A stretch of DNA of 34,761 bases from contig JAJRXM010000072.1 of NCBI GenBank assembly GCA_024276275.1, forward strand, positions 72,416 to 107,176, given 5' to 3'. This DNA is from Candidatus Zixiibacteriota bacterium. GTDB lineage: Bacteria; Zixibacteria; MSB-5A5; GN15; FEB-12. This document shows, in pieces, positions 1-34,761 of the stretch. How positions within the stretch are numbered: position 1 is the first letter of the stretch; each line of letters starts with the position of its first letter. The position numbers were made by a program, and so were the translations under genes. A model generated the notes under the pieces. The model was given only the letters and a program-made list of their open reading frames with translations, made no database searches and was not told where the DNA came from.

Positions 1-1303
1 TTTCAAAATTCTCAAACATATCAAAACTGGCACATCCCGGAGACAACAGAACTGTCTCCCCCGGTATTGCCAAAGTAAATGCTTTTTGTACTGCTTCTTG
101 AAGGGTAGCAGCAAATTGTACTCTGAATTCTTTCCCGAGTTGTGCAAATATTTTTTCTTTTGCTTCACCGATAGCAATGATAGATTTTATTTTATCTTTA
201 CCGTACGGAATAATCTCTTTAAAATCGGCACCTTTGTCTCTACCACCTGCTATAAGATAGAGCTGAGTTTTTACAGACCGTAAAGCGAATGTCACCGAAT
301 CTATATTTGTAGCTTTTGAGTCATTGATAAAGTTCACTCCGGCAACAGCACCTATTTGTTCCATACGATGTTCTACCGGCTGGAATGATTTGAGAACCTT
401 GGCAAGTATATCTATCGGAATATCAAACACTGATGCAACCGTAACCGCGGCAGCAGCATTTTGTAAGTTATGCGGTCCGAGGATAGCAATATTATCTGCC
501 GCGATAACCTTTTCAGTATGCAAAGTTAAAACATCATTTTGTACAAAAGCATCTGTACCGCTTGTATCAAGATTTGAGAAATAATGTATCTCTGCTTTTG
601 TTGATACATTGTATTTTTTTATTTCTGTATCATCAGCGTTTAAAACTAAGTTATCTTTTTCAGATTGATTTTCCGTAATACGGAATTTAGTTTTGATATA
701 ATTCTCAAAACTACCGTGTCTATCAATATGGTCGGGAGTAAGATTTAGTATAACGGCAACATCCGGTTTAAAATCGGAAATTGTCTCAAGCTGAAAATTT
801 GAGACCTCAATGACAGCAATACCATTTGAAGGAATTTTCTCAACTATTTCAGAAAACGGTAGACCTATATTTCCTGCCACAAAAGTATCATATCCTGCCG
901 ATGAAAATATCTCACCCAGAAGAGACGTTGTAGTTGTCTTTCCGTTTGAACCGGTGATAGCTATAATTTTCCCTTTACAACACCATGAAGCAAATTCGAT
1001 TTCAGAAAATATCGGTATCCCCTTTGACTGAGCTTTTTTAATAATGTCAATCGTCAAAGGGACCCCAGGTGAGACAACTATAAAATCAGCAGTGAGTAAT
1101 TTATCCGTATGACCGCCGACTTCAAACGGAATACCTGCTGATTCCAGACGAGCGATTTCAATCTGTAGGTTATCAGCTGAATTGATATCTGAAACAAACG
1201 GTTTCCCGCCAAAGCTATCAGCAAGAACAGCAGCAGCAACACCGGAACGTGCCATTCCGACTATACCTATTTTTCTATTTTTTATTTTCTGTTCTGTTGT
1301 CAT
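1..1303 (-). CDS. murD: UDP-N-acetylmuramoylalanine--D-glutamate ligase, C-terminus cut by window edge
   Basis: Cytoplasmic Mur ligase that adds D-glutamate to UDP-MurNAc-L-Ala in peptidoglycan precursor synthesis. The ATG at 1303-1301 overlaps the mraY TGA by four bases (ATGA). I read 434 codons to the window edge without a stop. Visible motifs in order: N-terminal Rossmann 'GIVGMARSG', P-loop 'ITGSNGKTTTT', 'LNLTPDHIDRHGS' of the central domain, 'NDSKATNIDS' of the C-terminal domain, and 'SPGCASFDMF' near the edge. In the family that last motif lies about 20 residues before the end, so only a short tail is missing. No clear ribosome site precedes it, so translation is probably coupled to mraY. 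It is the last visible gene of the dcw cluster; the frame is intact. Confidence 0.96.
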   Translation of the reverse strand, partial: MTTEQKIKNRKIGIVGMARSGVAAAVLADSFGGKPFVSDINSADNLQIEIARLESAGIPFEVGGHTDKLLTADFIVVSPGVPLTIDIIKKAQSKGIPIFSEIEFASWCCKGKIIAITGSNGKTTTTSLLGEIFSSAGYDTFVAGNIGLPFSEIVEKIPSNGIAVIEVSNFQLETISDFKPDVAVILNLTPDHIDRHGSFENYIKTKFRITENQSEKDNLVLNADDTEIKKYNVSTKAEIHYFSNLDTSGTDAFVQNDVLTLHTEKVIAADNIAILGPHNLQNAAAAVTVASVFDIPIDILAKVLKSFQPVEHRMEQIGAVAGVNFINDSKATNIDSVTFALRSVKTQLYLIAGGRDKGADFKEIIPYGKDKIKSIIAIGEAKEKIFAQLGKEFRVQFAATLQEAVQKAFTLAIPGETVLLSPGCASFDMFENFE

Positions 1304-2382
1304 CGTATTTTCAATGTTGCTAAAGTTAGTAACGCACACAATGCACCTATAATCCAAAACCGTATCACAACTTTTGACTCTGCCCATCCTGCGAGTTCAA
1401 AATGATGATGAATCGGTGCCATTCTAAAAATTCGTTTTTTATTTCTAAACTTATAAGACAATACTTGTAAAATCACCGAGAGTGCCTCAACAACAAAAAC
1501 ACCACCGACGATGACAAGCAATAATTCCTGTTTTAATAAAATTGATATTGCTCCCAAAGCTCCGCCCAATGCAAGCGAACCGGTATCTCCCATAAACACT
1601 TCAGCCGGGTGTGCATTAAACCACAAGAACCCTAACGCCGAACCGATAGCTGCTCCGCAATAAATTGTCAATTCCCCTGCTCCGGGCATATAATCCAATT
1701 GTAAATATGAGGAGTAATCAAGTCGACCGGTGACATAGGCAATGCCTCCAAATGCAATAAAACAGAGAGCAGATAAACCGATTGCAAGTCCATCGAGACC
1801 GTCCGTTAGATTAACTGCATTGGATGCTCCCGTTATCACAACTATTATAAACGGAATATATAAAATTCCTAAATTCAGAATAAAGTTCTTGAAAAATGGA
1901 ATATTTGTCATACCGTCATAGTTCGGAGACAAATATGTAATGCCTAATCCGAAAAGCAGACCTAAAATAATCTGACCAACCAGTTTCTTTTTTCCTACCA
2001 AACCTTTCGGTTCTTTTTTAATAGCCTTCAGGTAGTCATCCATAAAACCAAGCATACCGAGCCAAATTGTAACTATCAAAACTGATTGCACATAAAAGTT
2101 TGTCAGGTTTGCCCATAATAGTGTCGGGATAATTATTCCACTTAGAATTATCAGCCCACCCATAGTAGGTGTCCCTGCTTTTTTCTGATGCGATTCCGGA
2201 CCCTCTGCCCGAATAGATTCTTTCACCTGCATTCTTTGCAGTAACCGAATAAAGAACGGACCTAAGATAAGACAAATAATCAAGGCAGTAATTGTAGCCC
2301 CTGCCGCACGGAAAGTTATGTATCTAAAAAGATTAAATCCGCTGAAATAATCAGTCAATGGGTATAAAAAATGATAAAACAT
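1300..2382 (-). CDS. mraY: Phospho-N-acetylmuramoyl-pentapeptide transferase
   Basis: Integral membrane enzyme that transfers phospho-MurNAc-pentapeptide to undecaprenyl phosphate, forming lipid I. The 360 residues match the family length and show about ten hydrophobic segments. Diagnostic motifs: the Asp pair in 'FMDDYLK' (about 115-116), 'NAVNLTDGLDGLA' (188-200), 'MGDTGS' (264-269) and the histidine loop 'PIHHHFE' (323-329). The ATG overlaps the murF TGA by one base (TGATG) and is preceded by a strong ribosome site GGGGAGG about seven bases upstream, inside the end of murF. The stop overlaps the murD ATG. Frame intact and all catalytic residues present. Confidence 0.98.
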   Translation of the reverse strand: MFYHFLYPLTDYFSGFNLFRYITFRAAGATITALIICLILGPFFIRLLQRMQVKESIRAEGPESHQKKAGTPTMGGLIILSGIIIPTLLWANLTNFYVQSVLIVTIWLGMLGFMDDYLKAIKKEPKGLVGKKKLVGQIILGLLFGLGITYLSPNYDGMTNIPFFKNFILNLGILYIPFIIVVITGASNAVNLTDGLDGLAIGLSALCFIAFGGIAYVTGRLDYSSYLQLDYMPGAGELTIYCGAAIGSALGFLWFNAHPAEVFMGDTGSLALGGALGAISILLKQELLLVIVGGVFVVEALSVILQVLSYKFRNKKRIFRMAPIHHHFELAGWAESKVVIRFWIIGALCALLTLATLKIR

Positions 2383-3767
2383 CAGGTTTCCTCCCCGGAT
2401 GTTTGTAGTTTTTGCAGTACCATCTCAAGCTGAACTCCACGAGAACCTTTTATAAAGATAAAATCGTTCTCTTTGACATAAGATAAAATATCTGTCGAGA
2501 GATCCTTGCTGTTTGTATATTCTACTTTCTTTATACCGTTTGCGTTGCAACTTTTATTAATTTCTTTTGCTAGTTCACCGCCTGTAAGTAGTAAATCAAA
2601 TTTCTTATCAGTAAGAAACTCTCCGATTTCTCTATGATATTTCTCGGCATCATCTCCTAATTCAAGCATGTCACCTAAAATCAGAACTCGACGATTATCA
2701 GTTTTGAGTTCAAAAAATGCCTGTAAACTTGCTTGCATCGAATCAGGGTTTGCATTATAACAGTCAGAAACTATTTTCATACCGGAGATATTAAGAATTT
2801 GTCCACGCATTGGAGCTGTTTCAAATTGTATCTGCTCTGTATCAATTCCGTCAAACGAATATCCTAATGCTTTCACCGAAGCGTACGCCGCTAACAAATT
2901 GGAAATCTGATGTTTCCCTATTAGTGGTAGATAGAACTTGTGAGAATCAATTGTAATCTTGTTACCGCCGTCGACATGAGGAGTTATCTTTTGAATCGTA
3001 AAATCTGCATCATTATCAATTGAAAAAGTTATAAACTTATCCCGTACTTTTTTAGCCTCTTCAACAAGCACTAAATCATCGGCATTGATTATAAGCGGTA
3101 CATCAGGAGAGGCGTTTTTAATCAGTTCCAGTTTTGCCCGGGCAACATCCTGTACTGTAGATAGAAATTCAAGATGCGAAACACCTGCATTAGTGATGAC
3201 TACAACTTCAGGATGAACTATCTCGGCAAGTCTCGGCATTTCATTTGCGGTTGAGATACCGAGCTCTAAAACGGCAGCATTACAATTTTTATCTATAGCA
3301 AAAAGCGTAAGAGGAACACCAAATAGATTATTTAAATTTCCCGGTGTTTTAAAAACATTTTTTTCTACCGCTTGCAAGAGTGAGAAAATTAATTCTTTTG
3401 TTGTTGTTTTTCCATTAGAGCCGGTAACAGCGATTATTTTCGTTTTCAACAAATTGCGATACTCTTTTGCAAGTTCTAACATGGCATGATGCGAATCAGT
3501 TACAACTACAACCGGGATATTCTCTGCGATCTCAGAAATTTTCTGATATGAACTTTCCGCAAGAATTCCACCGGCACCTTTGGTGATAGCCTGATTTATA
3601 TACTGATGCCCGTCATGCAGTTCTCCCTTAATAGCAATAAATAACTCTTGCTCTTTAAGAGTTCTGCTGTCAATAGAGACTCCCTGAAACATTTCAGCAG
3701 AAGCTGTAATGTTTGTCAGTCTGCCTTGGCAGTAATCGGCTAATTGGTCAAAACGCAATTGTATCAA
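2382..3767 (-). CDS. murF: UDP-N-acetylmuramoyl-tripeptide--D-alanyl-D-alanine ligase
   Basis: Cytoplasmic Mur ligase that attaches D-Ala-D-Ala to UDP-MurNAc-tripeptide, the last cytoplasmic step before MraY. The 461 residues match the family. Motifs: N-terminal 'SIDSRTLKEQELFIAI', ATP-binding 'VTGSNGKTTTKE' (P-loop about 116-121), 'LELGIS', and the C-terminal 'CYNANPDSM' and 'ILGDMLELG'. The start is TTG at 3767 (sequence 'MIQLRFDQL', like the family's usual N-terminus), overlapping the murE stop as TTGA. An AGGA lies only three to four bases upstream, so initiation probably relies on coupling to murE. Confidence 0.96.
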   Translation of the reverse strand: MIQLRFDQLADYCQGRLTNITASAEMFQGVSIDSRTLKEQELFIAIKGELHDGHQYINQAITKGAGGILAESSYQKISEIAENIPVVVVTDSHHAMLELAKEYRNLLKTKIIAVTGSNGKTTTKELIFSLLQAVEKNVFKTPGNLNNLFGVPLTLFAIDKNCNAAVLELGISTANEMPRLAEIVHPEVVVITNAGVSHLEFLSTVQDVARAKLELIKNASPDVPLIINADDLVLVEEAKKVRDKFITFSIDNDADFTIQKITPHVDGGNKITIDSHKFYLPLIGKHQISNLLAAYASVKALGYSFDGIDTEQIQFETAPMRGQILNISGMKIVSDCYNANPDSMQASLQAFFELKTDNRRVLILGDMLELGDDAEKYHREIGEFLTDKKFDLLLTGGELAKEINKSCNANGIKKVEYTNSKDLSTDILSYVKENDFIFIKGSRGVQLEMVLQKLQTSGEET

Positions 3768-5248
3768 TTATCCTGCTTATCCTCAGATTTTGTATACCCA
3801 AGTTCTTGTAAAAATTTCAGGGCGACATCCTTGTCGCTAAATGGAGACTTCACTCCCTTGATTTCCTGATAGTTTTCATCACCTTTACCTGCTAAAAGAA
3901 CAACATCGGTTTCTTTAGCGAGTCCGAGAATTTTTTTGATAGCTTCTTCACGATCAATACAAATTTCATAATTATTACCCACCAATCCGAGTTTAATATC
4001 TTCTACGATTGCAGCAGCATCTTCAGAACGGGGATTATCCGATGTTACTATCACATAGTCAGAATTCAAAGTTGCTGCCTGCCCCATAAGAGATCTTTTT
4101 CCTTTGTCTCTATCTCCACCGCATCCAAAAAGTGTAAAAACTTTTCCATCACTAATTTCACGAGCCGACATAATCAGTCTTTCGATAGCATCGGGAGTAT
4201 GAGCATAATCGACATAAACAGCAAACGGTTGTCCCTGCTCTATATAGTTAAATCTTCCGGGAATCGGTTCCGCAGATTCAAGACCCCGCACAACAGAATC
4301 GATATCAACTCCACAAGCCATTCCACCACCAACAGCAGCGATAGCATTCATCAAATTAAATTTACCTGAAAGCTTATAGTCTATAGTTCTGTTACCCATA
4401 GGAGTCACGATGTCAAAAATCGTTCCATTCGGATTTATTTGATAATTCGAGCAATAGATATCGGCATCCGGATTTTCTAAAGAATAAGAAATATATGATG
4501 AGGCAAAGTTGCCAAACAGCTCTCTAAATGCAGGTACATCCAGATTGATAACCGCATAACTTAGCGGACCTTTAAGTTTTTTTATCAAAAGAGTTTTAGC
4601 AGCCAGATATTCTTCCATTGTTTTATGAAAATCCAAATGGTCTCTAGTTAAATTAGTATATACTGCTACGCGAAAATCTATATTGTCAACACGATGTAAA
4701 GCAAGTGCATGCGAAGAGACCTCGATAACAGCATTGACACAATAGTTCTTCTTCATCAAAAAGAGAAGCCGTTGTAAATCAAGAGACTCAGGCGTTGTGC
4801 GGTCTGCTTCGAATAATTCTTTACCGGTGTCATAAACCTGAGATGTCACCAAACCAACTTTTTTATTTCTCGCTTCAAGAATTTTTTTAATTAAGAAACA
4901 GGTCGTTGTCTTGCCGTTTGTACCGGTTACACCACAAGTTTTTATCTTAAGTCCGGGATGACCATAAAACATAGCAGCAATTTCTGGCATCGCTTTACGT
5001 ATATCAGAAACCTGTATATATGCTGGAGCATTTTCACAAGACTCGTTTTCACCGACAACAGCCACGGCACCGTTGGCAACGGCATCATCAACAAATATAA
5101 ACCCGTCTACCTGATATCCGTTAACGGCTATAAAAAGTCCGTTCGGTTTTATCAAGCGGGAATCATATTCTATATTGTCTATCTCTACATCAGGGTTACC
5201 GATTATTTCCTTATGTTCTAACCCTGAAACCAAGTCCTTGAGTTTAAT
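3764..5248 (-). CDS. murE: UDP-N-acetylmuramoyl-tripeptide synthetase, meso-DAP type, probable ATT start
   Basis: Adds the third stem-peptide residue to UDP-MurNAc-L-Ala-D-Glu. Motifs: 'EYDSRLIKPNGLFIAV' near the N-terminus, P-loop 'GTNGKTTT', 'HTPDAIERL', and 'DNPRSED' near residue 404, the signature associated with meso-diaminopimelate as substrate. The first conventional start is TTG at 5233, but it has poor ribosome-site spacing and would drop the conserved 'KLKDL' N-terminus. Upstream, between the ftsI TAG (5260-5258) and TTG, lie only GAG CAG ATC ATT AAA CTC AAG GAC. An AGGAG at 5259-5255 sits six bases before ATT (5248-5246), giving 'MKLKDLVSGL', the usual family N-terminus. I therefore prefer ATT, or an ATG misread at its third base. 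Confidence 0.93.
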   Translation of the reverse strand: MKLKDLVSGLEHKEIIGNPDVEIDNIEYDSRLIKPNGLFIAVNGYQVDGFIFVDDAVANGAVAVVGENESCENAPAYIQVSDIRKAMPEIAAMFYGHPGLKIKTCGVTGTNGKTTTCFLIKKILEARNKKVGLVTSQVYDTGKELFEADRTTPESLDLQRLLFLMKKNYCVNAVIEVSSHALALHRVDNIDFRVAVYTNLTRDHLDFHKTMEEYLAAKTLLIKKLKGPLSYAVINLDVPAFRELFGNFASSYISYSLENPDADIYCSNYQINPNGTIFDIVTPMGNRTIDYKLSGKFNLMNAIAAVGGGMACGVDIDSVVRGLESAEPIPGRFNYIEQGQPFAVYVDYAHTPDAIERLIMSAREISDGKVFTLFGCGGDRDKGKRSLMGQAATLNSDYVIVTSDNPRSEDAAAIVEDIKLGLVGNNYEICIDREEAIKKILGLAKETDVVLLAGKGDENYQEIKGVKSPFSDKDVALKFLQELGYTKSEDKQDN

Positions 5249-5257
5249 GATCTGCTC

Positions 5258-7336
5258 CTATATCGGTCTGCACTCTATTTCACAATTACTTTCTATTTGA
5301 ACTATTTCACCCGGTTTCACAGACTGACGAAACACTTTACCGTTTCCGACAACCGAATACTCTAATCCTATATGCTGCATATATGCTGAAACCTCTCGTA
5401 CTGTTAGTCCGGTAAGGTCAGCCATCTTTTGTTTTTGATTATTATCAGATTCAACAACTACCAGTATCTCATCTTCTTCAAATATCAACCTGTCTGCCGG
5501 TGGATACTGCCATACAACAAACCCGCTGTCAGCAGTCGGTCGAATTTTTAGCATTTTATCTGTTGCGGTCTGTTGTGCATTAGCAAGCAACTGTCCGGTA
5601 AAATTTGGGACAACTTGTGTGTTTTTAATTTTATCAGAATTTTCTGCAATCATTCTGGTCGGCACTGTAAACAAATCAGGATGTATGATTGTATATCGTT
5701 CGGCAATTTTTCTGAATGTAACACCCGATGTATGCCCGCCGTAATGTATCGGTTGCGGGTTTTTCATAACTACAATTCCGGTTACCAAAGGATTCTCAGA
5801 CGGAAAGAACCCTGCAAAACTTGCCATATATTTGCTGTGTGAATATCTTTTACGCTCTCTGTCGTAAATTTGAGCCGTTCCTGTTTTACCTGCGATTGTA
5901 ACAATCTGTGAGTTTACCATATCGGCAGTACCCCGTTCAACAACTCCCCGCAAGAAAGACCGTAAAGTATCAGCTGTTTTTTGACTCATCAATTCTGCTA
6001 TAACTTTTGTCGAATTTTTATTTATCGGATTCCCTTTTTCATCTACATCACAAAGGACCAGTTTTGATTGATAGAGAGTTCCGCCGTTTGCAACAACTGC
6101 CATAGCATTTGCCATTTGTAAAGCATTCACCGCCACGGCATGACCGATTGAAAGAGATGCGACATTAAAATCAGACCATCTTTTCGGTTTTTTTATATAA
6201 CCTGATTGTTCACCAGGCCATCCCGCAAGTGCTTTTTCTCCGATACCAAACTTATGGGACAACTGATACAATTCTTCGCCCCCATATTCAGCAGCATACT
6301 TACCGATATCAATATTACTGGAAAGCTCTATGATAGATCTAAAATTAAGCCATTCATGTTTTTTGTCATCACGAAGCCTGTTACGACCCATTTTCCAAAG
6401 CCCGTTTTCACAGTAGATTGTATCATCAATATTCATGACGGAATCTTCAAGCAACCCGGCAGCAGCAATAATTTTATAGACAGAACCAGGCTCAAACAAA
6501 TCTGTCAGCACCCGAAGTTTTTGCGGTTTGTTTCTGTTCTTTTCATTCGGGTCATAATGTGCCATAGCAATAATTTCACCGTTCAGGTTATTGAGAAAAA
6601 CTGCCATCCCTAATTCAGCATTAAACTTTGTAACTCCGGCTTTTAATTCTTCTTCTAATATCTCCTGCAGCTGCCAATCAATTGTCAAAACTTTAGACTG
6701 ACCGGGAACAGGTTGTCTAATCGCCTGCTCTTTGATACGAAACCGATTACGGTTCCCGTCACGTCGATATGCGGCAACTCCTGATTTTCCGGCTAATTCG
6801 GTATTATACCAAAGCTCAAACCCTGCCTGCCCTTTATTGTCTATATTGGTAAATCCGGAAATTTGTTTTCCTACCTCACCAAACGGATACGACCGTTCGA
6901 TTTCATCCTGCAAATGCAACCCCGACGGTCTTTGTATATCGATTTCTTCTGCTATTTCATCGGTAAGTTTTCTTTTGATCCACGAGAATTTCTGTGGAGC
7001 TAAATTATATTTTTTTACCGCAGACCCTTTAGGCAGTTCAAAGAACTCTTCTAAAAATATAGCTATATTTTTTACTTCCTGTTTATTTTTAGGCCAAGCC
7101 GAAAGAGATTGTAGTTCAATATTATTGGCAACAATCATCCCGTTGCGGTCATATATCAATCCTCTTGTTGCAGGTATCTTTTGTTGCCCCGAAGATTGAC
7201 GTTTTACTTTTTTACTGTATTCAGGAGAAAGAAATACTTGCAGATGCACAAGTCTTGCCAATACTGAAACAAACACAAAACAGACTAAAAAGAAAATCCA
7301 TCCGAGCCTGATATTTTTTTTCTTTTTTAGTTTCAT
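5258..7336 (-). CDS. ftsI: Division transpeptidase FtsI/PBP with two C-terminal PASTA domains
   Basis: Class B penicillin-binding protein that cross-links septal peptidoglycan with FtsW. From the ATG at 7336, which overlaps the ftsL TGA as ATGA, the protein is 692 residues. A basic N-terminus is followed by one membrane anchor (about 10-30). The dimerisation domain has 'ATRGLIYDRNGMIVA'. The transpeptidase domain carries all three active-site motifs: SVYK (about 285-288), SSN (about 339-341) and KTGT (about 484). Two PASTA-like domains follow (about 570-630 and 636-692), as in SpoVD or Gram-positive PBP2x rather than E. coli FtsI. An in-frame TTG 12 bases upstream is possible but lacks support. 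Confidence 0.95.
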   Translation of the reverse strand: MKLKKKKNIRLGWIFFLVCFVFVSVLARLVHLQVFLSPEYSKKVKRQSSGQQKIPATRGLIYDRNGMIVANNIELQSLSAWPKNKQEVKNIAIFLEEFFELPKGSAVKKYNLAPQKFSWIKRKLTDEIAEEIDIQRPSGLHLQDEIERSYPFGEVGKQISGFTNIDNKGQAGFELWYNTELAGKSGVAAYRRDGNRNRFRIKEQAIRQPVPGQSKVLTIDWQLQEILEEELKAGVTKFNAELGMAVFLNNLNGEIIAMAHYDPNEKNRNKPQKLRVLTDLFEPGSVYKIIAAAGLLEDSVMNIDDTIYCENGLWKMGRNRLRDDKKHEWLNFRSIIELSSNIDIGKYAAEYGGEELYQLSHKFGIGEKALAGWPGEQSGYIKKPKRWSDFNVASLSIGHAVAVNALQMANAMAVVANGGTLYQSKLVLCDVDEKGNPINKNSTKVIAELMSQKTADTLRSFLRGVVERGTADMVNSQIVTIAGKTGTAQIYDRERKRYSHSKYMASFAGFFPSENPLVTGIVVMKNPQPIHYGGHTSGVTFRKIAERYTIIHPDLFTVPTRMIAENSDKIKNTQVVPNFTGQLLANAQQTATDKMLKIRPTADSGFVVWQYPPADRLIFEEDEILVVVESDNNQKQKMADLTGLTVREVSAYMQHIGLEYSVVGNGKVFRQSVKPGEIVQIESNCEIECRPI

Positions 7337-7827
7337 TTGCCACCCCAACCGTTTACCGATGAGTCAACCTTGATATCTTCTACGGCACCGGCTTTGGCTC
7401 TTGTTGCTTCAATAACAGGCAAAAATTCAGCGACTCTTTTGATAGCAGTAAGCATCTGCTCTAATTCATCAGGTTGTGACGGAATAGCTTTTAGTGGAAC
7501 GAGCGTCAACATCCGATCAGCATCAACTAATCGCAATCCAAGAGAATCAAAGGCGTAGCGTTCGATACGTGACGATGTAGACAATGATGCGATATCTGAA
7601 TATAGTTTTTTCTTACTGTCTAAAAGAACATCATTTTCTTTTTTGAGATGGGAAATATCTTTTACCAATGCTACAACAGTTGCCTGCTGCCAAATATGCA
7701 GACAAGCTACGACCAACAAGCTAAAGAAAAGCAAAGAGACAGAAAAATACTTATGAGACTTCAACTTGTTAATTGTTGAGGAATTTATCTCGACTGTTTC
7801 TTTGAACTTTCGGACAGCTTGTTTCAT
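7333..7827 (-). CDS. ftsL: Cell division protein FtsL-like
   Basis: Small bitopic membrane protein at the canonical ftsL position between rsmH and ftsI. In the family it forms the FtsQLB (DivIB/FtsL/DivIC) complex that activates septal wall synthesis. It is 164 residues, somewhat longer than usual. About 27 basic residues precede one transmembrane segment (about 28-46), then a heptad-like stretch 'LVKDISHLKKENDVLLDSK', and 'RIERYAFDSLGLRL', typical of FtsL/DivIC. About 45 residues follow past the usual end and resemble nothing I recognise. The ATG follows the rsmH TAG after one base. Sequence conservation is low in this family, so the call rests on topology and position. Confidence 0.86.
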   Translation of the reverse strand: MKQAVRKFKETVEINSSTINKLKSHKYFSVSLLFFSLLVVACLHIWQQATVVALVKDISHLKKENDVLLDSKKKLYSDIASLSTSSRIERYAFDSLGLRLVDADRMLTLVPLKAIPSQPDELEQMLTAIKRVAEFLPVIEATRAKAGAVEDIKVDSSVNGWGGK

Positions 7828-7828
7828 T

Positions 7829-8762
7829 CTATAATTTCTCTGCTACACGTAATTTGGCAGACCTTGCTCTGGGGTTAGTTTCTATTTCTGTTGCAGATGG
7901 GATTAGTGCTTTTTTTGTCAGTATTTTAAATGACGGATCGATACCGCAAACACAAACAGCAAAATCATGAGGACAGACACATCCTTTTTGCATTTGCTGA
8001 AAAAACCGTTTTACAATTCTATCTTCTAAAGAATGATAACTTAAAACTGCTAGCCGACCGGATTGATTTAAGAGTGAGACTAATTTGGGCAAGACAGTTT
8101 TTAGCTCATCAAGTTCTCCGTTTAAGGCAATTCGAATCGACTGAAAAACCCGAGCTAATGTTTTGTTTTGATACGGTGGGAATATAACAGAATTAATAAT
8201 CTGTTTTAATTGCGTTGTAGTTTCTAATACAGCCGTCTGTCTTTCCATGACAATTGCTTTTGCTATCCTTCTTGCTTGTTTTTCTTCACCATAAGTAAAG
8301 AAAATATCAACTAACTCTTTTTCGCTGCTCTCGTTTAACAGATTCCCTGCGGTTCGTCCGTCCAACTGTGGGTCAAACCTCATGTCAAGAGGTCCTTCAC
8401 CCTGAAATGAAAATCCTCGATTACTATCATCGATTTGAAGCGATGATAAACCTAAATCAAGAAGTATACCGTCAAACGAATTAACAGAAAATTCCGACAG
8501 AATTTTATCTATGGTAGAATAAGGTGCTTCAGCAATCTCTATCTGCTGGGGACAATCTGCTAATTTTTCTTTTGCTATTTTTATCGCTGCCCTATCGCGG
8601 TCAACACCAAATAATTTTGCCTCTTTAGACAAATTTTCAGAAAATGCTTTTAAATGACCACCCAAGCCGGCTGTTAAATCTATATATGAACCATCATTTT
8701 TGCAGAGTAAGAAAAGAAACAATCTCATTAACCATTACCGGAAGATGGCTATATTCATTCAT
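7829..8762 (-). pseudogene. rsmH: 16S rRNA (cytosine1402-N4)-methyltransferase, frameshifted near its N-terminus
   Basis: RsmH (MraW) N4-methylates C1402 of 16S rRNA using S-adenosylmethionine. The main frame (7829-8728) holds 'DLTAGLGGHL', 'GVDRDRAA', 'DGILLDLGLSSLQID', 'GPLDMRF' and 'LSYHSLEDRIVKRF', all family signatures. Its first residues as a free ORF are not family-like. In another frame an ATG at 8762, overlapping the mraZ stop, reads 'MNEYSHLPVMVNEIVSF' then 'LTLQK' and stops at TGA 8696-8694. That is the expected RsmH N-terminus. The two frames join across a run of five As (8701-8697 on the minus strand). One extra A, or a +1 shift at AAA-TGA, explains it. Past the join no residues are lost. 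Confidence 0.92.
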
Positions 8763-9228
8763 CCTGATTTCCGTCACCGGTGAACAATCTCTCGGCTACA
8801 TCTTCATAACTGCCGGAATACTGCTCAAGGTAATACTGATACCTAATCGGATCCCAAATCTCTATCCAATTATTCACACCGATAACCATGAGATCTTTTT
8901 TTAATTGCCCTTCGGCGACCAAATGCGACGGAATCAGTATGCGACCATTTTTATCAGGAGTAACAATACCTGCCGACGAATAAAAACGACGACTAAATAA
9001 TCGGGAATCTTTTTTGGTGAAATTTAATGAGGATAAACGTGATTTGATACTTTCCCATTCAACCTTTGGATACAAAGAAAGACAACCTTCTAATCCCTTG
9101 GTAATAGTCAAATCACCTTCTAAAAGCGGTTTTTCGTCATCACCGACAACTGAACGTAACTTAGCCGGAAGTGCAAACCGCCCTTTGATGTCCATTGTTG
9201 TTTGATATTGACCTAAAAACCCGCTCAC
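8755..9228 (-). CDS. mraZ: Transcriptional regulator MraZ
   Basis: First gene of the dcw cluster. MraZ is a ring-forming DNA-binding protein that, in the bacteria studied, regulates its own operon. Two SpoVT/AbrB-type halves are visible, each with the DxxxR motif: 'DIKGRFALPAKLR' and 'DKNGRILIPSHL'. I chose GTG at 9228, giving 157 residues starting 'MSGFLGQYQTTMDIKGR', which matches family length and has GGGA five bases upstream. An in-frame GTG at 9291 would add 21 untypical residues and would start inside the promoter. The end overlaps the rsmH start by eight bases. Confidence 0.94.
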   Translation of the reverse strand: MSGFLGQYQTTMDIKGRFALPAKLRSVVGDDEKPLLEGDLTITKGLEGCLSLYPKVEWESIKSRLSSLNFTKKDSRLFSRRFYSSAGIVTPDKNGRILIPSHLVAEGQLKKDLMVIGVNNWIEIWDPIRYQYYLEQYSGSYEDVAERLFTGDGNQDE

Positions 9229-9289
9229 GCAAATCCCACTTTCAACCTTTTTATTCCAATTATATCTATATGTATCACTTTTATCCCAC
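9224..9289 (-). promoter_or_regulatory. Candidate MraZ operator: two GTGGGAT-N4-GTGA boxes
   Basis: GTGGGAT-AAAA-GTGA starts at 9289 and GTGGGAT-TTGC-GTGA starts at 9239. In both, the second GTG begins 11 bases after the first, and the boxes are 50 bases apart. The first lies within the promoter spacer; the second covers the ribosome site and GTG start of mraZ. MraZ proteins studied elsewhere bind tandem GTGG/TGGG-like repeats with about 10-base spacing, so autoregulation is a reasonable inference. Confidence 0.5.
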
Positions 9290-9298
9290 AAAAGTCAA
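9269..9298 (-). promoter_or_regulatory. Probable sigma70-type promoter of the dcw cluster
   Basis: TTGACT (9298-9293) is followed after 18 bases by TACATA (9274-9269). A TATAAT at 9264-9259 has no matching -35 element. Transcription would begin near 9262, about 34 bases before the mraZ GTG. It is the only promoter-like site upstream of the cluster on this strand. Confidence 0.5.
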
Positions 9299-9300
9299 GC

Positions 9301-9657
9301 TAATTTTCCCAATTCCAAAAAGAAAAAATAAAAAATCTTAATCTCTTAAATATGTATCTGACAATAAGTAATGAAGATGATTTTATTGATTTTTTTGTAA
9401 GTTATTTGAGTGAAACCAAATTCGGAGGAATATATTTCTCTTGACTTAAAACTCAACAGTTTTAAAAGGCTATAATATATAGGTTTAACCCAATATTTTT
9501 TATTATTCAAACCTAAAATAATCGGACATCCGCCTGAAAGACACCCTTCTTACCTATTGCTATTCAATTAGTTACGCTACGATTGTACGCCCAAATAGAC
9601 CGACGGCTGTCAACTTGCTCTTTAATTGATGTATTCAACATGAAACAGGAGCCGAAA
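9301..9657. other. Intergenic region between divergent mraZ and C25 peptidase genes
   Basis: No convincing gene. TTGACT (9441-9446) and TATAAT (9471-9476) occur on the plus strand but are 24 bases apart, too far for a standard promoter. Between them a 7-base inverted repeat TTAAAAC/GTTTTAA (9446-9452 and 9459-9465) could be an operator. A 30-codon ORF (9352-9444) lacks support. The peptidase ribosome site CAGGAG lies six bases before its ATG at 9658. Confidence 0.5.
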
Positions 9658-11964
9658 ATGAAAAATCTTATCTTTACAATAATATTTCTACTATACAGCT
9701 ACTCAAGTGCCTTAGCCTCAAATGAGGTAATCAAGTTTGATGGTCAAAATCTGACTATTTCTGACAAAACTATCCGATACGACAATTTCGATAACATATT
9801 GCTGCCTAACGGATTATCTCTCCCTTTTCAGACTATATATCTCCCTCTGGCAGAATTTAACCAAACTGCACAAATATCCGTGAATTTTGTAGAGAAAGAA
9901 ATAGTAACAACATTTACTGATATCAGTCTTAAAGATATCCCGACCACATCTGATAAAAATCGATACAAAGATATTGTCCCCTCAGTTTCTTTTGACCGAT
10001 TAGGCTACAACCAAATAGAAATAGTCGAAAAGGTAACAATTTCAAATACTGACTATCTGAAATGTATGATATTCCCGGTTACAATAGATTCAACAGGGAT
10101 TGCAGTTTTTCATAATTCATCTGAATTTCAAATCGGTTCAACATATATTTCAGAAAATCAATTATTGACTAAATCTGAAGTAAGCGGTTTTGAAAACAAT
10201 AAAAATCAACTTTTCAATCGTTCTTTATCTCAGACAACACAATACGTTATTATTACAAACCAAAATCTAAAAGATTCGTTTGCAAAACTTGCTTCATACA
10301 AAAATGAAACCGGTATCTCAACCGAGATAAAACTTATCGAAGATATACTTGCTGAATATACCGGACGTGATGATGCCGAAAAGTTAAGAGAATATCTAAA
10401 AGTTTTTTATGCCGACGGTGGACAGTTTGTTTTATTCGGCGGCGATGAAACAGTTTTACCTATCAGATATACTTATCACAACATCGCCTACGGTGCAATT
10501 CCCCTTGAGAATCAACAGGTCTCAGATTTATACTTTGGAGATCTAACCGGAGATTGGAATGCCGATAATGATTCAGTATGGGGAGAGAAATATACAGACT
10601 CTGTAGATTTAACACCCGAACTGTTTGTTGGTCGGTTGCCGTTCAACAAAGTTTCAGAAGTTACAGATTATATTTCTAAATTGATACAATACGAAACAAA
10701 CCAAAAACAGATTGATCTTTCTTACTTAGAAAAATCATTTTTCTTTTCATCAGACCAAATGAGAGACTACGGTTCTGTCGGTCAACATGGCCTTATTGCC
10801 GATGCTCTCCCCAACTATTTTATTGTAGACACAACCAATGGTGTCGAACAATCAGCAGGCAATGATTTAAATCCTACTAATGCAAGCTCCAAAGCATTAG
10901 AATCTGTTATATCAGAAGGGTTCGGAATTGTAAATATAATAGCTCACGGAAGCAGTATGACTTTCGAGGTACGTACTTCAAATTATAACGAATGGCCAAA
11001 ATCATATTTTACCACAGATACAAGTTTAACAGGAAGCGGTATTGTGAGCAACTTTGAGGCAAACGATAAAGTTTCACTATATATTTCTCTCGGTTGTGAT
11101 AACGGAGCTTTTGATTTAGATCAGCCTCCGTACAATCATCCAAACCCAAACATGGTGCAGACTCTGCTTGCTCAAAAAAACAGCGGAGCTGTAGGGTTTG
11201 TCGCAAATACAAGATGGGGATGGGTTAGTTCTTCTCACCTCCTCCAAAAAAGATTTTTAGAATACCTATTTGCCAATGAAAATCAACCTGCGGTTCTGTC
11301 ACTCTATCAGATGAGAGATGATTACTATTACTATCGAGACTTAGTTTACGGCATCAACTACTTTGGCGACCCCACTATGATTGTTTACACTAAAAAACCT
11401 GAACAGATAGAACTGTCTATTCAACTACAGCAAACCGGAATGAGCGTTAATACAACTACCGGCAATACCGGTTTGGAAAATACGATAATTCTTTTAAGTG
11501 AAAACAGTACAGTAGTCGGAGAATATAGTACCGATAACAACGGAAATGCTGTTATTGATTACCAATTTGATATAACATCTAACTACAAATTTTCTGCTGT
11601 CAAAGATGGATATACAATTAGTCAAAAAGAATTCATCCCCTCAATTGCCACAGATATAGAAGATGAAAATAATCTGTCTCTTCCTACTTCGTTTTCTTTA
11701 GGACAGAACTATCCGAATCCGTTTAACCCAAGCACCCGTATAACACTGTCATTGCCTAAAAGAATTGAATTGACTCTGCAAATTTTTAATGTACTTGGAC
11801 AAAACGTCAAAACTCTTGCCGACGGTTCCTATAGTGCGGGGACACATACGTTTGAATGGGATGGTAAAGATAAGTTCGGTAACCATTCAGCTACCGGAAT
11901 ATATTTTTATCGTATAGAGACTTCTGAGTACAATGAAGTAAAGAAAATGCTGCTCTTACAATAA
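9658..11964 (+). CDS. Secreted gingipain-like C25 cysteine peptidase with sorting tail
   Basis: Peptidase family C25 (clan CD) endopeptidase, 768 residues from the ATG at 9658, chosen for its CAGGAG site and the signal peptide 'MKNLIFTIIFLLYSYSSALA'. The pro-region is followed by the catalytic domain with 'VLFGGDETVLPIR', catalytic His in 'IAHGSS' (residue 430) and catalytic Cys in 'SLGCDNGAF' (residue 480). An Ig-like segment and a C-terminal tail (about 682-768) with 'NYPNPFNPSTRI', 'FNVLGQNVKTL' and 'ATGIYFYRI' resemble the FlgD/Por secretion tail used by type IX-like systems. No secretion genes are in the window. It is the only clear plus-strand gene and faces the FMN reductase gene end to end. 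Confidence 0.93.
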   Translation: MKNLIFTIIFLLYSYSSALASNEVIKFDGQNLTISDKTIRYDNFDNILLPNGLSLPFQTIYLPLAEFNQTAQISVNFVEKEIVTTFTDISLKDIPTTSDKNRYKDIVPSVSFDRLGYNQIEIVEKVTISNTDYLKCMIFPVTIDSTGIAVFHNSSEFQIGSTYISENQLLTKSEVSGFENNKNQLFNRSLSQTTQYVIITNQNLKDSFAKLASYKNETGISTEIKLIEDILAEYTGRDDAEKLREYLKVFYADGGQFVLFGGDETVLPIRYTYHNIAYGAIPLENQQVSDLYFGDLTGDWNADNDSVWGEKYTDSVDLTPELFVGRLPFNKVSEVTDYISKLIQYETNQKQIDLSYLEKSFFFSSDQMRDYGSVGQHGLIADALPNYFIVDTTNGVEQSAGNDLNPTNASSKALESVISEGFGIVNIIAHGSSMTFEVRTSNYNEWPKSYFTTDTSLTGSGIVSNFEANDKVSLYISLGCDNGAFDLDQPPYNHPNPNMVQTLLAQKNSGAVGFVANTRWGWVSSSHLLQKRFLEYLFANENQPAVLSLYQMRDDYYYYRDLVYGINYFGDPTMIVYTKKPEQIELSIQLQQTGMSVNTTTGNTGLENTIILLSENSTVVGEYSTDNNGNAVIDYQFDITSNYKFSAVKDGYTISQKEFIPSIATDIEDENNLSLPTSFSLGQNYPNPFNPSTRITLSLPKRIELTLQIFNVLGQNVKTLADGSYSAGTHTFEWDGKDKFGNHSATGIYFYRIETSEYNEVKKMLLLQ

Positions 11965-12033
11965 TTATTTTTTTAGTAGGATAGTAGTTTCTACAAGTGA
12001 CTTACAAATTTTCTTTACAGAGTTTATCTGCTT

Positions 12034-12546
12034 TTAGTCAATCAAAGAACCGTCATCAGCAAATGCACTCCCGGCATTCCCTAAGCCGTACTGCCCTGTG
12101 ATTACATGCATTTGTAAATTACTTAATAAATGCCTGACATGAGGAAGAACCCGAATACCTCCAAGTCCACCCGGTGATGCCGCCATAAGTCCTGCTGTTT
12201 TATATTGAAAACATTCAAGCGGCGGATACCCCTCGACCATTCGAGAAAGCCAATCAATTGTATTTTTAAACAAACCTGAGAAAAAACCGTTATATTCAGG
12301 TGATGCAATCAAGAACCCGTCAGCTGAAATAAATATATCTTTTAACTCACGCACCAGCGGAGGAAGTCCATCGGAAGCCTCGGTATCTTCATCAAAAACT
12401 GGCAAATCATATTCTTTTAAATCAAGAAACAGCACATCAGCACCGAACTCTTCAAGATACGGAATTGATGCCCGTATCAGTTTTTTATTATATGAACCTT
12501 CTCGACTACTTCCGGCAAATGCGACTATTTTAATTTTTTCAGACAT
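12034..12546 (-). CDS. NADPH-dependent FMN reductase-like flavoprotein, probably truncated by TAA
   Basis: Flavodoxin-fold oxidoreductase of the NADPH-dependent FMN reductase family (SsuE/azoreductase-like). Motifs: 'AFAGSSREGSYNKKL' for the FMN phosphate, 'SPEYNGFFSGLFKNTIDW' and 'SPGGLGG'. The ATG at 12546 has the ribosome site GAGGTGA. At 170 residues it is slightly short. After TAA (12036-12034) the frame stays open for 22 codons reading KQINSVKKICKSLVE and more, to a second TAA at 11967-11965, one base past the peptidase stop. This resembles the missing last helix, so the TAA is probably a nonsense change or an error. The physiological substrate is unknown. Confidence 0.85.
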   Translation of the reverse strand: MSEKIKIVAFAGSSREGSYNKKLIRASIPYLEEFGADVLFLDLKEYDLPVFDEDTEASDGLPPLVRELKDIFISADGFLIASPEYNGFFSGLFKNTIDWLSRMVEGYPPLECFQYKTAGLMAASPGGLGGIRVLPHVRHLLSNLQMHVITGQYGLGNAGSAFADDGSLID

Positions 12547-12549
12547 TTA

Positions 12550-13110
12550 TCACCTCGTATTATTTGAAACTATTTCTTTAATCAAGACAGCAAATTGCTC
12601 AGCCATCATATTTGAACTATACGGTAAAATTGACGAAGGTATTGGATTTATTTTTTTACTGCCATCGTTAAAACCGAGTATTTCTTGTAGTAAAAAATCT
12701 TTAGCTGTTGAGATACTTGCCTGTGAGAAACAGCATGAATCGGGAACATCTTGCAATAGTCGGAAAAGTCGGAAAATTTCAGAATGTTCAGAAACAGCAG
12801 CCAGTATCGACCGTCCCGATGCTATCATATCAAAAATTCTGGTAGTCACAATACCGTCTTCATATTTTTGATTTAAACCAAGATACATCATAGAGGTTTT
12901 GTTTAATAATTCAATTGTTTTAATTCTACCTTTTTGGTTATTTATTTCAAACATCTCTGTCAGATTATACTTTTCCAAAGTTTCATAAAACAGAGGATCG
13001 TTTATATTACCGACCTGTACAACCCGAACTTTCTTAAAAGTTTCAACGTCCGTCTTACGAATTTCATCAAGCAGTTGACAGAGCGGTTCCACCGGACAAA
13101 GTTTATCCAA
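12550..13110 (-). pseudogene. GT4-type glycosyltransferase, C-terminal part (frameshift fragment)
   Basis: This is the nucleotide-sugar binding half of the glycosyltransferase whose N-terminal half is at 13125-13817. The frame continues upstream of its first usable start as FSFYIGLLGTLDKL (from 13140), which is the strand and loop that should follow the end of the N-terminal part, so the two frames overlap at 13125-13145. Visible features are 'RVVQVGNI', 'MYLGLNQKYEDGI' and 'RIFDMIASGRSILA', typical of the C-terminal Rossmann domain of WcaI/GT4-like enzymes. On its own it has no ribosome site. Its stop is four bases from the FMN reductase start. Confidence 0.8.
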
Positions 13111-13124
13111 AGTTCCTAAAAGAC

Positions 13125-13817
13125 CTATATAAAATGAGAACTATCAGGTTTTGAATTCCAAAGCAAAGCACGTTTTTCATCATAAGAATTATATATTACT
13201 TTCCCATTAGATAGATATTTCTGAATCGGTTTGCTAACAGTTGTTACTTCATCTGCTGCAACACAAATTTCTGAAAGAAGTTTTTTTGCTTTTTTAATTT
13301 CTTTTTCATTTGTATACCAATTTTCAGGTTTATAAGAAGTCCAGTAATCACGAAAATCGGTAATATACGGTAGTTTAAACTCTTTGCTTAACTTTTTTCC
13401 TACAAGATGCGTAGAGATTGGTGGGGAAGTAGAAATAATCAAATCATATTTTTTATTTTCAGCAAGAACCCGTCCTGTTTTTAAAGCCTGCTTGACCCAT
13501 CCGATTTTTGAATCAGGAAAAAAATTATCAATAAGTGAACGACCTTTGCTGATTGTTTTTTCTTTTACTTTTCGCATTCCTAATAGATATAAAATTCTCT
13601 GCGGGTCTAATGAACCGGTGCGGTAAATTTTACTTTTATCCAAACCTTCCAGCAACTCCGGTTCATACGTTCTGTATGCAATACTTTTTACTGTTAAAAC
13701 ATCAACATCGATTTCATGTTCAGGTAGTTTTGTAAAAAGAGCTAAAGGTCGTGAAACTCCGGCTCCTCCCAGAGGTGGAAAATAATATGAGATAAGCAAA
13801 ACTTTCAGACGTTTCAT
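13125..13817 (-). pseudogene. GT4-type glycosyltransferase, N-terminal part (frameshift fragment)
   Basis: Acceptor-binding half of a surface-polysaccharide type glycosyltransferase. It has 'LLISYYFPPLGGAGVSRP' at the N-terminus, 'YDLIISTSPPISTHLVG' and 'YITDFRDYWT', as in GT4 enzymes annotated WcaI-like. The ATG overlaps the upstream glycosyltransferase stop as ATGA. The reading frame ends with TAG at 13127-13125 just after 'NSKPDS', while the C-terminal half (12550-13110) continues in the -1 frame. One missing base near 13125-13145, for example in a short T run, would restore a single protein of about 420 residues. Sugar and acceptor cannot be told. Confidence 0.84.
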
Positions 13818-14881
13818 TTTACCTTTTCTATCATATTTTTAAATATAGCTAACTGGTCTGCAATATTATTTTCAAAAAGAGCCGACTGCTTTACTTTCTC
13901 TTTATTCTGTTCTCTCAGTTTTATAAAATCATCACTACTGTTAAGCAAGTTTTCCACAACCATAGAAAGAGATTTTTCTTCATTTTCAAACATAAAACCG
14001 TTTTCGTTTGACACCCATTCTTTCACCCCATCAATTCGCATAACTACCGGAATCAATCCAAGTGCCATAGATTCTATGAGAGAAACAGGTGATGAATCAG
14101 AAAGCGAGGCTGACAAATAGACATCATGCGTTGAAGCAAGTTTCAAAAAATTATTTCTCTCAGCCTTTGCATAATACTTTATTTTTTCCCCGACCATACT
14201 TGCAGCTGCCTCTTTAAACGCTTCATACTGTGATCCAAATGCAGGAAAAGTTATCTGTATCTTGTCTGATTTTATCAAATCCTGTAAAGCATTTACTATA
14301 AATAAATTATTATACACATGTTCATGTGCTCGCGGCACAATAATTTTTAACGGTTTTGATAATATAAAATCTTGTTTATACAGGTCAAATATCTCATTCT
14401 CAACTCCCCACGGAAACACAGAACTATTTGAGAAAGGAAATATCTTTTTCGCTTCATCAATCAAGTACTGTGAGTCGGCAAAAACATATTGTGCATTTTT
14501 CAAGGCATACTTAGTTTTATATCTGTGCAGCATAGATTTTTTTGGAACTATCAAAATATCAGAGCCCCATAAATTTAACGCAAGAGGTGTAAATTTGTTT
14601 TTTGCCAAAGCTGCGATATGCCCGTATCCCGATGCAAAGTGAGCAGAAATAATATCGGGATTAAACGTCTTAATCAATGATCTTATCTGAGGAACAGCAA
14701 ACCTATAATAGAACTGTTGAATAAATCCTTTTTTCTGAAGTGTAACAGCATCGACAATTCCTTTTTCAAGCGATGCTAAAAGAACCTCGCACCCTTGCTT
14801 CTGCAATTCAGCATAAAACCGTTCGGTATGAAATGATGCCGCGTCAGCAAGCAGTAAAATTTTCATCCTATCATGTTTCAA
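13814..14881 (-). CDS. GT4-family glycosyltransferase
   Basis: Predicted retaining glycosyltransferase with GT-B fold, 355 residues. Features: N-terminal 'MKILLLADAASFHTERF', 'IISAHFASGYGHIAAL', 'NLWGSDIL', 'IVPRAHEHVYN' at the domain junction, and 'DSSPVSLIESMALGLIPVV', the family's conserved Glu-rich nucleotide-sugar motif. I prefer the TTG at 14881, which has AGGGA seven bases upstream and overlaps the stop of the FemAB-like gene; the ATG at 14866 has AGG immediately next to it. It lies in a run with another glycosyltransferase and a FemAB-like protein, suggesting cell-surface glycan modification. Substrate unknown. Confidence 0.88.
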   Translation of the reverse strand: MKHDRMKILLLADAASFHTERFYAELQKQGCEVLLASLEKGIVDAVTLQKKGFIQQFYYRFAVPQIRSLIKTFNPDIISAHFASGYGHIAALAKNKFTPLALNLWGSDILIVPKKSMLHRYKTKYALKNAQYVFADSQYLIDEAKKIFPFSNSSVFPWGVENEIFDLYKQDFILSKPLKIIVPRAHEHVYNNLFIVNALQDLIKSDKIQITFPAFGSQYEAFKEAAASMVGEKIKYYAKAERNNFLKLASTHDVYLSASLSDSSPVSLIESMALGLIPVVMRIDGVKEWVSNENGFMFENEEKSLSMVVENLLNSSDDFIKLREQNKEKVKQSALFENNIADQLAIFKNMIEKVK

Positions 14882-15807
14882 AAGATTTTCCCTAACAATG
14901 ACTTCTTATAGTAACAGATATACTCTTTTGTAATGCCGCCCCATTTCTTTTTATATTCAGAAAGGGTCGGAGTGTCAATAGGGCTTGCTCCCAGATTAAG
15001 ATACTGAACATTATTTTCTTGTGCTGATTTAGCTAAATCAAAAAGCATTTTTTGATTTGCTTTTAAAAATGAAAACTGCTTGTCAAAATATACCTGCCAA
15101 TTTAGTATCTGATTTTGTTCTTTAAAATTAATATGAGAACTGACCGCTTCCCCCTCATGCTCACACCAATTCCAAATTATTCTGTTATCTGTCTCTGCTA
15201 ATTCGGCCAAAGCCGAAAAAAATGATTCATTGTATTTCGGTTTACGGTTATGACGTTTTTCCGTTTGATACATAAGCTCAAGAAACGAACTACAATGTTT
15301 TTCTTTATCAAATTTTTCAACAACTATATTTTCCCGTTCTGATTTTCGAATTTCCGATTGCAGTTTTTTATCAGGAGGTTGCCAATTAAGAGAACTAACA
15401 TCCACAAGAGTTGTTTGGCATTGTAAAACATCGTATCTGTCAGCTTCTATAATTGAATCATAATAATCATAAATGAACAGTTTTTCATATCCGTAAGATA
15501 CAACTGCTTGAAGTAATTCTCTTTTATATTTATCAACTTGTACATTCTCATTGGTAAAAACAGAGCTATAACACCCGTCAGGACCAGCTTGTAGTCTCTT
15601 TAATTTGCCCTTACCAAACTCTACTGCGGGAAGTAAAGCAACAATTTTGTCATTATCTTCAACAATCCAGAATACAGCTTCTCCTCCCATTGTTTCCCAT
15701 AGATTTAGAAAACCTACAGAAGCAAAAAAAGAATCACCTGAGAGTGATTCAATTGATATCAACTGTTTTTCTGAAATATCCTGAAAAGTTATTCGGTTTA
15801 TCTGCAT
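14878..15807 (-). CDS. FemAB-related GNAT-fold acyl/aminoacyltransferase-like protein
   Basis: A 309-residue protein resembling the GNAT-type acetyltransferases of the BioF2-like/FemAB-related group often found in exopolysaccharide loci. Visible: 'DSFFASVGFLNLWETMGGE' near the N-terminus, 'AVFWIVEDNDKIVALLPAV', a central 'RKSERENIVVEKFDKE', and the C-terminal 'NLGASPIDTPTLSEYKKKW', which matches the family's closing pattern of a Gly followed by an FK/YKxxWGG segment. The start codon shares one base with the stop of the propeller gene (TAATG) and the stop overlaps the next glycosyltransferase start. Acyl donor and acceptor are unknown. Confidence 0.8.
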   Translation of the reverse strand: MQINRITFQDISEKQLISIESLSGDSFFASVGFLNLWETMGGEAVFWIVEDNDKIVALLPAVEFGKGKLKRLQAGPDGCYSSVFTNENVQVDKYKRELLQAVVSYGYEKLFIYDYYDSIIEADRYDVLQCQTTLVDVSSLNWQPPDKKLQSEIRKSERENIVVEKFDKEKHCSSFLELMYQTEKRHNRKPKYNESFFSALAELAETDNRIIWNWCEHEGEAVSSHINFKEQNQILNWQVYFDKQFSFLKANQKMLFDLAKSAQENNVQYLNLGASPIDTPTLSEYKKKWGGITKEYICYYKKSLLGKIF

Positions 15808-18068
15808 TAGTTTCGTACCAATAAAATTTTACCTTTGCCTATGTCTCCGTTTTCATCTTTTACAATAAAAAGATAAACACCCGATGCGACATTATTCCCT
15901 CTGTCATTTTTACCGTCCCAAGCATTATTTGCCGACATAGTAATTATATGTTCGCCTGCCGAACTAAAAATAGTTACATCGACCGTTCGTCCAAAATTAA
16001 ATCTTAATTTATCAGATGAAGAATTAATAACGAACGGATTTGGAAAGGCAATGACTTTGGATACTTCAAAAACAGGTTTCCCTATTAGTGAATTGATTAC
16101 TGAAAGTCCCTTATCGGTCGCTATATATATTTTACCTGTATACTTATCAAAAGTTATATTTTGTATATTATCTGAGACCAATCCTGAATTAAATGTTGTA
16201 AACACTTCAAAGGAACCGTCATCTAGATTTCTAAGTGCCAGCCCTTTTCGTGTTCCAATCCATAAATTCCCACGGGAATCAAATTCTATAGTAGTAATGT
16301 CTGAGCTGAGATTTTCAGGTAAAATTATATCTTTGAAAAAGTCTTTTTCATTTTCAAAATCTGATATCCCCGAATCATAGCGTGAAAGTCCAAAATTTGT
16401 TGCAACCCACAGTTCACCGTTTTGTGCGTAAGCAACGTCTCTGATTGTGTTCGAAATCAAAAGAGAGTTCTCTTTTGATAATTTTCTACATTTCTTGTCA
16501 GTTATAAACGGATTATCTCCTATAGTACATACATAGACACCGTCAGACTCTGTACCTACAGCAATTTTACCGTTATCGTAATCCAATGAAGTTAAAAAAT
16601 GATTTGTCAACCCATGAATAGTCCCTACAGAATCCCATCCGCTTAGAGAATTTAGATTTACCATATCACCTATAGCTATAGGATAGTTACCGGAATCACT
16701 TTCATTGGCACGATAAGAAGTAAAAAAAACATATCTTCCGTCGGTGTCCATACCGGTTGTATAGACCCACCTTAAGCCGTCCGGGAAGTCATCAGAATTT
16801 CCCCTGAGAGTAGAATTGGTTTCATCATAATTGATAAGTGAATCATTATCCAGTAACCAGACACCATTCCCCCAAGTTCCCATCCAAACTCTATCAAGCG
16901 AGTCAAGCATGCTTACTGTCGCACTCTGGCCGACAGAAAAATTAAAATCATCCCAAAAAGAATCGGTTAACTGAGCAAAGGTTCGGTTATTAAAACCACC
17001 ATACTTGGTTCCCTTGCTGTCAACGGCTATATCAGAAACATTATTATCCGGCAGACCACCCAAAATAAAATCTGAAACAACTGTATTCTCTATAGTCACT
17101 ACACCGTTTTTATCACTGCCGACCCATTGCCTATTATCAAAAAGAACTTCATCAGACGGTGATATATTTCCTACCGACGAAGTAAACAACAGAACATCCG
17201 ACAAAACATAATACAATGTTCCGACAAAAGGGTTCTTCGCCATTACTACCATTGTATCAGCATGCATAGATATTTTTTGAAATGATGCTGAGTTCGACAA
17301 TTGTATTTCTGAAAGAGAAACAACACCAAAGTTATCAACAGTAATTTTATATAAGCCTGTTTTATTTAACGCATACATAGAAGAACCGACCTGTTTAATA
17401 CTGACAAACTCATTGTTATCAAGCAGGCTGAAGTTTCGGTTGCTAATTGTTGTCCAATTTGACGGTGACTTCAACAACGCCGGGTTACTATAGTCTGCAA
17501 ACGCTACACCGTCGGATGTTGCTATCCAAATTGTATCGTTACGCAGAAGAATATCATGCACTATCGGATTAGGATTTAAATCTCCAAACAGAGGATAGCT
17601 GTCTTCAATTTGCCCACCGTCGTTTATTTTTGAAAAAAGGACCAAGCCCAAAGAAGAACCGATCCATATAAAGTTATTGTCATCAACTAGAGTATGCAGT
17701 TGAAAAAGATTATTATTCAAATTATCAAAAAAGAGAAACTGTTCAAATGAATCATTTGACCATTTTATCAGTCTGCCAAATCCGGTTATCCATTTATCTT
17801 CGTTTGCATCTTTCATTATGTCGGTAATATTATTAGTTCCTAATCCGTCTAGTTTGTGAAATGAAATGGGTGATGTATCGAATGACGACAAGACAACCAA
17901 CCCGCCCGATGTAGCGATATATAAGCTGTCATCAATAACTTTTAAATTTTTTACTTCTTGAAAGGAAGTATAGTTTTCCCATTCGACCGCTTGTACGGAA
18001 AGCGGCAAAATAAAAGCGAGAATAATAATTCTAAGAAGACTTATTTTATAATTTTTCGTATAATCCAT
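15807..18068 (-). CDS. Secreted two-component-regulator-type beta-propeller protein with sorting tail
   Basis: Exported protein of 753 residues from the ATG at 18068, where 'LLRIIILAFILPLSVQA' forms a signal peptide; an in-frame TTG 42 bases upstream would add a non-signal leader. The body is a series of Reg_prop-like blades, each with a pattern like 'NGELWVATNFGLSRYD', 'RGNLWIGTRKGLALRN' and 'TGKIYIATDKGLSVIN', probably forming one or two seven-bladed propellers. The last 90 residues contain 'AFPNPFVI', 'VTIFSSAGEHI', 'AWDGKNDRGNNVASGVYLF' and resemble the FlgD/Por sorting tail. There is no kinase or DNA-binding domain. It overlaps the 3' end of lnt by 28 bases. Confidence 0.86.
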   Translation of the reverse strand: MDYTKNYKISLLRIIILAFILPLSVQAVEWENYTSFQEVKNLKVIDDSLYIATSGGLVVLSSFDTSPISFHKLDGLGTNNITDIMKDANEDKWITGFGRLIKWSNDSFEQFLFFDNLNNNLFQLHTLVDDNNFIWIGSSLGLVLFSKINDGGQIEDSYPLFGDLNPNPIVHDILLRNDTIWIATSDGVAFADYSNPALLKSPSNWTTISNRNFSLLDNNEFVSIKQVGSSMYALNKTGLYKITVDNFGVVSLSEIQLSNSASFQKISMHADTMVVMAKNPFVGTLYYVLSDVLLFTSSVGNISPSDEVLFDNRQWVGSDKNGVVTIENTVVSDFILGGLPDNNVSDIAVDSKGTKYGGFNNRTFAQLTDSFWDDFNFSVGQSATVSMLDSLDRVWMGTWGNGVWLLDNDSLINYDETNSTLRGNSDDFPDGLRWVYTTGMDTDGRYVFFTSYRANESDSGNYPIAIGDMVNLNSLSGWDSVGTIHGLTNHFLTSLDYDNGKIAVGTESDGVYVCTIGDNPFITDKKCRKLSKENSLLISNTIRDVAYAQNGELWVATNFGLSRYDSGISDFENEKDFFKDIILPENLSSDITTIEFDSRGNLWIGTRKGLALRNLDDGSFEVFTTFNSGLVSDNIQNITFDKYTGKIYIATDKGLSVINSLIGKPVFEVSKVIAFPNPFVINSSSDKLRFNFGRTVDVTIFSSAGEHIITMSANNAWDGKNDRGNNVASGVYLFIVKDENGDIGKGKILLVRN

Positions 18069-18610
18069 TGTAATATAAACATACACAATAAAATGAGAGT
18101 TATCAACCAAGAGATATATCCAATTATATCTCCATATTTTGTAAAAATAGTTTTTTCGTATAGTAAGTTAACTTTACTTTGTAAAGCGGCGACCTCAAAA
18201 AGTTCCAATCTATCCCGAATTCGCCCATACCCGTCAACAACATACGTATGCCCCGAATTTGCAACCCGCACACCCCATGAACGGTTTTCAATTGCCCGAG
18301 TGAGAAAAATACGGGCATGCATTTCAATACCGACAGATGACCCAAACCAGGTATCGTTCGTAATACCTACCAGAAAATTAGCACCTTTTAGAATAGCTTC
18401 ACGTGAAAACTCAGGAAACGTAGATTCAAAGCAAATTAAAACTGCATAGCTATAATCCGGCAGTTCAAAAAGTTTTATTGAATCACCCGGATAAAAATCC
18501 GACCACCATTGGACATTGTATGTCTTTATGAATGTCAGATATTTTTCGACAAAATCTTTTTGTAACAAAGGGAAATAATCCTGATAAGGTACATGTTCTG
18601 AATATGGCAC
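18041..18610 (-). pseudogene. lnt: Apolipoprotein N-acyltransferase, C-terminal part (frameshift fragment)
   Basis: The second half of Lnt's nitrilase-like domain and the last transmembrane helix. It carries the catalytic Cys in 'LICFEST' (residue 60 of the fragment), 'GITNDTWFGSSVGIEMH' and 'RAIENRSWGVRVANSG', all strong Lnt signatures, and ends in a membrane helix (about 158-182). The first usable start is GTG at 18610, but the frame is open upstream and reads 'FNPQGELEQRYDKVKLVPY', which contains the catalytic Lys of the 'YDKVKLVP' motif. That stretch overlaps the end of the N-terminal fragment in another frame, so the two belong to one gene. Confidence 0.88.
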
Positions 18611-18615
18611 TAATT

Positions 18616-19551
18616 TTACTTTATCATATCTTTGTTCAAGCTCTCCTTGCGGATTAAACTGATAGACTGAATTAAAATATCTTTGTTTATTTTTTTATTT
18701 CCAGCCCCTAATGCTCCGACCAAGTGGTAGCCTCCCGATTGTATCGCTATTTGTCCGACAACTTTGCGATATTCGGCATTATGAGACAAATATGTAGGAG
18801 CAGATGTTTCCGGCCAAATAAATAATTTAGGTATAGTATCAGAGGCAGTCTGTGCTAAAGAGTCATACAACTTAAAAGAATGCCACTCGTTTCCTTTTGC
18901 CCATTTCACATCTATCGGTACAGAACCTTGCAACAGGACAACATCAACTTTACCCGGTACCGGATATTTCGGAATAACAATCCACCCGTACGAAACCAAA
19001 CCGCCGATAATAACGATAGAAACTAAAAACGATGTAAGTTTTCTCTCCGTTTTTACTTCTTTTCTTAATATTTGCCATAGTAAGATATTTACAATAATGA
19101 TTAATAAAGAAAGACCGTGAACCGAGGTTACCGAAACAATTTGCATAATTTTCAAATAGAATGATTGTGTATAACCGATATCTGACCAGGGAAATGAAAA
19201 CTCGGTCAAGGTTCTGAAATACTCAAGCCCGACCCAGAGAAACGGAAACAGCACTATCCCATATATCGGTTTTATATGATACGTTTTACTAAACAACCAA
19301 AAAAGGATTGAGATATAAAATGCCAACAGAAATACAGCACCAAAAAGCCCGGGAACAGTTACCATCGAAATCCAGTAGATTAAAAACAAGTTTAGAAAAA
19401 ATCCGTAAAACAGACCTGTCTTAAAAGCTTCTTTGGTTGTAAGTTTAGAAAATATCGCTATCGGTCGAACCAAGGCAATCCATGCTAAAAATCCAAAGTA
19501 CTCAGGATAGTATGAGAGTGATAATAAAAATGCCCAAAAGATTAACTCCAA
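18616..19551 (-). pseudogene. lnt: Apolipoprotein N-acyltransferase, N-terminal part (frameshift fragment)
   Basis: Membrane half of Lnt, which N-acylates the lipidated Cys of lipoproteins in the inner membrane. The fragment has about six hydrophobic segments, 'PEYFGFLAWIALVRP' near the N-terminus, 'SFPWSDIGYTQS', and the catalytic Glu in 'FIWPETSAP' (about residue 248). After 'GALGAGNKKINKDI' the frame runs into non-family sequence and stops at 18616, while true Lnt sequence continues in the -1 frame. One missing base between about 18665 and 18690 would restore a protein of about 500 residues. The start is TTG at 19551 with GGA eight bases upstream. The gene lies 70 bases after gpmI. Confidence 0.88.
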
Positions 19552-19621
19552 TCGGTAGTTCCGAATAGCTTTATCTTTGGGTACAAATAAATAAATTATT
19601 TTTTGAAATATCGCTTTCAGA

Positions 19622-21151
19622 TCAATTCCCTTTTTTTATGAGAGATTTCCCTGTCATTTCAGTCGGTTGTGTTAGTCTAAGAATTTCAAGAATAGTCGGA
19701 GCAACATCGGCTAAAATACCACCGTCTCGAAGTGTTACTTTTTCAAGTGAAGTTGATGGGTCAAAAAGAACAAACGGAACCAAGTTAGTCGTGTGAGCAG
19801 TCCACGGTCCGCCGGTTTCCGGGTTTATCATCATTTCGGCATTACCGTGGTCGGCGGTTATGAGTGCTACCGCTTTTTGTTCTGTAATTGCATCTATAAT
19901 TTCACCGAGACCTTTGTCAACTGCTTCAACCGCTTTTTTAGCTGCCTCAAAATCTCCGGTATGTCCGACCATATCACAGTTCGCAAAATTTATTAAAATA
20001 AAATTAAACTGATTTGATTTAATTCTTTTGACAACCCGCGATGTAACCTCTGGAGCAGACATTTCCGGTTGTAAATCGTAGGTTGCTACTTTTGGTGATG
20101 CAATCATATCACGAACTTCACCCTCAAATGGTTTTTCAACTCCACCGTTAAAAAAGAATGTAACATGTGCATATTTTTCTGTTTCAGCTGTGCGAATCTG
20201 TTTCATATTCTTAGCTTCCAAAACAGCACCTAAAATATTTTCATGTTTTATTTTACCATACGCTACTATTGCTTCGGTTAATGAAATATCATAATTGGTC
20301 ATTGTAACAAGATTGATTTTGGGATGTTCCCGTTTTTCATAACCCTCAACATCGTGACCGGTCAGCATATACGACAACTGCCTGGCTCTGTCTGCACGAA
20401 AATTAAACATGATACAAAGGTCATTCTCTTTAATAGTTCCGTCAGTATCCAGCAAAACAGGTTCTATAAATTCATCAGTTATATTATTATCATATGATGC
20501 CTGAATTGCCGCTATAGGGTCATCAGCTTTAGCACCTTTTCCATTTACAAAAGAATCAAACGCTTTGTCCATCCGCTCCCAACGTTTGTCGCGGTCCATA
20601 CCGTAATAGCGGCCGCCGAGTGAGGCAACTTTTCCAAGCCCTATCTCATCAAACTGTTTAAGCGTTTCACGCATATACTTGATACCGTTCGTCGGAGAAG
20701 TATCGCGACCGTCCATAAAGGCATGCAAATATAATTTTTTGATATTTTTTTGTTTGGCAAGTTTCACCAATGCATACAGATGGTCTAATGATGAATGTAC
20801 TTTACCGTCGGATAGAAGTCCGAACAGATGCACCGCGGTACCGCTTGCGGCAGCTTTTTCCATCGGAATTGTAAACGCTTTGTTTTCAAAAAAGTCACCG
20901 TCTGAAATTGATTTATCTATGCGGGTTATATCTTGATAGACAACTCTACCGGCACCTAAATTCAGATGCCCGACTTCCGAGTTTCCCATCTGTCCCTCAG
21001 GTAATCCTACCGACAAACCGGAACCGTCAATCAATGTATGTGGATAGGTAGCGAGTAGTTTATCAAAATTTGGAGTATGTGCAGCAGCAACAGCATTATC
21101 AGGTAGTGCTTCACGATACCCAAAACCGTCTAAAATACAAAGGAGTACCAT
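19622..21151 (-). CDS. gpmI: 2,3-bisphosphoglycerate-independent phosphoglycerate mutase
   Basis: Cytoplasmic Mn-dependent glycolytic enzyme interconverting 3- and 2-phosphoglycerate. The 509 residues match the family. Visible: metal-binding 'LLCILDGFGYRE' at the N-terminus, the phosphorylated Ser in 'MGNSEVGHLNLGAGR' (Ser58), 'HAFMDGRDTSP', 'GRYYGMDRDKRWERM', 'NFRADRARQ', 'NFANCDMVGHTGD', and 'LITADHGNAEMM' for the second metal site. The ATG lies five bases after the purM stop, with no strong ribosome site, so translation is probably coupled to purM. The frame is intact. Confidence 0.97.
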   Translation of the reverse strand: MVLLCILDGFGYREALPDNAVAAAHTPNFDKLLATYPHTLIDGSGLSVGLPEGQMGNSEVGHLNLGAGRVVYQDITRIDKSISDGDFFENKAFTIPMEKAAASGTAVHLFGLLSDGKVHSSLDHLYALVKLAKQKNIKKLYLHAFMDGRDTSPTNGIKYMRETLKQFDEIGLGKVASLGGRYYGMDRDKRWERMDKAFDSFVNGKGAKADDPIAAIQASYDNNITDEFIEPVLLDTDGTIKENDLCIMFNFRADRARQLSYMLTGHDVEGYEKREHPKINLVTMTNYDISLTEAIVAYGKIKHENILGAVLEAKNMKQIRTAETEKYAHVTFFFNGGVEKPFEGEVRDMIASPKVATYDLQPEMSAPEVTSRVVKRIKSNQFNFILINFANCDMVGHTGDFEAAKKAVEAVDKGLGEIIDAITEQKAVALITADHGNAEMMINPETGGPWTAHTTNLVPFVLFDPSTSLEKVTLRDGGILADVAPTILEILRLTQPTEMTGKSLIKKGN

Positions 21152-21156
21152 AGATG

Positions 21157-22209
21157 TTAAACTAGCTTCACAGTTTTATCACCTTTAGTGATAGTTCCGA
21201 TATTATAAACATCTTCACCGACAGCTTTAATATCTGCTGTTATAGCATCAGCATCATTTTTATCAACTACTAAAATATATCCGATACCCATATTAAAGGC
21301 GGAATAAATATCAACAGGGTCAATATTACCAATCTCTTTTAAATAATTGAACAGTGGATTTATCTCACCCCAACTGTTTTTTTCGATAACGGCTGTCATA
21401 TTTTCAGGAAGGATTCTTTTTAAGTTCCCCGGTATACCACCGCCTGTAATATGTGCCATCCCTTGGATATCATGTTTATCAAGCAGCGGATGTATAAGCG
21501 AACTGTAACATTTATGAACCGACAAGAGTGCATCGCCGATTGTCATGCCGAGTTGGTCAACATGATCAGACGGTTTCAGTCCGCCGATATCAAAGACTGC
21601 TTTGCGGGCAAGTGTATATCCGTTGGTGTGCAGTCCTGTTGACGGAAGCCCGAGACAAACATCACCCTCTTTGATAGTCGAACCGTTGACTATTTTATCT
21701 TTGTCAACCATACCGACAACAAAGCCGACTAAATCATATTCGCCCTCTTGATAAAACTCAGGAAGTTCCGCCATTTCACCGCCGATTAGTGCTGTATTAT
21801 TTTGTTTGCAGGCAAAAGCCAGCCCTTCCAAAATTTTAGCAACTGTATTTTGGTTGAGTTTTCCGACACCGATATAGTCTAAAAAGAACATCGGTTTGGC
21901 AGCATGCACCAAAATATCATTGATGCAATGATTCACTAAACATTGTCCGATAGTGTCATGTTTGTTAGTCATAAATGCGACTTTGAGTTTTGTACCGACA
22001 GAGTCTGTTGATGAAAGCAGAACCGGATTTTTAATGTTTGAAATATCTGGTTGGAAAAACCCGCCAAAGGCCCCTAACCCCTGAAGTACCTGCGAGTTAA
22101 AGGTCGAACTTGCCAGTGTTTTTATACGGTTGACCGCCTCTTCACCGGCTTTTACGTCTACGCCTGATTCGGCGTACGTTATCTTTGTATCTGAATTGTT
22201 TTGTGTCAT
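21157..22209 (-). CDS. purM: Phosphoribosylformylglycinamidine cyclo-ligase
   Basis: AIR synthetase of de novo purine synthesis, converting FGAM to AIR with ATP in the cytoplasm. The 350 residues match the family. Signatures: 'YAESGVDVKAGEEAV' at the N-terminus, 'LLSSTDSVGTKLKVA', 'ALIGGEMAELPEFY', 'GLPSTGLHTNGYTLAR', 'HITGGGIPGNLKRILP' and 'SAFNMGIGYILVV'. The ATG at 22209 matches the family start, but no ribosome site precedes it, and a near-consensus promoter ends five bases upstream, so the mRNA is probably leaderless. gpmI follows closely and is probably cotranscribed. Confidence 0.97.
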   Translation of the reverse strand: MTQNNSDTKITYAESGVDVKAGEEAVNRIKTLASSTFNSQVLQGLGAFGGFFQPDISNIKNPVLLSSTDSVGTKLKVAFMTNKHDTIGQCLVNHCINDILVHAAKPMFFLDYIGVGKLNQNTVAKILEGLAFACKQNNTALIGGEMAELPEFYQEGEYDLVGFVVGMVDKDKIVNGSTIKEGDVCLGLPSTGLHTNGYTLARKAVFDIGGLKPSDHVDQLGMTIGDALLSVHKCYSSLIHPLLDKHDIQGMAHITGGGIPGNLKRILPENMTAVIEKNSWGEINPLFNYLKEIGNIDPVDIYSAFNMGIGYILVVDKNDADAITADIKAVGEDVYNIGTITKGDKTVKLV

Positions 22210-22214
22210 TGTGA

Positions 22215-22243
22215 TATATACGATTGATGACCAAAAATGTCAA
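22215..22243 (-). promoter_or_regulatory. Strong sigma70-type promoter for a leaderless purM mRNA
   Basis: TTGACA (22243-22238), spacer of exactly 17 bases, TATATA (22220-22215). The purM ATG begins at 22209, six bases after the -10 box, where transcription would start. A second TTGACA lies further upstream (about 22271-22266) with a poorer -10, so promoters may be in tandem. Confidence 0.75.
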
Positions 22244-22304
22244 TAATTGAGTAAAGATATATTATTGTCAAAGTTGAAAGAAATATTCTTTTATCACAAA
22301 GATT

Positions 22305-22502
22305 TTATTCAATATCCCGTTTTTGAATTTTGTTTGATACTTTTTGTACAGACTCTTTTTTAAAGTTATAAAATAAACCTAAGCTAAGCATTATACCGCC
22401 GAGTATTAAAAGTGCTGTATTTCCATAATTAAATCCGATGATTAACCAAACGATACCTAAGACTAAACCTACAGCTGCTGTTTCTGAATTTTTTATATGC
22501 AT
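22305..22502 (-). CDS. Small two-helix membrane protein, function unknown
   Basis: I do not recognise this 65-residue protein. It has two hydrophobic helices, 'VGLVLGIVWLIIGFNY' (about 11-26) and 'ALLILGGIMLSLGLFYNF' (about 30-47), joined by a tight turn with Asn and Gly, and a basic C-terminal tail rich in Lys. The ATG at 22502 has a good ribosome site, AGAGGA with five bases of spacing, which supports real translation. It is 72 bases downstream of the zinc-ribbon gene and about 95 bases upstream of purM, which has its own promoter. Confidence 0.66.
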   Translation of the reverse strand: MHIKNSETAAVGLVLGIVWLIIGFNYGNTALLILGGIMLSLGLFYNFKKESVQKVSNKIQKRDIE

Positions 22503-22573
22503 TATATCCTCTATTTTTATTTCTAATATATAGACGTGATATAATCGATATAGTTACAAAATAATTATGCTAT

Positions 22574-23041
22574 TCAAATTTCAACGAGTTTACACTTTTC
22601 CCATTCTTCACCGATAATTATTTTAGCCTCATTGTCTACATCTTCAATCGAATTACTGTCGACAAAAAGAGAATATCCGCCGCCAATTGGCTGATATGAT
22701 GACATCCCTATCTGTCCGGTAATACCAAAATAACCGGTTTCTGAGTGAACAACTGCTACAATATCTTTTACATGCAGAGCCTCCAGAAGCATTTCAGACT
22801 GAGCCTGTGAATTTAAACGGGCAACATGCACCCAGTCAATTTCTTTCGGAAAGTCTGTAGACTCATCTGCTAAACTGGAATTTTCAAGTTCTTTGAGTTC
22901 ATTTAACAATGGTGATGCATCTACTTTCTTTTCATCTTCCACAACATTTTTCAATTCTTCTTCTGTAACCAACGTCTCATTGCAGTCGGCACAAACAGTT
23001 ATTTCCGGTCGGTATTCATATTTACAACTGGGACAAAACAT
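22574..23041 (-). CDS. Zinc-ribbon protein with DUF2007-like domain
   Basis: A 155-residue protein. The N-terminus is a short zinc ribbon with two CxxC pairs, 'MFCPSCKYEY' and 'VCADCNETLV' (Cys 3, 6, 17 and 20). An acidic linker follows (about 25-65). The C-terminal part has 'DWVHVARLNSQAQSEMLLEAL', which resembles the opening of DUF2007 (putative signal-transducing) domains, and 'YSLFVDSNSIEDVDNEAKII', which resembles its end. The ATG has TAGGAG eight bases upstream, overlapping the rluD stop, so the two genes are cotranscribed. Function unknown. Confidence 0.8.
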   Translation of the reverse strand: MFCPSCKYEYRPEITVCADCNETLVTEEELKNVVEDEKKVDASPLLNELKELENSSLADESTDFPKEIDWVHVARLNSQAQSEMLLEALHVKDIVAVVHSETGYFGITGQIGMSSYQPIGGGYSLFVDSNSIEDVDNEAKIIIGEEWEKCKLVEI

Positions 23042-23050
23042 ATATTTCTC

Positions 23051-24031
23051 CTAAGCACCTTCATTATTCAAAATATTTATTACTCTATTATAATCATCAG
23101 GGATTTTCGCTTCAAGTTCAATTTTCTCACCGGTAATCGGGTGAGTGAATGCTATTTTCTGAGCATGTAAAGCCTGACGTTTGAGAGTTCCTAAAAGTTT
23201 TTTAGCAAGAGGTCTTTCGGGACCGAATATTCCTTTGTGCCATTTATCCCGTCCCCCGTATTCATTATCTCCAAAAACAGGATGACCGAGATGTGAAAAA
23301 TGCACCCGAATCTGATGAGTCCTTCCGGTTTGCAGAGAAACTTCCAAAAGGTCATAGGTACGATAACGGGCAAGAAGTTTGTATTCGGTAATAGCTTCAC
23401 GACTGCCGACATTTGTTACAGTCATTTTTTTACGGTCGTTGATAGACCTGCCTATCGGGAGATTTATCTCGCCAAAATCCTCTTTCATATGTCCGCAGAC
23501 TAAGGCAAGATATGTTCGTTTTACCTCGCGGGCTTGGATTGCTTCTTGAAGTTTGTGATGGACATTGTCATTTTTAGCTATCAACAAAAGCCCCGATGTA
23601 TCTTTGTCTAATCGATGTACAATTCCGGGTCTGTCTTTATCGGTTGCCTGCGATAAGTTTTGAAAATTAAACAGCAATGCATTCACCAAAGTACCCGATT
23701 TATTTCCTGCTCCCGGATGTGTCACCAAGCCGGGTTGTTTGTTTACAACGGCGAGATATTCATCGTCATAGACAATATCCAAAGGGATATCTTCAGGCTC
23801 TAACAAAATTTCTTCTGCGGGAGTTATGCTGATTATAATCGTATCATGAGGTTTGACTTTTTGTTTTTTGTTTGCTTCTAACCCGTTGATGATAATCGCT
23901 TGGTCGGAAATCAGATTTTGAATTTTAGAACGGGTAAGTTCTAAATCAGGATGTGAGGCGAGATATGAATCAATACGTTCAGATTCAGTCCCTTCATCAA
24001 CAATAATTTCAATTTTTTCTATTTCAGCCAT
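23051..24031 (-). CDS. rluD: 23S rRNA pseudouridine synthase, RluD-like
   Basis: RluA/RluD-family pseudouridine synthase with an N-terminal S4 RNA-binding domain (about 15-75), acting on 23S rRNA helix 69 if a true RluD. Signatures: catalytic Asp in 'GIVHRLDKDTSGLLL', 'QPGLVTHPGAGN', 'LQTGRTHQIRVHFSHLGHP' and 'RQALHAQKIAFTHPITG'. It is 326 residues, normal for the family. AGGG lies only one base before the ATG, so initiation may be weak or leaderless; a TTGACT box sits at 24065-24060. Other paralogues of the family (RluC) cannot be excluded from sequence alone. Confidence 0.93.
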   Translation of the reverse strand: MAEIEKIEIIVDEGTESERIDSYLASHPDLELTRSKIQNLISDQAIIINGLEANKKQKVKPHDTIIISITPAEEILLEPEDIPLDIVYDDEYLAVVNKQPGLVTHPGAGNKSGTLVNALLFNFQNLSQATDKDRPGIVHRLDKDTSGLLLIAKNDNVHHKLQEAIQAREVKRTYLALVCGHMKEDFGEINLPIGRSINDRKKMTVTNVGSREAITEYKLLARYRTYDLLEVSLQTGRTHQIRVHFSHLGHPVFGDNEYGGRDKWHKGIFGPERPLAKKLLGTLKRQALHAQKIAFTHPITGEKIELEAKIPDDYNRVINILNNEGA

Positions 24032-24036
24032 GCCCT

Positions 24037-24065
24037 AACAAACCATTTTTGCAAGATAAAGTCAA
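24037..24065 (-). promoter_or_regulatory. Possible promoter before rluD
   Basis: TTGACT (24065-24060) is followed after 17 bases by TTTGTT (24042-24037). The -10 match is poor. If used, transcription would begin within a few bases of the rluD ATG. Confidence 0.3.
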
Positions 24066-24086
24066 GTTGTCAGATTTCTTCAATAT

Positions 24087-24111
24087 GTCATACTGAGCGG
24101 AGTCGAAGTAT
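24087..24111. repeat. Left copy of a 25-bp perfect inverted repeat (CATACTGAG...GAAGTAT type)
   Basis: GTCATACTGAGCGGAGTCGA and five further bases occur here and, as an exact reverse complement, at 25990-26014. The pair encloses the repeat island and its nuclease-like gene. The 'TACTGAGCGGAGTCGAAGTA' type of sequence is familiar as an interspersed intergenic repeat in many bacterial genomes. Confidence 0.85.
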
Positions 24112-24123
24112 ACACCTAATTCT

Positions 24124-24157
24124 GTCATTGCGAGGAGCGAAGCGACGTGGCAATCTC
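24124..24157. repeat. REP-like intergenic element (CATTGCGAGGAGCGAAGCGA type)
   Basis: GTCATTGCGAGGAGCGAAGC followed by a short tail to CAATCTC. Its ends can pair (ATTGC with GCAAT). This consensus recurs in intergenic DNA of many unrelated bacteria; here there is one copy. Confidence 0.65.
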
Positions 24158-24168
24158 ATCTTATTGAG

Positions 24169-24192
24169 CCGTCAGGAACCCTTTCCTGACGG
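24169..24192. repeat. Perfect 10-bp hairpin
   Basis: CCGTCAGGAA (24169-24178), loop CCCT, TTCCTGACGG (24183-24192). No T run follows on either side, so it is more like a REP-type hairpin than an intrinsic terminator. Confidence 0.75.
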
Positions 24193-24201
24193 TATAATAT
24201 A

Positions 24202-24301
24202 TCATACTGAACTTATCGAAGTATGCTCCAATAAGAAAGGTTTTTTCAACAAGTAGGTCGCGGTTCCGATTCTAGTAAATATAATTGTGAGAAACCCGAC
24301 A
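24202..24301. repeat. Left arm of a composite inverted repeat
   Basis: Three blocks have reverse-complement partners to the right of the nuclease-like gene. Block 24202-24253 pairs imperfectly with 25961-26013, AAGTAGGTCGCGGTTCCG (24251-24268) with 25736-25753 at one mismatch, and GAGAAACCCGACA (24289-24301) exactly with 25694-25706. The order is not perfectly nested, which suggests repeats inserted or rearranged more than once. Confidence 0.75.
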
Positions 24302-24312
24302 GTCTTTTTATT

Positions 24313-24342
24313 GAACTCCTCTCCGTCGAAGACGGAGTCCAG
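24313..24342. repeat. 30-bp direct repeat, copy 1, containing a hairpin
   Basis: A 30-base sequence starting GAACTCCTCTCCGTCG is identical to 24774-24803. Its core CTCCGTC-GAA-GACGGAG forms a perfect 7-bp stem. Confidence 0.85.
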
Positions 24343-24773
24343 TGCAGGAACATATTTAAGCAACTAATTATGGCAGGCCTCAAAAGCGAGACCTTCCCTA
24401 CATTATTGATGTACTCCTTTCCGTGCTTGACACAGAATCCAGCCCTTACGCATCAGAAGTAAATGGCTTCAGTCACATATAAAACATCTTTTTTTATTGA
24501 AAATCTACTGCTCTTTTTCGATAAAACTAAATCCCCCGCAGGGAGTTACGGCGAAATGGCTTTGCCCTGAAAAATGGCTTAAAGCCATTTTTGCTCATAT
24601 TAACTGTAGTGATTTTGTAGGGCATAATTCACCTTCCGCATAAAGAACTTCATACTATGAGATGAATTAAATATCTACGTTGAACATGTATGATAATTGT
24701 AACTGTTGCCAGGCTGAGTATTGTTAGTTGGTGTTCCAAGTTCGCCTTAGCGAACAGAACCCGACAAACTCCC
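24343..24773. other. Non-coding stretch between the two 30-bp direct repeats
   Basis: No gene or recognisable gene remnant. It contains the terminator-like hairpin at 24570-24592 and a small hairpin GTTCGC-CTTA-GCGAAC at 24740-24755. Nothing else stands out. Confidence 0.5.
24570..24592. terminator. Terminator-like hairpin with A and T flanks
   Basis: AAAAATGGC (24570-24578), loop TTAAA, GCCATTTTT (24584-24592). The A tract and T tract flanking a short GC core would allow intrinsic termination in either direction. It lies downstream of the nuclease-like gene on the minus strand, at about 240 bases. Confidence 0.45.
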
Positions 24774-24803
24774 GAACTCCTCTCCGTCGAAGACGGAGTC
24801 CAG
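24774..24803. repeat. 30-bp direct repeat, copy 2
   Basis: Identical to 24313-24342, 461 bases away, and 30 bases beyond the stop of the nuclease-like gene. The hairpin core lies just downstream of that gene and could stabilise or end its transcript. Confidence 0.85.
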
Positions 24804-24832
24804 AACAGAATAATTTTTAAATTATTTTTCGA

Positions 24833-25459
24833 TTAGCTCACTTCCCAAAGAGATATCAAACAATGAAGTTTTTGCTTAAACCCTAATATACTTCCTGTTT
24901 TAAACGAAAACTCTTCATCAATCAACGACACATTTATTTTCCTGTTACTATCTTCTTCCCTATTCAATCCTTTTATTTTTTGTTCGCCCCAAAAGTATGT
25001 TATCTCTTTGTTATTCTCGTTTACTATTTTCTCGTGCATGTCTTTTTCAAAACAATCTTTTAACCCGCAAAATAATTTGATAACATTCTTGTCTCTGATT
25101 CTATGAAGTTTTTCAATATCATCTAAATATGTTTCAATCCTATTTACCAATTTAAATTCGAGAATAATTTTTTTCACAATATCTTTCTTTTCATTTTCCC
25201 AATATTCGAAGATTAAATCTGATGGGCCTCCAGCTTTATCAAATGTATATTCTGTGTACCAATCAAAATAATTAGTATTAAAAATAAATTCATTTCTATA
25301 GGCGACTTGTTTCCCAACCTCAAAAACAAATGCTAGTTCAGGCATATCAAAAAGACCTTTATTTTCACCCGATGCACTAATCAGTTTATCTTCTTTTAAA
25401 GCTGTTTCAATAATGACTTCTCTAATTTTATTTTTGATAAATGTTTCGTTCGCACACAT
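24833..25459 (-). CDS. Orphan PD-(D/E)xK nuclease-like protein
   Basis: I do not recognise the family. The 208-residue protein has a pattern typical of restriction-endonuclease-like folds: 'GGPSDLIFEYW' with Asp81 at the end of a strand, then 'KKIILEFKL' with Glu101 and Lys103, giving D-x19-ExK; Glu47 in 'FVFEVGKQ' could be the helix acidic residue. The region after it, 'YLDDIEKLHRIRD', looks helical. The ATG at 25459 has AAGG five bases upstream and TTGACA at 25529-25524, so it looks expressed. No methyltransferase, toxin or defence partner is adjacent. It is enclosed by inverted repeats. Nuclease activity is inferred from the motif only. Confidence 0.68.
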   Translation of the reverse strand: MCANETFIKNKIREVIIETALKEDKLISASGENKGLFDMPELAFVFEVGKQVAYRNEFIFNTNYFDWYTEYTFDKAGGPSDLIFEYWENEKKDIVKKIILEFKLVNRIETYLDDIEKLHRIRDKNVIKLFCGLKDCFEKDMHEKIVNENNKEITYFWGEQKIKGLNREEDSNRKINVSLIDEEFSFKTGSILGFKQKLHCLISLWEVS

Positions 25460-25500
25460 AGTGACCTTTCCAAATTTCTTATTAAATTGAAATACTTTTA

Positions 25501-25529
25501 AGAATCCGTAAATTAGGATCAGATGTCAA
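25501..25529 (-). promoter_or_regulatory. Possible promoter of the nuclease-like gene
   Basis: A perfect TTGACA (25529-25524) is followed after 17 bases by GATTCT (25506-25501), a weak -10 with three of six matches. The gene begins at 25459, leaving a leader of about 35 bases with an AAGG site. Confidence 0.42.
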
Positions 25530-25546
25530 TTATAAAAGATACTGGA

Positions 25547-25564
25547 TTCCAGCCTTCGCTGGAA
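25547..25564. repeat. REP-like hairpin (TTCCAGC-CTTC-GCTGGAA)
   Basis: A perfect 7-bp stem with the stable loop CTTC, followed by TGACA. The type 'ATTCCnGCnTTCGCnGGAATGACA' is a common intergenic repeat in many bacteria. Confidence 0.7.
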
Positions 25565-25693
25565 TGACATTGAAAAGCCTCTCTTGTCAGGAACAACCGT
25601 CTCCTAAACTACAATTTCTTTACATAATCAACGCAGATTCCTATGCTCCCCTGTTTTATATGATTATGAATATTTTGTTACAACAAATAGTTT

Positions 25694-25753
25694 TGTCGGG
25701 TTTCTCGATTTTGAAATCTAACGATTTCAAACCAACGGAACCACGACCTACTT
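25694..25753. repeat. Right arm of the composite inverted repeat
   Basis: TGTCGGGTTTCTC (25694-25706) and CGGAACCACGACCTACTT (25736-25753) are reverse complements of 24289-24301 (exact) and 24251-24268 (one mismatch). Between them TTTGAAATC-TAAC-GATTTCAAA (25710-25731) is a perfect 9-bp hairpin. Confidence 0.78.
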
Positions 25754-25769
25754 CCAAAGGAACTTTTTT

Positions 25770-25813
25770 GTCGGGTTCAGCTTCCACCTATCGGAGTTCG
25801 TTTGGAACCCGAC
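25770..25813. repeat. Short inverted repeat GTCGGGTTC / GAACCCGAC
   Basis: GTCGGGTTC (25770-25778) and GAACCCGAC (25805-25813) are perfect 9-bp arms around 26 bases. The motif GTCGGGTT also occurs at 25695 and, reversed, at about 24294 and 24759, so it is a recurrent unit of this island. Confidence 0.7.
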
Positions 25814-25962
25814 CTACAGGTAGATAATGTTTTATAAATAAGAACAGGAAATTAGAAAAAACAAAAAATGAACGGAACAAAGCCATTTTGCTGTAACACT
25901 AAGGACGTAATGAGATTATAGAGAAAAAGTTGTTTCGAACAGACCAGACCCCTCTTTTGGGC

Positions 25963-26111
25963 TTGTTGAAAAACCTCTCTTTTAGGAACATACTTCGACT
26001 CCGCTCAGTATGACAAATTGTAAGTTGTTGTCTTTCAAGTCACCCTGAACAGGTTGCAACCTGTGAGCAGAGTCGAAGGGTCTTGAAAGACAAACTGGAC
26101 TTTTTCAACAA
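25963..26111. repeat. MITE-like 149-bp element with 11-bp terminal inverted repeats and a central cruciform
   Basis: TTGTTGAAAAA (25963-25973) and TTTTTCAACAA (26101-26111) are perfect terminal arms. Inside are the right copy of the 25-bp repeat (25990-26014) and a large hairpin: TTGTCTTTCAAG (26028-26039) pairs exactly with CTTGAAAGACAA (26082-26093), then ACCCT with AGGGT, then the 14-base palindrome CAGGTTGCAACCTG (26050-26063). It lies about 40 bases after the PdxJ-like gene and may also block transcription into the island. There is no coding capacity. Confidence 0.7.
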
Positions 26112-26153
26112 ACTCTTTTAAGAAGGGTCGGGTCTGTTTATATTTTCACTAAA

Positions 26154-26870
26154 CTACTTTTTCAACAGCGTTTGCATATCATCAACAGCTTGTTTTAGTC
26201 CGAGCAATAATGCCTTTGAAACAAGCGCATCACCGATTATAAATGACTCAAACATCTGCAATTCTACAAGCGGTTTGATATTTTTATAATGCAGACCTCT
26301 TGCACCGACAAGAGAAAGATTATGCTTCACCGCCGATTGAGCAGCTCTGTCAATTCGGTCGAGTTCCGCCTGAGCATCACCAACCGTACGAGCCTCGGTA
26401 TAACCTGCACAGTTTAAAACAACTACCGATGCTCCCGCTTTTGCGGCACCTTTAATTTCATCAGGTTCAGGTTCAACAAAATACCCGACTTCAACACCAA
26501 CCGCTTGTAATTGGTTTGAAACAGTTCTATAATCGACAGGGGCAGAACTAAAATCTATTGGTGATAACGGAGAATCGGAGTCGGCATGGTCGGCGGCAAA
26601 AATAACAGTATGAGGTTTTAGTTCTCTAATTTTCTCGATAGCCTCTTCGGCAGGCGGCATTTCAACAATCAGTTTTGTTTTTACGATACCTTTTAAAAGA
26701 TACAAATCACGCTCCCGAATATATTTTCTATCTCTGCGAAACTGCACCGAGACCGCATCAACACCATATAGCTCGCCAAGCATTGCAAGCTGTGAGGGGT
26801 CCGGTTCGTTTTGTCTTGAGACCGAACGAAGCACCGCGGCCATATCTACATTAAAAGTCAATAACGACAT
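26154..26870 (-). CDS. PdxJ-like (pyridoxine 5'-phosphate synthase fold) protein with altered active site
   Basis: The 238 residues align end to end with PdxJ, the TIM-barrel enzyme that makes pyridoxine 5'-phosphate: 'FNVDMAAVLRSV' for the usual NxDHxATLR, 'VSVQFRRDRKYIRERD' for VHLREDRRHIxDRD, 'KLIVEMPPAEE' for NLEMA, 'GARGLHYKNIKPL' for AGHGLxYxNV, and 'FIIGDALVSKAL' for NIGHAIVxRAV. The conserved His residues are replaced by Met10, Gln43, Tyr50, Arg191 and Asp214; Asp9, Arg45 and Glu70 remain. It is therefore probably not an ordinary PdxJ. Ribosome site AAGGAAA precedes the ATG. It follows rsmA by about 50 bases. The frame is intact, so it is under some selection. Confidence 0.8.
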   Translation of the reverse strand: MSLLTFNVDMAAVLRSVSRQNEPDPSQLAMLGELYGVDAVSVQFRRDRKYIRERDLYLLKGIVKTKLIVEMPPAEEAIEKIRELKPHTVIFAADHADSDSPLSPIDFSSAPVDYRTVSNQLQAVGVEVGYFVEPEPDEIKGAAKAGASVVVLNCAGYTEARTVGDAQAELDRIDRAAQSAVKHNLSLVGARGLHYKNIKPLVELQMFESFIIGDALVSKALLLGLKQAVDDMQTLLKK

Positions 26871-26920
26871 ACTATTTTCCTTTATATTATTTCATACACA
26901 AAAAATTATCTGTTTTTATG

Positions 26921-27724
26921 TTATTTCTTATACGGAAGAATATTACGAAGGGCGAATAAATTAGTCAATTTTAAAAAGTTTTCCAAAGAAATCTGTTCAG
27001 CCCTAACTTTGTCAGACAATTCGCACTCAGTAAGAGCAGAAATTATTTTATCAGATTTTGGAAAAACTTCGGAAGTTATGTTATTTACAAAAGTTTTACG
27101 CCGTTGTGAAAATGCTGTTCTTACTAGCAGTTCAAACAGTTCACGATTTTCAACTGGGATATTTTCTCTCGGTATTAATTTTACTAAAGATGAATCCACT
27201 TTAGGTGGAGGAGCAAAATGTTCAGGTGAGATATTAAAGAGTAGTTCCACCTCAAAATACAGCTGTGTGAAAATCGCCAGTGGTGACCAATTTTTTGTGT
27301 GCGGTTTTGCAGAAAGCCTTAGGGCAACTTCTTTTTGAGTCATAAAAAATGCCGAAAGGATATCATTGTGTCGTTTACACGCCCATTCAATGACCGGAGT
27401 TGTAATGTTATACGGAAGATTTCCAACCAGCATATAATCTTTGAAATCAGGTTCATAGAGTAAAAAATCGGTATGGATAATTTCAACATTCGGAAACTTG
27501 GAAAGTAGTTTTGTCAGATAGCCGATCAAATCATTGTCAAACTCAATCGCTGTGACTAATGCATCTGATTCGGCAAGCGGAAGTGTTATTGCTCCTCTTC
27601 CTGAGCCTATTTCTATAATACGGGAATTTTTCTGAGGATTAACAGCATCGATAATTTGTTGAATTATATCCTGAGATTTTAAAAAATTCTGTCCGAATCT
27701 TTTTTTGGCACGATAGCCGGACAT
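26921..27724 (-). CDS. rsmA: 16S rRNA (adenine1518-N6/adenine1519-N6)-dimethyltransferase
   Basis: RsmA (KsgA) dimethylates two adjacent adenosines in the 3' hairpin of 16S rRNA during small-subunit assembly. At 267 residues it has 'KKRFGQNFLK' at the N-terminus, the SAM motif 'IIEIGSGRGAITLPL', 'AIEFDNDLIGYL', the catalytic 'LVGNLPYNITTPV', 'MTQKEVALRL' and 'FAPPPKVDSSLVKL', all typical. The ATG lies four bases past the tatD stop and uses a GGAG within the tatD end, so the two are co-translated. All catalytic motifs are intact. Confidence 0.97.
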   Translation of the reverse strand: MSGYRAKKRFGQNFLKSQDIIQQIIDAVNPQKNSRIIEIGSGRGAITLPLAESDALVTAIEFDNDLIGYLTKLLSKFPNVEIIHTDFLLYEPDFKDYMLVGNLPYNITTPVIEWACKRHNDILSAFFMTQKEVALRLSAKPHTKNWSPLAIFTQLYFEVELLFNISPEHFAPPPKVDSSLVKLIPRENIPVENRELFELLVRTAFSQRRKTFVNNITSEVFPKSDKIISALTECELSDKVRAEQISLENFLKLTNLFALRNILPYKK

Positions 27725-27727
27725 AGC

Positions 27728-28159
27728 TTAATCTCCGAATGTTTCTACGAGTTTGAAAAGCTTCTGCACTGTTCTGTCTACAGTTTTTTCAACTTCGTTT
27801 ATATCAATCTGCTTGAGTTCCGCAAGATGCTGATAAACATACTTTACAAGTGCCGGACGATTGGTTTTTCCCCGATGCGGAACCGGTGCTAAAAAGGGTG
27901 CATCTGTTTCCAAAATAATTTTTTCAAGCGGAACTTCACGGGCAACATCGGCCATTGTTGCTTTTTTATAAGTAATAATACCGCCGACCGAAATGACAAA
28001 CCCTAAATCAAAAACTTTTTGAGCCTCTTCAACCGTTCCGGGAAAACAATGAAAAACTCCGCCCGGTATGTCAAAGGCATAGTCCTGTACAATCTCATAG
28101 GTATCATCAAATGCTTCGCGGGTATGAATCACTATCGGCAATTTCAGTTCAACTGCCAT
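27728..28159 (-). pseudogene. tatD: TatD-family metal-dependent hydrolase, C-terminal part (frameshift fragment)
   Basis: C-terminal two thirds of a TatD-type deoxyribonuclease/hydrolase. It carries 'LPIVIHTREAFDD' (metal His), 'GVFHCFPGT' (metal His), 'FVISVGGIITY' and 'ILETDAPFLAPVPHRGKTN' (catalytic Asp). The frame is open upstream to the break and reads 'KVIAIGEIGLDYYRDYS', with the metal-binding Glu of the GEIGLDY motif, continuing through 'QQLEMAVELKLPIVIHTR'. The first start used by the fragment (ATG at 28159) falls inside a conserved helix, so it is not a natural gene start. It ends four bases before rsmA. Confidence 0.88.
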
Positions 28160-28236
28160 TTCAAGCTGTTGTCTGAAAACTTTTCGCTGTACATCACGAG
28201 GTGAATAGTCTCGATAATAATCAAGTCCGATTTCAC

Positions 28237-28503
28237 CTATAGCGATAACTTTTTTTCAGATGTCAGCTCTTTTATTTTTGAAATAATTTGGTCGTTTGCA
28301 TGTTTGGCATCGCTCGGATTAATCCCTACTGCGGCAAACACCGAATCAAATTGACTAGCATACGCAACTGATATTTCCGATGATTTTAAATCGGTACCGA
28401 TGTTCAGAATTGTATGAACACCGTTATCATTTGCATTTGTGACTAAATCTGAAACTGAACCTGATTTTTCTATGTAATTCAGATGGCAATGAGAGTCTAT
28501 CAT
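28237..28503 (-). pseudogene. tatD: TatD-family metal-dependent hydrolase, N-terminal part (frameshift fragment)
   Basis: The 5' part of tatD, with the metal motif 'MIDSHCHLNYIE' at the N-terminus and 'VFAAVGINPSDAKH', normal for the family. At 28266-28258 the minus strand reads G-AAAAAAA-G. The frame continues GAA AAA AAG TTA and stops at TAG 28239-28237. Family sequence continues in the -1 frame as 'KVIAIGEIGLDYY'. The break lies exactly at the heptamer A-AAA-AAG in the original frame, the slippery site used by dnaX. A lost A from a run of eight is equally consistent. The ATG shares one base with the metG stop. Joined, the protein is about 258 residues. Confidence 0.88.
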
Positions 28504-28976
28504 CAGCTGACTTTGGCACCTGCTGGAAGGTCATCAGACGGTGTCAGAAGTGTCAGTTTTTTACCTTTTTTAGCAGCTAATAACATACCGTTTGATTCTA
28601 TACCTCGGATAGTTGCAGGTTTTAAATTTGCAACCAGAATTACTTTCATCCCTTTTATTTTTTCAGGAGGATAATGCTCGGCTACACCCGCAACAACCTG
28701 ACGAGTTTCAGCCCCGACGTTCACCTGCAGTTTCAACAAACGGTCGGCACCTTCCACTTTGTCAGCTTCTAATACTTCAGCTACGACAAGACGGACTTTG
28801 GCAAAATCGGAAATATCAATTAAGTTATCTTCTTCTTTTGCTAGTTTATTATTCTTTTTCTCGATAGCTTTTCTGTCAATACGAGGGAAGATTGATTCTT
28901 CAATTTGTACGACAGAGCCCGGTTTCAAGTCAAAAAATGTATTAGCTCTTTCAAGCGTCAAGGTAGTATCGTCAAG
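28503..28976 (-). pseudogene. metG: Methionyl-tRNA synthetase, C-terminal tRNA-binding domain (after in-frame stop)
   Basis: In the same frame as metG, directly after its TAA. It reads 'LDDTTLTLERANTFFDLKPG', then 'ESIFPRIDRKA', which is the end of the MetRS anticodon-binding domain, followed by a Lys/Glu-rich linker and a Trbp111-like EMAP-II/OB tRNA-binding domain: 'ISDFAKVRLVVAEVLEADKV' and 'ANLKPATIRGIESNGMLLAA'. Because it begins in the middle of the last catalytic-module helix, it is not a free-standing Trbp111. The first alternative start is TTG at 28961. Its TGA shares one base with the tatD ATG. Confidence 0.85.
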
Positions 28977-30416
28977 TTAAAATACGTTTCTTATCTCACG
29001 CATTTTGTTTGGCATAATTGGGAATAGGACTATCGAAACTATCCGAATAACTTCGGCACAGGCATACAAAATTCCGCCGGCTTCCTCAAGTTTTCCTTCT
29101 TTGACTAGTTTCCATGGAGCCTTATCATTAAAATATTTATTAGTAAATCGTATTAAATCAATCGCTTCGTCTATAGCTTTTGACAGTCTAAAATGTTTTA
29201 TATGTGCATAAATCGTATTCGGAAGAGGCTCCGTTCTTTCCATTATTTCTGTAATTTCTTTAGTAGAACTACTCGGTTTTGGAATCTTCCCGTCAAAATT
29301 TACAATCATCATTTTTGCAACTCGAGAGACTAAATTGCCCAAGTCATTGGCAAGGTCAGAATTGTATTTGGTGACAAATCTTTTAGCCTGAACATCGCCG
29401 TCAATTCCAAAAGGAAACTGTGTCAATAAAAGGTATCTGGCACCGTCAATGCCAAACTGTTCGACAATAGCATTAGGGTCAATCGTATTACCTAATGTCT
29501 TTGACATTTTTTCACCGTCAACGGTAAAGAACCCGTGTATAAACATCGTCTTTGGAAGTTTAACTCCGGCAGCCAAAAGCATTGCAGGCCAGAAGAGAGT
29601 ATGAAATTTTAAAATATCTTTTGCCATCAGATGCACTACTTCACCGTCAGTCCACCATTTATTGAATGTTGCTTCATCATCTCCGTAACCGATAGCTGAG
29701 ATATAATTAGAAAGAGCATCGACCCACACATAAGCAACCTGTTCTTTGTCGAATGATAACGGCACTCCCCATTTTACGCGTTCACGGGAAAGAGAAAAGT
29801 CAGGAATATCCTGATTGATAAGTCCGAGTACTTCCCGCTTGCGTTCTTCTGGTAAAATTAACAGTTCATTTGATTCAATAAGTGCTTTTATCTTGGGTAA
29901 AAATGCGGAGAGCCTGAAAAAGTAATTTTTTTCTTTTAGTGCTTCAGGTTTTACTTTATGGTCGGGACATAGCCCATCAACTAATTCTTTTTCGGTAATA
30001 AATTTTTCGCATCCCGTGCAATACAGACCTTCGTAATCAGCAGAATAGACCACATCCTGTCCGTCATCTGTTTTTGCCAAACGCATTGCATCCAGTATTT
30101 TCCAGACTGCTTTTTTATGACGTTCTGAAGTTGTCCGAATAAAATAGTCGTTTTCTATATCTAACTTTTTTAATACATTTTGAAAAGAAACTACAATTTT
30201 ATCGCAATAATCGATTTCAGACATACCTGATGCTGCAGCTACTTCGGCAACTTTATTGCCATGTTCATCGGTACCTGTTAGAAAAAAAACTTCCCGTCCT
30301 GCGATTTTATGAAATCGGGCTATCATATCCACAGCAATAGAAGTATAGGCATGCCCTATATGAGGGACATCGTTTATATAGTAGATTGGTGTTGTTATAT
30401 AAAATGGTTTTGGCAA
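28977..30416 (-). CDS. metG: Methionyl-tRNA synthetase, catalytic and anticodon-binding part, stopped by in-frame TAA
   Basis: Charges tRNA-Met with methionine in the cytoplasm. It has 'FYITTPIYYINDVPHIGHAY' with the HIGH motif, one zinc knuckle 'CTGCEKF' with a 'LCPDH' partner, 'VWVDALSNYISAIGY', and the KMSKS loop 'KMSKTLGN'. The anticodon-binding part reaches 'LFPIMPNKMREIRNVF', then TAA (28979-28977), and the same frame goes on into 28503-28976. The full protein would be about 637-639 residues, normal for MetG. Start choice: the ATG at 30422 is directly joined to GGAG, which is too close, while TTG at 30416 is six bases from that GGAG and is preferred. Confidence 0.92.
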   Translation of the reverse strand: MPKPFYITTPIYYINDVPHIGHAYTSIAVDMIARFHKIAGREVFFLTGTDEHGNKVAEVAAASGMSEIDYCDKIVVSFQNVLKKLDIENDYFIRTTSERHKKAVWKILDAMRLAKTDDGQDVVYSADYEGLYCTGCEKFITEKELVDGLCPDHKVKPEALKEKNYFFRLSAFLPKIKALIESNELLILPEERKREVLGLINQDIPDFSLSRERVKWGVPLSFDKEQVAYVWVDALSNYISAIGYGDDEATFNKWWTDGEVVHLMAKDILKFHTLFWPAMLLAAGVKLPKTMFIHGFFTVDGEKMSKTLGNTIDPNAIVEQFGIDGARYLLLTQFPFGIDGDVQAKRFVTKYNSDLANDLGNLVSRVAKMMIVNFDGKIPKPSSSTKEITEIMERTEPLPNTIYAHIKHFRLSKAIDEAIDLIRFTNKYFNDKAPWKLVKEGKLEEAGGILYACAEVIRIVSIVLFPIMPNKMREIRNVF

Positions 30417-30440
30417 AATCATCTCCGGTTTAGAAAAATT

Positions 30441-30950
30441 CTAATTATTGGAATCATCAAGTTTCTTTATATCAGCTTTACTAATTTCATTTTCATCTAT
30501 TTCATCTAATCGTGACTTTTCTATTGATGCATTATCACGACGTGCTTTATCGACAGTTAGAATATCTTCTGCCGATGAACGTATCATAACGCCTTCGCTA
30601 TCACGAATAACTGCCTCTTCGTTGAATATATCAATACGAGTAATTACACCATCTCCGTTTTTTGTTTTTACTTTAGTACCGGGAAGAGGGAATTTACCTT
30701 TGACGGTGTCATACGTTTCAGTTTCATATCGTAAACAACAAAGTAACCGTCCGCAATTACCTGAAATTTTAGATGGGTTTAGCGGTAGGTCCTGGTCTCG
30801 TGCATGTTGAGTTGAGATCGGTTTAAAGTCTGCGATAAATGTATTACAACATTGCTGTAAACCGCAAATACCGATTCCTCCGAGACGACGGGCTTCATCA
30901 CGAACACCGATTTGTCTCAGTTCTATACGGGTTTTATATTGTGATGCTAA
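30441..30950 (-). pseudogene. ricT: PSP1/RicT-like protein, C-terminal part (after in-frame stop)
   Basis: In the same frame as 30951-31346, directly after its TAG. It starts 'LASQYKTRIELRQIGVRDE' and contains the PSP1 Cys cluster: 'GICGLQQCCNTF' and 'SGNCGRLLCCLRYE', the iron-sulfur ligands in RicT-type proteins. A further region, 'FPLPGTKVKTKNGDGVITRI', follows, then an acidic and basic tail ending at TAG 30443-30441, 19 bases before the metG ATG. No start codon lies near the beginning of the piece, so it cannot be a separate gene. It must be the remainder of ricT. Confidence 0.86.
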
Positions 30951-31346
30951 CTATTTTACTAACTCTCTGAAATCTACCCGATGGTCAGCAGTAAAAAACA
31001 CTGTCATTTTATTGCCGTCGAATTGCCATTCTATATCGACGATTTTCATTTTCAATTTGTGTTTTTTTATCAGTTCTAAAATCTCAGCTTTATTGTCTAA
31101 TTCTTTTTTCTGATGTAAATCAAATTTATTGATATCCGAATCTGATGCGGGACGTAGTATTGAACGAGGTTTTTGGTTCTCTTGAAAACTAAGTTCAACA
31201 TCGACCTTTTTAGAAAGAGTACCGATATCTTCACCGCGTTCTGCTTGAATAATTACAAGTTCTGAAAGATTTAAAGAATGGTAATATGTATTGTAGAAGT
31301 ACTCTTTTCGAGAGCCTTTAAATTCTACTAAATAAAGTTCTGCCAA
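30951..31346 (-). CDS. ricT: PSP1/RicT-like protein, N-terminal part, stopped by in-frame TAG
   Basis: The N-terminal half of a PSP1-domain protein (RicT/YaaT family), which in Bacillus works with RicA and RicF on RNase Y-dependent RNA processing; its role in this organism is unknown. Visible: 'LYLVEFKGSRKEYFYN', 'VIIQAERGEDIGTLSKKV', 'MKIVDIEWQFDGNKMTVFFTA', 'DHRVDFRELVK', where the PSP1 domain is in mid-course, then TAG 30953-30951 and in-frame continuation with the Cys cluster. The start is TTG at 31346, with AAGGAG six bases upstream. In family members the stop position often holds Asp or Glu. The full protein would be 301 residues. Confidence 0.86.
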   Translation of the reverse strand: MAELYLVEFKGSRKEYFYNTYYHSLNLSELVIIQAERGEDIGTLSKKVDVELSFQENQKPRSILRPASDSDINKFDLHQKKELDNKAEILELIKKHKLKMKIVDIEWQFDGNKMTVFFTADHRVDFRELVK

Positions 31347-31376
31347 TTATAACTCCTTGATAAACCCGAGTTTCTC

Positions 31377-32507
31377 TTAATTTTGTGTTGATCGGATGTG
31401 AGTTATGAGTTTAAGACCCAACGCCATCAACGCCCCCTGAATATGCACATTACGTTCTAAATCGGCAAGGGTAATTTTTATTGTCTCTGCCATTTGTATA
31501 GACAATTTTGAGGACTGAAAATATGCTGATAAATCTTTGATTTCTGTAATAAAATCGATATTAAAAATCTCTTTTTCGTCCTCTGTAACGGCAAAATTGG
31601 CAGAATCCCGAATCAGCATTTGCCAAAGCTGTAGCATTGCCAACGTTTCAGAACGGTCTCTGAGACTCAGTAAATCATTCATATACGCCAAAACATCGGC
31701 TCCCTGTTCATTAAACAGAGATTTAAAAATTAAAAAGAAAACAGACCGCAAATTATTTTCTTCTGAATCAAACGACTCAAGAAGTAAAAACGCCTTTCCT
31801 AAAGACCCTTCTGAGATTTTAGAAAGTAACGATGCCTGATGATCGGTAGCATCGGTATGCTCCAATAAGTATTCTTTGATATTTTCAGATGAAAGCATCG
31901 GAATTTTAATTTTTTGAGATCTTGACTGAATTGTCGGTAGAAGCGAATCCGTTTTACCAACAATTAACACAATTACAGTATCTTCCGGTGGTTCTTCTAT
32001 CATTTTAAGCAGAGCATCGGCCGAAGCACCTTTCATCTGCTCCATCTTATAAAACAATACAACCCTAATTATACCTTTATCATGCCTGAGAGATAAACTT
32101 TTCTTGATTTCACGAGCAACAGAAATAGGGATATTAGTAGTTCTTGCTGAAGTCAGGAGGGCAAACGGTTCGTCTTTTTTGATTTGAATTGCTTCCACCG
32201 TAAAATCAATTGCTTTATCTAGTTTATTTTCATGCGGAGGAATCGGTAGAGCGATTTTGAGAGCATCAAAGTTAAGATTAAAAATATTTATACAGTTTCG
32301 ACAACTTCCGCACGGTTTAAAAACAGAATTTATCTCTTGTACCGATTCGCAATTAAGTAAAGCGGTAAAGGCAATAGCATGAAGCCATCGTCCGCTTCCC
32401 TCTTTTCCGTAAAGTACATATGTCGAGGAGTTTTTCTTTTGTTTATAGGCACCGGAAAGAATTTGCCATGCTCTTGAGGAGTATATAAGTTTATCTAAAT
32501 GATTCAA
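31377..32507 (-). CDS. holB: DNA polymerase III delta' subunit
   Basis: Clamp-loader subunit of the AAA+ fold. The 376 residues start 'MNHLDKLIYSSRAWQIL' at TTG 32507, with GGA six bases upstream; an in-frame TTG at 32531 would overlap the upstream gene by 41 bases. Features: degenerate P-loop 'LYGKEGSGRWLHA', the zinc cluster 'CGSCRNC' with an earlier Cys, 'MKGASADALLKMIEEPPEDT', and 'TIQSRSQKIKIPML' in place of the SRC motif. The lack of a proper Walker A Lys-Thr and SRC Cys is normal for delta'. The gene overlaps envC by 17 bases and ends about 30 bases before ricT. Confidence 0.9.
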   Translation of the reverse strand: MNHLDKLIYSSRAWQILSGAYKQKKNSSTYVLYGKEGSGRWLHAIAFTALLNCESVQEINSVFKPCGSCRNCINIFNLNFDALKIALPIPPHENKLDKAIDFTVEAIQIKKDEPFALLTSARTTNIPISVAREIKKSLSLRHDKGIIRVVLFYKMEQMKGASADALLKMIEEPPEDTVIVLIVGKTDSLLPTIQSRSQKIKIPMLSSENIKEYLLEHTDATDHQASLLSKISEGSLGKAFLLLESFDSEENNLRSVFFLIFKSLFNEQGADVLAYMNDLLSLRDRSETLAMLQLWQMLIRDSANFAVTEDEKEIFNIDFITEIKDLSAYFQSSKLSIQMAETIKITLADLERNVHIQGALMALGLKLITHIRSTQN

Positions 32508-33651
32508 TCTGTATCCATTCAACCGGGTCAACCGGTGTTCGTCTGTCTCTTATTTCAAATCTCAGGACACCGTCAGTTCCGACAGATGCTATTTTTTTAC
32601 CGGCAAGAATATAACTATCCTTCTGAACATATATATCACCTAATCCTGCATAGGTTGTAAAAAACCGGTCGTCATGATTAATAATAATAAAATTTCCATA
32701 GCCACGCAACTCCCCGACATACGCAATAGTTCCCGATGCCACCGACTTTACATTTCCCCCGATTTTACCCTTAATAGAAATACTCGGGTTATTAGTGCGG
32801 ATATTTCTTTTATCAATTTTGTCCCCGAATGATTCTATGACCTTCCCCTTAAACGGTGACAGCAACTGTCCTTTAAGCGAAACGAAAAAAGATGTTGTTT
32901 GAGATTTCTCATCCTGTGCTTTCTTAATCGCTTCTTCTTGCAATTGGACAATTATTCTTTCCATCTCCTCGGCTGCCTGTTTTAACGTCAGCATACGGTC
33001 GACTTCGTGTTTCTTTTTGTTCTGTACTTTTTTTAAATCTTTTTCCTGCTTCTTTTTTATACTTTGGGCAAGAGACAATGAAGTTGTTTTTGTTCTTTTA
33101 TATTTAGCTATCCGTTTATTTTCAGATGTTAACTCATCTTTTTTATCAATAGTTTCCATTAAGAGATTTTCGGCAAGCTGAACATTTTCCGATTCGTAAC
33201 CGGCTAATGAAGACAAATAAATGATTTGTATGCTTAATAGCATTTCTTCATTAGGGTCTTCTGAAAATATCTCTCGATCTGTTTGATGTGCTGTCAGATA
33301 AAACTGTCTGATGTTACCCAAAAATCTTCGCCTGCCCAACTCTAATATTTCTGTTCTGTTTTCCAGTTCATTTTGAGCATTGGCAATATGTTTTTTTATT
33401 TGATTGAGTTCTTTGTTTAGCTCTCTAATAACTTTTTTATCAGCATTTATTTTTTGTTTACTGTTTGCAAGTTTCTTTTGTGCTTTGTTTTCATTTTTAC
33501 GGAGTTTCTCTAAATTTTTTTCTGATTTTTCAATATCAGATTTTAATTTATTGAGGTCTGTCTGATGTTTTTTAAAATCATCTTTGTTCTCTGAATTTAC
33601 ATTCGGAGACAGAATTAGAAATGATATGAAAAAGATTGTAAATACTTTCAA
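32491..33651 (-). CDS. envC: EnvC-like coiled-coil and degenerate LytM protein
   Basis: Exported activator-type protein. TTG at 33651 with GAGG seven bases upstream begins a signal peptide (1-20), followed by a long Lys/Glu-rich coiled coil (about 25-250) and a C-terminal LytM/M23 domain (about 270-386): 'LLSPFKGKVIESFGD', 'SVASGTIAYVGELRGYGNFI', 'INHDDRFFTTYAGLGDIYVQ' and 'GVLRFEIRDRRTPVDPVEWI'. The catalytic M23 His and Asp are missing: the first zinc motif is 'NNPSISI' and the HxH is replaced by LRF. This is the arrangement of EnvC, which activates amidases and does not hydrolyse wall. It follows ftsX by one base, as expected of an FtsEX-EnvC complex. Confidence 0.88.
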   Translation of the reverse strand: MKVFTIFFISFLILSPNVNSENKDDFKKHQTDLNKLKSDIEKSEKNLEKLRKNENKAQKKLANSKQKINADKKVIRELNKELNQIKKHIANAQNELENRTEILELGRRRFLGNIRQFYLTAHQTDREIFSEDPNEEMLLSIQIIYLSSLAGYESENVQLAENLLMETIDKKDELTSENKRIAKYKRTKTTSLSLAQSIKKKQEKDLKKVQNKKKHEVDRMLTLKQAAEEMERIIVQLQEEAIKKAQDEKSQTTSFFVSLKGQLLSPFKGKVIESFGDKIDKRNIRTNNPSISIKGKIGGNVKSVASGTIAYVGELRGYGNFIIINHDDRFFTTYAGLGDIYVQKDSYILAGKKIASVGTDGVLRFEIRDRRTPVDPVEWIQIESFR

Positions 33652-33652
33652 A

Positions 33653-34513
33653 TTATAACCTCAATAACCGTCTGATACCGACATATCCTGAAATAAGACC
33701 GAGAAGTCCGGCAGTTAAACAATAAAAACCGATTTCTTCAAAAGTCGGAAAAATAATTTCAAAACTTGAAAACTGAATTTTATCTTTCCAATAGAAAATC
33801 ATCCCCCAGCCAAGTCCTGCTGATAAGGCACCCAGCAAGACCCCTTCTATGATAAACGGCATTGCCAAAAGCAGTTTCCCCGCTCCAAGCAATCGCATTT
33901 GATAAAACCCTATCGCTCGTGTTTTAGCGGTCAGACGCATGTTGTTGGCAGAGGAAACTAAAACCGTCAAAAGTATCAAGCCTCCCAAGAGAAGGCCTAT
34001 ATCTGAAATGATATTTTTAGTCGATTCTGCTTTTGCCAGCCAATTTTTACTATAATATACGTGAGAGACACCTTTTTGACTTATAACATAGTTTTCTATC
34101 TCTGCCATATTTGCCGTATTTAACTTTTCTGCTTGGAAAGTTAATATCATTGACCTAGGAAGCGGATTACTACTGTCGTATCCGACAAGTAAATCTACTC
34201 CGACCAGTTTAGCCAACTCTTTTCGAGCATTTTCTTTTGATATATATGATAAAGAGCTGACACCCTCTATTTTTTTTATTTCATTTTTTATTATTTCAAT
34301 AGATGAATCAGGGTATTCTTCGGCAATGAATACTTCCATTTTCAAATCAGATAGATAATTTTCATAAAACTGATCCGAGGTATCAGCCGCAATCCAAAAA
34401 ATATCAAAAAGTAAAAAAAGCAGAGTCATCGACAAAATAGCAGACAAAGATGTCCCCGGGTTTCTATACAAATTACGAAATATCTCTTTACCTACATGCC
34501 CGATTCTATTCAT
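33653..34513 (-). CDS. ftsX: Cell division ABC transporter permease-like FtsX
   Basis: Membrane partner of FtsE that transmits its ATPase state to periplasmic wall hydrolases or their activators. It is 286 residues with four hydrophobic helices: one near 22-42, then about 172-192, 218-240 and 262-282. The large periplasmic loop between the first two has the FtsX pattern: 'MEVFIAEEYPDSSIEII', 'VSSLSYISKENARKEL', 'NPLPRSMILTFQ'. 'LRLTAKTRAIGFYQMRLLGA' before the third helix is typical ('RRxEI.IMRLVGA'). The ATG overlaps the ftsE TGA as ATGA and the gene is followed by envC after one base. Confidence 0.92.
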   Translation of the reverse strand: MNRIGHVGKEIFRNLYRNPGTSLSAILSMTLLFLLFDIFWIAADTSDQFYENYLSDLKMEVFIAEEYPDSSIEIIKNEIKKIEGVSSLSYISKENARKELAKLVGVDLLVGYDSSNPLPRSMILTFQAEKLNTANMAEIENYVISQKGVSHVYYSKNWLAKAESTKNIISDIGLLLGGLILLTVLVSSANNMRLTAKTRAIGFYQMRLLGAGKLLLAMPFIIEGVLLGALSAGLGWGMIFYWKDKIQFSSFEIIFPTFEEIGFYCLTAGLLGLISGYVGIRRLLRL

Positions 34514-34761
34514 GCCAATACCCCGTTCACCAAACGATAACTGGATGTGTTAGGGAGTTTGTTTTTCAGTTCTTCCGATGATACTATCAATAATGATAAG
34601 CCCGATACCGCCAGTTTCACCATATATTCGTAAATTAGTTCATATGTCTTTTGGTCCAACCCTGCGAGTGGTTCGTCAATCAAAATCAGAGGTTGATGAG
34701 CTACATTTGCTCGGGCAAACTGCACCAGTGTATTTTCTACTCGTGTCAGTTTCTCGGGATA
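34510..34761 (-). CDS. ftsE: Cell division ATP-binding protein FtsE, 5' end outside window
   Basis: Only the C-terminal 83 residues are present. From the window edge it reads YPEKLTRVENTLVQFARANV, with LTRVENTL where ABC proteins have the LSGGQ/LSGGE signature. Walker B 'LILIDEPLAGLD' is intact. After it, 'GLSLLIVSSEELKN' holds Ser-Ser-Glu where the switch His (THD) usually sits. Position directly before ftsX, with an ATGA overlap, identifies it as ftsE. The signature and H-loop are unusual, so this subunit may bind or hydrolyse ATP poorly. Walker A lies outside the window. Confidence 0.85.
   Translation of the reverse strand, partial: YPEKLTRVENTLVQFARANVAHQPLILIDEPLAGLDQKTYELIYEYMVKLAVSGLSLLIVSSEELKNKLPNTSSYRLVNGVLA

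What the first reader, a model, noticed from the sequence alone, without database searches (positions are those of the whole stretch)
26154..26870. PdxJ-fold protein that has lost nearly all active-site histidines
End-to-end similarity to PdxJ is clear, but positions of the conserved His residues hold Met10, Gln43, Tyr50, Arg191 and Asp214, and the TTEGGLD segment is absent. The frame is clean in a neighbourhood with many breaks, so the gene appears maintained. It may be a pseudoenzyme or catalyse a different reaction; proximity to rsmA and tatD gives no obvious role.
Basis: partly seen in the sequence, partly recalled or inferred. Interest (0 to 1): 0.6.

Follow-up and report, generated by a model that had tools for sequence, protein, structure and literature searches.

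The report
Retired vitamin B6 enzyme kept elsewhere
This gene descends from the vitamin B6 enzyme PdxJ, but the bacterium now makes vitamin B6 by a different route, and across most of its phylum the protein has lost its catalytic residues while still being kept under strong selection, so it probably does a different, still unknown job.

Summary
ORF 26870-26154 (minus strand, 238 aa) is a PdxJ (pyridoxine 5'-phosphate synthase) homologue end to end. It has Met, Gln, Tyr, Arg and Asp at the five conserved histidines, and the TTEGGLD motif is gone. It is the only PdxJ homologue in the genome, a Zixiibacteriota MAG.

PdxA, which supplies PdxJ's substrate, is absent, and the alternative PLP synthase PdxS/PdxT is present. 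Across 132 genomes of the phylum, canonical PdxJ occurs with PdxA and without PdxS. Altered PdxJ occurs without PdxA (0 of 74 genomes), nearly always with PdxS (71 of 74). Both forms lie behind metG-tatD-rsmA, so the altered gene is a retained orthologue, not a stray paralogue.

It is not decaying: dN/dS is 0.06-0.08, and it diverges no faster than RsmA. The constraint has moved. Ligand-pocket positions, invariant in canonical PdxJ, evolve at background rate. Outer helices 25-34, 53-62 and 163-182, variable in canonical PdxJ, are now among the most conserved parts.

I conclude that it was retired from B6 synthesis and repurposed, probably in a role carried by its surface. A remodelled active site (Asp9, Gln43, Arg45, Glu70, Arg191) remains possible. 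The molecular function is not established.

The parts
26154..26870 (-). pdxJ* : intact gene for the altered PdxJ-fold protein, 238 aa
   Evidence: model pLDDT 93.2, pTM 0.90, closest solved structures all PdxJ, TM 0.93
26841..26843 (-). Met10 codon, in place of His12 of E. coli PdxJ; variable in the family
26742..26744 (-). Gln43 codon, in place of catalytic His45; Gln in 23 of 26 family members
26721..26723 (-). Tyr50 codon, in place of His52; Tyr/Phe in 21 of 26
26661..26663 (-). Glu70 codon, the retained catalytic Glu72; Glu in 24 of 26
26547..26597 (-). active-site loop (residues 92-108) in which the TTEGGLD motif has been replaced; lowest model confidence
26298..26300 (-). Arg191 codon, in place of catalytic His193; Arg in 24 of 26
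26229..26231 (-). Asp214 codon, in place of His216; variable in the family
26769..26798 (-). outer helix, residues 25-34, newly conserved (holds Gln27, Glu33)
26685..26714 (-). outer helix, residues 53-62, newly conserved (holds Arg54, Tyr57)
26325..26384 (-). outer helix, residues 163-182, newly conserved (AQxELDRID motif, Lys182)
26921..27724 (-). rsmA, upstream neighbour, conserved next to pdxJ*
23051..24031 (-). RluD-type pseudouridine synthase gene, the direct downstream neighbour of pdxJ* in relatives

Best explanation
This is the direct descendant of a working PdxJ at its old chromosomal position. When this lineage came to rely on PdxS/PdxT for pyridoxal phosphate and no longer had PdxA, the protein was released from pyridoxine phosphate synthesis and kept for another job. 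Shown: orthologous position, loss of the catalytic histidines, absence of PdxA, presence of PdxS/PdxT, strong purifying selection, and a shift of constraint from the pocket to outer helices. Inferred: the present job is carried mainly by the outside of the barrel (binding a partner protein or forming an assembly), with the pocket at most binding a phosphorylated ligand. The partner and the process are unknown.
For: It is the only PdxJ homologue in the genome. PdxS is at C13 with a PdxT (SNO) gene less than 1 kb downstream. PdxA is absent from 61 of 61 close relatives and from all 74 phylum genomes with altered PdxJ, while canonical PdxJ goes with PdxA and never with PdxS. Both forms sit behind metG-tatD-rsmA. 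dN/dS is 0.06-0.08, below rsmA's 0.10-0.22. Divergence from canonical PdxJ equals that of RsmA, ratio 1.06. The 14 pocket positions are invariant in canonical PdxJ but evolve at background rate in f1 and f4. Site-rate profiles: f1 versus f4 rho 0.49, canonical Zixi versus other phyla 0.59, f1 versus canonical 0.16; the difference 0.32 has a 95% interval of 0.17-0.47. Helices 25-34, 53-62 and 163-182 gain constraint in f1, and independently in f4. Glu33, Arg54, Tyr57, Glu83 and Lys182 are near-fixed in all altered families but variable in canonical ones.
Against: Part of the pocket is not free: Asp9, Gln43, Arg45, Glu70, Arg191, Gly192 and Gly213 are conserved in f1, which suits a ligand or a new reaction. 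The three helices were chosen after looking at f1, and only f4 is an independent check. No partner protein was identified. No coordinates were available to test whether the newly conserved residues are exposed or lie at subunit interfaces. Some otherwise complete genomes lack the gene, so it is not essential everywhere.
Confidence: 0.55

Rival explanations
1. A new enzyme: the PdxJ pocket has been rebuilt around Asp9, Gln43, Arg45, Arg46, Glu70, Asp94 and Arg191 and catalyses another reaction on a phosphorylated small molecule.
For: In f1 the replacements are uniform over about 50% identity: Gln 23/26, Arg46 24/26, Glu70 24/26, Asp94 22/26, Arg191 24/26; the phosphate-side glycines are fixed. 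Glu70 is the retained catalytic glutamate.
Against: The pocket as a whole evolves at background rate, and positions 10, 100, 151 and 214 are free. Other altered families have different pockets: f4 His/Gln/Asn; f9 and f10 His45 with Gly193; f3 Thr/Ser. Yet they share the new rate profile and the non-pocket signature. A common new chemistry is therefore unlikely, though family-specific ones are possible.
Confidence: 0.3
2. It is still a pyridoxine 5'-phosphate synthase with unusual catalytic residues.
For: Same fold and same operon position. Bacteroides- and Tistrella-type PdxJ show that positions 11, 12 and 194 can change.
Against: His45 and His193 are kept in all ten PdxJ examined from other phyla plus E. 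coli and lost here. No PdxA is present to supply the substrate. PdxS/PdxT makes PLP directly.
Confidence: 0.05
3. A relic that is decaying by drift after the pathway switch.
For: Several families and genera have no PdxJ at all; the pocket is relaxed.
Against: dN/dS 0.06-0.08 and a divergence rate equal to RsmA. No internal stop in any of the about 65 altered genomes with a clear match. Outer helices became more conserved, not less.
Confidence: 0.05
4. A sequencing or assembly artefact like the breaks in neighbouring genes.
For: metG, tatD, lnt and the PSP1 gene are broken in this assembly.
Against: Two same-genus MAGs share 86% and 82% of the protein and nearly all the substitutions.
Confidence: 0.01

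Closest known systems
PdxJ, pyridoxine 5'-phosphate synthase (TIGR00559, PF03740; PDB 1HO1, 1M5W, 5DLC)
   Same: Full-length fold, TM 0.93 to solved PdxJ; same gene position as canonical PdxJ of the phylum; Glu72, Asn9, Asp11, Arg47, Gly194 and Gly215 kept.
   Different: Five conserved His and TTEGGLD lost; below every NCBIfam pdxJ equivalog cut-off; no PdxA; PdxS/PdxT present; constraint moved to outer helices.
PDX1.2 of eudicots, a non-catalytic homologue of the PdxS-type PLP synthase
   Same: A catalytically disabled homologue of a B6 synthase that is kept; PDX1.2 is described as a pseudoenzyme regulating B6 synthesis (PMC6829848).
   Different: A different enzyme family (PdxS/PDX1). PDX1.2 acts beside its active paralogues; here no active PdxJ remains. 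A regulatory role for this protein is not shown.
Bacteria reported to encode both B6 routes (Caldithrix abyssi, Fibrobacter succinogenes and others; PMC9997740)
   Same: A PdxJ-family gene together with PdxS/PdxT.
   Different: Reported as having two pathways from signature genes; whether their PdxJ keeps its catalytic residues was not tested here.

Membership tests
PdxJ (pyridoxine 5'-phosphate synthase) | Full-length match to the family profile and PdxJ TIM-barrel fold | tested here: met
   Pfam PF03740 169 bits, 2-233/234; Foldseek TM 0.93 to PdxJ structures
PdxJ (pyridoxine 5'-phosphate synthase) | Score above the curated equivalog cut-off | tested here: not met
   TIGR00559 145 bits versus 192.75; NF003625 160 versus 190; canonical Zixi PdxJ scores 280-338 with these two models
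PdxJ (pyridoxine 5'-phosphate synthase) | Catalytic His45, Glu72, His193 (E. coli numbering, own knowledge of UniProt P0A794) | tested here: not met
   Gln43, Glu70, Arg191: one of three kept
PdxJ (pyridoxine 5'-phosphate synthase) | Ligand-binding His12, His52, Thr102, His216 and the TTEGG loop | tested here: not met
   Met10, Tyr50, Ser100, Asp214; loop reads SPLSPI
PdxJ (pyridoxine 5'-phosphate synthase) | Substrate supply by PdxA in the same genome | tested here: not met
   No PF04166 match in own genome or 60 relatives
PdxJ (pyridoxine 5'-phosphate synthase) | Enzymatic activity: DXP plus 3-amino-1-hydroxyacetone 1-phosphate to PNP | not testable with these tools
   needs assay or complementation
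Pseudoenzyme of the PdxJ fold | Kept under purifying selection without the catalytic residues | tested here: met
   dN/dS 0.06-0.08; orthologues intact
Pseudoenzyme of the PdxJ fold | No catalytic activity of any kind | not testable with these tools
   Glu70 and other pocket residues are conserved, so another activity is possible

The most novel reading that the evidence does not exclude
A phylum-wide natural experiment: after a switch from the PdxA/PdxJ to the PdxS/PdxT route, PdxJ was kept in place and converted, in several families, into a protein with one shared new surface function and diverging pockets. That is a previously undescribed class of PdxJ-derived protein, possibly a scaffold or regulator tied to the metG-tatD-rsmA-rluD translation operon.
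Probability: 0.4. Interest if true: 0.7.

Novelty: new variant of a known kind. Interest (0 to 1): 0.52.

Why it matters
PdxJ presence is used as the signature that a bacterium makes vitamin B6 by the DXP-dependent route (PMC9997740). In most of this phylum that inference would be wrong. Pfam alone calls all of these genes PdxJ, and some score above an NCBIfam equivalog cut-off too. The phylum holds working and altered versions at the same locus, so it can be used to study how an enzyme fold is reused once its reaction becomes unnecessary. The prediction is directly testable by complementation.

Tried and rejected
(1) Shifted histidines or misalignment: rejected, alignments over these sites are gapless. 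(2) A second, canonical PdxJ in the genome: none. (3) Horizontal paralogue: rejected by shared gene order with canonical PdxJ. (4) Decay: rejected. (5) Recoding behind the in-frame stops in metG and PSP1: the two stops are TAA and TAG and same-genus relatives are open there, so ordinary breaks or assembly errors are likelier. (6) Role from the conserved c13-c8-c6 genes between rsmA and pdxJ in other families: no Pfam match, no lead. (7) A PLP-binding Lys in the pocket: none of the conserved lysines (64, 85, 182) is at an active-site position. (8) Search for relatives outside the phylum: the one genome-contig scan found only two same-genus MAGs, and the plasmid hits listed for the window protein were ordinary PdxJ records. 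(10) No prior description of a PdxJ-like protein found in the held papers.

Full report
What is there. The ORF at 26870-26154, minus strand, codes for 238 aa and matches Pfam PdxJ over the whole profile at 169 bits. It falls below all NCBIfam pdxJ equivalog cut-offs. An AlphaFold model built on 35 homologues has mean pLDDT 93.2 and pTM 0.90. Its first 16 PDB matches are all PdxJ, the best at TM 0.93 and about 30% identity, followed at a distance by other phosphate-binding TIM barrels such as ribulose-phosphate epimerase.

Residues. TTEGGL is SPLSPI, and Glu153 is Val. Asn9, Asp11, Arg47, Glu72, Gly194 and Gly215 are kept. That these are the catalytic and ligand positions rests on my knowledge of the E. 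coli enzyme (UniProt P0A794); a paper places the active-site loop at 95-105 (PMC10471632). As a control, ten PdxJ from Proteobacteria and Bacteroidota, plus E. coli, keep His45, His52, Glu72, Thr102, Glu153, His193 and His216 without exception, with changes only at 11, 12 and 194 in two of them.

Organism and pathway. The nearest named records are Candidatus Zixiibacteriota MAGs. The genome (3.39 Mb, 95% complete) has a single PdxJ homologue and no PdxA. It has PdxS, with a PdxT (SNO) gene less than 1 kb downstream. In 132 genomes of the phylum, families f6, f12, f13 and f14 have PdxJ with all canonical residues where the full gene is read, scoring above 300 bits (one fragment aside). Nine of those eleven genomes have PdxA and none has PdxS. 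The other 74 genomes with a PF03740 match have altered PdxJ; none has PdxA and 71 have PdxS. Two of the three without PdxS are under 80% complete. Families f5, f7, f8, f18 and f19 have PdxS and no PdxJ, so the gene can be lost.

Descent. Canonical PdxJ of f12, f13 and f14 and altered PdxJ of f9, f10 and f17 lie behind metG-tatD-rsmA plus two or three unannotated genes (c8, c6 and mostly c13). In f1 to f4 (one f4 genome excepted) the altered gene lies directly behind, or one gene behind, rsmA, and mostly before an RluD-type pseudouridine synthase. Together with single copy and a tree in which f1, f4, f9 and the canonical set each form one group, this makes the altered genes orthologues by position. 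The tree does not settle how many times the alteration arose: f17 is unresolved near the canonical group, and f15/f16 are too distant to place.

Selection. Against two same-genus MAGs dN/dS is 0.06 and 0.08, compared with 0.10 and 0.11 for rsmA and 0.06-0.08 for the RluD gene. dS is 1.4-1.5, so the absolute values are approximate. Protein distance from canonical PdxJ divided by RsmA distance is 1.06 for f1 and 0.87-1.14 for the other families. So there was no overall relaxation.

Where selection acts. In canonical PdxJ the 14 pocket positions are invariant within the phylum. In f1 and f4 they are no more conserved than random columns (P 0.36 and 0.61; rate ranks). Site rates from separate trees correlate 0.59 between canonical PdxJ of this phylum and of other phyla, 0.49 between f1 and f4, but only 0.16 between f1 and canonical (difference 0.32, 95% interval 0.17-0.47). 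Subsampling f1 to ten sequences changes nothing. The segments that gain constraint are outer helices 25-34, 53-62 and 163-182 (mean rate rank 0.32 in f1 and 0.42 in f4, against 0.65-0.66 in canonical). I chose them on f1; in f4 the same segments give a change reached by 1 of 237 circular shifts. Glu33, Arg54, Tyr57, Glu83 and Lys182 are nearly fixed in f1, f4 and eleven sequences of five further altered families, but variable in 21 canonical sequences.

Reading. The pockets of the altered families differ (f1 Gln/Glu/Arg, f4 His/Gln/Asn, f9 His with Asn or Gln and Gly at 45/72/193), while the outside signature is shared. One shared job carried by the outside of the barrel explains this better than one shared new reaction. 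Within f1, however, seven pocket residues are well conserved, so a ligand or a family-specific reaction cannot be excluded. Steps shown: orthology by position, residue loss, pathway exchange, purifying selection, shift of constraint. Steps inferred: loss of PNP synthase activity, the surface role, and the order of events.

Literature. A survey of 21,105 genomes used pdxJ as the signature of the DXP-dependent route and found only ten genomes apparently with both routes, among them Caldithrix and Fibrobacter, which belong to the same broad FCB group by my knowledge (PMC9997740). No paper in the held library uses the term PdxJ-like. Subscription papers are not held, so absence of a prior report is not proven.

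Limits. No search outside the phylum reached distant relatives. The f15/f16 proteins (45-70 bits in the Pfam scan) may be a separate branch of the superfamily. No atomic coordinates were available for exposure or interface tests.

Noticed in passing
window 28237-28503 and 27728-28159; 28503-30422; 30444-31346; 18041-19551: tatD and lnt are each split by a frameshift, next to A7 runs; metG (TAA) and the PSP1 gene (TAG) each by an in-frame stop. Same-genus relatives have tatD, metG and the PSP1 gene open (a same-family one has lnt open). Likely assembly errors or strain-specific lesions.
   Followed up: partly
window 24833-25459 and about 25560-26140: A 208-aa ORF without Pfam match and a stretch with a MITE-like inverted repeat (CTTCGACTC...GAGTCGAAG) separate pdxJ* from the RluD gene here; most relatives lack this insert.
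   Followed up: no
L095:5563-9354 and the same place in L086, L093, L096, L098, L100, L101: A conserved run of three unannotated genes (about 600-640, 200 and 186 aa, clusters c13, c8, c6) lies between rsmA and pdxJ in canonical lineages and in f9, f10 and f17, and is absent in f1-f4; no Pfam match for representatives.
   Followed up: partly
L087, L088, L089, L090, L091, L092, L106: Families f15 and f16 carry a much more diverged PF03740 protein (45-70 bits in the Pfam scan) without the active-site loop, at other loci, in two of the four f16 loci flanked by a GNAT and a radical SAM gene; possibly a separate PdxJ-superfamily branch.
   Followed up: partly
genome G122 (family f17), pdxJ locus L063/L102: A 94%-complete genome with altered PdxJ, no PdxA, and apparently no PdxS; possibly a vitamin B6 auxotroph or a missing contig.
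   Followed up: no
genome G015 (family f1): A 100%-complete genome of the same family with PdxS but no PdxJ homologue, so pdxJ* is dispensable in at least one lineage.
   Followed up: no
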